This document shows, piece after piece, positions 1 to 36,577 of a stretch of DNA of 36,577 bases (position 1 is its first letter; every line of letters starts with the position of its first letter). The notes below the pieces were generated by a model. It did not search any database. It was not told the origin of the DNA and worked only from the letters and a program-made list of their open reading frames with translations. Source of the stretch: a virus; IMG/VR virus record IMGVR_UViG_3300021964_006388, positions 1-36,577 of that record; one strand, 5' to 3'. A program made the translations under genes and the position numbers.

Positions 1-126
1 GCTTGGTTACTGCCTTTATAAGCTGAACAAGGAAGATTATGCAGAGCGTGTCTGGCGCGGTGCGTTGGAACTTGACCCGAAGTCTGTGCCTGTACTGGCA
101 AATCTTGGTAATTTGCTACGAGAGCG
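1..126. repeat. Terminal direct repeat, copy 1 (circular join)
   Basis: These 126 bases are identical to 36447-36572 at the other end of the window. Identity stops at base 127, where the start reads TATG and the end reads AGATC. The repeat lies inside a continuous coding frame, so it behaves as an assembly overlap of a circular or circularly permuted molecule and not as a functional terminal repeat with its own genes. The genome unit is therefore about 36,446 bp. Confidence 0.95.
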
Positions 127-1189
127 TATGCGTTACAAGCAAGCTGAAGACATGCTTACCGAAGCTATCCGTTGCAAGCCGAATGACCACCGTAGCCATC
201 ACAATATGGCGACATTGTTGCTTGATTTGGGACGCTGGGAAGAGGCGCTGGAATCTGCTAAAACTGCTTACAAGCTAAAAAAAGACGAAGTTGCAACCCA
301 GCACTTGCTGTCGCTGGCGCATATGCAGAATGGTGATTTCAAGAATGGTATCAAACATTATGGTGCTAGAAAGCAGTTATTTTTGCGTGATAAAGCGCCG
401 TTACCCCGTTATGAGGGCGGCGAAGCAAAGGTTATTGTCCGTCACGAGCAAGGTATGGGCGACACGATTATGGCGGCAAGATGGTTGCCACGGCTCAAAG
501 AGATGGGCGCTGATGTCACACTTGTTTGCCCTAGACCGTTGGAATCGTTGATAAGTCGTTCCAATCTCGCAAAGATTCATAAAGAGGGTGACACGGATTA
601 TACGCACCATTTATGGACGATGGACTTGCTTGAGATGTTTGCTGGTGAATGGGATGACCTTGGCGGTGAGGCGTACCTGACGGCAGATAACGACATGATT
701 GCAGAGCTTGGCGCACAGTTGCCGAAGGGTAAGCCGCGTATTGGCATTTGCTGGTCAGGTGGCTTTAGGCCGAATGACATTGGTGCGTTTGTGATTGATA
801 AGCGGCGGTCAATGACGGCACAGGACGTTGTTAGCCTGTTCGATGGCCTAGATTGTCATGTGGTGAACCTGACGCGAGAGTGGGGATTGCCCAACGCGAT
901 TGATTTTAGCTGTGCCATTGGTGACTTTGATGAGCAAGCCGCGCTTATAAGCAATCTTGATTTGGTCATTACAGTTGACACGGCATTGTGCCACTTGGCT
1001 GGTGGCCTTGGCGTTCCAACTTGGATGCTGTCACGGTATGATGCGTGTTGGCGTTGGTGGCCGTATGAGAAGCGGTCACGGCTGTATAACAGCGTTGACT
1101 GCTACTTCCAGAGCAAAATGATGGACTGGCAAGGTGTTTTGCACCGTGTGCGGCACGACTTGGAGATATTCCTAGATGCAGAAGACTGA
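1..1189 (+). CDS. TPR-repeat glycosyltransferase, 3' part (gene starts at 36292)
   Basis: This is the larger part of a gene that begins at 36292 and runs across the join, about 447 residues in all; the first complete codon here is at base 2. Tetratricopeptide-like helical repeats occupy roughly the first 170 residues (motifs such as NLGNLLRER and NMATLLLDLGRWEEAL). The second half resembles GT9/heptosyltransferase-like domains: EQGMGDTIMAARWLP near residues 201-215, GICWSGG near 300, and a typical end motif with VITVDTALCHLAGGLGVP near 374 followed by a WRWW cluster. The likely role is transfer of a sugar to a virion or cell-surface acceptor; donor and acceptor cannot be read from sequence. 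It sits between the two terminase genes and overlaps the large terminase start by 14 nt. Confidence 0.82.
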   Translation, partial: LGYCLYKLNKEDYAERVWRGALELDPKSVPVLANLGNLLRERMRYKQAEDMLTEAIRCKPNDHRSHHNMATLLLDLGRWEEALESAKTAYKLKKDEVATQHLLSLAHMQNGDFKNGIKHYGARKQLFLRDKAPLPRYEGGEAKVIVRHEQGMGDTIMAARWLPRLKEMGADVTLVCPRPLESLISRSNLAKIHKEGDTDYTHHLWTMDLLEMFAGEWDDLGGEAYLTADNDMIAELGAQLPKGKPRIGICWSGGFRPNDIGAFVIDKRRSMTAQDVVSLFDGLDCHVVNLTREWGLPNAIDFSCAIGDFDEQAALISNLDLVITVDTALCHLAGGLGVPTWMLSRYDACWRWWPYEKRSRLYNSVDCYFQSKMMDWQGVLHRVRHDLEIFLDAED

Positions 1190-2573
1190 AAACACCGACC
1201 TGCTTGTCCAGCTTCACAACGACCCGGTGTTGTTCGTTGAAAGCATTTTGAAGGTGACACCCCAGCCGTGGCAAGCCGAAGCATTAAGGGCAGTGGCTAA
1301 CAATGACAGGGTTAGCATTGCATCTGGCCACGGTGTCGGTAAGACTGCCTTCCAAAGCTGGCTCGTGTTGTGGTGGCTGATAACGCATTATCCGTGCAAA
1401 GTTGCTGTCACGGCAAACACGGCGCATCAGTTGAGCGATGTGTTGTGGACGGAGATAGACAAGTGGGCGCGGCAGTTGCCCGAAGGTTTCAAACAGTTGC
1501 TAGAGTTCAAGAGCGACAAGATTAGCTTGAAGGGTGCGTCAGATAGTTTTGCCGTTGCAAGAACCAGTAGACGCGAGAACCCAGAAGCCTTACAAGGTTT
1601 CCACTCAGAAAATATGTTGTTTTTATGCGAAGAAGCGTCAGGTATTCCTGACGTTGTGTTCCAAGTCGGTGAGGGCGCAATGTCAACACCGGGCGCGAAG
1701 ACTGTGATGTGCGGAAACCCAACACGTTCTGAGGGTTTTTTCTTTGAGAGCCATCATAGCCAGCGTCACCGTTGGCATACGATGACTGTCAGTTGTCACG
1801 ATGCCACGACTGTTTCAGAGCAGTTCTTGGAAAGCATGAAAGAGAAATACGGTGAAGAAAGTAACGTATACAGGGTTCGTGTGCTGGGTCAGTTCCCTAC
1901 GCAATCAGATGATGTCTTATTACCGCTACATCTTGTGGAAGAGGCGACTAAGAGAGATGTTGAATCGTCACCCACGGCACCTGTAAGTTGGGGCGTGGAC
2001 GTTGCCAGATTTGGCGGCGATAGAAGCGCCATAGCCAAGCGTCAGGGCAATGTGCTGTTAGAGCCGATTAAGACGTATCAGGGCCGTGATTTGATGGAAA
2101 TGGCTGGTATTGTGCTTTCAGAGTACGAGGCTTGCACCTACAGGTTACGCCCTCAAAGCATATTTATTGATGCTATTGGCATTGGTGCTGGCTTGGCTGA
2201 CAGGTTGCGTGAGTTGGATTTACCAGCCGTTGCAATTTCGGTGTCAGAGACAGCCAGTTTGAAGGACAGGTTCAACAGGCTTAGAGATGAATTGTTCTGG
2301 AACGCTCGTGAATGGTTTGAGGCAAGAGATTGCAAGATACCGAATGACGCGGCGTTGATACAGGAAATTACTGGCATTAGGTACAAGTATCTGTCTAATG
2401 GTAAGCTCAAGGTCGAGAGCAAGGATGAGATGAAGCGGCGCGGTCAGCGAAGCCCAGACGTAGCTGATGCGTTTGTTCTTAGCTTTGCAGAGAGTGGTGC
2501 CATTGCTGGCGGCTATTCAAGAGGCTATAGTAGCAAGCGTAGTCTGAAACCAAACACAGGATGGGTTGTATGA
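1176..2573 (+). CDS. terL: Terminase large subunit
   Basis: The 465-residue product is the packaging motor ATPase and nuclease that cuts concatemers and drives DNA into the prohead. The N-terminal ATPase has a Walker A motif GHGVGKT at residues 51-57 and a Walker B-like MLFLCEEA at 147-154. The C-terminal RNase H-like nuclease shows the acidic cluster expected of the family: D275 in SWGVDVARFGGD, D332 in IFIDAIGIGAG, and D428/D431 in SPDVADAF. Length is normal for a compact TerL. The ATG at 1176 overlaps the end of the glycosyltransferase gene, and the stop overlaps the next start as ATGA, so the packaging genes look translationally coupled. Confidence 0.95.
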   Translation: MQKTENTDLLVQLHNDPVLFVESILKVTPQPWQAEALRAVANNDRVSIASGHGVGKTAFQSWLVLWWLITHYPCKVAVTANTAHQLSDVLWTEIDKWARQLPEGFKQLLEFKSDKISLKGASDSFAVARTSRRENPEALQGFHSENMLFLCEEASGIPDVVFQVGEGAMSTPGAKTVMCGNPTRSEGFFFESHHSQRHRWHTMTVSCHDATTVSEQFLESMKEKYGEESNVYRVRVLGQFPTQSDDVLLPLHLVEEATKRDVESSPTAPVSWGVDVARFGGDRSAIAKRQGNVLLEPIKTYQGRDLMEMAGIVLSEYEACTYRLRPQSIFIDAIGIGAGLADRLRELDLPAVAISVSETASLKDRFNRLRDELFWNAREWFEARDCKIPNDAALIQEITGIRYKYLSNGKLKVESKDEMKRRGQRSPDVADAFVLSFAESGAIAGGYSRGYSSKRSLKPNTGWVV

Positions 2574-2851
2574 CTGACAATATTCTGAAGTTCCCGAAGC
2601 GCAATTTGGAAGTTGACGTTGAGCTAGAGGAAAGCCAAGAAGAATATCACGAGATGGTCGATGCCATCGTGATAATGATGGAAATGCACACCGCTGGACT
2701 TATCGTGACTTCTGACGCAAAGTGGCAACACGTCATGGATGCCTGTATGACAATGGCGGTTAGTGCTGGATTACGGGCTGGCATGACATCAGAAGAGATT
2801 GAAGAGATGTTTGAGAGCGCACGAGTGCAAGAGGTTGAGTACGATGCCTAA
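2570..2851 (+). CDS. Hypothetical acidic protein after terL
   Basis: A 93-residue product of unknown function, rich in Glu and Met (EEMFESARVQEVEYDA at the C-terminus), with no signal peptide or clear membrane segment. I chose the ATG at 2570 because it forms an ATGA overlap with the terL stop and has an AGGATGGG purine stretch upstream; an in-frame ATG at 2561 is possible. Its end overlaps the next gene by 8 nt. Position between terminase and portal suggests a packaging or head role, but this rests on location alone. Confidence 0.75.
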   Translation: MTDNILKFPKRNLEVDVELEESQEEYHEMVDAIVIMMEMHTAGLIVTSDAKWQHVMDACMTMAVSAGLRAGMTSEEIEEMFESARVQEVEYDA

Positions 2852-3122
2852 AGACCCACGGTTAGAACGTGCTGGTGTGTCCGGCTATAACAAGCCAAAG
2901 CGCACACCAAATCATCCGAAGAAAAGCCACGTTGTCGTGGCCAAAGAAGGCAATCAGGTAAAGACAATTCGTTTTGGTCAGCAAGGGGTGTCTGGTGCTG
3001 GCAAAAATCCGCAAACTGCGTCTGAGAAGGCGCGGCGCAAATCATTCAAAGCTAGACACGCTCAGAATATATCTAAAGGGAAAATGTCAGCCGCTTATTG
3101 GGCAGACAAAGTGAAATGGTGA
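2844..3122 (+). CDS. Small basic phage protein (DUF6321-like)
   Basis: A 92-residue Lys/Arg-rich product. The C-terminal stretch KARRKSFKARHAQNISKG followed by KMSAAYWADKVKW resembles a small basic family found next to terminase genes in many marine phages, which I believe is DUF6321; the family name is from memory. The N-terminus (PRLERAGVSGYNKPKRTPNH) fits the same family. No enzyme motif is visible; strong positive charge suggests nucleic-acid contact. Start ATG at 2844 overlaps the upstream stop by 8 nt. Confidence 0.8.
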   Translation: MPKDPRLERAGVSGYNKPKRTPNHPKKSHVVVAKEGNQVKTIRFGQQGVSGAGKNPQTASEKARRKSFKARHAQNISKGKMSAAYWADKVKW

Positions 3123-3126
3123 TTTT

Positions 3127-3921
3127 ATGAGGCCACAAGCCTATAGCGTGGTGAGTACCGACCACGGCTCTATGATTGTAAATCGGTTCGACTACAAGAT
3201 GATTGATGACCAGCACGGATACGGTGTTGGCTTTCAGTTGCTGAATACAGGCCAGTACGACATGACTGAAGTCGGGCTGTGCAAGTTTCTGTTGCAAGCC
3301 TGTCTCAATGACAATGGCCCCGGCGTAGTGGCTATTGATTGCGGCGCTAACATCGGTGTGCATACGATTGAGTGGGGCAAGATGCTGCACAATCAAGGCA
3401 CTGTAGTTGCATTTGAGCCGCAAGAGAGCGTGTACTACGCGCTTTGTGGCAACATTGCGATTAATAATTGCTTCAATGTCACAGCGTACAATTCTGCGGT
3501 TGGCGATAAAAACGACATCATCGACATTCCAAAGCCAAATTATTTTCAGCCCGGCACATTTGGCTCTATGGAAATCAAGCAACACGCCAAGAGCGAAAAC
3601 ATCGGCCAAGACCTCAATGCAATGGCACAGGTAGAGCAGATTATGCTTGATAAGTTACCAGTGCAACGTGTTGATTTTATTAAAATTGATGTAGAAGGTA
3701 TGGAATTTGAGGCGCTTGACGGTGCAGCAAAAACCATACAGAAACACAAGCCTATTATGCTGATTGAGATTATCAAGATTAACAAAGAGCAAATGGAAAA
3801 CCGCTTGTCATCTATGGGCTATGAATATTATCCGTTTGGTGGCAACTTCCTAGCGGTGCATAAATCTGCTAAGATAGCCAGCAGAATCAGCCTAGAAGAT
3901 GGCAACTTGAGGATTGAGTAA
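3127..3921 (+). CDS. FkbM-family SAM-dependent methyltransferase
   Basis: A 264-residue class I methyltransferase. The SAM-binding motif I reads VVAIDCGANIGVHT at residues 67-80, followed by AFEPQ at 95-99 (the acidic residue that contacts the ribose), and the FkbM hallmark DFIKIDVEGMEFEAL at 183-197. Members usually O-methylate sugars or small hydroxylated groups. With the upstream glycosyltransferase it could methylate a transferred glycan on the virion or the host envelope; that pairing is inference. It starts 4 nt after the previous gene and its stop overlaps the next start as TAATG. Confidence 0.9.
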   Translation: MRPQAYSVVSTDHGSMIVNRFDYKMIDDQHGYGVGFQLLNTGQYDMTEVGLCKFLLQACLNDNGPGVVAIDCGANIGVHTIEWGKMLHNQGTVVAFEPQESVYYALCGNIAINNCFNVTAYNSAVGDKNDIIDIPKPNYFQPGTFGSMEIKQHAKSENIGQDLNAMAQVEQIMLDKLPVQRVDFIKIDVEGMEFEALDGAAKTIQKHKPIMLIEIIKINKEQMENRLSSMGYEYYPFGGNFLAVHKSAKIASRISLEDGNLRIE

Positions 3922-4094
3922 TGGCATCTAAGTACAAAAAGCAGCGCGTAACACCGACAGATACTAGCTTTTATGGGACATATTTGAACCCTGTAATTGA
4001 ATCTATCGCAGACCAGTTCAAATCACGTCAAAAAGCGTTCAGCGGCAAGAAGCCATACAACAATTCACAAACTGGCAAATACAGCAGCAGGTGA
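3921..4094 (+). CDS. Small basic hypothetical protein (chain gene 1)
   Basis: A 57-residue product starting at the ATG that shares its A with the FkbM stop codon (TAATG). It is rich in Lys, Arg and Ser, with YLNPVIESIADQFKSRQKAF as a possible amphipathic helix in the middle and a GKKPYNNSQTGKYSSR tail. Function unknown. It is the first of a run of tiny genes before the portal gene. Confidence 0.65.
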   Translation: MASKYKKQRVTPTDTSFYGTYLNPVIESIADQFKSRQKAFSGKKPYNNSQTGKYSSR

Positions 4095-4101
4095 GGTAAT
4101 C

Positions 4102-4200
4102 ATGCACGGAACCAAAACAGCTAAAGGCATGAAAGAGCAACTTGGCAAGAAAGGTGGCAAAAAAGGCACAGCATGTGGCAAGTATGCCAGTCGCAAATAA
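4102..4200 (+). CDS. Tiny Lys/Gly-rich protein (chain gene 2)
   Basis: A 32-residue product beginning MHGTKTAKGMKEQLGKKGG and ending with a basic tail that holds one Cys. The ATG at 4102 is preceded by GGTGAGGTAATC, a usable ribosome binding site, and the stop TAA shares its last A with the next start. No known fold; the charge suggests nucleic-acid or structural-protein contact. Confidence 0.6.
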   Translation: MHGTKTAKGMKEQLGKKGGKKGTACGKYASRK

Positions 4201-4376
4201 TGGCCAAGGGTGTTCCACACTATTTTCGGGATGGTAGTAAACATTCCGGCGGTATGCACAAAATGTCAGACGGCTCTTTGCACAGCGGTGCAAAACATAC
4301 AGCATCTTCAAAGAAACTGTATCATTTCGCTGAACTATCAGAAACGGCCAAGAAAAAGGCCAGAAAGAGAAAGTAA
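4200..4376 (+). CDS. Small basic protein (MAKGVPHYF type, chain gene 3)
   Basis: A 58-residue product starting MAKGVPHYFRDGSKHSGGMH, with KMSDGSLHSGAKHT in the centre and an ELSETAKKKARKRK tail. The pattern of repeated HSG/HTG and a Lys-rich end looks like a recurring family of tiny phage proteins that lie between terminase and portal; I cannot give it a firm family name. Both ends are joined to neighbours by TAATG overlaps. Confidence 0.7.
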   Translation: MAKGVPHYFRDGSKHSGGMHKMSDGSLHSGAKHTASSKKLYHFAELSETAKKKARKRK

Positions 4377-4417
4377 TGGGATACGGAAAGAAAAAAGGAA
4401 AAGGTTACGGTAAGTAA
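4376..4417 (+). CDS. 13-residue micropeptide MGYGKKKGKGYGK (chain gene 4)
   Basis: A 14-codon frame whose ATG overlaps the stop of the preceding gene and whose TAA overlaps the start of the following gene, both as TAATG. The peptide contains only Met, Gly, Tyr and Lys and is nearly symmetric. The tight two-sided coupling and matching composition support translation, but a frame this short could also just be a linker that lets ribosomes reinitiate. Confidence 0.4.
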   Translation: MGYGKKKGKGYGK

Positions 4418-4590
4418 TGCCCGGCAATTCAACACCAAAAGACCCAACCCTTTGGTCAAAGGCTAAAGCAGCGGCAAAGCGTAAGTACAAAGTTTATCCT
4501 TCGGCTTACGCTAATGCTTATGCGGCTAAATGGTACAAAGATAAAGGCGGTAAGTGGGGTGGCTCAGATAATCGTGTAAGGAAGTCATAA
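4417..4590 (+). CDS. Small basic hypothetical protein (chain gene 5)
   Basis: A 57-residue product: LWSKAKAAAKRKYKVYPSAY lies near the N-terminus, followed by ANAYAAKWYKDKGGKWGG. The YPSAYANAYAAKWYK stretch looks like a compact aromatic-basic helix known from small phage proteins. It starts and ends at TAATG overlaps. No enzymatic residues are evident. Confidence 0.7.
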   Translation: MPGNSTPKDPTLWSKAKAAAKRKYKVYPSAYANAYAAKWYKDKGGKWGGSDNRVRKS

Positions 4591-4811
4591 TGCCAGCACA
4601 GGCCGGACTTGGTAAATGGTTCAAGGATAAATGGGTTGACGTAAAGACCGGGGAGCCTTGTGGACGCCAAAAAGGTGAGAAACGTGGATACCCAGCCTGT
4701 AGACCATCTAAGGTGGCTGGGCGTATAAGCAAACAAGAGGCTAAGAAAAAAACTGGGCCTAAAAGAGTTAGTTGGTCTGTTACAGCTAGTGGCAAAAAGA
4801 GGAAAAAGTAA
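4590..4811 (+). CDS. Small basic protein with [12 protein letters not shown] motif (chain gene 6)
   Basis: A 73-residue product with [20 protein letters not shown] near the N-terminus and [12 protein letters not shown] after it, then a Lys-rich tail. Two Cys (in PCGR and PACR) could bind metal together with other ligands. The pattern resembles a small family seen in phages and large DNA viruses; I do not name it with certainty. TAATG overlaps join it to both neighbours. Confidence 0.72.
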
Positions 4812-4948
4812 TGCCGCTGAAAAAAGGTTACAGCAAGAAAACCATCTCGCAGAATATTCGCACTGAGATGAAAGCCGGAAAGCCACAGAAACAAGCTGTG
4901 GCTATTGCCTTATCTACGGCACGAAAAGCAAAGAAGAAAAGGAAATAG
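4811..4948 (+). CDS. Small basic protein (DUF6496-like, chain gene 7)
   Basis: A 45-residue product: [20 protein letters not shown] followed by [19 protein letters not shown]. The [11 protein letters not shown] core resembles a common short phage/bacterial motif that I associate with DUF6496; the assignment is tentative. It begins at a TAATG overlap and ends one base before the next start. Confidence 0.7.
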
Positions 4949-4949
4949 C

Positions 4950-5138
4950 ATGAAGATTTGTGACGGTTGCCCATTCCCACGGCGCTGCGAACCTCAACAG
5001 CGTTGTATAGTCTATAAAATTGGTGCAGAGCCTGTTATTATGCCAGAGCCTACACCTGTGCCTGTGAAGACTACTGGCGGCATCGGCATGACTGGCCCAA
5101 TGCGTAAAACCTCTAAGAAGAAAGCCACAAAGCAATGA
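4950..5138 (+). CDS. Small Cys-rich protein (chain gene 8)
   Basis: A 62-residue product with four Cys in the first 20 residues, MKICDGCPFPRRCEPQQRC, spaced like a small zinc or iron-sulfur site, then a proline-rich linker and a TSKKKATKQ tail. ATG 4950 has AAGGA about 6 nt upstream. The stop overlaps the next start as ATGA. Confidence 0.72.
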   Translation: MKICDGCPFPRRCEPQQRCIVYKIGAEPVIMPEPTPVPVKTTGGIGMTGPMRKTSKKKATKQ

Positions 5139-5302
5139 AAATGCCTAAAAGCAAGCCTATATATGCAAATCCTAGCCACGCTATGAACACTGAAAGCACT
5201 GGCCCGTCTACCACCATTCGTGACATGCCGGGGAAGATGCCAAAGCGCAGTCCAGTTCGTAGAGTTGCTAATCAGCAAACAGGTAAGTTCGCAAGCGACT
5301 GA
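5135..5302 (+). CDS. Small basic hypothetical protein (chain gene 9)
   Basis: A 55-residue product starting at an ATGA overlap and ending at a TGATG overlap with the next gene. It is rich in Lys, Arg, Pro and Ser (MPGKMPKRSPVRRVANQQ) and probably unstructured. No family recognised. Confidence 0.62.
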   Translation: MKMPKSKPIYANPSHAMNTESTGPSTTIRDMPGKMPKRSPVRRVANQQTGKFASD

Positions 5303-5541
5303 TGTATACGAGAGTTATGATGCGGCCTAGAGGCTCACGCCGTAGGCCATTGGAACTAAGCAAGGAAGCCCAAGCGCAAGTAACGGCTTCCATTTCCGCA
5401 TCTGCGGTGGTAGACGCTGCAAAAGCGGTTGAGTTTGGCACCTGTAAGGGGTGCGTAGCTAAGAAGATGTGCAAGGCGGCAGGTACTTGCATGTATGGGC
5501 AATCGAAGCCGAAGGAAAAAGCTAATGCCAAAAATGGATGA
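5302..5541 (+). CDS. Small basic Cys-containing protein before portal (chain gene 10)
   Basis: A 79-residue product with an Arg-rich start (RPRGSRRRPLELSKEAQ), an Ala-rich helix and a Cys cluster GTCKGCVAKKMCKAAGTC that could bind a metal. It starts at a TGATG overlap and runs 17 nt into the portal gene. It is the last of the chain of tiny genes. Confidence 0.7.
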   Translation: MYTRVMMRPRGSRRRPLELSKEAQAQVTASISASAVVDAAKAVEFGTCKGCVAKKMCKAAGTCMYGQSKPKEKANAKNG

Positions 5542-7537
5542 ATACAGACTTAATAGCATTATTTCTTCGGAGATTACTGACGCGCTTAATCACTTCGACA
5601 GCGAGTTTTCTCAAGAGCGCATCCGCGCTATGGATTTCTACCTTGGTGAGCCATTTGGCAACGAAGTAGAGGGTCGTTCTTCAGTAGTTAGCACAGAGGT
5701 CGCAGACACGGTCGAAGCTATTATGCCGAACCTGATGCGCGTCTTCACGGCAAATGACAAATATGTACGTTTCAGCCCACGCACGGCAGAGGATGTAGAA
5801 CGTGCGGAGCAAGTCAGTGATTATGTGAACTACATCATCAATCACGACAATGAAGGCTACAAGATTCTCTACAACTGGTTTAAGGACGCTCTGCTTTTCC
5901 GGCTGGGCGTGGTCAAGTATTTCTATGAGGAAGAAGAGAGTGTTACTGAAGAAGAGTATAACGGGCTTACTGAAGATGAACTGGCTGTCTTACTTGCTAA
6001 CCCAGACATCAAAGTGGTTGAACAGCAAGAAACCATTCTTAATTCGTACATGGAAGATGACGGAACGGTGGTGCCTCTTGAAAGTTCGTATGATTTGTCT
6101 GTGCGTGTTACGGAGCGTAAAGGCAAGATTAAAGTCATAAACGTACCGCCGGAAGAGTTCTTGGTGAACCGCCGGGCAACCAGCTTAGAAGATGCACACT
6201 TTGTCGCGCATAGAACAACTATGACGGTATCTGACTTGGTGGCTATGGGCTATGACCGTGAAGAGGTCGAGGCATATGCTGGCACGTTTGATTTGGACAC
6301 TGACGAAGAGCGTACCAATCGTTTCCAAGACCTAGAAGCAAATACAGGCACTGACGCGGCTGACCCGACATTGCGCGAGGTCGTGTACTACGAGTGCATT
6401 ATGAAAGTTGACTATGACGGTGACGGCATTGCTGAACGCCGCCGGATTTGCGCCATTGGCAATGAAGGCACTCACATTTTGCATAACGAGCCATTCGACC
6501 ACGTTCCGTTTGCAGTGGTGTCACCTATCTTGATGCCACACCGCATGATTGGCCGTAGCATCTACGACATGACTGAAGATTTGCAGGTCATTAAATCAAC
6601 ACTGATGCGTCAGTATCTGGACAGCGTATACACCAGCACACTGCCACGGATGGTAGCTGTTGAAGGTCAGGTGAATCTGGATGATTTGCTTGAGGGTACT
6701 GCTGGCGGTATCATTCGCGCTCGCCAGCCCGGTATGGTGCAAGCCATTACAGGCACCCCTGTAGGCGGCGAAGTGCGACCTTTGATGGATTATCTCGACA
6801 ACATCAAGGAACAGCGTACAGGCATGAGCAAGGCCTCACAGGGCTTAGATGCAAATGCGTTGCAGTCAACGACAGCCAGCGCCATTAGCGCGACAGTTCG
6901 TGGCGCACAGGTAAAGCTGGAAAGCTACGCACGGACAATGGCTGAAACAGGCGTTAAATCGCTGTTTAAGGGCATCTTGCACTTGGTGACTAAGTACGAC
7001 AACAAGCCGCGCATTGTGCGTCTGCGTAATAACTTTGTGCCGATTGACCCGCGTGAATGGAACAGTGAGTTTGACGTTGTTGTGCAGGTGGGGCTTGGCA
7101 CGGCTGATGATGAGCAGAAGATTGCGTTCCTGACGCAGATTGCCGCAAAGCAAGAGCAGATTCTGATGCAGTTAGGGCCAAGCAACCCTGTTGTGACTAT
7201 GTCTCAATATGTGAACACATTGCGTAGCATTGCTGAGATTGGTGGCTTCAAGGACGCTGACATGTTCTTTAACAACCCACAGCAAATACAGATGATGCAA
7301 CAGCAACAAGCTCAACAACCGCCACAGCCTGACCCAGCTATTGCTATGAAGCAACAGCAGATGGAAGCAGAACTGGCGCTGAAGCGTGAGAAGATGCAAG
7401 CCGATATTCAGCTAGAGCGTGAGCGCATGACGATGGAGATGGAACTACGCCGTCAGGAGTTGCAAGCAGAAGCTGAGTTGCGTATGGCGAAAGCTGTGAC
7501 AGACGCACAAATCTCAACCAACCTACCGCGAGTGTAA
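5525..7537 (+). CDS. Portal protein (P22-like)
   Basis: The 670-residue product is the dodecameric vertex through which DNA enters and leaves the head. The central region matches short-tailed phage portals: NVPPEEFLVNRRATSLEDA, VDYDGDGIAERR and the stretch MSKASQGLDANALQSTTASA. The last ~90 residues are Gln-rich and helical (QQQQAQQPPQP, then repeated ELxLKRExMQ units), as in the C-terminal barrel or tail of such portals. I chose ATG 5525 over 5495 because GAAGGA lies about 8 nt upstream and homologous starts are short. Confidence 0.9.
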   Translation: MPKMDEYRLNSIISSEITDALNHFDSEFSQERIRAMDFYLGEPFGNEVEGRSSVVSTEVADTVEAIMPNLMRVFTANDKYVRFSPRTAEDVERAEQVSDYVNYIINHDNEGYKILYNWFKDALLFRLGVVKYFYEEEESVTEEEYNGLTEDELAVLLANPDIKVVEQQETILNSYMEDDGTVVPLESSYDLSVRVTERKGKIKVINVPPEEFLVNRRATSLEDAHFVAHRTTMTVSDLVAMGYDREEVEAYAGTFDLDTDEERTNRFQDLEANTGTDAADPTLREVVYYECIMKVDYDGDGIAERRRICAIGNEGTHILHNEPFDHVPFAVVSPILMPHRMIGRSIYDMTEDLQVIKSTLMRQYLDSVYTSTLPRMVAVEGQVNLDDLLEGTAGGIIRARQPGMVQAITGTPVGGEVRPLMDYLDNIKEQRTGMSKASQGLDANALQSTTASAISATVRGAQVKLESYARTMAETGVKSLFKGILHLVTKYDNKPRIVRLRNNFVPIDPREWNSEFDVVVQVGLGTADDEQKIAFLTQIAAKQEQILMQLGPSNPVVTMSQYVNTLRSIAEIGGFKDADMFFNNPQQIQMMQQQQAQQPPQPDPAIAMKQQQMEAELALKREKMQADIQLERERMTMEMELRRQELQAEAELRMAKAVTDAQISTNLPRV

Positions 7538-7538
7538 A

Positions 7539-8624
7539 ATGGCCAAGAAGATGAAAAACCAGAACCCACCACGCCGTGTAGAGATTCGCGGTCAAGACCA
7601 CTTACTAGCCTACATCACGCCAGATGAAGCACAGTTGCTTATGGACAATGGCGGCTCTGGCGAACCGGGGCCAATGGGTATTCCGGCGTATAGAACTGGC
7701 CCCGGAGATATGGGTGGTAGTGCTGGCTCCGATAGTGATGCAAATGGTGCTTCCGGTGGTGATAGCCCCGGTGGACGCGGTGGTGGTGACCCTCGCGGCG
7801 AATCCAGCATGTCAGGCGGCGCTGGTGCGTTTGGCGAGGCTGGAAGAGGCGGAGTAAGAGGCGGCGGCGGAATGTCACCCGGAGAAAGTCAGGCAAGATA
7901 TGGAACCCCTGCATTTGCTGGCAGAACTACTGCGCCAACACCGGGAGAGATAGCGGCTGTTGGTCGTGCGCCATCTAGTGAACGTGGCTTTGACGTAAAA
8001 ACAGCCAAAGCAATAACAGATATTATGATGGCTAAACAATTAGGCTGGGTGGATAGGGCCGCTTTAGATGCTTACGCAAAGGGTAAGAATATGCGTGGGT
8101 TTACTCCGGCACCACCGGGGTATCCGGGCGTTTTTTCATCTTTTCAAGCAGAGCAAAGTATGCCGCCCGGTATGTTGTCTGCCGCATTTGGTACTTTAGG
8201 GTTGCCGACAAAAGGCTTTGTAACAACAGGCTGGGGCGATATGGGTGCTGGGTCAGATATGGGCGGCGGTGGGCCAGAAATAGTACCAACACAGACAAAC
8301 CCAGTCACGGGTCAAGAAGAGTGTCCTAGTGGCTATACATTTGACGGTGACATCAACGCATGTCGCATTGACGCCCCACTAGCAAATGTTGGAGATACAG
8401 TAGGCGGTGACGGTTTCACATATGAACCCGGCACATATGCACGGATGGGGTTACTTGATGTAGCGCCTACTGGCTTGCCAGAGTTTGCTGGACAATACGG
8501 AACTGGTTTCGGAACACCACAGGACTTTGAAGCCGCCAACCTAGCTTATCGGCGCGGTGCGGGTACACGCGCTGGCATCTTCCAAGACCCATATAACCTT
8601 CAGGGTTATGCACTTTTATCGTAG
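7539..8624 (+). CDS. Gly-rich hypothetical structural protein
   Basis: A 361-residue product. The N-terminus (about 45 residues) looks ordered; residues ~45-125 are Gly/Ser/Pro-rich low complexity. A CPSGYTFDGDINACR module near residue 265 could form a disulfide. The C-terminal ~65 residues (GLLDVAP ... FEAANLAYR) match a segment of the next gene. The gene starts 1 nt after the portal stop. Function unknown; place between portal and scaffold suggests a virion or assembly role. Confidence 0.78.
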   Translation: MAKKMKNQNPPRRVEIRGQDHLLAYITPDEAQLLMDNGGSGEPGPMGIPAYRTGPGDMGGSAGSDSDANGASGGDSPGGRGGGDPRGESSMSGGAGAFGEAGRGGVRGGGGMSPGESQARYGTPAFAGRTTAPTPGEIAAVGRAPSSERGFDVKTAKAITDIMMAKQLGWVDRAALDAYAKGKNMRGFTPAPPGYPGVFSSFQAEQSMPPGMLSAAFGTLGLPTKGFVTTGWGDMGAGSDMGGGGPEIVPTQTNPVTGQEECPSGYTFDGDINACRIDAPLANVGDTVGGDGFTYEPGTYARMGLLDVAPTGLPEFAGQYGTGFGTPQDFEAANLAYRRGAGTRAGIFQDPYNLQGYALLS

Positions 8625-8633
8625 GAGATTATT

Positions 8634-9191
8634 ATGGGATACGGAGGTATTAGCCCTGTAAGGCAAGTGTACACACCTCAAGAGCGATACTTGCAACAAA
8701 TATCAGACCCGAACGCACCGCAAGTTTACGGACGCAAGGGGTTGCTTGATATTGCGCCAAATCTAGCTGGCACTTTGTTTGAGCCATTTAACTTTGAAGC
8801 TATGAATTTAGCTTATAGGTTGCCCGTTGGCACTGTACCTAGTTATTTTTCAGATGATTACGATATATCTGATATGTCTCTACTTGGTGGTTTTTCTGGC
8901 GCTCCCGGCGGCGATTATAAGGCTACTAATGTTACGCCTGATTACTTGCAAAGAATGGCAGAAGAAGAAGCCGCGCGCGAAGAAGAGAAACGGCGACAGC
9001 AACAAGCCGCACAACAGCGCCGCAGACTAACGCCACAACAAGAATATTATTATCACGTTTTAGACCCACAAAGCGAGGCTGAACGGCGTGTAAATCCGCA
9101 AGACAGTCGTTTAAAATGGACGTGGGAAGGCGGCAGTAAGTATATTGATGATTACGGCAATGTAGCAGTTTTGTCTGAAGGTGGAGATTAG
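8634..9191 (+). CDS. Hypothetical protein sharing a motif with its upstream neighbour
   Basis: A 185-residue product. ATG 8634 follows a good site, TAGGAGATTATT. Residues ~38-65 (GLLDIAP ... NFEAMNLAYRLPVGT) are clearly related to the C-terminus of the preceding protein. A charged EEEAAREEEKRRQQQAAQQ coiled coil follows. Function unknown; probably structural or assembly. Confidence 0.75.
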   Translation: MGYGGISPVRQVYTPQERYLQQISDPNAPQVYGRKGLLDIAPNLAGTLFEPFNFEAMNLAYRLPVGTVPSYFSDDYDISDMSLLGGFSGAPGGDYKATNVTPDYLQRMAEEEAAREEEKRRQQQAAQQRRRLTPQQEYYYHVLDPQSEAERRVNPQDSRLKWTWEGGSKYIDDYGNVAVLSEGGD

Positions 9192-9193
9192 AT

Positions 9194-9481
9194 TTGAACG
9201 AAGGAAAAGCAAGGGAACAGATGGCGAGGGCTGAAAAAGCCAAAGCCGTTTTACGGAACGAAATATTCATAGAGAGTTTTGAGTATTTAGAGACAGAATT
9301 TACAAATGCTTGGAAGCAGAGCGCATTAGGAGACACAGAGGCCAGAGAGCGTCTGTATATGCTGTGCCAGAACTTAGAAGCATTGAAAGGATACATCCAT
9401 AAGGTCGTTGAAGACGGCAAAATGGCAAAAGTTTCGCTAGATGAGTTGCAAAAACGTCAACAATTTGAGAAAAGGAAATAA
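9194..9481 (+). CDS. Small helical head-region protein
   Basis: A 95-residue, mostly helical and charged product. I accept the TTG start at 9194 because GGAG lies 7 nt upstream and 2 nt separate it from the previous stop; an ATG at 9221 is the alternative. Proteins of this size and pattern (paired EKAK and LYMLCQNLEALKGYIHKVVE helices) often lie just before the scaffold gene in short-tailed phages. Function unknown. Confidence 0.7.
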   Translation: MNEGKAREQMARAEKAKAVLRNEIFIESFEYLETEFTNAWKQSALGDTEARERLYMLCQNLEALKGYIHKVVEDGKMAKVSLDELQKRQQFEKRK

Positions 9482-9483
9482 TT

Positions 9484-10494
9484 ATGTCCGACAATCCTAA
9501 CGGAACCGGAGCTATTTCAATTAATGATGCAATTAGCCTTCTAAATACCCCCGAAGAGGATACGGTTGTAGAAGAGCGGCAGGAAGCAGTAGCTTCCGAA
9601 CCAGTGGAGGCAGAGGCCGACATTACCGAAGAAGACACTCAGCTTGAGGCTGAATCTTACGAGGATGACGAGGATGATGCTTATGATGCTGAAGGGTCTG
9701 ATGAAGACGATGACTACGAGGACGGAGAAGAGGAACCTCAAGAGCGTCTCTACACAGTCAAAGTAGACGGTGAAGAGATAGAGGTCAGCCTTGACGAAGC
9801 CCTACAAGGTTATCAGAGGCAACAGGCTTTTACTAAGCGTAGTATGGAAATTGCGGAGCAACGCAAGGCTGTTGAACAAGAAGCCGCGCAAGCAAAGCAA
9901 GCTCGTGATTACTACGCACAGCAACTTGATGTGCTGGCACAGCAGATTCAACAGACAATTCCTCAGGAACCTGATTGGGTCTCATTAGCAAGAGAGGTGA
10001 CGGCTGAAGAGTACAACGCCATTAGAGCAGAGTACGATAACCGGAAAGCCAACCTCTCAAAAGTGGAGCAAGAGCGACAGGCAGTCGCTCAACAACAGGC
10101 CGCTGAACGTGAACAGATGCTTCACGAGCATCTTAGAGCGCAACGGTCTGAAATGCTAAATCGCATCCCTCAATGGAAGGATGACGATGTTCGGAATAAA
10201 GAGCGTCTTCAAGTAGTTGAGTACGCTCGTAACATCGGGTTTAGCGAAGAAGAAGTTGCACAGGCCACAGACGCTAGGGCTGTGGAACTTCTGTACAAAG
10301 CGATGCAGTGGGACAATCTACAGCGTAAGAAACCCAATGCTAAGAAACGCACCAGAGAAGCTCCGAAGATGGCTAAAGCTGGACAGCCACGCACAAAGAA
10401 GCAAGTTGCTAGTCGTTCACGGCAACAGTCTATGAACCGTTTGAATAAAGAACGGTCTGTAGATGCCGCCGTATCATACTTGATGGGCAATTAA
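9484..10494 (+). CDS. Scaffolding protein
   Basis: A 336-residue product that would guide capsid assembly and then leave the prohead. Residues ~25-90 are strongly acidic (long Glu/Asp runs), followed by YTVKVDGEEIEVSLDEALQG, a short beta-rich module typical of phage scaffolds, then a Gln/Glu-rich coiled coil and a basic C-terminus. Position directly before the capsid gene supports the call. The start is 2 nt after the previous stop. Confidence 0.85.
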   Translation: MSDNPNGTGAISINDAISLLNTPEEDTVVEERQEAVASEPVEAEADITEEDTQLEAESYEDDEDDAYDAEGSDEDDDYEDGEEEPQERLYTVKVDGEEIEVSLDEALQGYQRQQAFTKRSMEIAEQRKAVEQEAAQAKQARDYYAQQLDVLAQQIQQTIPQEPDWVSLAREVTAEEYNAIRAEYDNRKANLSKVEQERQAVAQQQAAEREQMLHEHLRAQRSEMLNRIPQWKDDDVRNKERLQVVEYARNIGFSEEEVAQATDARAVELLYKAMQWDNLQRKKPNAKKRTREAPKMAKAGQPRTKKQVASRSRQQSMNRLNKERSVDAAVSYLMGN

Positions 10495-10513
10495 CCTTAG
10501 AAGGAGATGAATC

Positions 10514-11461
10514 ATGTCCACATTCACTACCTCGTCAGCCGTTGGTGAGCGCGAACAGCTTGCTGACGTCATCTATCGGATTGACCCCGATGAAACACCT
10601 ATCTTCAGCGCACTGAAGAAGGAAACCTCAAACGGCATCTTCACTGAATGGCAAGTACAAGAACTTGCTTCTGCAAGTGCCACCAACTACGCAACGGAAG
10701 GCGCAGATGCTAGCATCGTTGCTCCAACAGCAACCGTCCGTCTTGGTAACTACCACCAGATTTCGGTCAAAGCAGTAGCTGTATCAAAGACCCTTGATGC
10801 AGTTGAAAAAGCTGGCCGCGACCGTGAAGTAGCGTACCAGAAGGTGTTGAAATCATTGGAACTTCGCCGTGATATCGAAAAAGCTATCGGTGACACAGAC
10901 GTTGCTCGTAGTGGTTCTGACCCTCGTAAATCAGCATCATTGTCATGCTGGATTACAAACGGTTCAGTAGGTGCCGCTGGTACTTTCGCCGCTGGCGTAG
11001 GTACAGACACCATCACTGCTGGTACTGCCCGTGCGTTGACACTTGCCCTCATCGAAGACGGCATGCAAGACGCTTGGACAGACGGTGGTAATCCGAAGAT
11101 GATGGTTGCATCGGCCACTAACCGTGCAAACTTCTCTGACCTGTCAGCTTCTGGCAACTTGGTTAGCAACGATGTCAACATGACAGCCGCTAAAGAAGTT
11201 ACCTACGTTGGTTCGACATCAGTCTTTTTGACTGACTTCGGCACCATCGAAGTAGCTCCTTCACGCTTCATGGGCAACGACCGCATCTTCCTGATTGACC
11301 CAGACTTCGCTTCTCTTGCGACCATCAATGGCCGTAACTTTGCTGAGAACGAAATCGCGCCAACAGGTGACGCTGAGAAATTCCAGATTGTGACTGAGTG
11401 GGCTTTGAAAGTACAAGCTCCAAAAGCACACGCTGGTATCTTCGACTTGTCAGGTGCCTAA
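10514..11461 (+). CDS. Major capsid protein (SU10/DUF5309 family)
   Basis: A 315-residue product with the family's typical N-terminus: ADVIYRIDPDETPIFSAL followed by EWQVQELASA and NYATEGADAS. This matches the phage SU10 major head protein family (DUF5309) from knowledge of the family. Length is normal. A very strong ribosome site, AGAAGGAG, lies 7 nt before the ATG, and an intrinsic terminator follows 10 nt after the stop, both fitting a highly expressed gene. Confidence 0.92.
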   Translation: MSTFTTSSAVGEREQLADVIYRIDPDETPIFSALKKETSNGIFTEWQVQELASASATNYATEGADASIVAPTATVRLGNYHQISVKAVAVSKTLDAVEKAGRDREVAYQKVLKSLELRRDIEKAIGDTDVARSGSDPRKSASLSCWITNGSVGAAGTFAAGVGTDTITAGTARALTLALIEDGMQDAWTDGGNPKMMVASATNRANFSDLSASGNLVSNDVNMTAAKEVTYVGSTSVFLTDFGTIEVAPSRFMGNDRIFLIDPDFASLATINGRNFAENEIAPTGDAEKFQIVTEWALKVQAPKAHAGIFDLSGA

Positions 11462-11472
11462 GTAACATAGAG

Positions 11473-11500
11473 GGGGCGGTTCGCCGCCCCTTCTTCTTTT
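11473..11500 (+). terminator. Intrinsic terminator after the capsid gene
   Basis: GGGGCGG-TTCG-CCGCCCC forms a perfect 7-bp GC stem with a UUCG loop, followed by TTCTTCTTTT. The next gene starts 12 nt later with no obvious promoter between, so this likely trims readthrough after the capsid gene and lowers expression downstream. Confidence 0.9.
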
Positions 11501-11511
11501 AAGGGAAAAAC

Positions 11512-11832
11512 ATGAAAAGATTACTTTCTAAAGATGCCGCTACAGGCAAAGAGATTTATCTAAACCAAGGCTCTGACGGTTCCACTGTCATTGAGACTAC
11601 CCAGAAGTTCGACAATCTGTTCAAGATTAACAAGCAAATGAGTGACGACTGGCGCTACGGCAATTTGCGCGGCACCCAGCGTCATATGCAACATGTGGCA
11701 GAAATACCGAATGTAGTGTATCATCACCTACTAGAAAAGCTGGGTAAACCTAGCGAGAACCCAAAGGCTTGGAAGGCGTGGCTGAATAGCAACGAGAACC
11801 GGGCGTTTAGAACAGGCGGCGGTAACATCTAA
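11512..11832 (+). CDS. Hypothetical head-tail region protein
   Basis: A 106-residue product between capsid and adaptor genes: it has a short beta-rich N-terminus (LLSKDAATGKEIYLNQG) and a helical second half with KAWKAWLNSNENRAFRTGGG at the end, which looks like a disordered Arg/Gly tail. Its site AAGGGAAAAACATG lies just beyond the terminator. The stop overlaps the next start as TAATG. No firm family name. Confidence 0.78.
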   Translation: MKRLLSKDAATGKEIYLNQGSDGSTVIETTQKFDNLFKINKQMSDDWRYGNLRGTQRHMQHVAEIPNVVYHHLLEKLGKPSENPKAWKAWLNSNENRAFRTGGGNI

Positions 11833-12473
11833 TGGCTATTACATCTTACGCAGACTTGCAGACCTCTATAGCCAACTTTTTGGCTCGTAGCGACCTTACC
11901 GCGCAGATACCTGACTTTATCCAGCTTGCAGAGGCTCGCATCAATCGTGAGCTAGAAACACGCGAACAGGAAAAGCGGTCACAAGCCACATTGACGGCTG
12001 GTGACGAATACATTGCATTGCCGACAGATTTGCGCGAGGTGCGTGAGGTGAAGTTGAACACCAGCCCACTGACGGTGTTGAACTATATGTCACCCACTGG
12101 GTTAGATTCAGAATACTCTAGCAATGGTCTTGGCAAGCCAAAGGGCTACAGCATAGTCGGTAAGGAAATGAAGGTACGGCCTGTTCCTGACAGCGCGTAC
12201 ACTATGGAGATAGTGTATATTGGTTCTGTAGACACGTTATCCGCTACAACAACGCCTGTGCTGTTCCTACGCTCACCAGATGTGTATTTGTATGGCGCGT
12301 TGACTGAAGCCTATGTGTACTTGCTGGACGAGCAAAGAGCCGCGCAGTATGACGAAAAGTTTACTCGTGCTATAAATGAGGTGCGGATGGACGAAGAGCG
12401 TTCACACTACGGCACAGGGCCATTAACCACTAAGTCTGCCTATCTACGGCAGAACGCAACAGCGGAGAAGTAA
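11832..12473 (+). CDS. Head-tail adaptor protein
   Basis: A 213-residue product with the helical start DLQTSIANFLARSDLTAQIP, then IQLAEARINRELETREQE, typical of the SU10/P22-type adaptors that form a ring beneath the portal. The following beta region (YIALPTDLREVREVKL) and the C-terminal helix YLYGALTEAYVYLLDEQRAA fit the same family. It belongs to the same SU10-like head module as the capsid protein. Confidence 0.85.
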   Translation: MAITSYADLQTSIANFLARSDLTAQIPDFIQLAEARINRELETREQEKRSQATLTAGDEYIALPTDLREVREVKLNTSPLTVLNYMSPTGLDSEYSSNGLGKPKGYSIVGKEMKVRPVPDSAYTMEIVYIGSVDTLSATTTPVLFLRSPDVYLYGALTEAYVYLLDEQRAAQYDEKFTRAINEVRMDEERSHYGTGPLTTKSAYLRQNATAEK

Positions 12474-12476
12474 AAT

Positions 12477-12863
12477 ATGTCTGCAATGTCTGACTACCTA
12501 GAGAATGAGATTCTCGACCACATTCTAAGCACTGGTGCTTATACGATGCCTACGGCTGTATATGTAGGCCTGTCTACAGGTTCATTTGCCGATGACAACA
12601 GCGGCACAGAGCTTTCTGGCAACGGTTATGCCCGTGTAGCGGCTACATTCAATGCGGCGGCATCTGGCACGGCTGACAACAGCGCGGCTATTGAGTTCTC
12701 AGCGGCTACAGCAAGCTGGGGTACAGTGAGCCACTTTGGGCTGTTTGACGCTTCATCAGCCGGGAACTTGCTGATTCACGGTGCATTTACCGCAGCGAAG
12801 CTGATTGACACAGGTGACATCCTAAAGATTTCTGCTGGTGATTTAGACATCACAGCGGCATAG
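12477..12863 (+). CDS. Phage tail/virion protein (Gp80-like)
   Basis: A 128-residue beta-rich product: MSDYLENEILDHILSTGAYT, PTAVYVGLSTG, ASWGTVSHFGLFDASSAGN and a closing DILKISAGDLDI. This pattern matches a widespread phage family I know as Gp80-like tail fibre or virion decoration proteins. It starts 3 nt after the adaptor stop. Confidence 0.82.
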   Translation: MSAMSDYLENEILDHILSTGAYTMPTAVYVGLSTGSFADDNSGTELSGNGYARVAATFNAAASGTADNSAAIEFSAATASWGTVSHFGLFDASSAGNLLIHGAFTAAKLIDTGDILKISAGDLDITAA

Positions 12864-12872
12864 GTGTAGCTA

Positions 12873-13598
12873 ATGGCTACAGGCACCCCCAGTTTAGACA
12901 ACTTTACCAGTAGCATTGATGCGCTTCCATATTCGCTGGACAGCGCATTACTGCTTACTCAGGTTGACTGGTCTAATCCAACATTAGAGCAGTTAGACAA
13001 CTGGGGTACGCTTGAAGACTTAGACACATTTGGCACCCTTGAACAGCTAGAGAACCTAGAGGTCAAGCACTTTCAAGGCACTGCTACTGCTGCAATTACT
13101 GTAACGGCAGAGGTTCAGTTTGCGATTGAAATGCCAGCAGCGGTATCTATCTCCGCATCCGCAACGGCAGACAACAATCGTATTCGCCCGATGGAAGGCT
13201 CTGTAACAGGTGCTGCTAGTTACGCCGCTGTTATAACACCTGTTAGAACCGTAGACGCATCTGTAAGCGTTGCTGTTACAGAATCTACCGTGTCTACCCG
13301 TATACGCACTGACAGCGCGTCTGAGGCGATTTCTATTAGTGCCACGTCAGATTCTAACTATGTGTTCAATGTGCATAGTGCTGTATCAATAGCGGCAACG
13401 ACAACAGGCGCGGCTAATGGTATATTCGCTATGCCGGGTACAGCACAGCCTAGAATGAGTGTTTCATGTGAAGCAAAGCGTCTAGGCGAGGAATGGGGCG
13501 CTATATCACCGGGTACAGAGATTTGGTCTGACGTCACTGTAGGCAGTGAGGTTTGGGCAACGGCAACAGTTGGCACAGAGGTTTGGGCGACACAATGA
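12873..13598 (+). CDS. Repeat-rich hypothetical virion protein
   Basis: A 241-residue Ala/Ser/Thr/Val-rich product, predicted mainly beta. Three ~9-residue repeats (TLEQLDNWG, TLEDLDTFG, TLEQLENLE) sit near the N-terminus; the middle has repeated VSISASATAD-like strands; the C-terminus has three ~10-residue repeats around VTVGSEVWAT. The motif SIDALPYSLDSAL near the start recurs in the next protein. The stop overlaps the next ATG as ATGA. Likely an appendage or adhesive component. Confidence 0.7.
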   Translation: MATGTPSLDNFTSSIDALPYSLDSALLLTQVDWSNPTLEQLDNWGTLEDLDTFGTLEQLENLEVKHFQGTATAAITVTAEVQFAIEMPAAVSISASATADNNRIRPMEGSVTGAASYAAVITPVRTVDASVSVAVTESTVSTRIRTDSASEAISISATSDSNYVFNVHSAVSIAATTTGAANGIFAMPGTAQPRMSVSCEAKRLGEEWGAISPGTEIWSDVTVGSEVWATATVGTEVWATQ

Positions 13599-15049
13599 TA
13601 CAGTTTGGTGAATGGCTACCTGACCAGCCAGATTATATGAACGCTGGCGTTACTGAGGCCACTAACGTGGTTCCAGCTTATAACGGCTATCGTAGCCTAA
13701 ATGAGTTCGTTGCGTACTCTAGCGATGCGTCAGACACGATTAAAGGCATTTTCTCTGCAAAGGACGCATCAGACAACGTGAAGCTGTTTGCTGGCGACAG
13801 TGCGCGTCTGTATCTATTCAATCAGACAGGTTCTGCTCTGGATGACGTCAGCGCCTCTGGTGGCTATACACTGACATCAAAAGAGCGCTGGCGTTTCATC
13901 AAGTTCGGTGAAGATGTTATTGCGGCTGGCGGCATTGGCGAAGAGTTGCAGTTGTATAATCTAGCCACAGCAAGCGCATTTGGCGTGCTGTCTACAGACG
14001 CGCCAAAGGCTGACTTCATAGCCGCTGTGCGTGATTTTGTATGGACGGCCAACATTGACGAAGGTTCTGGCCGTGTGCCGTATCGTTGCTACTGGTCAGG
14101 CTTTAATGACATTACAGCTTGGACTGCTGGTACAGACCAGTCTGATTTCCAAGATATACCTGATGCTGGTGGCATTACAGGCTTGGTAGGCGGTGAATAC
14201 GCCACCATTTTGATGGAACGCGCTATTGTACGCGCCACATACACTGGCCCACCACTTATTTGGCAGTTCGATAAGGTTGAAACGTCTAGGGGCTGTCAGG
14301 TGCCGGGTTCTGTATGCAATATCGGGCATATGGTATTCTACCTGTCAGATGATGGCTTCTATATGTTTGACGGCTCAAAGTCACAGCCAATCGGTGCTGA
14401 GAAGATAAATCGCTGGTTCTTTGACGACTTCAACTTCGGCTACAAAGAAAAGATGACATCGGTTGTTGACCCGCAGAATCAGTTGGCTATTTGGTCATAT
14501 GTCAGCAATAGTGCGATTGATGATACGCCTGACAGGTTGCTTATCTTCAACTATGCGCTAAATCGCTGGTCGATTGCCAATGTCCAAGCCGACCTTGTTG
14601 CACCGTTCTTCACGGCTGGCTACACGCTAGAGAACCTTGACCAGATTTCCGCGTCACTAGATTCGTTGCCAGCTTCACTCGATAGTGCGCTGTACAAGGG
14701 CGGTCAGTACCTGTTTGGCGGCGCTTTAGGCACAAAGATATATGCGTTTTCTGGTGACCCGCTTGAAGGCACTATTGTCACGGGCGAAACAGGGATTGCC
14801 ACTGGCAGACACACAATCGTCACTAGAGTATACCCGTACCACGAGGACGGCGATGTAACGGTAGCTATCGGGCTTAGAGGCACACACACCGACACAGTAG
14901 CTTATACAGCGGCAGGTTCGCCTAATGACGCTGGGTTCGTGCCGTTTAGGGCGCAAGACCGATACCACAGGGCTAAAATGACGCTTACAGGCCAATGGTC
15001 ATACGCACAGGGCTTAGACATTGAGGCTAGGCAGGTAGGTCGCAGATGA
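13595..15049 (+). CDS. Tail hub/stabilisation protein (P22 gp10-like)
   Basis: A 484-residue beta-rich product. The start MIQFGEWLPDQPDYMNAG and the motifs TNVVPAYNGYRSL, YRCYWSGFNDITAW, IGHMVFYLSDDGFYMFDG and FNYALNRWSIA resemble the beta-propeller tail-plug proteins of short-tailed phages (P22 gp10 type), which close the portal channel. ATG 13595 is preferred over 13553 because it gives an ATGA overlap and removes a poorly conserved leader. SLDSLPASLDSAL in the C-terminal third echoes the preceding gene. Confidence 0.8.
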   Translation: MIQFGEWLPDQPDYMNAGVTEATNVVPAYNGYRSLNEFVAYSSDASDTIKGIFSAKDASDNVKLFAGDSARLYLFNQTGSALDDVSASGGYTLTSKERWRFIKFGEDVIAAGGIGEELQLYNLATASAFGVLSTDAPKADFIAAVRDFVWTANIDEGSGRVPYRCYWSGFNDITAWTAGTDQSDFQDIPDAGGITGLVGGEYATILMERAIVRATYTGPPLIWQFDKVETSRGCQVPGSVCNIGHMVFYLSDDGFYMFDGSKSQPIGAEKINRWFFDDFNFGYKEKMTSVVDPQNQLAIWSYVSNSAIDDTPDRLLIFNYALNRWSIANVQADLVAPFFTAGYTLENLDQISASLDSLPASLDSALYKGGQYLFGGALGTKIYAFSGDPLEGTIVTGETGIATGRHTIVTRVYPYHEDGDVTVAIGLRGTHTDTVAYTAAGSPNDAGFVPFRAQDRYHRAKMTLTGQWSYAQGLDIEARQVGRR

Positions 15050-15369
15050 CAGTTGAACAGCGCAAAACCAACTTTCGGACACTGAACCCTGTCACAGCAA
15101 CAACACGCGAGATTGCAGAGGTTCTTAATCGTACTATCAATGGCGGCTTAAACAGTGTTGGTTATGTGACGTTGGGTGCTAATGTAACAGAAACAACGGT
15201 ATCTGAACCTCGTTATGGGCCTGAGAGTTTGGTGTTTTTCTGTGGGGTTGACCACGACCCGTGGCATCATAATCCTTACGTTAAAGGCACAAGCACAAAA
15301 GGCACAATGGTTATTGGACATGACAATCAAGGACACACAGCAGATTTCGCATACCTCATTATTGGATGA
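15046..15369 (+). CDS. Small virion/fibre-tip-like protein
   Basis: A 107-residue product starting at an ATGA overlap. The N-terminus is helical (TTREIAEVLNRTINGGL); the C-terminal half (PESLVFFCGVDHD ... KGTMVIGHDNQGHTADFAYL) resembles the beta-sandwich tip domains of phage tail fibres. Likely a small tail component; function not proven. Confidence 0.72.
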   Translation: MTVEQRKTNFRTLNPVTATTREIAEVLNRTINGGLNSVGYVTLGANVTETTVSEPRYGPESLVFFCGVDHDPWHHNPYVKGTSTKGTMVIGHDNQGHTADFAYLIIG

Positions 15370-15712
15370 GTTCGAGAGATTAGCGCATCACATAGATGCG
15401 GCGTTGGCGTATTCTGGCGATACTCATAGTTCGTTAGATGTGTTAGATGCTATAAAGGACGGTAAAGCGCAGTTTTTCCCATTGGAAAATTCTGTTATAG
15501 TGACGGAGATAGTTGACTACCCGAAAAAGGCCGTGTGTCGTATCTGGTTGGCTGGCGGTGATATGGGTGAATTGGTAAAGGCTGAGAAAGAGCTAGTGAA
15601 GTGGGCAAGAGACCACGGATGTAGCGGAATGGAAATCATCGGACGCAAAGGCTGGGAACGGCAGTTAAAGGACTACAGTCCAGCGTCAACTGTACTAACA
15701 AAGGAAATATGA
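15320..15712 (+). CDS. Putative GNAT-like phage protein
   Basis: A 130-residue product. The N-terminus DEFERLAHHIDAALAYSGDT is helical; SVIVTEIVDYPKKAVCRIWLAGG forms likely central strands (20-residue limit kept by reading only to LAGG); GCSGMEIIGRKGWERQL near the C-terminus resembles the conserved end of GNAT-fold proteins in phage tail operons. It overlaps the previous gene by 50 nt if started at ATG 15320; a TTG near 15362 would remove most overlap. Acetyltransferase activity is uncertain. Confidence 0.68.
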   Translation: MTIKDTQQISHTSLLDEFERLAHHIDAALAYSGDTHSSLDVLDAIKDGKAQFFPLENSVIVTEIVDYPKKAVCRIWLAGGDMGELVKAEKELVKWARDHGCSGMEIIGRKGWERQLKDYSPASTVLTKEI

Positions 15713-15713
15713 G

Positions 15714-16466
15714 ATGAGCAAAGGCGGCGGTAACACAAGAACGGTACAGGCGAGTTCAACAGAACCGCCAGCTTTTCAGAAGCCATTCCTAGAGTATGGC
15801 CTTTCTCAAGCAAAGCAGCTTTATCAATCAGGCGCGCCTCAGTATTACCCCGGCAGCACAGTTGTAGGCTACTCGCCAGAATCTGAGATGGCGTTGGAAG
15901 GTATCCGCCAGCAAGCAATATCTGGTAGCCCGTTCATTCAAGGCGTACAAGATGTCGTGATGCAGAACCTGATGGGTACAAACCCATTGCAATCAGCGGC
16001 GTTTAAACCAGTCGTAGAGCAGGTACAGGCGCAAGCCGCACAAGCTGGTCGTTACGGCTCTGGCTACCAGCAAGCTGCATTGGCACAGGCACTGGCACCA
16101 ATGGCGTTGCAAGCACAACAGCAAGCGATTGCACAGGCACCAGCGGCACGTCAGTTCGGTTATGCTGACCTTGAGACATTGGCAGGTGTTGGTGCGGCTC
16201 GTGAGGCTCAACAGCAAGCAGAGTTGGCGGCTGATATTGAACGGTTCCAGTTTGAGCAAGCACGGCCACAAGAGAAACTACAGCAATATCTTGCGGCTGT
16301 TCGTGGCGGTGAGATGGGTCAGACCACATATGAAACACAACAGCGTCAGCCACTTACAAGCATCCTTGGCGGTGCTTTGTCAGGCGCACAGCTAGGCGGT
16401 ATGGTTCCGGGTCTAGGCGCTGGCTATGGTGCTGGTTTAGGTGCTTTAGCAGGATTGCTAGGTTAG
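15714..16466 (+). CDS. Internal virion/ejection-type protein 1
   Basis: A 250-residue product rich in Ala and Gln. Residues ~95-180 form long helices (QAQAAQAGRYGSGYQQAALA), and the C-terminus is a Gly-rich hydrophobic segment (GALSGAQLGGMVPGLGAGYG). This build is typical of proteins ejected with DNA by short-tailed phages. First of three such genes in a row. Confidence 0.75.
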   Translation: MSKGGGNTRTVQASSTEPPAFQKPFLEYGLSQAKQLYQSGAPQYYPGSTVVGYSPESEMALEGIRQQAISGSPFIQGVQDVVMQNLMGTNPLQSAAFKPVVEQVQAQAAQAGRYGSGYQQAALAQALAPMALQAQQQAIAQAPAARQFGYADLETLAGVGAAREAQQQAELAADIERFQFEQARPQEKLQQYLAAVRGGEMGQTTYETQQRQPLTSILGGALSGAQLGGMVPGLGAGYGAGLGALAGLLG

Positions 16467-16475
16467 GAGAGTTAG

Positions 16476-18005
16476 ATGGCTGTTAATCCGTTCCTGAGAG
16501 GCATGACAGGCGGTCAAATGGGCGTTGGTCGCCCATCACTGGCTCAAATGATGGCACCAGCCACTGCGCCTACACCTACTGTTGCTGGGCCTACAATGGC
16601 CTCTGCACAGCCTTTAGACCTTGCTGGGCTACGCAGACAGGTACTGGCACAAGCGGCCGCTCCTACAGCCCCCCAATCGCGTCAGGCATTGATGGCTAAG
16701 TACGGCTTGGCACCGACTGCCCCTGCTCCAAAGCCATCACCTATGCAACGCTTGTCAGCGGCATTACCAGCGTCAGGTACGCCTGAGATGGCTGGTTTAG
16801 GCGCTGCTGGTCGAGCTATGCTGGAAATGAGCGGTTATCAGCCAATAGCACAGGCACCTAGCATTGGTCAGATACTGGCACGGTCAGCAGAGGCTGGCAT
16901 CGGTGCTATGGAGAAGAGACAAGCGGCGGAAGAAAGAAAAGCTCAAGAAGAGGCGGCGGCACAAGCAGCCGCTGAACAGCAAGCGTATGAACGTGAGCAA
17001 GCGGCAAAGGAATTTGGGTTAAAGGAAAAAAAGTTTGCTTTTGAACAGGAACAGGCAAAGAGAGAAACTGGTAAGGCTCTTGGGTTCAAACTTCAAGATG
17101 TTAAACATCCAGATGGCACTATAGGTAAGGCTGAAGTTGCATATGTAACACCCGGTAGCCCAGAGGCAGAAGCGTTAAACGCAGACCAGTATGGTCGTGT
17201 TGTGCGATGGGATACCTTCCTACCTAAAGATGTAAAGAAGACTGAACTTGAACCTGTCGAGGGCGTGTTCCTTGAGAATGGTGAAAAGTCGAAGAAACGT
17301 GTATATAGAAAAACAACAGCAGAGGGCGGCTACGTTACAGTAGTTGAAGACCCAGATGCGGAAGGCGGTTTCCGTCCAGTAAAGGATACCGAAGAATTTA
17401 TTTCTTCCGAAAACATAGACCGTGAAGCATTAAGCATAAAAGAAGTTAAGAACCTTGCTAATGAAACAAGAACTCAAAGCAGAGGTATTAAAACCTTAAA
17501 TAAATTATATACAGACCTAGAAGCGGTAGATGGCGGTTTTGCTGGCCTTGCTACATCTCTTTCAGCAAAGGCAAAGACACTCGTTGGTAAGGACTTAACA
17601 CCGAAGGAAATAGCTAGACAGCTTGCTATTGGTATGCAGCAAGGTGTTCTTGGTCAAGTTCGTGTTGATGTTCTTGGCCCCGGCGTGATGACTGAGAATG
17701 ATGCTGAACGTTTGATTCAATACTTAGGTGGAGATTTAAGAAATCTATCAACTGACCCACAAACTGTAAAATGGGCCATAGGTAAAGTATTGGTAGAAAA
17801 GTCTAATGATTATAATACAGACTTGCCATTCTATCAGCGTCAAAGGTCTTTAAGTACAAGTGCATCAACACTTCCAAACTTCAAGACAGTAGAGATACCA
17901 GATATACGCGACCCAGCCGCTGAAGTTCTTGCTGGCCCAGACCAACCAAGTCCAAATGTGGACGCTTTAGTTGATAAATATATGAGTGGACAACAAGGTG
18001 GCTGA
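16476..18005 (+). CDS. Internal virion/ejection-type protein 2
   Basis: A 509-residue product with a Pro/Ala-rich disordered N-terminus (~140 residues), an Ala/Glu/Gln coiled coil (EERKAQEEAAAQAAAEQQAY) near 155-190, and a mixed C-terminal half containing GMQQGVLGQVRVDVLGPGVM. No enzyme motif recognised. AGGAGAGTTAG precedes the ATG. Order and composition fit an ejection protein. Confidence 0.72.
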   Translation: MAVNPFLRGMTGGQMGVGRPSLAQMMAPATAPTPTVAGPTMASAQPLDLAGLRRQVLAQAAAPTAPQSRQALMAKYGLAPTAPAPKPSPMQRLSAALPASGTPEMAGLGAAGRAMLEMSGYQPIAQAPSIGQILARSAEAGIGAMEKRQAAEERKAQEEAAAQAAAEQQAYEREQAAKEFGLKEKKFAFEQEQAKRETGKALGFKLQDVKHPDGTIGKAEVAYVTPGSPEAEALNADQYGRVVRWDTFLPKDVKKTELEPVEGVFLENGEKSKKRVYRKTTAEGGYVTVVEDPDAEGGFRPVKDTEEFISSENIDREALSIKEVKNLANETRTQSRGIKTLNKLYTDLEAVDGGFAGLATSLSAKAKTLVGKDLTPKEIARQLAIGMQQGVLGQVRVDVLGPGVMTENDAERLIQYLGGDLRNLSTDPQTVKWAIGKVLVEKSNDYNTDLPFYQRQRSLSTSASTLPNFKTVEIPDIRDPAAEVLAGPDQPSPNVDALVDKYMSGQQGG

Positions 18006-19674
18006 TTTAGACAGACTAAAAGCGGCGTTTATGAAGGCGCATGAGGCTGGTAACACAGAAGACGCCCGTGTTCTTGCTGGCGAGATTAAACGTCTACAAC
18101 AGCAAAAACCAGCAGTGAAAGCGCCAAAGCCATCAGGTGCGCCCACCGCTGAACAACAGATGATGTCTATGCCAGATGAGTTTACTGGCGAGGCCACAGC
18201 AGAGGCTAAAGAGTTTCTGCCGGGGTTTGGCACAGCCGCGTTGCAAGGCCTGACATTCGGCTTATCTGATGAGATTGGCGCTGGTGTAGAGGGATTGAAA
18301 GCATTAGTTCGTGGCGAAGATTTTATGCCAGCCGCTAAAGCGCGTATGGCTGAATCTGCCGCTGAGAGAGCCGGATTTAGAGAGCAATATCCTAAGTCAG
18401 CTATTGCTGGCGAGATACTTGGCTCATTACCTATGGGCGTTGCTGGTGGTGTTAAACTCGCCGCAAGACAAGCCGCTAAAGGCACAGGTCGGTTGCTGTC
18501 GGGCGCACAGCAAGCGGCATTGGCTGGCGCTGGCGGCGCTCTAGCTGGGGCTGGTGGTGCAGAAGGTGGCTTAGAAGAAAGAGCTAAAGCGGCGGCTATT
18601 GGCGGCGCGATAGGCACTGGTCTAGGCGCGGCAGGTGCCGCATTACCCACAGGTGCTACACGCGAGGTTCGTGGCTTGCTTGATGAAGGTGTGCCGTTGA
18701 CTGTGGGGCAACAATTAGGCGGCCCTGTAGCTTATGCAGAGAACCTTCTTGGCAAGACGCTGATAGGCGATATTGCTGGTATTTCTAGCGCCCAGAGGAA
18801 GGCATTTGAAGGCTTCAGCAAGAACTTCATACAGGATGCTCTTGAGCCTATTGGCGTAAAAATACCTGAAGGTATGAATGTAAAGAAAGCCGCCAAGTTT
18901 GCGGAAGAAAAGATTAAGTCAACATTTACAGAGGCTGTAAAGAAGGCTGACTTGCCTGACACAACACCTGTGCTTGAAATGATGGAATCTGCTATCAAGC
19001 CAAAGTCTCTTAATGACATTGACTTGAATCTCGATGACATAAAACAAGTTAGAAAAATCCTACAAGATTCTGTTGCGTCAAATATCTTTGAAAACAAGAT
19101 GACTGGCCAAATGGTTCAGAAATCACTAAAAGCCCTCAATGATGCGACAAAGAAGGCTGACCTTGGCGATAACGCAAAGCAAGTAATTAAGGCCGCAAAG
19201 GAAAATCTTGAAAGCATACTTGTATCTCAAAATAGAAACAATCAGGAGCTGATGAACGCAAGAAAAGCGTACAGAAATATGTTTCCGATGAGAGCCGCCG
19301 CAAAGAAAGGCCGTAAAAGAGGTGCGTTTACGCCAGAGCAAGCTACAGAAGCACTGGAATCAGCCAAGTATATGGATGCGCCTATGTATGAAGGCGTTAA
19401 GAGAGCAGAAGATATTCTTAGTGGCTCTGTGCCATCGCCGGAAGGCACTGCTGGTTTGTTGACACTGCCAAAACTGGCCACAGGTGGCGGGTTATACGCC
19501 GCTGGCACTCAGGCATTGCCAGCCCTTGCCGGGCTTGCCGCTATATACAGAACAGGCCCATTAGGTGCCGCTGTTGCTAGAGAAGCTCTATCAACGCCGG
19601 GGTACTTGGCAAGGTCACTAGCCGCCGCACCAGCCGTATCAGGCATGACAGGCGGTCTACTAGCAGAACAATAG
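17998..19674 (+). CDS. Internal virion/ejection-type protein 3
   Basis: A 558-residue product. I chose GTG 17998 because it yields an N-terminus MADLDRLKAAF like related structural proteins, with an 8-nt overlap; GTG 17986 is possible. Residues ~150-215 are Ala/Gly-rich and hydrophobic (AALAGAGGALAGAGGAEGG), a candidate membrane-inserting stretch, and another hydrophobic run lies near the C-terminus. The central part is helical and charged. Likely DNA-ejection role. Confidence 0.74.
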   Translation: MADLDRLKAAFMKAHEAGNTEDARVLAGEIKRLQQQKPAVKAPKPSGAPTAEQQMMSMPDEFTGEATAEAKEFLPGFGTAALQGLTFGLSDEIGAGVEGLKALVRGEDFMPAAKARMAESAAERAGFREQYPKSAIAGEILGSLPMGVAGGVKLAARQAAKGTGRLLSGAQQAALAGAGGALAGAGGAEGGLEERAKAAAIGGAIGTGLGAAGAALPTGATREVRGLLDEGVPLTVGQQLGGPVAYAENLLGKTLIGDIAGISSAQRKAFEGFSKNFIQDALEPIGVKIPEGMNVKKAAKFAEEKIKSTFTEAVKKADLPDTTPVLEMMESAIKPKSLNDIDLNLDDIKQVRKILQDSVASNIFENKMTGQMVQKSLKALNDATKKADLGDNAKQVIKAAKENLESILVSQNRNNQELMNARKAYRNMFPMRAAAKKGRKRGAFTPEQATEALESAKYMDAPMYEGVKRAEDILSGSVPSPEGTAGLLTLPKLATGGGLYAAGTQALPALAGLAAIYRTGPLGAAVAREALSTPGYLARSLAAAPAVSGMTGGLLAEQ

Positions 19675-19683
19675 GAATGATGC

Positions 19684-19712
19684 TATAAAGAGGTAGTGCC
19701 TCTAGGAGAACA
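19684..19712 (+). promoter_or_regulatory. Possible extended -10 promoter and small hairpin before the tail fibres
   Basis: TGCTATAAA at 19681-19689 fits an extended -10 box (TGn before TATAAA) with no good -35. It is followed by a small AGAGG/CCTCT hairpin and an AGGAG ribosome site. This is the only sizeable gap (40 nt) near the fibre genes. Confidence 0.35.
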
Positions 19713-19714
19713 AT

Positions 19715-20689
19715 ATGGCAAAGAACAGCATACGCGATTACGATGCTACTAACTCAAATAACACCGACATCCAGTCCATCGACATCAGCGAGGGCTGTTC
19801 TCCGGCTGGCATCAACAACGCCATCCGCGAGGTTATGGCCGACCTAAAGGACGTGTCTACTGGCGCGGTGGCTTTGGAAAGCCCGTCTGCTGATAGCCTG
19901 AGTGTAACTGGCGACCTGACCGTTGACACCGACACCCTTTACGTTGACAGCACAAATAATCAAGTGGGCATTGGGACGACTTCGCCAGCGTCAGGGTATA
20001 AACTTGAAATTGAAAACAGTACAGGCAACGCCCAACAACTTATTACTGCTGGCACAAACTACAACTCAACCATAAGTTTTGGCGACCAGACAGCAAACAC
20101 TAGCGGTCAGATTGTTTATGCTCACAACGGCGATTATATGAGATTTGATACAAACGGCTCAGAAGCTATGCGCGTCGACAGCAGTGGCAACTTGCTGGTG
20201 GGGAAGACTTCTGTTGACAATACAACCGCTGGTGGAGACATTTATGCAGGTTCTATCTCACTTGTTGAAGATGGAAGCAGGGTTGCAACTTTTGTTCGTA
20301 AGACAAGCGATGGTGAAATTGTTAGCTTCCGCAAAGACACCACCACTGTGGGGAGTATTTCTGTAACAGGGTCATCTACAGCATACAACACCTCATCAGA
20401 CTACCGCCTCAAAGAAAACGTGGTAGCAGACTGGGACGCAACCACACGCCTCAAGCAACTCAACCCTGTTCGGTTTAACTTTATTGCTGACCCTGACACC
20501 ACAGTCGATGGCTTCCTTGCACACGAGGTGCAGACGATTGTTCCAGAGGCTATTACCGGCACACATAATGAGGTAGATGACGATGATAACCCTGTGTATC
20601 AAGGCATTGACCAGTCAAAGCTGGTGCCGTTGCTGGTGAAGACCATACAGGAACTTGAAGCCCGTATTACGGCACTGGAGAACGCATAA
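19715..20689 (+). CDS. Tail fibre with S74 intramolecular chaperone domain
   Basis: A 324-residue product. Residues 1-50 are a conserved anchor (IRDYDATNSNNTDIQSIDIS, then AGINNAIREVMADL), also present in the next gene. Residues 75-165 carry QVGIGTTSP and AMRVDSSGNLLVG, common in trimeric fibres. From ~226 the peptidase S74 chaperone begins, with SSDYRLKENV giving the Ser228-Asp229 and Lys233 site, and ends in a coiled coil KTIQELEARITALENA. The domain trimerises the fibre and then cuts itself off, probably just before Ser228. Confidence 0.88.
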   Translation: MAKNSIRDYDATNSNNTDIQSIDISEGCSPAGINNAIREVMADLKDVSTGAVALESPSADSLSVTGDLTVDTDTLYVDSTNNQVGIGTTSPASGYKLEIENSTGNAQQLITAGTNYNSTISFGDQTANTSGQIVYAHNGDYMRFDTNGSEAMRVDSSGNLLVGKTSVDNTTAGGDIYAGSISLVEDGSRVATFVRKTSDGEIVSFRKDTTTVGSISVTGSSTAYNTSSDYRLKENVVADWDATTRLKQLNPVRFNFIADPDTTVDGFLAHEVQTIVPEAITGTHNEVDDDDNPVYQGIDQSKLVPLLVKTIQELEARITALENA

Positions 20690-22008
20690 TGGCCAAAGAT
20701 AAGCTCACTGATTACGATAGCACCGCCGCCAACAACCTAGATGTCGGCGGAATATCTGTAGCTGAAGGCATGTTACCTAGTGGCGTGAACAACGCCATTC
20801 GGGAGCAGATGAGCCATCTCGCTGACTTTGCGGCTGGCACCAGCGGTGTGGACGTTCTAAAGCTACAGGACGACACCGACACCAACAGCATCAAGTTGCA
20901 AGCGCCATCAAGCGTGACCACGACCACCACATTCACATTGCCTGACGGTGACGGCAGCGCCGACCAAGTTTTGAAGACGGATGGGTCGGGGCAGTTAGGC
21001 TGGGCGGATAGACACGCGAACCCCTCGCTCATCATCAATGGACAGATGACAGTAGCACAGCGAGCCACTTCAAGCACATCAGCAGGAATGAACTCAGTAG
21101 ATAGATGGAATGCGTCTTTTGGCGGTTCTGGTGCGGCTGTCACACAATCGCAAGAAAGTCTGAGTTCAGGCGATGCCCCATATGCTTTAGGACTTAGAAA
21201 CTATTTCAGGTCAACAGTTACAGGCACTTCCACTGATACTGGTGCTTATCACCAGATTTTACAGTATGTAGAAGCACAAAATATGGCTCAAAGTGGTTGG
21301 AATTTTACTTCTACTAGTTCTTATATAACGCTTTCATTTTGGGTTCGTTCAAGTCTTGCTGGTACCTATACAGTTTATTTTCAAAGCAAAGATGGTACTG
21401 AGCAATCATATGCTCACGAATTTACCCTCAGTGCTAATACTTGGACAAAAGTAACTAAAACAGTACCCGGAAATTCAAACATCACCATAAACAATGATAA
21501 TGGCCCCGGCCTACTTGTTAATGTAGTGGCACATTTTGGCACTGATTACACGACATCTGGAAGTACAACAAATGCTTGGAAGGCGGCAGATATCGCAGAT
21601 GTCACTGAAGACTATGCTCAAAACTGGTTAAATACTTCTGGTGCAACCTTTGATTTGACTGGCGTAAAATTAGAATTAGGTCAAACGGCAACCGACTTTA
21701 TTCATCAGCCATATGATGAAGTGCTTAACCAATGTTTGCGTTATTATCAGCAAAGTTTGGGCGGTGGTTCTAGGTTAATTAAATCAGGTTATGCTACAGC
21801 TACTAATCTTCAATTTTTGACAGTAGACCATATGGTGACAATGAACCACAATCCAGACATAGTATTCAGCAACACGGGTGCGTCAAATATGTCAACCACC
21901 GTTACCTTAAATGTGAATGGCACAAAACGATTTGAAGTTTTTGGCACCCAAACGGTGACTGGCGAAGGATATTTTTTGTTCGATTATACAGCAGATGCGG
22001 AGTTATAA
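20689..22008 (+). CDS. Second tail fibre/receptor-binding protein
   Basis: A 439-residue product joined to the first fibre gene by a TAATG overlap. Its first 45 residues (LTDYDSTAANNLDVGGISVA, then SGVNNAIREQMSHLADF) match the anchor of the neighbour. Then TFTLPDGDGSADQVLKTDG leads to NPSLIINGQMTVAQR and a beta-rich jelly-roll-like domain with ITLSFWVRSSLAGTYTV and GVKLELGQTATDF. That type of module is common in carbohydrate-binding phage fibres. No S74 domain is present. Confidence 0.82.
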   Translation: MAKDKLTDYDSTAANNLDVGGISVAEGMLPSGVNNAIREQMSHLADFAAGTSGVDVLKLQDDTDTNSIKLQAPSSVTTTTTFTLPDGDGSADQVLKTDGSGQLGWADRHANPSLIINGQMTVAQRATSSTSAGMNSVDRWNASFGGSGAAVTQSQESLSSGDAPYALGLRNYFRSTVTGTSTDTGAYHQILQYVEAQNMAQSGWNFTSTSSYITLSFWVRSSLAGTYTVYFQSKDGTEQSYAHEFTLSANTWTKVTKTVPGNSNITINNDNGPGLLVNVVAHFGTDYTTSGSTTNAWKAADIADVTEDYAQNWLNTSGATFDLTGVKLELGQTATDFIHQPYDEVLNQCLRYYQQSLGGGSRLIKSGYATATNLQFLTVDHMVTMNHNPDIVFSNTGASNMSTTVTLNVNGTKRFEVFGTQTVTGEGYFLFDYTADAEL

Positions 22009-22010
22009 AT

Positions 22011-22202
22011 ATGCAACACGCGCCGATGAACATAACGTCAGCACAATATAAAAGAAATGTAAGGGGCGGAGATAATACACTTATTTTTGCTGTTATTGAT
22101 GGCATTGAATATTGGATTTCAATAGATGATGCCAGTCCTAGATATAGAGAAATCATGCGCCAAGTAGAAGCTGGTGAGTTAACTATACAGGACGCAGACT
22201 GA
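22011..22202 (+). CDS. Small phage protein after tail fibres
   Basis: A 63-residue product: MNITSAQYKR, then NTLIFAVIDGIEYWISID and EIMRQVEAGELTIQDAD. This pattern is typical of a short protein coded right after tail fibres in many phages; a fibre-assembly or fibre-associated role is plausible but unproven. Its stop overlaps the next gene start by one base. Confidence 0.75.
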   Translation: MQHAPMNITSAQYKRNVRGGDNTLIFAVIDGIEYWISIDDASPRYREIMRQVEAGELTIQDAD

Positions 22203-22426
22203 TGGAAATGACCAGCCTCATCGACACGCTGACCGGGCTAGTCGTGGCTGGCCTTGCTTGGTTCCTATCTGAGCAAAGCAAAGAGCAGAAGCGGCTCAAT
22301 ATTTTGCTGAATAAAACACGCGAGGAATACGCCACAAAGTTTGAACTGCGTGACGACATGCGTCAGGTTATGGACGCCCTGCACCGGGTCGAGGACAAGC
22401 TCGATAAAGTCTTGGGCCGTGGTTGA
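22202..22426 (+). CDS. Small membrane-anchored coiled-coil protein
   Basis: A 74-residue product with one N-terminal membrane segment (LIDTLTGLVVAGLAWFLS) followed by a charged coiled coil to the C-terminus. The layout is seen in many phage accessory proteins near lysis or tail genes; it could be a spanin-like or holin-associated protein but lacks a lipobox. Confidence 0.7.
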   Translation: MEMTSLIDTLTGLVVAGLAWFLSEQSKEQKRLNILLNKTREEYATKFELRDDMRQVMDALHRVEDKLDKVLGRG

Positions 22427-22613
22427 GGGCTTTGTATTTCTGGTTGTGCTAATGCTAAACACTGGCCAACTGGAAGTACACGCCGACATCCTACCTGCCT
22501 GCCCACCAGAAGAACAAGTAATCCAGAACTACGAACAGCTAATCGAGCGCGGCGACATCCGCGACTGGCGAGCTATGTGCAAGAAAGTCACGTTTGACGA
22601 CCAAGGCACATGA
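22419..22613 (+). CDS. Small exported/membrane protein with two Cys
   Basis: A 64-residue product from GTG 22419, overlapping the previous gene by 8 nt. It has a hydrophobic N-terminal segment (FVFLVVLMLNTG) and two Cys (in ACPPE and RAMCKK) that could form a disulfide outside the cytoplasm. The start codon is uncertain because the ribosome site is weak; ATG 22452 is an alternative but would cut the hydrophobic segment. Confidence 0.6.
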   Translation: MVEGFVFLVVLMLNTGQLEVHADILPACPPEEQVIQNYEQLIERGDIRDWRAMCKKVTFDDQGT

Positions 22614-22789
22614 TAGAGTTTCTGCTAGTCGTATATATGGGCGCTGGCATCATCAGCCAGACGCAGACATTCGCTGACGTTGACCGTTGCCTGTACATAG
22701 CAAATCGCCTAAACCACCAGCCACCTATATCGTCACTGGACGGTAAACGTGTTAAAATGGTCGCTATATGCAAACCAGTGTTGAAGTAG
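22610..22789 (+). CDS. Small exported/membrane protein with two Cys
   Basis: A 59-residue product starting at an ATGA overlap. The N-terminus MIEFLLVVYMGAGIIS is a likely membrane or signal segment; Cys follow in DRCLYIANRL and near the C-terminus in VAICKPVLK. It has the same build as the preceding gene and as the one at 32506-32739, so these may be distant paralogues. Confidence 0.6.
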   Translation: MIEFLLVVYMGAGIISQTQTFADVDRCLYIANRLNHQPPISSLDGKRVKMVAICKPVLK

Positions 22790-22793
22790 GGCT

Positions 22794-23270
22794 ATGGAAC
22801 CAATCACTATTGCAGCCGCCGTCAGCGGCGCTACAGCGGCGTTTAACACCATAAAGAATATGATAGCGGCTGGCCGTGACATCGAATCCTGTATGGGTGA
22901 CGTATCGCGCTGGATGAAGATGGCTAGTGACGTTGACCAAGCTGAAAAGCAGTCTAAGAACCCGCCGCTGTTTAAGAAGCTATTCTCTGCTGGTTCCATT
23001 GAGGAAGAGGCGTTGCAAGCCTACACAGCCAAGAAGAAGCTAGAAGCCCAGCGTCAGGAACTGAAGACATTTCTGAATATGTCGTATGGGCCGCAAGCGT
23101 GGGCTGACCTGATTCAGCTAGAGGGACGTATTCGCAAGCAACGACAGGAAGCCATTTACAAGCAACAGGAAATGCGTCAGAAGGTAATTGAAATTATTGC
23201 TGCCGGAATACTTATATTGACAGTGACCGTATTATTAGTCAGCCTAGTATGGTTAGGAGTAAACTACTAG
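22794..23270 (+). CDS. Membrane-anchored phage protein of unknown function
   Basis: A 158-residue product. The N-terminal 30 residues are mildly hydrophobic (ITIAAAVSGATAAFNTIKNM); the middle holds SCMGDVSRWM and KNPPLFKKLF, a pattern recurrent in marine phage genomes; residues ~65-130 are a basic coiled coil; the last 25 residues are a clear membrane helix (AAGILILTVTVLLVSLVWLG). Spanin or tail-associated roles are possible; no proof. Confidence 0.75.
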   Translation: MEPITIAAAVSGATAAFNTIKNMIAAGRDIESCMGDVSRWMKMASDVDQAEKQSKNPPLFKKLFSAGSIEEEALQAYTAKKKLEAQRQELKTFLNMSYGPQAWADLIQLEGRIRKQRQEAIYKQQEMRQKVIEIIAAGILILTVTVLLVSLVWLGVNY

Positions 23271-23279
23271 GAGACTGTC

Positions 23280-23447
23280 ATGTGGAAGCCAAGGATTCGG
23301 CATGAGATAGAACAGCGCACACCGCAAGGTGACTGCATAGTAAAGGTATTTGACGAAAACGAATTGTTGGAAGTGTTGACGTTTAATGCTTGCAACTCAG
23401 CGTTGAGTTGGGTAGAACGGAGAGAAGAAAGCTATTCTCTATCCTAG
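23280..23447 (+). CDS. Small hypothetical protein, last late gene
   Basis: A 55-residue product, MWKPRIRHEIEQRTPQG at the start. ATG 23280 has TAGGAG 6 nt upstream. It is predicted as a small alpha/beta protein. Its stop at 23447 overlaps the stop of the converging gene on the other strand by 4 nt, and a strong terminator follows. Confidence 0.65.
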   Translation: MWKPRIRHEIEQRTPQGDCIVKVFDENELLEVLTFNACNSALSWVERREESYSLS

Positions 23448-23641
23448 CTTTCTGTTTTCCTCCCTAACTCCACCCCAGAGGTTCCCCCTTGGCCTCTGGG
23501 GTTTTTTTCTTTCATATAGTCTTCCACGCTGATAGAGCGCACTTCAGATGCGGCACCAAACTTTTGCGGTGTCCAGAACGCCTTGGTGTATGCAGGGAAC
23601 TTTTCTTTTGCGTCTTCTTTGATGTAGTTCTTCTTAGCCAT
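23444..23641 (-). CDS. Small basic hypothetical protein, end of leftward operon
   Basis: A 65-residue product. Its C-terminal codons (NPRGQGGTSGVELGRKTES) are written through the opposite-strand terminator hairpin, so that tail may be shaped by DNA needs. No family recognised. Start overlaps the holin stop (TAATG). Confidence 0.6.
   Translation of the reverse strand: MAKKNYIKEDAKEKFPAYTKAFWTPQKFGAASEVRSISVEDYMKEKNPRGQGGTSGVELGRKTES
23473..23512 (+). terminator. Strong intrinsic terminator at the end of the late operon
   Basis: CCCCAGAGG and CCTCTGGGG form a perfect 9-bp stem with an 11-nt loop, followed by seven T and TCTTTC-like bases. It ends rightward transcription inside the 3' end of the converging leftward gene. 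A weaker 9-bp stem (AGAAAGCTA/TAGCTTTCT) just upstream at 23426-23453 may assist. Confidence 0.9.
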
Positions 23642-24036
23642 TATTTAGACACGCCCTTCAGCTTCTCAAAGCTACGCATACCGCCCAGACCCAGCATACC
23701 AAGCAACACGGTCATCAGGCTGTCCATATCAAACGCTGGCATCGGTGGCACGTTGTAGCCCATATAGGCCACAACAAAGTCAGTAGCCGGGAACAGCACA
23801 AAGTGAGCCATTAACGCCACGCCGCATGTCCACCCGATAAACGGACGCCAACCAGCCACGAACAGCGACCTGTGAGCCGCCTCTACCTTATTTATGTCCA
23901 GTTGACCCTTGGCAAGCTCTTGAGCGTGTTTGTCGGCCATTGTAGCCAGTTCGTGAGCCAGTTTATTCTTCTGGTCTTTGTCTTCGATAAACTTGTCTAG
24001 CAGCCCTGTAACCGGGCCTATCAGTGCCTGTATCAT
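23641..24036 (-). CDS. Holin (3-TM, GTA-type)
   Basis: A 131-residue product like the three-helix holin family first named from gene transfer agents: a helical charged N-terminus (DKDQKNKLAHELATMADKHA), then RPFIGWTCGVALMAHFVLF and SLMTVLLGMLGLGGMRSFE as membrane segments. WRPFIGW is the signature. It would permeabilise the inner membrane for the lysozyme encoded upstream in the same operon. Confidence 0.85.
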   Translation of the reverse strand: MIQALIGPVTGLLDKFIEDKDQKNKLAHELATMADKHAQELAKGQLDINKVEAAHRSLFVAGWRPFIGWTCGVALMAHFVLFPATDFVVAYMGYNVPPMPAFDMDSLMTVLLGMLGLGGMRSFEKLKGVSK

Positions 24037-24218
24037 ATCTCGCCCTTCTCTGTCATTGCTTGGTACTCTGGATGGTGCTTACTGACCGCCTTTTCCAGCA
24101 ATGAGATAAGCCCTTCGCTAATCAGCGCCTTACGCGCCTCATCGTCACAGTCGAACACTACGGTAGCTGAACCGTCTTCATGCTCTGTAACGCTCTCAAC
24201 GACTATAATGCTTTTCAT
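24033..24218 (-). CDS. Small hypothetical protein in the lysis cluster
   Basis: A 61-residue acidic product: strands SIIVVESVTEHEDGSATVVF, then a helix EARKALISEGLISLLEKAVS. AAAGGGAAAGAT precedes the ATG, and its end overlaps the holin start. The protein is soluble. Function unknown; a lysis-timing role can only be guessed from place. Confidence 0.7.
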   Translation of the reverse strand: MKSIIVVESVTEHEDGSATVVFDCDDEARKALISEGLISLLEKAVSKHHPEYQAMTEKGEI

Positions 24219-24277
24219 ATCTTTCCCTTTCTATACTCTACAAACGATAAACATAGTTTATACGCCACAACGCATTG

Positions 24278-24475
24278 TCACTTAGCCTCATTGCCAACCC
24301 AAACGGCAAATGCACCAGTAGCCGCTCCGACTATGGTGCTAACGAAAGCTGTCTGTTGGGTGGTAGCATCAGCGCCAAGCGACATAAACCAGTCGCATAC
24401 ATTCCAAGCCATTACTGTAAACGCCAGCATCATCAGGCGTGGAATAATCTTATATTCAACTAGCGTCTTGCTCAT
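24278..24475 (-). CDS. Small two-helix membrane protein, holin-like
   Basis: A 65-residue product with two probable membrane helices (LMMLAFTVMAWNVCDWFM and TAFVSTIVGAATGAFAVWVG). Size and build fit a class II holin or antiholin next to the lysozyme gene, which it overlaps by 20 nt. Confidence 0.72.
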   Translation of the reverse strand: MSKTLVEYKIIPRLMMLAFTVMAWNVCDWFMSLGADATTQQTAFVSTIVGAATGAFAVWVGNEAK

Positions 24476-24917
24476 AGACCAAGTTCCTCATTCTTCCTAC
24501 TAGCCGCCTAGCGCGGTTAGGAACCTGAGTATACCATTTGCTATCTACCATTTCATCTGCCGCCCGATTGTAGTCGTGGTCGCGCACCGCGGCCCACATA
24601 TTACGGAACCGCTCAAGGCGCGGATAACCAAGATTGAACATCATATTGGCTATGATGTGCTGTAGCTCATCACCGAATGTGTCCCACTCTGGGTACAGTC
24701 GGCGGCAGTCTTCTATGGTGATTAGGATGTCCAGATTGAACGCCTGTTTGACACGTTCCTCGCTGACCTCAGTGCCAACAGGTTTGCCGTACTCAGGGTC
24801 TTCGACTTTGATGAGATGGCCAATTCCGAAAGTCGGCAAATCGAGATGGTCTAAATATATCTCGTACTTACAGCCTTCATCAGCCGTGATTTCTTCCCTG
24901 AGTACGTCTAGGTTCAT
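24456..24917 (-). CDS. Endolysin, GH24 lysozyme
   Basis: A 153-residue T4-type lysozyme that cuts the glycan of peptidoglycan. The catalytic triad is complete with exact family spacing: Glu14 (ITADEGCKY), Asp23 (IYLDHLD) and Thr29 (LPTFGIGH), matching Glu11, Asp20 and Thr26 of T4 lysozyme. The C-terminal RARRLVGRMRNL fits helical ends of the family. No signal peptide is seen, so a holin must release it. It lies in the leftward operon with recombination genes. Confidence 0.93.
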   Translation of the reverse strand: MNLDVLREEITADEGCKYEIYLDHLDLPTFGIGHLIKVEDPEYGKPVGTEVSEERVKQAFNLDILITIEDCRRLYPEWDTFGDELQHIIANMMFNLGYPRLERFRNMWAAVRDHDYNRAADEMVDSKWYTQVPNRARRLVGRMRNLVYEQDAS

Positions 24918-25135
24918 GCTACTGCTTCAACCTCATCATGTTCGCCCTGCATCAGCTTAGAAGCAGTTACACCTAGCTGGTACAACGCTTCGGTCAATGT
25001 GTTGTCGCTGGCCTTGCCACGGCCAGTCATAAATACCTCAACTGCCTCGCCTGTCTGTGGGTGGAAACTAACCGTCACTGCTAGTCCGGCTCCGATGTCT
25101 GTAGTTACGCAAGGTCTTCTGTTGGGTAGGTTCAT
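24914..25135 (-). CDS. TSCPD-like small protein
   Basis: A 73-residue product: AVTVSFHPQTGEAVEVFMTG followed by LTEALYQLGVTASKLMQGE. This resembles the TSCPD-type domain found near the end of B12-dependent ribonucleotide reductases and in stand-alone phage proteins. No reductase is seen here, so its role is open. The end overlaps the lysozyme start by 4 nt; its start overlaps the nuclease gene by 68 nt. Confidence 0.65.
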   Translation of the reverse strand: MNLPNRRPCVTTDIGAGLAVTVSFHPQTGEAVEVFMTGRGKASDNTLTEALYQLGVTASKLMQGEHDEVEAVA

Positions 25136-25565
25136 AATACAATTCCTCTATTGCTTTTTGCCACGAATCCGCTTCTAGCTCTTGGTTCTCAAAGAACGCA
25201 ATGCCGCGATTCATTTTTTTCTGTTTGATGGATGTTACAGGTAAGAAGTAACATGCTCTTTGTTCGCTTGAAACGAGAACCATTATGTCAAAATCATAGC
25301 GAGTTGGTAAGCGTTTATTTCCGCCAAGACTAAGTTGGAACTCTAATTTGTTTCGGCTGTTTCTGCTAATTTGTGCAGATTTAACCTGTATGAGAAGTCT
25401 TTGCCCGGTGTCCTTGTTCCAAGCCACAAGGTCAACTGAATCCTGACTAGCCATAGCCACGCCCCAGCCTTGTTGCAAGATTGCGGCGGCGGCTATGTGT
25501 TCTCCGATTTGTCCGGCTACAGTTTGACCAATAGACTTGACAGCAACGTGCCTAGTCCTCGCCAT
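25068..25565 (-). CDS. PD-(D/E)XK-family nuclease
   Basis: A 165-residue product with the order of this fold: Glu22 in QIGEHIAAAAI, Asp45 in DSVDLVAWN, and IQVKSAQ at 59-65 where Gln60-Val-Lys62 stands for the usual (D/E)XK. Similar proteins occur as phage or intron endonucleases. It may act on recombination or replication intermediates or host DNA. The tail overlaps the next gene and is basic (RNYRHRSR). Confidence 0.78.
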   Translation of the reverse strand: MARTRHVAVKSIGQTVAGQIGEHIAAAAILQQGWGVAMASQDSVDLVAWNKDTGQRLLIQVKSAQISRNSRNKLEFQLSLGGNKRLPTRYDFDIMVLVSSEQRACYFLPVTSIKQKKMNRGIAFFENQELEADSWQKAIEELYYEPTQQKTLRNYRHRSRTSSDG

Positions 25566-25782
25566 ATTTCTGCATCTCCACTATAAGCCTGTTCAAGTAC
25601 CATGCTGATTTCTGTAGGTCTTGCACAGGATTTTCCTTATGCTCAAACCGCCATATATATTTTATTACACTGCCTTGGAGATAGTACGTGTAGCCATCTC
25701 CAAGTGCAGCCTTTATAGCATCAATGCACTCAATGTCACCCTGCTTATAATGGGGTGGATGATTGACGTAATCGTCAGCCAT
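25552..25782 (-). CDS. DUF3310 protein
   Basis: A 76-residue product with the full DUF3310 signature: NHPPHYKQGDIECIDAI and GSVIKYIWRFEHKENPVQDL, then KSAWYLNRLI. The family is widespread in phages as a small nucleotide-kinase-associated protein of uncertain biochemistry. It lies between the DnaA-like and nuclease genes and overlaps both slightly. Confidence 0.92.
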   Translation of the reverse strand: MADDYVNHPPHYKQGDIECIDAIKAALGDGYTYYLQGSVIKYIWRFEHKENPVQDLQKSAWYLNRLIVEMQKYGED

Positions 25783-26161
25783 CTAAGCCAGCCGCCTTCT
25801 TAATAGCAGCAATGTCACGGTTCATCATCGTGGCACCACGGCTACGATTCGCCAGTTTATTAGCCACATAGTAAACCGTTGTATGGTCTTTGTTCATTGC
25901 ACGGCCAATCTGAGGAAAGCTGAGTGTCGTATACTCACGAGCCAGATACATAGCTATGTGCCGCGCATGTACGAACTTGGCTGGCCTACGAGCCGATAGT
26001 AACTCGTTCCTAGTAACGCCTGTCACCGTGCATGTAGCGCGGATAATGCGCTCCATAGGCGGTAGGCAGTGATGCGCTGGTGCCTCAATCTCAGAGGCTG
26101 TCAAATTCCGCGCCGTAGTCGTGCCGAACAACTTGCTCAATATTTTTCCGAAAACATTCAT
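25775..26161 (-). CDS. Stand-alone DnaA domain IV-like DNA-binding protein
   Basis: A 128-residue product whose residues ~36-103 match the DNA-binding domain of DnaA: helices RIIRATCTVTGVTRNELLSA and ARHIAMYLAREY, then the signature MNKDHTTVYYVANKL (compare GRDHSTV in DnaA). No AAA+ ATPase domain is present. It may bind DnaA-box-like sites on phage or host DNA. I prefer ATG 26161 with AAGGAG upstream; ATG 26188 adds nine residues. It overlaps the zinc-ribbon gene by 71 nt in another frame. Confidence 0.88.
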   Translation of the reverse strand: MNVFGKILSKLFGTTTARNLTASEIEAPAHHCLPPMERIIRATCTVTGVTRNELLSARRPAKFVHARHIAMYLAREYTTLSFPQIGRAMNKDHTTVYYVANKLANRSRGATMMNRDIAAIKKAAGLDG

Positions 26162-26315
26162 GTCCACAAAACTCCTTTTTTGCCCCATTCACAATGCCGG
26201 GGTCTATGTTCCAATCAAATCCCTTGCCACAAAAACTGCATGTACCCGGTCTAACCGTACGCTTTACCTTGACGGTCTTGTTACGCTTAATGCCCGGCCA
26301 CATGCCCAGAACCAT
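26091..26315 (-). CDS. Small zinc-ribbon protein
   Basis: A 74-residue product: TCSFCGKGFDW gives CxxC and FCGHECFRKN gives the second pair after about 21 residues, a likely zinc-binding knuckle of the HNH-like or treble-clef kind. An HNH nuclease is not supported since the second half is short. Basic N-terminus. It overlaps the genes on both sides. Confidence 0.68.
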   Translation of the reverse strand: MVLGMWPGIKRNKTVKVKRTVRPGTCSFCGKGFDWNIDPGIVNGAKKEFCGHECFRKNIEQVVRHDYGAEFDSL

Positions 26316-26478
26316 TCATCTTGCTTTTGTCGCGGTTTTCCTGTGTTAGCATCAACACGATTTGCGTTGACAGCATCATCATTTCTTCACTGTCCATGAC
26401 GATGTGATAGACCTCATCACCTGTTTCGATGATGAGGCCGTCAGGTACTACAGTTATCTTAAAAGGGGATACTGTCAT
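26287..26478 (-). CDS. Small hypothetical protein
   Basis: A 63-residue product with likely N-terminal strands (FKITVVPDGLIIETGDEVYH) and a Met-rich helix (SEEMMMLSTQIVLMLTQE). It overlaps both neighbours in the leftward operon. Function unknown. Confidence 0.65.
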   Translation of the reverse strand: MTVSPFKITVVPDGLIIETGDEVYHIVMDSEEMMMLSTQIVLMLTQENRDKSKMNGSGHVAGH

Positions 26479-26713
26479 TTAATGGCTCATTATTGGCACC
26501 ATTTTGCATCGGTGCAGCCCGGCGGGTACCATCGTCCTCTTCAACTACGAACGACAGAAAATCAGTCCCTTTTTGGCTAGTTTTTTGCCAAGCAGACACC
26601 CTGTATTTGATACCCTCGATTTCAAGACTGCCTGTCATGTCAGGACGCTTTGGGTTGTCACCCTTGTCATTCGGGAACAGTACGCCCCGCATATTGTTGT
26701 CGTAATCAGCCAT
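26459..26713 (-). CDS. Putative single-strand DNA-binding protein
   Basis: An 84-residue product. The middle (GSLEIEGIKYRVSAWQKTSQ, then DFLSFVVEEDD) looks like a short OB-type beta barrel related to DUF736-like proteins. The C-terminus ends NDSIPF, which is like the acidic DDDIPF tip by which bacterial SSBs bind partner proteins. It lies next to annealing protein and exonuclease genes, which supports an SSB role, but the barrel is shorter than a classic SSB. Confidence 0.7.
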   Translation of the reverse strand: MADYDNNMRGVLFPNDKGDNPKRPDMTGSLEIEGIKYRVSAWQKTSQKGTDFLSFVVEEDDGTRRAAPMQNGANNEPLNDSIPF

Positions 26714-27404
26714 TGGCTTCTAACTCCTTTTTACGTTTAGTGAATAGATGGTTATGGTCTTTCGCCGCTGGCCCTAGTCGCGTGTAAAGTTTCTTCAGCG
26801 AATCTAAGTCCGGGGCTATCGCAATCTCCTGTTCCATTGTAAGAGGAGACGCAATCTTTTTGGGCATTTGCACCCCACCACCGCTAGATGGAGTTACATC
26901 ACTTGTTTCGGAAAAGTTTGATGGTGAGGTGCGCCCCGTTGCTGGTTTCCGTGGAGAGCTGTCCCCACCCCCAGCGTCAGATGTTGCTGGCAAATCCTCG
27001 CCAGCGTAAATGTAGCAACCAAGACCAAGCAAGGCGATTGCCTTGACCATACAGCGTTGCAAGGCAGTGTTCACCTCAAAGCTGTTAGGGTTCTTGATTG
27101 GACGATTAGCGTGATTCAGTACAGGCATAATCTCTGTAGCTGATTCCAGAGCGGAGATGCTGCTGGCATCACCTTCCGGCATAATCTTGACGGTAACGGT
27201 AACATATGCGTAACCATCGGCATCCAGCATGTATGGCAGTTGGTTGCCGTTAATCTGGAACAGATGCTTAGTTACCTGTGCTGTCGGGTAGTTCTGCTTG
27301 AGAATAGTCCAAGCCCACGCCCATGACAGATAAGTAAAACCGTTTTTCTTTTCGACATGCTTAGAGCAATCAATCTTGCTCAGTGTTTCCCATACGTTAG
27401 ACAT
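26706..27404 (-). CDS. Single-strand annealing protein (Sak3/DUF1071-like)
   Basis: A 232-residue recombinase that would pair complementary strands. The N-terminus MSNVWETLSKIDCSKHVEKK followed by FTYLSWAWAWTILKQNYP, and later NSFEVNTALQRCMVKAIALL and GLGCYIYAGEDLP, are typical of the DUF1071 family. The C-terminal ~90 residues are a Ser/Thr/Pro-rich linker plus helices. ATG 27404 is preferred (AAAGGAG upstream, 8-nt overlap with the exonuclease gene). Confidence 0.88.
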   Translation of the reverse strand: MSNVWETLSKIDCSKHVEKKNGFTYLSWAWAWTILKQNYPTAQVTKHLFQINGNQLPYMLDADGYAYVTVTVKIMPEGDASSISALESATEIMPVLNHANRPIKNPNSFEVNTALQRCMVKAIALLGLGCYIYAGEDLPATSDAGGGDSSPRKPATGRTSPSNFSETSDVTPSSGGGVQMPKKIASPLTMEQEIAIAPDLDSLKKLYTRLGPAAKDHNHLFTKRKKELEANG

Positions 27405-28227
27405 TGCTCCACAACTCCTTTGCGTCATTTACAAATTGATGTCCCCAATAGAATGGATGGTTGAAGTCTGGCTCCATCAGACCAGCCAGCACCTTCGGGT
27501 CGGTGCTTACTGCCAGCAGGTTCTGCCGCGTAATAGCCTTACGCCGGATTTCCTCTATGGCAAAATCAAGAATGTCCTGTGACATCTTGTCGCAATTATC
27601 AGGACTGAAAATGACACCATCCTCTGCCGATACATATGCAATGTTTGGCGTTGCACCTGTAGCCTTCCAGTACACGGCGGCTTGCAACACATGCTCCCAC
27701 TGTGGCTCTTTAGGCAGCGATGCCTTTGCCCAGCTTCTAGTGCCGTCCTTCTTAACCATACCCTGACGTGGTGCCTTTGTTTTGATTTCAGCCAGCAGAC
27801 CGTCCTTGAACAAATCTACATAGCCCATCACAGGCACCAGCACACCGTCCAGCATAAGCTCGATTTTGCGCTCTTCTTGAGCGCCAGCAAACAAGGGAGA
27901 TAGTAGGTCGATGCCTACACTAGCGGCGGCTGGTATCAGTTCACGGAACTTGTCACGCTTATCATCGGAAAAGTTCGCCGGGTGAAAGTCATAACCTGTC
28001 ATAGCCTCTTCGGTCGCCTCATCAATGTCCTGACCGTGGCACACAACAGCTTGTATGACTGTGTGAACGGCAGTACCAAATGCGGCGTTCTCGCCAACGA
28101 CTATCTCGCGGCGTTTCTCTTTTGACAGGTAAACATATTCAAACATCCAGTTCGCCAATGGGCGGTTCAACTGGCTTGGTGAGAAATGGTAGACGCCTAC
28201 CGATTTCATCTTTTCTAATAAGTCCAT
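27397..28227 (-). CDS. Lambda-type/PD-(D/E)XK recombination exonuclease
   Basis: A 276-residue nuclease that would resect DNA ends for the annealing protein next to it. Motifs fall in order: SPSQL near residue 16, FGTAVH at 50-55, GYVDLF with Asp138, LLAEIKTKA with Glu147 and Lys149, and a LQAAVYW helix near 181. This matches phage Cas4/RecB-like exonucleases. It is the first gene of the leftward operon. Confidence 0.9.
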   Translation of the reverse strand: MDLLEKMKSVGVYHFSPSQLNRPLANWMFEYVYLSKEKRREIVVGENAAFGTAVHTVIQAVVCHGQDIDEATEEAMTGYDFHPANFSDDKRDKFRELIPAAASVGIDLLSPLFAGAQEERKIELMLDGVLVPVMGYVDLFKDGLLAEIKTKAPRQGMVKKDGTRSWAKASLPKEPQWEHVLQAAVYWKATGATPNIAYVSAEDGVIFSPDNCDKMSQDILDFAIEEIRRKAITRQNLLAVSTDPKVLAGLMEPDFNHPFYWGHQFVNDAKELWSNV

Positions 28228-28254
28228 CCCTTGTCCCCTTTATTTAGTTAGGCT

Positions 28255-28276
28255 GGCTGGGGCAGTTGCCCCAGCC
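28255..28276 (-). promoter_or_regulatory. Perfect 9-bp hairpin in the exonuclease leader
   Basis: GGCTGGGGC and GCCCCAGCC pair around the loop AGTT. No T run follows on either strand, so it is not a standard terminator. Being 28 nt before the exonuclease start, it could be a protein-binding site or a translational control hairpin. Confidence 0.55.
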
Positions 28277-28477
28277 AACCATGTGGTCGTTAGAGATTGA
28301 ACACTTTCAGCTCAAAGCTCCCACCTTATTGGTCTAATTCACCTGATTAACAGCGTGACCTCAACAACCAACTTTCTCAAAGAGCAGGGTATAGAACACC
28401 GTAAATAGTTCACCACCTTTACTCTTCTATCGCTGTTCTTCCCCTTCTGCAGGGTGGTGCTACAGCAACTAATAACT

Positions 28478-28535
28478 GTCTTACGAAATAACATTTGACC
28501 TGTCAACAATAATTTTATACAGATTGACATATTGT
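28478..28535. promoter_or_regulatory. Divergent promoters sharing a palindromic operator
   Basis: TTGACCTGTCAA at 28495-28506 is a near-perfect palindrome. Read rightward it offers a -35 TTGACC with TATACA at 28516; a second TTGACA lies at 28524. Read leftward it offers TTGACA with TAAGAC after 17 nt. The Cro-like gene starts at 28561, so its product could bind this palindrome and control both directions. The -10 boxes are weak matches. Confidence 0.5.
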
Positions 28536-28560
28536 TAATTTCTATTTGTAGGAGATATCG

Positions 28561-28758
28561 TTGAAACTGGCAGAATATATGATGATGCGGGGTGTTACAC
28601 AGTCCGAACTGGCAAGGATTATGAATGTAACAAGAGCGTCAGTTAATAACTGGATTTATCATCGGACACCACCATCGGGACAAAAGATGATGGAGTTGTA
28701 TAAATGGTCAGGCGGCAAGGTCGGTCTGAAAGATTGGTGTGGAGAGTTTGATGTTTAA
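28561..28758 (+). CDS. Cro/CI-like helix-turn-helix regulator
   Basis: A 65-residue DNA-binding protein: AEYMMMRGVTQSELARIMN then VTRASVNNWIYHRTPPSG gives the XRE-type helix-turn-helix. I accept TTG 28561 as start because AGGAG lies 6 nt upstream, while the triple ATG at 28579 lacks a site and would cut helix 1. No dimer or cleavage domain is present, as in Cro proteins. First gene of the rightward early operon. Confidence 0.82.
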   Translation: MKLAEYMMMRGVTQSELARIMNVTRASVNNWIYHRTPPSGQKMMELYKWSGGKVGLKDWCGEFDV

Positions 28759-28981
28759 GAAGCCACCATTCATTCACAAGAATCAGTACATGAAGACCAT
28801 TGACCATGCGGCTGAGTTTGAAAAGTTGGAACGGCTGAATAGGGATTTGCCAAATTTTGAGGATGACCCATTGGCATCAGGTGATGGCGACCATTATGGC
28901 AAACACATCAAGCGGTCACTAGCTGAAGGCCACCTGCTAGGCGGCGTTGATATGGGGCATTACCGGGGGAATGGTGAATGA
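28751..28981 (+). CDS. Hypothetical early protein
   Basis: A 76-residue product starting inside the end of the Cro-like gene (8-nt overlap, GGAG upstream) and ending in an ATGA overlap. It is polar, with AAEFEKLERLNRDLPNFEDD in the middle and a GGVDMGHYRGNGE tail. No family recognised. Confidence 0.65.
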   Translation: MFKKPPFIHKNQYMKTIDHAAEFEKLERLNRDLPNFEDDPLASGDGDHYGKHIKRSLAEGHLLGGVDMGHYRGNGE

Positions 28982-29364
28982 CCAACGGACGCAGAAAAGG
29001 AGCCAATTTCGAGAGAGAGCTTGCTCGTATGTGTATGGACGAACTAGGTATTGACGGTGTGAAAAGAGACATCGAACAATACAGAGCCGCCGAACACGGT
29101 GACTTGGTAGGCATTGACGGCTGGACTGTCGAGGCCAAGCGGTATGCTCACGGCGTCATTCACAAGCCGGAATGGTGGGAGCAAGTTGAAACGGCGGCTG
29201 ACGCATCCGGCACTGAGCCTGTGCTTATCTACAAGTATGACCGTCACCCGATACGTTGTGTTGTGCGTCTGTCCAGCATCAACGCTGACTTTGCTGGTAA
29301 GGATGACTTGGCAACGATTAGCTTTGAAACGTGGTGCATGTTGGTCAGGGAAAGCTGGGCGTGA
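28978..29364 (+). CDS. Holliday junction resolvase-like PD-(D/E)XK nuclease
   Basis: A 128-residue product with motifs in order: GANFERELARM (Glu12 or Glu14), HGDLVG with Asp42, and TVEAKRYA with Glu52 and Lys54. This matches archaeal Hjc/phage-type resolvases and related small nucleases. It would resolve branched DNA during replication or before packaging. Linked to neighbours by ATGA and TGATG overlaps. Confidence 0.83.
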   Translation: MTNGRRKGANFERELARMCMDELGIDGVKRDIEQYRAAEHGDLVGIDGWTVEAKRYAHGVIHKPEWWEQVETAADASGTEPVLIYKYDRHPIRCVVRLSSINADFAGKDDLATISFETWCMLVRESWA

Positions 29365-29927
29365 TGGATAGCAACATAGAAGCTGGCTTTCGCATTGTAG
29401 GTGCAAATATGCGCGGCGACAGGCAAAAGGATGATTTCTATGCCACGCCGCCACAGGCCACGCTTGCCCTGCTCGACAAGGAAAAGTTCTATGGCGACAT
29501 ATACGAGCCGTGTTGCGGTCAGGGGCATATCAGCAAGGTGCTTATAGGCGAGGGATTTGACGTTGAATCAACAGATTTAATCGACCGTGGTTACGGTACG
29601 CCGGGCATTGACTTCCTGATGGAAACCAAGCGGCGCGATAACATTATTACTAATCCGCCGTATGGAAAGTTGGCACTACCGATGGCGGAGCATTGCCAAG
29701 ATATTGCCACAAATAAAACCGCCTTATTGCTGAAACTTAGTTTCCTTGAAGGCGTTGCCAGAAAGCAATTTTTCTTAGAGAAACCGCCGATTCGCGTCTG
29801 GGTATTCTCAAAGCGAATGAACCTAATGAAAGACGGCCAGCAATACAAAAATGGCGGAATGATGGCACTGGCTTGGTTTGTATGGGAGACAGGCTATCAA
29901 GGAAAAACAACAGTGGGGTGGATTTGA
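29364..29927 (+). CDS. DNA N6-adenine methyltransferase
   Basis: A 187-residue class I methyltransferase. SAM motif I is YEPCCGQGH at 47-55 and the catalytic motif is IITNPPYGK with NPPY at 97-100, typical for N6-adenine (or N4-cytosine) DNA methylation. No target recognition domain is obvious, so specificity may be relaxed, as in phage Dam-like enzymes. Likely protects phage DNA from host cutting or marks it for replication control. Confidence 0.85.
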   Translation: MDSNIEAGFRIVGANMRGDRQKDDFYATPPQATLALLDKEKFYGDIYEPCCGQGHISKVLIGEGFDVESTDLIDRGYGTPGIDFLMETKRRDNIITNPPYGKLALPMAEHCQDIATNKTALLLKLSFLEGVARKQFFLEKPPIRVWVFSKRMNLMKDGQQYKNGGMMALAWFVWETGYQGKTTVGWI

Positions 29928-30277
29928 TGGAATACAACAACGATTTCAAATACGACTTGAAGCTAGGCCAGATACATGAGCAATGGCTTGGAACGCTGTT
30001 TACTGATTCGACTATTGAGGTGAAGCGTGACTATATGGCTGACCGTACTGGCAACGTGTTCATAGAGTTTGAGAGCCGTGGCAGACCATCCGGAATATCA
30101 ACCAGCATGGCAGAATATTGGGCGTTTGTGCTGACCGAACATCGGGTTGTGATAGTGCCGACAGATGTTCTGAAAGAGTTGGCTAGGGAACAGTACCGCA
30201 AAAGCGGCATTGTAAAGGGCGGCGATAGCAATACCAGCCGTGGTGTTTTAATCAAGATACAGGAGTTAGTAAAATGA
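29927..30277 (+). CDS. Putative nuclease-like phage protein
   Basis: A 116-residue product: IEVKRDYMADRTGNVFIEFE with Glu31, Lys33, Glu47 and Glu49, then SRGRPSGISTSMAEYW. The stretch recurs in phage proteins that look like small PD-(D/E)XK-type nucleases, but the catalytic order is not textbook. It starts at a TGATG overlap after the methyltransferase, so a paired modification-cleavage role is conceivable. Confidence 0.68.
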   Translation: MEYNNDFKYDLKLGQIHEQWLGTLFTDSTIEVKRDYMADRTGNVFIEFESRGRPSGISTSMAEYWAFVLTEHRVVIVPTDVLKELAREQYRKSGIVKGGDSNTSRGVLIKIQELVK

Positions 30278-30516
30278 AAAACACAAGAGACGAATACTTA
30301 GATGTGTACGATGATATTTGCAATTATCTGGTAGAGAATAGACGTAAAAGTAAGGCTATGGACTTGCTAGAGGATGCTCACGAAGTCATTGAAAATGCTG
30401 TTTATGACCTAGATGATAGTGAACGGTATATTGGGTGGATGAGAGATGAAAAAGCTCGACTTGAAAAGCAGATAAAGGATTTAACCGCCGCGCTTAAACA
30501 GGGGAATGTGAAATGA
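30274..30516 (+). CDS. Small coiled-coil protein
   Basis: An 80-residue, acidic, almost fully helical product (MDLLEDAHEVIENAVYDLDD, then EKARLEKQIKDLTAALKQ). ATGA overlaps at both ends. Function unknown; may pair with the next coiled-coil protein. Confidence 0.68.
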   Translation: MKNTRDEYLDVYDDICNYLVENRRKSKAMDLLEDAHEVIENAVYDLDDSERYIGWMRDEKARLEKQIKDLTAALKQGNVK

Positions 30517-30785
30517 GTATTGACGAAATCTACAAATTTATGCGTGAACTTGATGAAAGATGGATTCAAGGTGACATGGACGTTGATGACATCCACAAGG
30601 CGCTGGCGGCACTTAGGTTGGCGACATATGGCTGGTCTAAATCTCGCCAATCCACTGAAGGTTTGAGCTGTAGAAATATGGCGTTAGATATAAAGATTGA
30701 GGAACTTGAAAAAATCGTTGAGGAAAAAAGCGAAGAAATAGAAGTTCTGAAAAAGAACATCGAAAAGTTAAAGGGGAAGAAATGA
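30513..30785 (+). CDS. Small coiled-coil protein
   Basis: A 90-residue product with a helical N-terminal half and a C-terminal coiled coil (EELEKIVEEKSEEIEVLKKN). ATGA overlaps join it to both neighbours, including the replication initiator. Function unknown; a replisome accessory role is only a guess by position. Confidence 0.68.
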   Translation: MSIDEIYKFMRELDERWIQGDMDVDDIHKALAALRLATYGWSKSRQSTEGLSCRNMALDIKIEELEKIVEEKSEEIEVLKKNIEKLKGKK

Positions 30786-31558
30786 GCATAAAGGCAGTTA
30801 GCTGGGCATTTGACCAGCAGATAGGCGACCCAATGGCAAAGCTGGTGCTGATAGCAGTGGCTGACCATATCAATGAAAGCACTGGTGACGCATGGCCTAG
30901 CATTGAACGGTTACAGCATATGACCAGTGCCAGCCGCCGAACCATCCAACGCAAGCTGAAAATGCTAGAGGAAGATGGGTACTTGGAACGCAAAAAGCGA
31001 TTCAATGATACCGATTTGTACTCACTTGGTGCTAGGGGTGTCACAGTGACACGGGGTGTCACACAGTCACCTCTAGGGGTGTCACACAGTCACCCTAACC
31101 ATAATAGAACCGTTATACTAAATAATAAGGGGAAATCTAAAAAACAGCTTTTAGTGGATTGGACGCCTGATGATGCTGATAAGCAGTATGCAACCGAACA
31201 CGGCCTAGATTGGTCAGATACTTTTACCGATATTCAGCTATGGAATGAGAAAAACGGAAATAAAGCCGCATACGCGTCCTTAAAGGCATTTTGGCAGGTT
31301 TGGGTGCGGAAAGAGGCTAAAGACCGTCCAGCGCGCTTAAATCGCCAGCAATCGGCATGTGAGAGCAAAAGGGTAGCTACCCTGTCGCCGAAACAGGAAG
31401 AATATGCGAAATCAGCGGCTCTGAAGCTGGCGCAGCAGTATAAGGATGAATATTTCAGATATGATGACATCCTCAAGGCAGTTAATGCTTTTATGCTGAC
31501 TGACCAGACGGATGAATCTTGGAAGGCGATTGGTCTTGGCTTGCCCCGGCCGTTTTAG
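30782..31558 (+). CDS. Replication initiator (O/DnaT-like)
   Basis: A 258-residue product. Residues ~15-72 are a winged helix (DAWPSIERLQHMTSASRRTI, then RKLKMLEEDGYLER) like lambda O or HTH_36 proteins. Residues ~84-108 are a Gly/Ser/His linker written over DNA repeats. Residues ~125-180 (LVDWTPDDADKQYATEHGLD, then LKAFWQVWVRKEA) resemble the DnaT-like helicase-loading domain. It would bind the origin and recruit host helicase. No helicase or polymerase is encoded nearby. Confidence 0.83.
   Translation: MSIKAVSWAFDQQIGDPMAKLVLIAVADHINESTGDAWPSIERLQHMTSASRRTIQRKLKMLEEDGYLERKKRFNDTDLYSLGARGVTVTRGVTQSPLGVSHSHPNHNRTVILNNKGKSKKQLLVDWTPDDADKQYATEHGLDWSDTFTDIQLWNEKNGNKAAYASLKAFWQVWVRKEAKDRPARLNRQQSACESKRVATLSPKQEEYAKSAALKLAQQYKDEYFRYDDILKAVNAFMLTDQTDESWKAIGLGLPRPF
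31032..31165 (+). other. Candidate replication origin: iterons plus AT-rich tract inside the initiator gene
   Basis: Three repeats with core GGGGTGTCAC begin at 31035, 31053 and 31076. Units 2 and 3 are identical over 18 bases yet lie in different reading frames (23 nt apart), so DNA and not protein is conserved. Unit 1 contains the perfect 15-bp palindrome GTGTCACAGTGACAC (31038-31052). An AT-rich tract follows at about 31097-31165, suited to unwinding. Lambda has the same plan within its O gene. Confidence 0.72.
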
Positions 31559-31568
31559 GCGGTCAAAC

Positions 31569-31616
31569 TTGGGACATAATGGGACACACCCCTATGGGGT
31601 GTCCCAATGTCCCAGT
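31569..31616. terminator. Long hairpin between converging genes
   Basis: TGGGACAT and TGGGACAC on the left pair with GTGTCCCA and ATGTCCCA on the right, giving a two-part stem with a small bulge and central CCC/GGG pairs. It fills the 60-nt gap between the rightward initiator gene and the leftward HNH gene. T runs are poor, so strength as a terminator is uncertain. It also contains GGGGTGTC, the iteron core. Confidence 0.6.
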
Positions 31617-31618
31617 GA

Positions 31619-32509
31619 CTAGGTTGTTTTGTATTCGTGCAGATGGTTATCACGAAAATATAGCCAGTTTTCATATAGAGGCTGGAAGCTGCTGACAAAC
31701 TTGTTTGATTTTTTGCTGTTCTTCTTTGTCAGGATTATTTCAAGATTCCACGGCACGTTCAAGCCGCTGACAATCTCGTTTTGCAGTGGCACGATATGGT
31801 CAACAGCCCAAGTGTTTTTTCCGTCAAGCATATTTAGCTGGTATCGTTCTTGCTCTATTTGTTTTATAGCGTTCATATCAACCCATTTGGGAGTTGCTTG
31901 CTTCAATGCTTTTTCACGGCGTTTTGATGCGTCATATTTTGAGGCGCTAACCCTTATAGGCTTTCTTCTTGTGCCATCGAAGAAATAGTCACATTTCATT
32001 GCGTCAGATGTGTTTTTCATCATCAGCAAACGCAAACCTATCTTGGCTTTACTCTCACCCCTTGCTTTGCATATTTTTTCAACACGATTGTAATAATCGT
32101 CATCAATGTACAATTTTAATTTGTGTACGGTTTTATATAGCTGTTTATGTTTTGTCCTGACGAAAAGCAAATCGCACGGCGTTGCGTAAGTGTTGCCATA
32201 TCTGCCGACATAAATTTTCTTTGCCAAAAGTTTATAGAAAACATCTGGCTCATTACGCCCTATTTTCGTTGCTTCTGTCAGAGTGCCTCGCCTTGGCACA
32301 TATGGTATGTGTTCGCTTATTTTTGAATCTTCACGATTACCAGTGCTGTAATCGACATAATATTCGTCTGACTGAATAACAAAATTCTCAGGCAAGTTTT
32401 TTACATCGGTATCATGCTTGAATTGCATAACGATATCTTCGTGACCATCAAGGCAATCAGCCGGAACCCACTCAAAGCTCCGGCTGTTGTTTGTTGCTAA
32501 ATTATTCAC
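31619..32509 (-). CDS. HNH endonuclease
   Basis: A 296-residue product. The HNH core is near the C-terminus: WAVDHIVPLQNEIVSGLNVP then WNLEIILTKKNSKKSNKF. The remaining ~220 residues are basic, with VHKLKLYIDDDYYNRVEKIC in the centre, and probably bind DNA. It may be a free-standing homing endonuclease. It ends the leftward block of small genes and its start overlaps the previous stop as ATGA. Confidence 0.82.
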   Translation of the reverse strand: MNNLATNNSRSFEWVPADCLDGHEDIVMQFKHDTDVKNLPENFVIQSDEYYVDYSTGNREDSKISEHIPYVPRRGTLTEATKIGRNEPDVFYKLLAKKIYVGRYGNTYATPCDLLFVRTKHKQLYKTVHKLKLYIDDDYYNRVEKICKARGESKAKIGLRLLMMKNTSDAMKCDYFFDGTRRKPIRVSASKYDASKRREKALKQATPKWVDMNAIKQIEQERYQLNMLDGKNTWAVDHIVPLQNEIVSGLNVPWNLEIILTKKNSKKSNKFVSSFQPLYENWLYFRDNHLHEYKTT

Positions 32510-32739
32510 GATTGGTTTCCCTTTATTGGGTTGCAGACGACATGCGCCACAACTGGTTCATCTGATTTGTTGACTAGCTGGCCGACATATTTGCGCTCTA
32601 ACCGCCGCGCATCAGCCTCGCAAGCAGATTCTGACATGTACACCTTGCTATCAGCTTTTATCCAGCAGGGGTTCACCCTGTCGCCATTGACCGATAGCAT
32701 GATGCACATACCGACTAATGCTTCAAACATCATCATCAT
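32506..32739 (-). CDS. Small exported/membrane protein with Cys
   Basis: A 77-residue product with a hydrophobic Met-rich N-terminus (MMMMFEALVGMCIMLSVNG) and later Cys in NPCWIKAD, ESACEADARR and HVVCNP. It looks like a secreted or membrane-tethered protein. Same general build as the small genes at 22419 and 22610. Confidence 0.62.
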   Translation of the reverse strand: MMMMFEALVGMCIMLSVNGDRVNPCWIKADSKVYMSESACEADARRLERKYVGQLVNKSDEPVVAHVVCNPIKGNQS

Positions 32740-32965
32740 CCAGATGAAAATGATTATGCATTTGCCAGAAAGCCGTGCTTATGTTGCGCGGTGTTTCAGC
32801 GTTGTATAGGTCAAAGCCGTCTGACCATTCAGCGACAAAATCACGCAAAGCATCATGCGCTTTTTTGATTGCTTCACGCTGGCTTGGTGTTAGTGCGTCC
32901 ATACCAGCTTTTTCAGCTTTTACACGATTGTCGCGGTCAATTTCCCATTGTTCTTTTTTAGCCAT
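32723..32965 (-). CDS. Hypothetical protein with acidic C-terminus
   Basis: An 80-residue product: helical N-terminus (MAKKEQWEIDRDNRVKAE), LTPSQREAIKKAHDALRDFV in the middle and HLDDDDV at the end. It overlaps the next gene by 17 nt. No family recognised. Confidence 0.65.
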   Translation of the reverse strand: MAKKEQWEIDRDNRVKAEKAGMDALTPSQREAIKKAHDALRDFVAEWSDGFDLYNAETPRNISTAFWQMHNHFHLDDDDV

Positions 32966-32969
32966 TTTC

Positions 32970-33179
32970 TTAGTTCCCTTGTGTTAGTGTTTTGACGTAT
33001 TTAGTCGCGTTCTTGAGCCGTTGTTGCTCAGTGTCTGGCAGTGACTGAAACACTGCCGACATTTCGTCTTGTGCCGGGTCAACATGCTCAACCCACAAGA
33101 CAAATTCTAATGCTGACCGAATCGCTGACCGATTGTCGCCGCCGAAATGGTCATAAAATGATTTTTCATAATTGTCCAT
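32970..33179 (-). CDS. Small helical hypothetical protein
   Basis: A 69-residue helical product (ALEFVLWVEHVDPAQDEMSA, then DTEQQRLKNATKYVKTLT). It shares its first base with the stop of the gene before it. Function unknown. Confidence 0.65.
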   Translation of the reverse strand: MDNYEKSFYDHFGGDNRSAIRSALEFVLWVEHVDPAQDEMSAVFQSLPDTEQQRLKNATKYVKTLTQGN

Positions 33180-33391
33180 TACTGCACCTCTTGGCTGTCA
33201 TAGATGTCGAAATCATAGACATCAAACGCGCTATGTTGCGCGTTGGTGCCATAGCTGGCATCTGACTGATAGTCGCTGATTTGTTTCTTGAACAAATCCA
33301 TAGCTAACTGTTCAGCCGATTCAATACTATCGGCTGTTAGCGTCATGGTTTGCGCGACAACCGCTGTAACTTCTATTTCAAATTTAGGCAT
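33179..33391 (-). CDS. Small hypothetical protein (strand-helix type)
   Basis: A 70-residue product, MPKFEIEVTAVVAQTMTLTA then a helix IESAEQLAMDLFKKQISDYQ. The strand-helix pattern resembles small DpnD/PcfM-like phage proteins. ATG 33391 has GGGGA 7 nt upstream and overlaps the previous gene by 8 nt. Confidence 0.65.
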   Translation of the reverse strand: MPKFEIEVTAVVAQTMTLTADSIESAEQLAMDLFKKQISDYQSDASYGTNAQHSAFDVYDFDIYDSQEVQ

Positions 33392-33629
33392 CTGTTTGTC
33401 CCCATAGTTTGTTTTCAGCTTCAGCAATTAGGAAATTGCCATAGCGTTCTGATAGACCGAAAGCCTTTAGCGTTTCGATTGCTTCGATATAGTCGTTCAT
33501 TGAACAGCTAGTCGGAATTAGTCCGGCGGCAATCTTGACCGGGATACCAATGGCATCACGACTTAGAGTGACCGATTGAACATTTGACCGATTTTTCAAC
33601 CGATTTGCTGATGATTTTAGATTTGACAT
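33384..33629 (-). CDS. Small hypothetical protein
   Basis: An 81-residue product with a basic N-terminus (MSNLKSSANRLKNRSNVQS) and a helical C-terminal half (YIEAIETLKAFGLSERYGNF). AAGGGG precedes the ATG by 6 nt. Function unknown. Confidence 0.65.
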   Translation of the reverse strand: MSNLKSSANRLKNRSNVQSVTLSRDAIGIPVKIAAGLIPTSCSMNDYIEAIETLKAFGLSERYGNFLIAEAENKLWGQTDA

Positions 33630-33687
33630 GATAAACCCCTTTATTGTGTCAAGTTTAGATTAACGATATGCAACGCCATTGCAAGCA

Positions 33688-33843
33688 CTATTTCATCATA
33701 AAACTTGCAACGACACTGGTCGCAAACGCCGCAAACAAGGCCAGCAATCCGGCATCACTTGCGTTATGTGTTGCGGCTAGGATAAAGGCCAGCGCAACGG
33801 AAAGAATCCCCATTACGCTAGCTAGTTTTTCGCGCCTATTCAT
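33688..33843 (-). CDS. Small membrane protein, 51 residues
   Basis: Product with a basic start (MNRREKLASV) and two hydrophobic helices (GILSVALAFILAATH and GLLALFAAFATSVVASFMM). It overlaps the upstream gene by 8 nt. Size and build fit a two-helix inner-membrane protein such as a superinfection-exclusion or holin-like protein; no firm call. Confidence 0.6.
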   Translation of the reverse strand: MNRREKLASVMGILSVALAFILAATHNASDAGLLALFAAFATSVVASFMMK

Positions 33844-34054
33844 GATTTTTGGCTTTCAGCAAATCGTCTAGACGCATAGCACGTTTTGCCAATTCTTCAT
33901 TAACCGCATCACGCATTAGAATCTTTTCAATATCAGTCAATCTATCAGTCTGGAATCTGATATTGTCCATTGTTGGATTGTCTAGAATCGATTGCAAAGC
34001 ATTGTCGAAAATTTCCGGACAATATTGGTTGTCCAATGTGAATGTTTCATTCAT
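33836..34054 (-). CDS. Small helical hypothetical protein
   Basis: A 72-residue product (YCPEIFDNALQSILDNPTMD, then LTDIEKILMRDAVNEELAKR). Function unknown. It lies in the leftward block of small genes; the 100 nt upstream of it carry no gene with a clear start codon. Confidence 0.65.
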   Translation of the reverse strand: MNETFTLDNQYCPEIFDNALQSILDNPTMDNIRFQTDRLTDIEKILMRDAVNEELAKRAMRLDDLLKAKNHE

Positions 34055-34157
34055 AGCTTTAACCCTTGTTTTGTTGCGTTATTGGCTTTCACCATATGCC
34101 AGCACCACTTGACGCGATGCGGGCATAAAGTGGCGCGGATAACCCGCGCCGCCTTGT

Positions 34158-34271
34158 CTATGCTTTTCGCTTTTGCGGTATGTTTTTGAAGCCTAGTATT
34201 TTTTGCGCTTTGCGTGATACCGGCTTGATAAATTTAACGATATCACCGGATTTGTTTTTATAAACGTACAT
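34158..34271 (-). CDS. Tiny basic protein, 37 residues
   Basis: Product MYVYKNKSGDIVKFIKPVSR followed by a Lys-rich end. GGAAGAGG lies about 9 nt before the ATG and the start overlaps the upstream gene by 14 nt, which supports translation. Possibly a nucleic-acid binding peptide. Confidence 0.5.
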   Translation of the reverse strand: MYVYKNKSGDIVKFIKPVSRKAQKILGFKNIPQKRKA

Positions 34272-34443
34272 TTGTTTTTTCCTCTTCCAATGCCATTAAA
34301 ATTTGACCTTTTGCTTGCATCATTAACCCATATCTTATTAGTAGGCTTGAATCATCGGCACCTATTGATTGGTATTCGTCTAGTTCGCAATCAATAGCCA
34401 CTATCGCGGCATTTGCTGTTTCTTTTGTCATCTTGATATACAT
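34258..34443 (-). CDS. Small helical hypothetical protein
   Basis: A 61-residue product (MTKETANAAIVAIDCELDEY, then LIRYGLMMQAKGQILMALEE). AGAAAGGTAAAAC precedes ATG 34443. Function unknown. Confidence 0.62.
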   Translation of the reverse strand: MYIKMTKETANAAIVAIDCELDEYQSIGADDSSLLIRYGLMMQAKGQILMALEEEKTNVRL

Positions 34444-34458
34444 TGTTTTACCTTTCTT

Positions 34459-35226
34459 CTAATGAGTTAAAAATACCACTGGCTTTGAAGCTTGCCAGCA
34501 TAAACCGCAATCACCGCATGAATCGGCAAGGGTTGGCTCATCTTTCTTTGCAAGCTTGCCAGTCGTTTTGCTGATTTGTGTAGGGCAGATAAAAGCTTTT
34601 TTGGCTTTCAGCAAATCCGCTGCCCTATCATCATCAGCCGACAAAGCCGAAAAATCATCAGTAAATGAGCCGGAAAAACGCACCGCAAAACGGATACCGC
34701 AAGCTAGGCGCAACGATAGGATAGCTTGACCAATTGCGCGTTCTTTGTTGTCTGGTGCGTCAAATTGGTTGGCAGTGTATCCGTAAACATGCAAAGCCGG
34801 AAACATTGCCAGCCATTTTGCCCATTGCGCCACATATGACACGCTGAAAAAATCGCCTAGCACATGCAAACGCACTAAAAAGCCATTCGGATGCTTGGCT
34901 TGATAATAGGTTAAATCGGCTTCAATTTGATGAATAAGTGATTCATCAGCTTGATAGCGTGTGGCGTTCATCATGTTATTGCCGTAACAATCAGCATAAT
35001 GAATGCAAGACGCCGGACAGGTGGCGCGTTCTTCTAGCGTTAAAGTAAGAATCGGAAAGCCAGCAAGCTTGCCTTTTGTTACACGCTTGCCAAGCTTGAC
35101 GTTTGTCGAAACTTTCAAGGCGCGTTCTGATTTTGCCATACCGTCTGAAACGGATTTTACGCGCAAATCGTGATACACGGATTTGCCAGCCATTACGGCT
35201 TTTTGTGTTTTAGTCAATTGTTTCAT
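34459..35226 (-). CDS. Cys-rich GP88-like protein
   Basis: A 255-residue product, first gene of this leftward block. Cys clusters ERATCPASCIHYADCYGNNM (near 88-107) and DSCGDCGLCW near the C-terminus suggest a metal or iron-sulfur site. The whole pattern resembles the phage GP88 family, whose biochemistry is unknown to me. The RLHVLGDFFSVSYVAQWAKW stretch is also typical of that family. AAGGGG lies 8 nt before the ATG. Confidence 0.72.
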   Translation of the reverse strand: MKQLTKTQKAVMAGKSVYHDLRVKSVSDGMAKSERALKVSTNVKLGKRVTKGKLAGFPILTLTLEERATCPASCIHYADCYGNNMMNATRYQADESLIHQIEADLTYYQAKHPNGFLVRLHVLGDFFSVSYVAQWAKWLAMFPALHVYGYTANQFDAPDNKERAIGQAILSLRLACGIRFAVRFSGSFTDDFSALSADDDRAADLLKAKKAFICPTQISKTTGKLAKKDEPTLADSCGDCGLCWQASKPVVFLTH

Positions 35227-35244
35227 AGCAAAAACCCCTTGTTG

Positions 35245-35290
35245 CTATTGTCTTATTTATAAGAGTGTAAATATATAATTGACACAATGC
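35245..35290 (-). promoter_or_regulatory. Probable leftward promoter for the small-gene block
   Basis: On the minus strand a TTGTGT is followed after 17 nt by TCTTAT, with ATATATTTACA and TTATAAATAAG between and after, in a very AT-rich 45-bp stretch upstream of 35226. Exact boxes are uncertain; the placement is right for a promoter. Confidence 0.45.
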
Positions 35291-35333
35291 AAGCAAAAAC
35301 GACAAAAAACTTGCAACGAATAGCGGTTTTTTT

Positions 35334-35361
35334 GGGGTAGGGGTAAGGGTTAGGGGTAGGG
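35334..35361 (+). other. G-quadruplex motif with five G runs
   Basis: Five runs of three or four G are separated by loops TA, TAA, TTA and TA on the plus strand. Any four runs can form an intramolecular quadruplex with very short loops, similar to telomere-like DNA. It lies between divergent operons and is the only such motif I noticed in the window. Confidence 0.85.
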
Positions 35362-35540
35362 CATCATCAAGCTATCGTTATAACATTACACACGCGCAAG
35401 GTGTCTTTCATTAACCAAAATTAGGTTATCTGGCCATAATCGCGATTCTAGCGCCACTGGCTGGCTTTGATATGCCCGGCGTATGATTCCGGCAGCCTAG
35501 CCGTTGCAGGCCGTCACGCGTCAACCTAGCGCGATGGCTT

Positions 35541-35603
35541 GTTGCGATTGATAACGATTCGCAATATCAATATCTTCCCGGTTGCGATTGATAATCATTC
35601 GCA
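35541..35603. repeat. Pair of 23-bp repeats with 40-bp period
   Basis: Copies at 35541-35563 and 35581-35603 share GTTGCGATTGATAA then a variable two bases and ATTCGCA (21 of 23 identical). The first copy also contains TTGCGA and TCGCAA as inverted arms. The 40-bp period is close to four helical turns, so two bound proteins would face the same side. Confidence 0.8.
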
Positions 35604-35687
35604 GCATGTCGCATAATGTTTGGTGTGTTCATGTGCTAATACGTTAAAACACCCCCCATCGAATCTGGCCGGGGGGCGGCATAAATA

Positions 35688-35817
35688 TATAATAGTCCCT
35701 CACTCACCCCTCACACCCCCCTTTAACCCACCACCACCCAAAACGTCCCTGCCGCCAAAATTCGTTGCAACTTTTCTTGCACTGCTAAACTAAAGATGTT
35801 ATTTGGCGAATAAGGAG
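35688..35817 (+). promoter_or_regulatory. Possible rightward late promoter(s)
   Basis: A perfect TATAAT at 35688-35693 lacks a -35 match because GC-rich sequence precedes it. A second candidate is TTGCAC (35778) with TATTTG 17 nt later. Either could start the late operon transcript before terS at 35825; neither is strong. Confidence 0.35.
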
Positions 35818-35824
35818 TGTGAAT

Positions 35825-36292
35825 ATGGCGAAGAAAAGAGGCCCAGCGCCTATATCTGGAGAACAGATGGCTGCACAGAAGGATTTGTTCATTGAGCTAG
35901 TCTCTGACGGCCTGTCAGCGCGTAAGGCTTGTGCTAGTGGCAAGTTGCCTACGTTTCCGACTATCAGCAAATGGCTGCGTGATGACGGCGAGTTCCGCGA
36001 CAAGTACCGCATAGCGATGGAGCTTCGGGCGCAAAAGATTGACGATGACATTGATGAGGCCATTGAGCAGATGAAGTACGGCGAGCTAGACGCCCAGCAA
36101 GCTCGTGTGGTGATTGATACCTACAAGTGGAGAGCCGCCAAGCTGTATCCGAAGCTGTACGGCGAGAACCAGAAGGTCGAGCATGAGCATAAGGTGGTCA
36201 GCTTTGTCGATGAGTTGAAACTTGCCGCCGCGCAAATTGAGCAGCAGCGACTGGCTGATAAGACCATTGAGGGTGAGGCAGAGGAGAAGTAA
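35825..36292 (+). CDS. terS: Terminase small subunit (Sf6-like)
   Basis: A 155-residue product that recognises phage DNA for packaging. The N-terminal helix-turn-helix (LFIELVSDGLSARKACASGK, then TISKWLRDDGEFRDKYRIAM) and the following helical oligomer region fit Sf6-type small terminases; the C-terminus is acidic and Glu-rich. ATG 35825 is chosen because AAGGAG lies 7 nt upstream, while the in-frame GTG at 35819 lies too close to it. The stop shares a base with the next ATG (TAATG). Confidence 0.88.
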   Translation: MAKKRGPAPISGEQMAAQKDLFIELVSDGLSARKACASGKLPTFPTISKWLRDDGEFRDKYRIAMELRAQKIDDDIDEAIEQMKYGELDAQQARVVIDTYKWRAAKLYPKLYGENQKVEHEHKVVSFVDELKLAAAQIEQQRLADKTIEGEAEEK

Positions 36293-36577
36293 TGCCATTT
36301 GTAGCGCCTGTTCAACAGCAAACAAATGACCCTGATGAGATGTACGCAGAGGTCAAACGCCTCGTAGATGCTGAGAAATATCAGGAAGCTGGCGTTTTAT
36401 GTAACAAGATACTTGATATTCAGCCGCATCCTATCGTGGCAAATATGCTTGGTTACTGCCTTTATAAGCTGAACAAGGAAGATTATGCAGAGCGTGTCTG
36501 GCGCGGTGCGTTGGAACTTGACCCGAAGTCTGTGCCTGTACTGGCAAATCTTGGTAATTTGCTACGAGAGCGAGATC
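36292..36577 (+). CDS. TPR-repeat glycosyltransferase, 5' part (continues at position 1)
   Basis: Start of the gene cut by the window edge. It begins MPFVAPVQQQTNDPDEMYAE and enters the first TPR-like helices (GVLCNKILDIQPHPIVANML, GYCLYKLNKEDY). From 36447 the frame repeats codons found at the start of the window, so the full gene is 36292-36446 joined to 1-1189 (about 447 residues). The last five bases, AGATC, break the true frame sequence. Confidence 0.85.
   Translation, partial: MPFVAPVQQQTNDPDEMYAEVKRLVDAEKYQEAGVLCNKILDIQPHPIVANMLGYCLYKLNKEDYAERVWRGALELDPKSVPVLANLGNLLRERD
36447..36572. repeat. Terminal direct repeat, copy 2 (circular join)
   Basis: Exact copy of 1-126. The five bases after it (AGATC, 36573-36577) do not match position 127 onward and equal the first five bases of the common Illumina adapter, so they are most likely a sequencing leftover. 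Confidence 0.93.

Follow-up and report, generated by a model that had tools for sequence, protein, structure and literature searches.

A putative replication origin inside its own initiator gene in a virus genome, and a suggested recognition code between its winged helix and iterons

Does the replication initiator gene of this virus carry, within its own coding sequence, the sites from which its product starts genome copying? The question is raised by a virus record of 36,577 bases (the window, by which the whole stretch of DNA analysed is meant), in which the replication region of interest lies near 31 kb and a set of repeats stands inside the initiator gene. Origins located inside the initiator gene are established for lambda O, SPP1 gp38 and pSK41 Rep (PMC7466680, PMC6022878, PMC6316719, PMC5703833). 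The best reading of the locus is an iteron origin of this plan, putatively read by the winged helix that the same gene encodes.

The initiator gene (30782..31558, + strand), identified from its open reading frame and from Pfam and PHROG matches, encodes a protein of 258 amino acids composed of an HTH_36 winged helix and a C-terminal half. The protein matched PF13730 (HTH_36) at an E value of 9.9e-12 with 44.9 bits, against a curated cut-off of 25, and PHROG 1032 (replication initiation) at 2.8e-18, so that both searches place it among the HTH_36 initiators. In the same Pfam analysis no match to PF04492 (Phage_rep_O) was obtained, which sets the protein outside the lambda O family. The winged-helix DNA-binding domain (residues 1-82; 30782..31027, +) was delimited by Pfam and by an AlphaFold2 model of mean pLDDT 74. 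The predicted recognition helix comprises residues 52-64 (30935..30973, +), as indicated by the model and by the covariation described below. The C-terminal half (31139..31558, +), to which recruitment of the helicase or its loader may be assigned, is common to phages with a different winged helix and linker. Between these two folded parts, codons 86-118 form a disordered linker (pLDDT < 50), and this is the stretch encoded by the repeats and by the AT-rich tract that follows them. As the linker protein is disordered, its sequence would be free to serve as DNA. A PDB sequence search with the initiator returned nothing significant, and the fold search returned only generic winged helices at an E value of about 0.02, among them the repressors Fur, MarR and ArsR and the centromere-binding winged helices TubR and AspA. 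No helicase or loader gene was found among the early ORFs tested.

The region 31035-31094 holds three GGGGTGTCAC repeats, which start at 31035, 31053 and 31076. Copy 1 reads GGGGTGTCACAGTGACACG, and it contains a 15-bp palindrome, GTGTCACAGTGACAC, at 31038-31052; copies 2 and 3 both read GGGGTGTCACACAGTCACC and are identical over 19 nt. All three can be described as one 17-bp element, in which two 6-bp arms, the right one inverted, surround a 5-nt spacer: iteron 1 (31037..31053, +; GGTGTC-acagt-GACACG), iteron 2 (31055..31071, +; GGTGTC-acaca-GTCACC) and iteron 3 (31078..31094, +; GGTGTC-acaca-GTCACC). In the palindromic copy the unit is unchanged except that its right arm is symmetric. No second good iteron copy or iteron set was found elsewhere in the window. 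An earlier note on this DNA had described three repeats within the initiator gene, one of them with a 15-bp palindrome, placed in the linker between two parts of the protein and followed by an AT-rich tract, and each of these observations was recovered here. Its further statement that the repeats are out of frame with each other is right for one copy; the spacings are 18 and 23 nt, which leaves copies 1 and 2 in one reading frame and puts copy 3 in another.

In the clade L115-L123, the iteron arms were invariant and the spacer was variable (acaga, acact, actct, acaca). Many other families share the geometry but have different half-sites, as read by eye; Pseudomonas phages, for instance, have GGTGCA/TGCACC, and marine phages have GGTGAA/TTCAGG. 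Simple dyad counts across the relatives gave a broad range of spacers (3, 5, 6, 8); the 6-N5-6 arrangement is therefore the rule in the window's clade and in many others, and one marine group also uses an 8-nt spacer.

Directly after the iterons lies an A-biased tract (31095..31150, +) that is 71% AT and represents a putative unwinding element. It is very unstable, with 31101-31141 falling in the least stable 0.12% of the window's 40-nt stretches (rank 43 of 36,537). The adjacent AT-rich tract of an iteron origin is thus present here, on composition and stability. The tract also contains two AACC motifs 11 nt apart (31097-31100 and 31108-31111, +), a single pair, which form a weak example of a phased (G)AACC repeat that is widespread among relatives. 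This phased repeat occurs in shifting frames in the AT tract 3' of the iterons, in phages of Actinobacteria, Alphaproteobacteria and Gammaproteobacteria including the cultured relatives (L246-L269). AACC pairs 11 nt apart numbered 18 against 2.6 expected, with a maximum of 7 in 100 codon permutations, and pairs 17 nt apart numbered 9 against 2.1 expected. Our guess is that the element acts as an unwinding or single-strand-binding signal. No description of a phased AACC element was found in the open-access literature, a scope outside which most subscription journals fall.

Repeats within a coding sequence may reflect either the protein or the DNA. When the linker was recoded synonymously, none of 20,000 recodings reached a 19-nt exact repeat, the maximum being 14 nt; therefore, the repeats are not a by-product of the protein. 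Four-fold synonymous divergence among 11 unique initiator genes, all close relatives in the window's clade, was 4.9% in the iterons and 10.5% in the AT tract, compared with 28.6% and 26.7% in the N-terminal and C-terminal parts. The iteron DNA is thus about six-fold more conserved at synonymous sites than the gene elsewhere. Amino-acid divergence in the same 11 genes was 12.5% in the iterons and 12.4% in the N-terminal part. Because synonymous divergence is low while amino-acid divergence equals that of the flank, the iterons are, on this comparative evidence, selected as DNA, and the selection is not for the disordered linker protein. The claim of the earlier note that the DNA itself is under selection is borne out by these values. 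So is the check it proposed, of repeat conservation against codon drift, since the linker amino acids change as elsewhere while the iterons are kept. The opposite pattern, in which amino acids are kept and DNA repeats are lost and which the note had named as a refutation, is contradicted by the conserved synonymous sites of the iterons. The DNA-level claim is further supported by an identical base change seen in iterons that are read in different frames.

Among 38 representatives and some 24 cultured relatives, phages or plasmids, nearly all had repeats at this position of the gene, so the in-gene arrangement, a candidate origin as read from sequence, is widespread in this initiator family. 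Eight of these relatives (L250, L252, L255, L256, L259, L264, L265 and L266) carry other motifs, and the relatives include extrachromosomal records (Arsenophonus, Sulfitobacter, Microbulbifer). A close-family query scan of genome contigs gave no relative, nor was there any match when the 3' half of the window was searched by megablast against phage records or the initiator gene by distant blastn against plasmids.

L003 and L019 match at every base of the 2,017 bp upstream and are 98.3% identical from initiator codon 120 onward, and the winged helix and linker between these flanks are unrelated. Since the flanks are near-identical and the middle is unrelated, the DNA-binding domain, iterons and AT tract appear to move together. 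The pairs L007/L020 and L010/L020 share the right edge of the cassette, equivalent to window position 31139. Judged from these junctions, the winged helix, iterons and AT tract are exchanged as one cassette, and the C-terminal half stays.

Variation between relatives also linked the sites to two residues of the recognition helix. At residue 53 (codon 30938-30940, +), which covaries with iteron base 5, the window and L232, L235 and L236 have Arg and all other members of the window's clade have Ser. Where Arg53 is present, iterons 2 and 3 end in GTCAC, and where Ser53 is present they end in GACAC; the base change is made in two frames, giving Ser to Thr in one copy and Ser to Arg in the other. 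Residue 57 (Arg in the window; codon 30950-30952, +) covaries with iteron base 6. This was analysed in a set of 62, representatives and cultured relatives combined, covering phages of Actinobacteria, Alphaproteobacteria and Gammaproteobacteria, with the base called blind to the protein as the commonest GTGxy in the linker; 50 genes were callable with y = A or C. Arg57 was accompanied by C in 31 genes and A in 2, and other residues by A in 16 and C in 1 (Fisher 5e-10). Residue 57 ranked first of 95 alignment columns, the next-best p being about 1e-3, and the association was absent when the first 70 or the last codons were read in place of the linker. The cultured relatives (L246-L269) had been picked after the residue-57 hypothesis was fixed, and taken alone they gave 4/1 against 1/8 (p 0.023). 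Kepler and Marchesin, which were added later, both obey the rule.

The closest comparison is provided by the Arthrobacter phages PhluffyCoco and Renna12, whose domains are 88% identical and whose helices differ only in R57 versus N57. The sites of PhluffyCoco (R57) read GGGGTGxC and those of Renna12 (N57) read GGGGTGxA. In Arthrobacter phages that differ at R57/N57, the change extends to every GGGGTGx[C/A] site (8/8 C and 15/15 A). With a stricter GGTG anchor the counts were 28/2 against 2/13 (p 1.3e-7), several genes being mixed, and the callable exceptions to the code are L223, L263 and L269. Codon-permuted genes kept a weak association (median p 0.0045, minimum 7e-6), because part of the signal resides in the amino acids of the linker. 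Independent contrasts on a shallow, poorly resolved tree yielded three supported pairs, each of them either in agreement or neutral (p 0.25); the domain is short and the tree poorly resolved, so with three pairs the phylogenetic sign test cannot reach significance. The concerted change of the sites and the two helix residues suggests a readable recognition code, and cassette exchange and covariation both point to the DNA-binding domain and the iterons being cognate. A search of the open-access literature, which leaves most subscription journals outside, found no description of an HTH_36 residue-to-base code. We consider it an evenly balanced proposition that a portable HTH_36 code, in which bases 6 and 5 are read by residues 57 and 53 respectively, predicts the origin from the protein, and that (G)AACC every 11 or 17 nt is an unwinding or loading signal shared across actinobacterial and proteobacterial phages with differing iterons.

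Taken as an origin, the locus resembles several known systems. The lambda ori, in gene O (L270, NC_001416; PMC7466680, PMC6022878), likewise has its iterons and an AT-rich tract midway along the initiator gene, and lambda O, as in the window, combines N-terminal DNA binding and C-terminal partner interaction through a flexible linker. The iteron spacing is also alike (20-24 nt in lambda, 18 and 23 nt in the window). However, lambda has four iterons of 18 bp against three in the window, and a separate loader, P, whereas none was recognised in the window. The earlier note had proposed a lambda plan with unrelated iterons; this is right for the protein families (PF04492 at 5.7e-36 in lambda O, HTH_36 PF13730 in the window), although in dyad geometry the 6-N5-6 pattern is matched 6/6 by lambda iteron 1 and 5/6 by lambda iteron 3. 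SPP1 gp38 binds direct repeats and an AT-rich unwinding element within its own gene, oriL, and as described (PMC6316719) this resembles the window; SPP1 differs in its distant oriR and in its own loader and helicase. In pSK41, a staphylococcal plasmid, the RepA_N initiator has four Rep boxes central in rep, and the ori-encoded central domain is a linker (PMC5703833). The repeats thus lie mid-gene and encode the linker, as in the window, although the domain is RepA_N and not HTH_36. In the PLE RepA/ori system, the DNA-binding domain varies in step with the iterons and the two are exchanged as a module with the C-terminus kept, as in the window's family, and specificity was established by experiment (PMC8263062). 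The system differs in having an intergenic origin and a RepA_N domain, and no proposal of a residue-to-base code was found there.

On this basis, 31037-31150 can with high confidence be regarded as a putative replication origin inside the part of its own initiator gene that encodes the linker. The encoded initiator very probably uses these sites to start genome copying, and the locus is probably a functional in-gene origin of the known kind. The winged helix would bind each 17-bp iteron as two 6-bp half-sites around the 5-nt spacer, with residue 57 probably reading half-site base 6 and residue 53 base 5, as covariation supports. Three adjacent bound iterons would then strain and open the AT-rich tract (31095-31150), and the host replicative helicase or its loader would be recruited through the C-terminal half. 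The binding step is most likely in view of the covariation and cassette exchange, and the opening and recruitment steps are most likely by analogy to lambda O, SPP1 gp38 and pSK41 Rep. GC skew was rejected as origin evidence. The earlier note had expected a peak at 31.0-31.2 kb as a check, and cumulative skew rises to a maximum rather than falling to a minimum at 31-32 kb; it follows gene orientation, which dominates the skew and makes it uninformative on the origin.

Winged helices are commonly regulators, and the protein might instead bind its own gene to repress or time transcription while replication starts elsewhere. The dyad half-sites are operator-like and the fold neighbours include the repressors named above, but the sites are some 250 bp into the gene, away from the promoter, and are followed by the unstable A-biased tract. 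The second folded half of the protein, its replication-initiation family matches and the lack of a second iteron set in the window also argue against an operator, which we consider quite improbable. Some relatives are extrachromosomal and TubR and AspA are among the fold matches, which would suit a role of the repeats in partition or copy control, as a centromere-like or incompatibility site that the initiator binds in a plasmid-like prophage whose origin lies nearby. Among the window proteins tested, however, no partition ATPase was recognised, and the AT tract and cassette architecture match origins, so that this explanation is highly improbable; it is also partly compatible with an origin, as iterons can serve both roles.

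The proposal that a low-complexity linker (GVT/GVS...) grew by duplication, its DNA having no role, draws on the disordered, repeat-prone nature of the linker and on some spacer changes that are common to copies within one gene. It is extremely improbable given the six-fold conservation of synonymous sites in the repeats, the same DNA in copies read in different frames, the failure of all 20,000 recodings to match and the covariation of the repeats with the recognition helix.

With the in-gene origin as the preferred reading, the lambda-type plan would extend to a large, mostly unannotated phage initiator family, and origins could be located by sequence alone. As a single gene holds both the initiator and its binding site and passes them on jointly, natural variants offer a ready-made experiment on how both change specificity together. 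The plan itself was already known; the added value lies in the residue-to-base correlation and the phased AACC element. The correlations at residues 57 and 53 constitute concrete, cheaply testable predictions.

Several further observations were made in the relatives and around the gene. In L011-L020 and L021-L030, the same C-terminal half is carried on unrelated N-terminal domains, and the linkers contain their own short repeats, for example CCGTATACGG every 15 nt. An ORF at 25775-26188 (-) weakly matched the DnaA-like PHROG 27829 (E 0.008). A 198-aa ORF at 29331-29927 (+) matched only the C-terminal part of a DNA methyltransferase (phrog_799, positions 207-379 of 458) and is possibly truncated or split. 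Outside the replication region, 34459-35226 (-) encodes a Pfam GP88 family protein (5.5e-10). A very stable hairpin (31570-31614; z -4.9) separates the initiator gene from the gene at 31619-32509 (-), with which it converges. The hairpin is kept in L002, is replaced by other sequences in other relatives, and is probably a terminator.

Follow-up and report, generated by a model that had tools for sequence, protein, structure and literature searches.

The DNA analysed here, referred to as the window, is a viral contig of 36,577 nt that is circular, with 126 identical bases at both ends, and the region considered is its 592-bp intergenic stretch (35227-35818). To the left lies a GP88-type gene (34459-35226, minus strand; Pfam PF17338), the first of a leftward operon, and to the right the rightward gene of a small terminase, TerS, of the Sf6 type (35819-36292, plus strand, probable start at 35825; Pfam PF20901, phrog_1482). 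Because the contig is circular, the large terminase, TerL (1176-2573, plus strand; phrog_2), sits ∼1.3 kb past TerS; the space between the two (65-1189) is taken by a gene for a TPR protein with a glycosyltransferase-family-9-like stretch.

Read from left to right, the intergenic stretch holds the 16-nt left arm of an inverted repeat (AAAACTTGCAACGAAT, 35306-35321, plus strand, with a conserved TTGCAAC), a tract of five G-runs (35334-35361, plus strand; GGGGTAGGGGTAAGGGTTAGGGGTAGGG), and, at its centre, two 23-nt direct repeats (GTTGCGATTGATAA..ATTCGCA, 35541-35603, plus strand), a place where some relatives have other repeats. There follow a C-run/G-run/AT element, composed of a C-run, a G-run, the AT-rich CATAAATATATAATA and a C-rich tail (35652-35694, plus strand; single copy in the window), a second G-run tract of opposite polarity, seen as C-runs on the plus strand (35697-35749, minus strand; from the motif scan), and the right arm of the inverted repeat (ATTCGTTGCAACTTTT, 35760-35775, minus strand), just upstream of TerS. 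The two arms are 94% complementary and 438 nt apart; since both G-tracts lie inside them, the region is roughly symmetric, each flank having a promoter side, a TTGCAA motif and a G-tract, and a TTGCAAG-TTTT motif occurs on both promoter sides, just outside the tracts. A structured RNA was also considered and dropped, as the Rfam covariance models gave no match in 35100-35900 at E up to 1.

Regarding the left tract, it has G-runs of 4, 4, 3, 4 and 3 separated by the loops TA, TAA, TTA and TA, exactly the five runs with two- or three-base loops that a previous sequence-only reading had described, and it contains no C. With a canonical motif defined as at least four GGG runs and loops up to 7, this tract has the form of an intramolecular DNA quadruplex (at least four GGG runs, loops of 1-7), and the scan of both strands of the window returned two motifs, both within the 592-bp region and on opposite strands. 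In 200 dinucleotide-Markov versions of the window, the mean was 0.14 canonical motifs over both strands; two versions reached two motifs, and five runs with loops up to 3 occurred in none of the 200. The label "telomere-like" suits the look of the tract, whose G-runs of three or four and short A/T loops recall the human-type repeat (TTAGGG)n, but not its repeat identity: there is a single TTAGGG, the loops are irregular, and the tract, rather than a tandem of a fixed unit at a chromosome end, is internal to a contig that closes circularly. Likewise, the G-rich strand is indeed the non-template strand for rightward transcription, as claimed, but a transcript crossing it is not evident, since the gene on the left runs leftward and the one on the right starts ∼460 nt away.

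As for its conservation, relatives were found via GP88 (20 loci) and, in two overlapping sets of 38 and 46 loci, via TerS. The upstream sequences of 46 contigs and of the window, 47 in all, were reduced to 31 distinct ones, window included, by dropping eight without the C-run/G-run/AT element, three without upstream DNA and five duplicates; seven of the eight were truncated, and in the other, L049, the G-run of the element is shortened, while its tract, good on reading, is not counted. The TerS-side element and a CACACGCGC-type motif served as anchors, leaving the G-runs of the tract unused. At the tract position, at least three GGG runs are present in 27 of the 31 sequences, so that conservation of the runs, a check set beforehand, was mostly passed; at least four are present in 25 when loops may reach 12 and in 16 when they may reach 7, the tracts of L025 and L043 stop at three, and CCC runs occur in none of the 31. 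Loops and repeat number turned over among relatives (for instance, L048 has GGGGATATGATAGGGG repeats and L059 has GGGTTGGGGTTGGG), and in 22 of the 27 tracts with at least three runs the G's are clustered beyond what their own composition gives (shuffle fraction <0.05), the exceptions being L025, L028, L029, L058 and L101. ViennaRNA placed a quadruplex in the minimum-energy structure of 25 of the 31, with RNA parameters applied to a DNA tract. Canonical motifs lie within 620 nt before TerS in 17 of 30 relative loci, and none was found outside the region in the 191,272 bases of these loci. The G-runs, the absence of C and the position are kept while the intervening letters turn over, and the motifs are confined to the region; what had been called rare in phages of this kind is, as judged among relatives only, routine in the lineage of the window, at one place. 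On the right flank, all 28 distinct sequences of the window lineage have at least three CCC runs, and a GGG run occurs in none.

This pattern, in which a phage lineage keeps quadruplex-capable G-runs in one terminase-side control region while the letters change, points to a job for the G-runs, most likely one in the control of the two operons that meet there, or of packaging. A neutral origin, as low-complexity sequence expanded by slippage and devoid of function, would account for the repeat number that differs among close relatives, as slippage predicts, and for the one clade that lost its runs, but it is improbable, as the tract is retained in a single position over a TerS identity range of 55-99%, C is kept out of it, and no motif lies elsewhere in the 191,272 bases scanned. 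That clade (L102-L105, four sequences; TerS 66-71%) has one or two GGG runs in a GT-rich tract and keeps the neighbouring C-run/G-run/AT element; it is the kind of relative that the sequence-only reading had named as refuting a role, although most relatives keep the runs, and it shows that the tract is favoured and not indispensable.

Folding of the G-runs could itself be dispensable if a protein reads them in duplex DNA. The corresponding explanation, that a phage or host protein binds the double-stranded G-runs and no quadruplex forms, draws on nine of the 25 four-run cases, which need loops up to 12, on the two relatives with three runs, and on the repeated TTGCAA motifs, which suggest that proteins bind nearby; no fixed motif beyond the GGG runs survives, though, and the spacing between runs is irregular, which makes this explanation rather unlikely. 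Of the 24 sequences with a left TTGCAA, 16 have their first GGG at a distance of 22-26 nt from this motif; the left TTGCAA is missing in seven of the 31 (L101-L106 and L108), of which L101, L106 and L108 still have G-runs.

With respect to the neighbouring genes, the tract is retained in relatives where other genes replace GP88 on the left (L022, L030, L032 and L035), and it is absent from the GP88 relatives L001, L009 and L011 (76-87% identity), in which the gene adjoins different small and large terminases; in L002, a GP88 relative whose sequence ends before its large terminase, the region has no tract either. Being absent beside other terminases and kept with other left genes, the tract does not travel with GP88. 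An independent search with the left tract and the TTGCAAC anchor gave 38 stretches, 23 of them new; one of these, L232, is a member of the window lineage, and the other 22 look like chance. Regarding prophages or a host, no TerS relative was confirmed among 250 candidate stretches of genome contigs. Four unrelated phages (L005, L006, L007 and L015) have, immediately upstream of a close homologue of GP88, a CCCGA-rich repeat whose G-runs are on the opposite strand.

The C-run/G-run/AT element has a wider distribution than the tract. Aligned in the window and 18 relatives, it shows in every one of the 19 a C-run, a G-run, a CATAAATATATAAT-like sequence and then C-runs. A pattern scan (C-run, G-run, AATATATA) matched 110 stretches, many of them from a second lineage; there, the element is placed between TerS and TerL, and in most cases the next ORF begins ∼30-65 nt further on. 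Six contigs of genome length from this second lineage, read whole, contain exactly one element each; a tract like that of the window is absent from all six, and four of them have scattered G-run motifs of other kinds. TerL of the second lineage is 71-73% identical to that of the window over nearly the full length in most loci tested, and 57% in L157; in phage C72C1 (TerL 79%) the C-run/G-run and C-rich parts of the element occur between the terminase genes. Among annotated phage records, C72C1 is the closest to the window lineage by TerL and portal, and it has no such divergent region. Overall, the element accompanies one TerL family, whose tested members, phiM5 apart, are 57-79% identical to the window TerL. 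In phiM5 (MF074189; TerL 45-46%), an annotated 357-bp terminal repeat, for which the basis of the end annotation was not seen, ends just after CCCCCCCCCGCCCTCCCCTCGGGCTGGGGGCAGCGCATATATC; this phage shares with the window the TerL family and a C-run/G-run plus AT-rich sequence between the terminase genes, at the right end of the annotated repeat, and differs in that a plus-strand G-tract is absent from the 1,007 bases read, which run from upstream of the right repeat to its end. In six second-lineage loci (L117, L125, L126, L136, L165 and L169), the ORF immediately after the element is another one (MTTRRHENDFYPTPP...), standing where TerL would be.

Because the element is common to the TerL family and a similar sequence stands at the end of the phiM5 repeat, the region probably includes a packaging cut; the element itself is likely to be that cut. 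It is thus a candidate signature for the packaging cut in a whole TerL family, adjoining the terminase genes in both lineages and partly also in C72C1. An unusually stable hairpin was rejected as a property of the element (z 0.29). A late promoter in the AT stretch is less likely, for the window and the six other contigs of genome length have one copy each, which speaks against a promoter motif of general use. As for the ends of the contigs, counted over 83 of the 110 stretches (those newly fetched in the pattern scan, minus L135, L141 and L151, judged to be chance), four fall within 50 nt after the element versus 14 over the next 950 nt, a weak cluster that could also arise from assembly trouble at C-runs. 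The contigs L122, L134, L156 and L195 end 3, 4, 20 and 23 nt past the AT stretch, and in L156, of 35,322 bp, the two ends flank the element. Fixed genome ends were not adopted from these data, as contig starts in the window lineage are scattered and the wider set gives the weak cluster only.

The left tract could then be one edge of the packaging region, read by TerS/TerL in the way suggested for the Pac1 quadruplex of herpesviruses; for example, a short terminal repeat would begin at the tract on the left and finish at the C-run/G-run/AT element on the right. The region directly adjoins TerS, the element occurs once per genome in the six second-lineage contigs and is tied to one TerL family, phiM5 has its similar sequence at a repeat end, the weak cluster of contig ends follows the element, and the 361 bp from the start of the tract to the end of the AT stretch in the window is near the phiM5 repeat length. 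Against this, the left tract is missing from the second lineage and from the terminase regions of C72C1 and phiM5, which share the TerL family and the element, so that it does not behave as the packaging signal of that family, and the distance from TTGCAAC to the element varies among relatives from 252 to 361 nt; moreover, the phiM5 annotation and the contig ends have the caveats given above. In sum, the suggestion that the tract marks the packaging site fits its neighbourhood but not its distribution, and it is possible, though doubtful. An extension of it is a long shot: the tract and the element with its minus-strand G-tract would be the two edges of a terminal repeat of ∼250-400 bp, at which the terminase would recognise folded G-runs, opposite in polarity, and so cut both strands of the concatemer, making a tailed-phage counterpart of the Pac1 quadruplex.

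The comparison with Pac1 merits some detail. According to PMC13386867, which cites Biswas 2018 and Adelman 2001 for this work, Pac1 has a conserved quadruplex motif that folds in vitro and is not yet directly implicated in packaging; PMC10763189 describes Pac1 as an A/T-rich stretch flanked by C-runs, and TerS and the cos/pac sites are reviewed in PMC9611059. The likeness consists of G/C-run DNA with an AT-rich stretch, at or near DNA processed by the terminase, and of conserved G-runs on one strand; the stretch at 35652-35749 is the part that resembles Pac1, while the genome ends of the window phage are placed by inference, and the left tract, ∼300 nt away from the candidate cut, is missing from some phages with this terminase. 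The resemblance may serve as a lead and does not amount to membership.

A replication origin or pause element at the tract was also weighed. The sign of the GC skew changes near 35.5 kb, but gene orientation switches there too. The usual place of a lambda-type origin is a set of iterons within the initiator gene, and the window has three GGGGTGTCAC-type iterons (31035-31094, plus strand) inside an O-like initiator gene (30782-31558), 4.3 kb from the tract and the likelier origin. For this reason an origin at the tract, where such iterons in or beside an initiator gene are not found, was dropped as first choice and appears very unlikely; pausing of replication, another earlier proposal, was left without support.

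Two pulls therefore act on the role of the tract, which sits in a packaging-side region, yet occurs where this region is a divergent promoter region; in the tract-less phages of the same TerL family, the packaging-side element is flanked by TerS and TerL instead of lying in a divergent spacer. Since the left G-tract is absent from these phages, we rank first, as a tentative choice with less than an even chance, that the lineage maintains the tract as a structural DNA element within its divergent early/late control region. Transcription leaving both ways, leftward on the GP88 side and rightward on the terminase side, would leave the 592-bp spacer negatively supercoiled; the G-rich strand might then fold into a quadruplex or a related open structure, absorbing torsion and holding the DNA open, and the opened tract could tune the adjacent leftward promoter and insulate that promoter against the packaging/late side. 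The facing tract on the minus strand, beside TerS, may act likewise for the terminase side, or it may belong to the packaging-cut element. Regulation of the divergent operons, as first suggested, is thus possible on the grounds of conservation, clustering of the G's, position, retention beside other left genes, and the TTGCAA motifs on both promoter sides; the leftward promoter is weakly recognisable, with a spacing that is not uniform among relatives, and this, together with the run loss in L102-L105, the three-run tracts of L025 and L043 and the left TTGCAA missing in seven sequences, speaks against it. The control regions of lambda-type phages are similar in their divergent promoters and repeated operator-like motifs; here, instead, G-run tracts on opposite strands flank the centre and the terminase is the first rightward gene.

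Quadruplex motifs at packaging/control sites have been discussed for herpesviruses; for phages, the literature searched on quadruplexes, phage genomes and DNA packaging described none in a control region of packaging or terminase genes. A phage lineage with motifs confined to one terminase-side region, 31 natural variants and one loss clade would make such a role testable in a simple system; in addition, the shared C-run/G-run/AT element, as a candidate cut signal for the whole TerL family, would be useful to predict genome ends in metagenomes. Finally, a few hundred nt upstream of TerS, L042 and L056 have the sequences TGAGAATCATTCTCA and GATAATGATAATGAGAAC, which resemble iron-regulator (Fur) boxes; they occupy a slot that has different repeats in other relatives.
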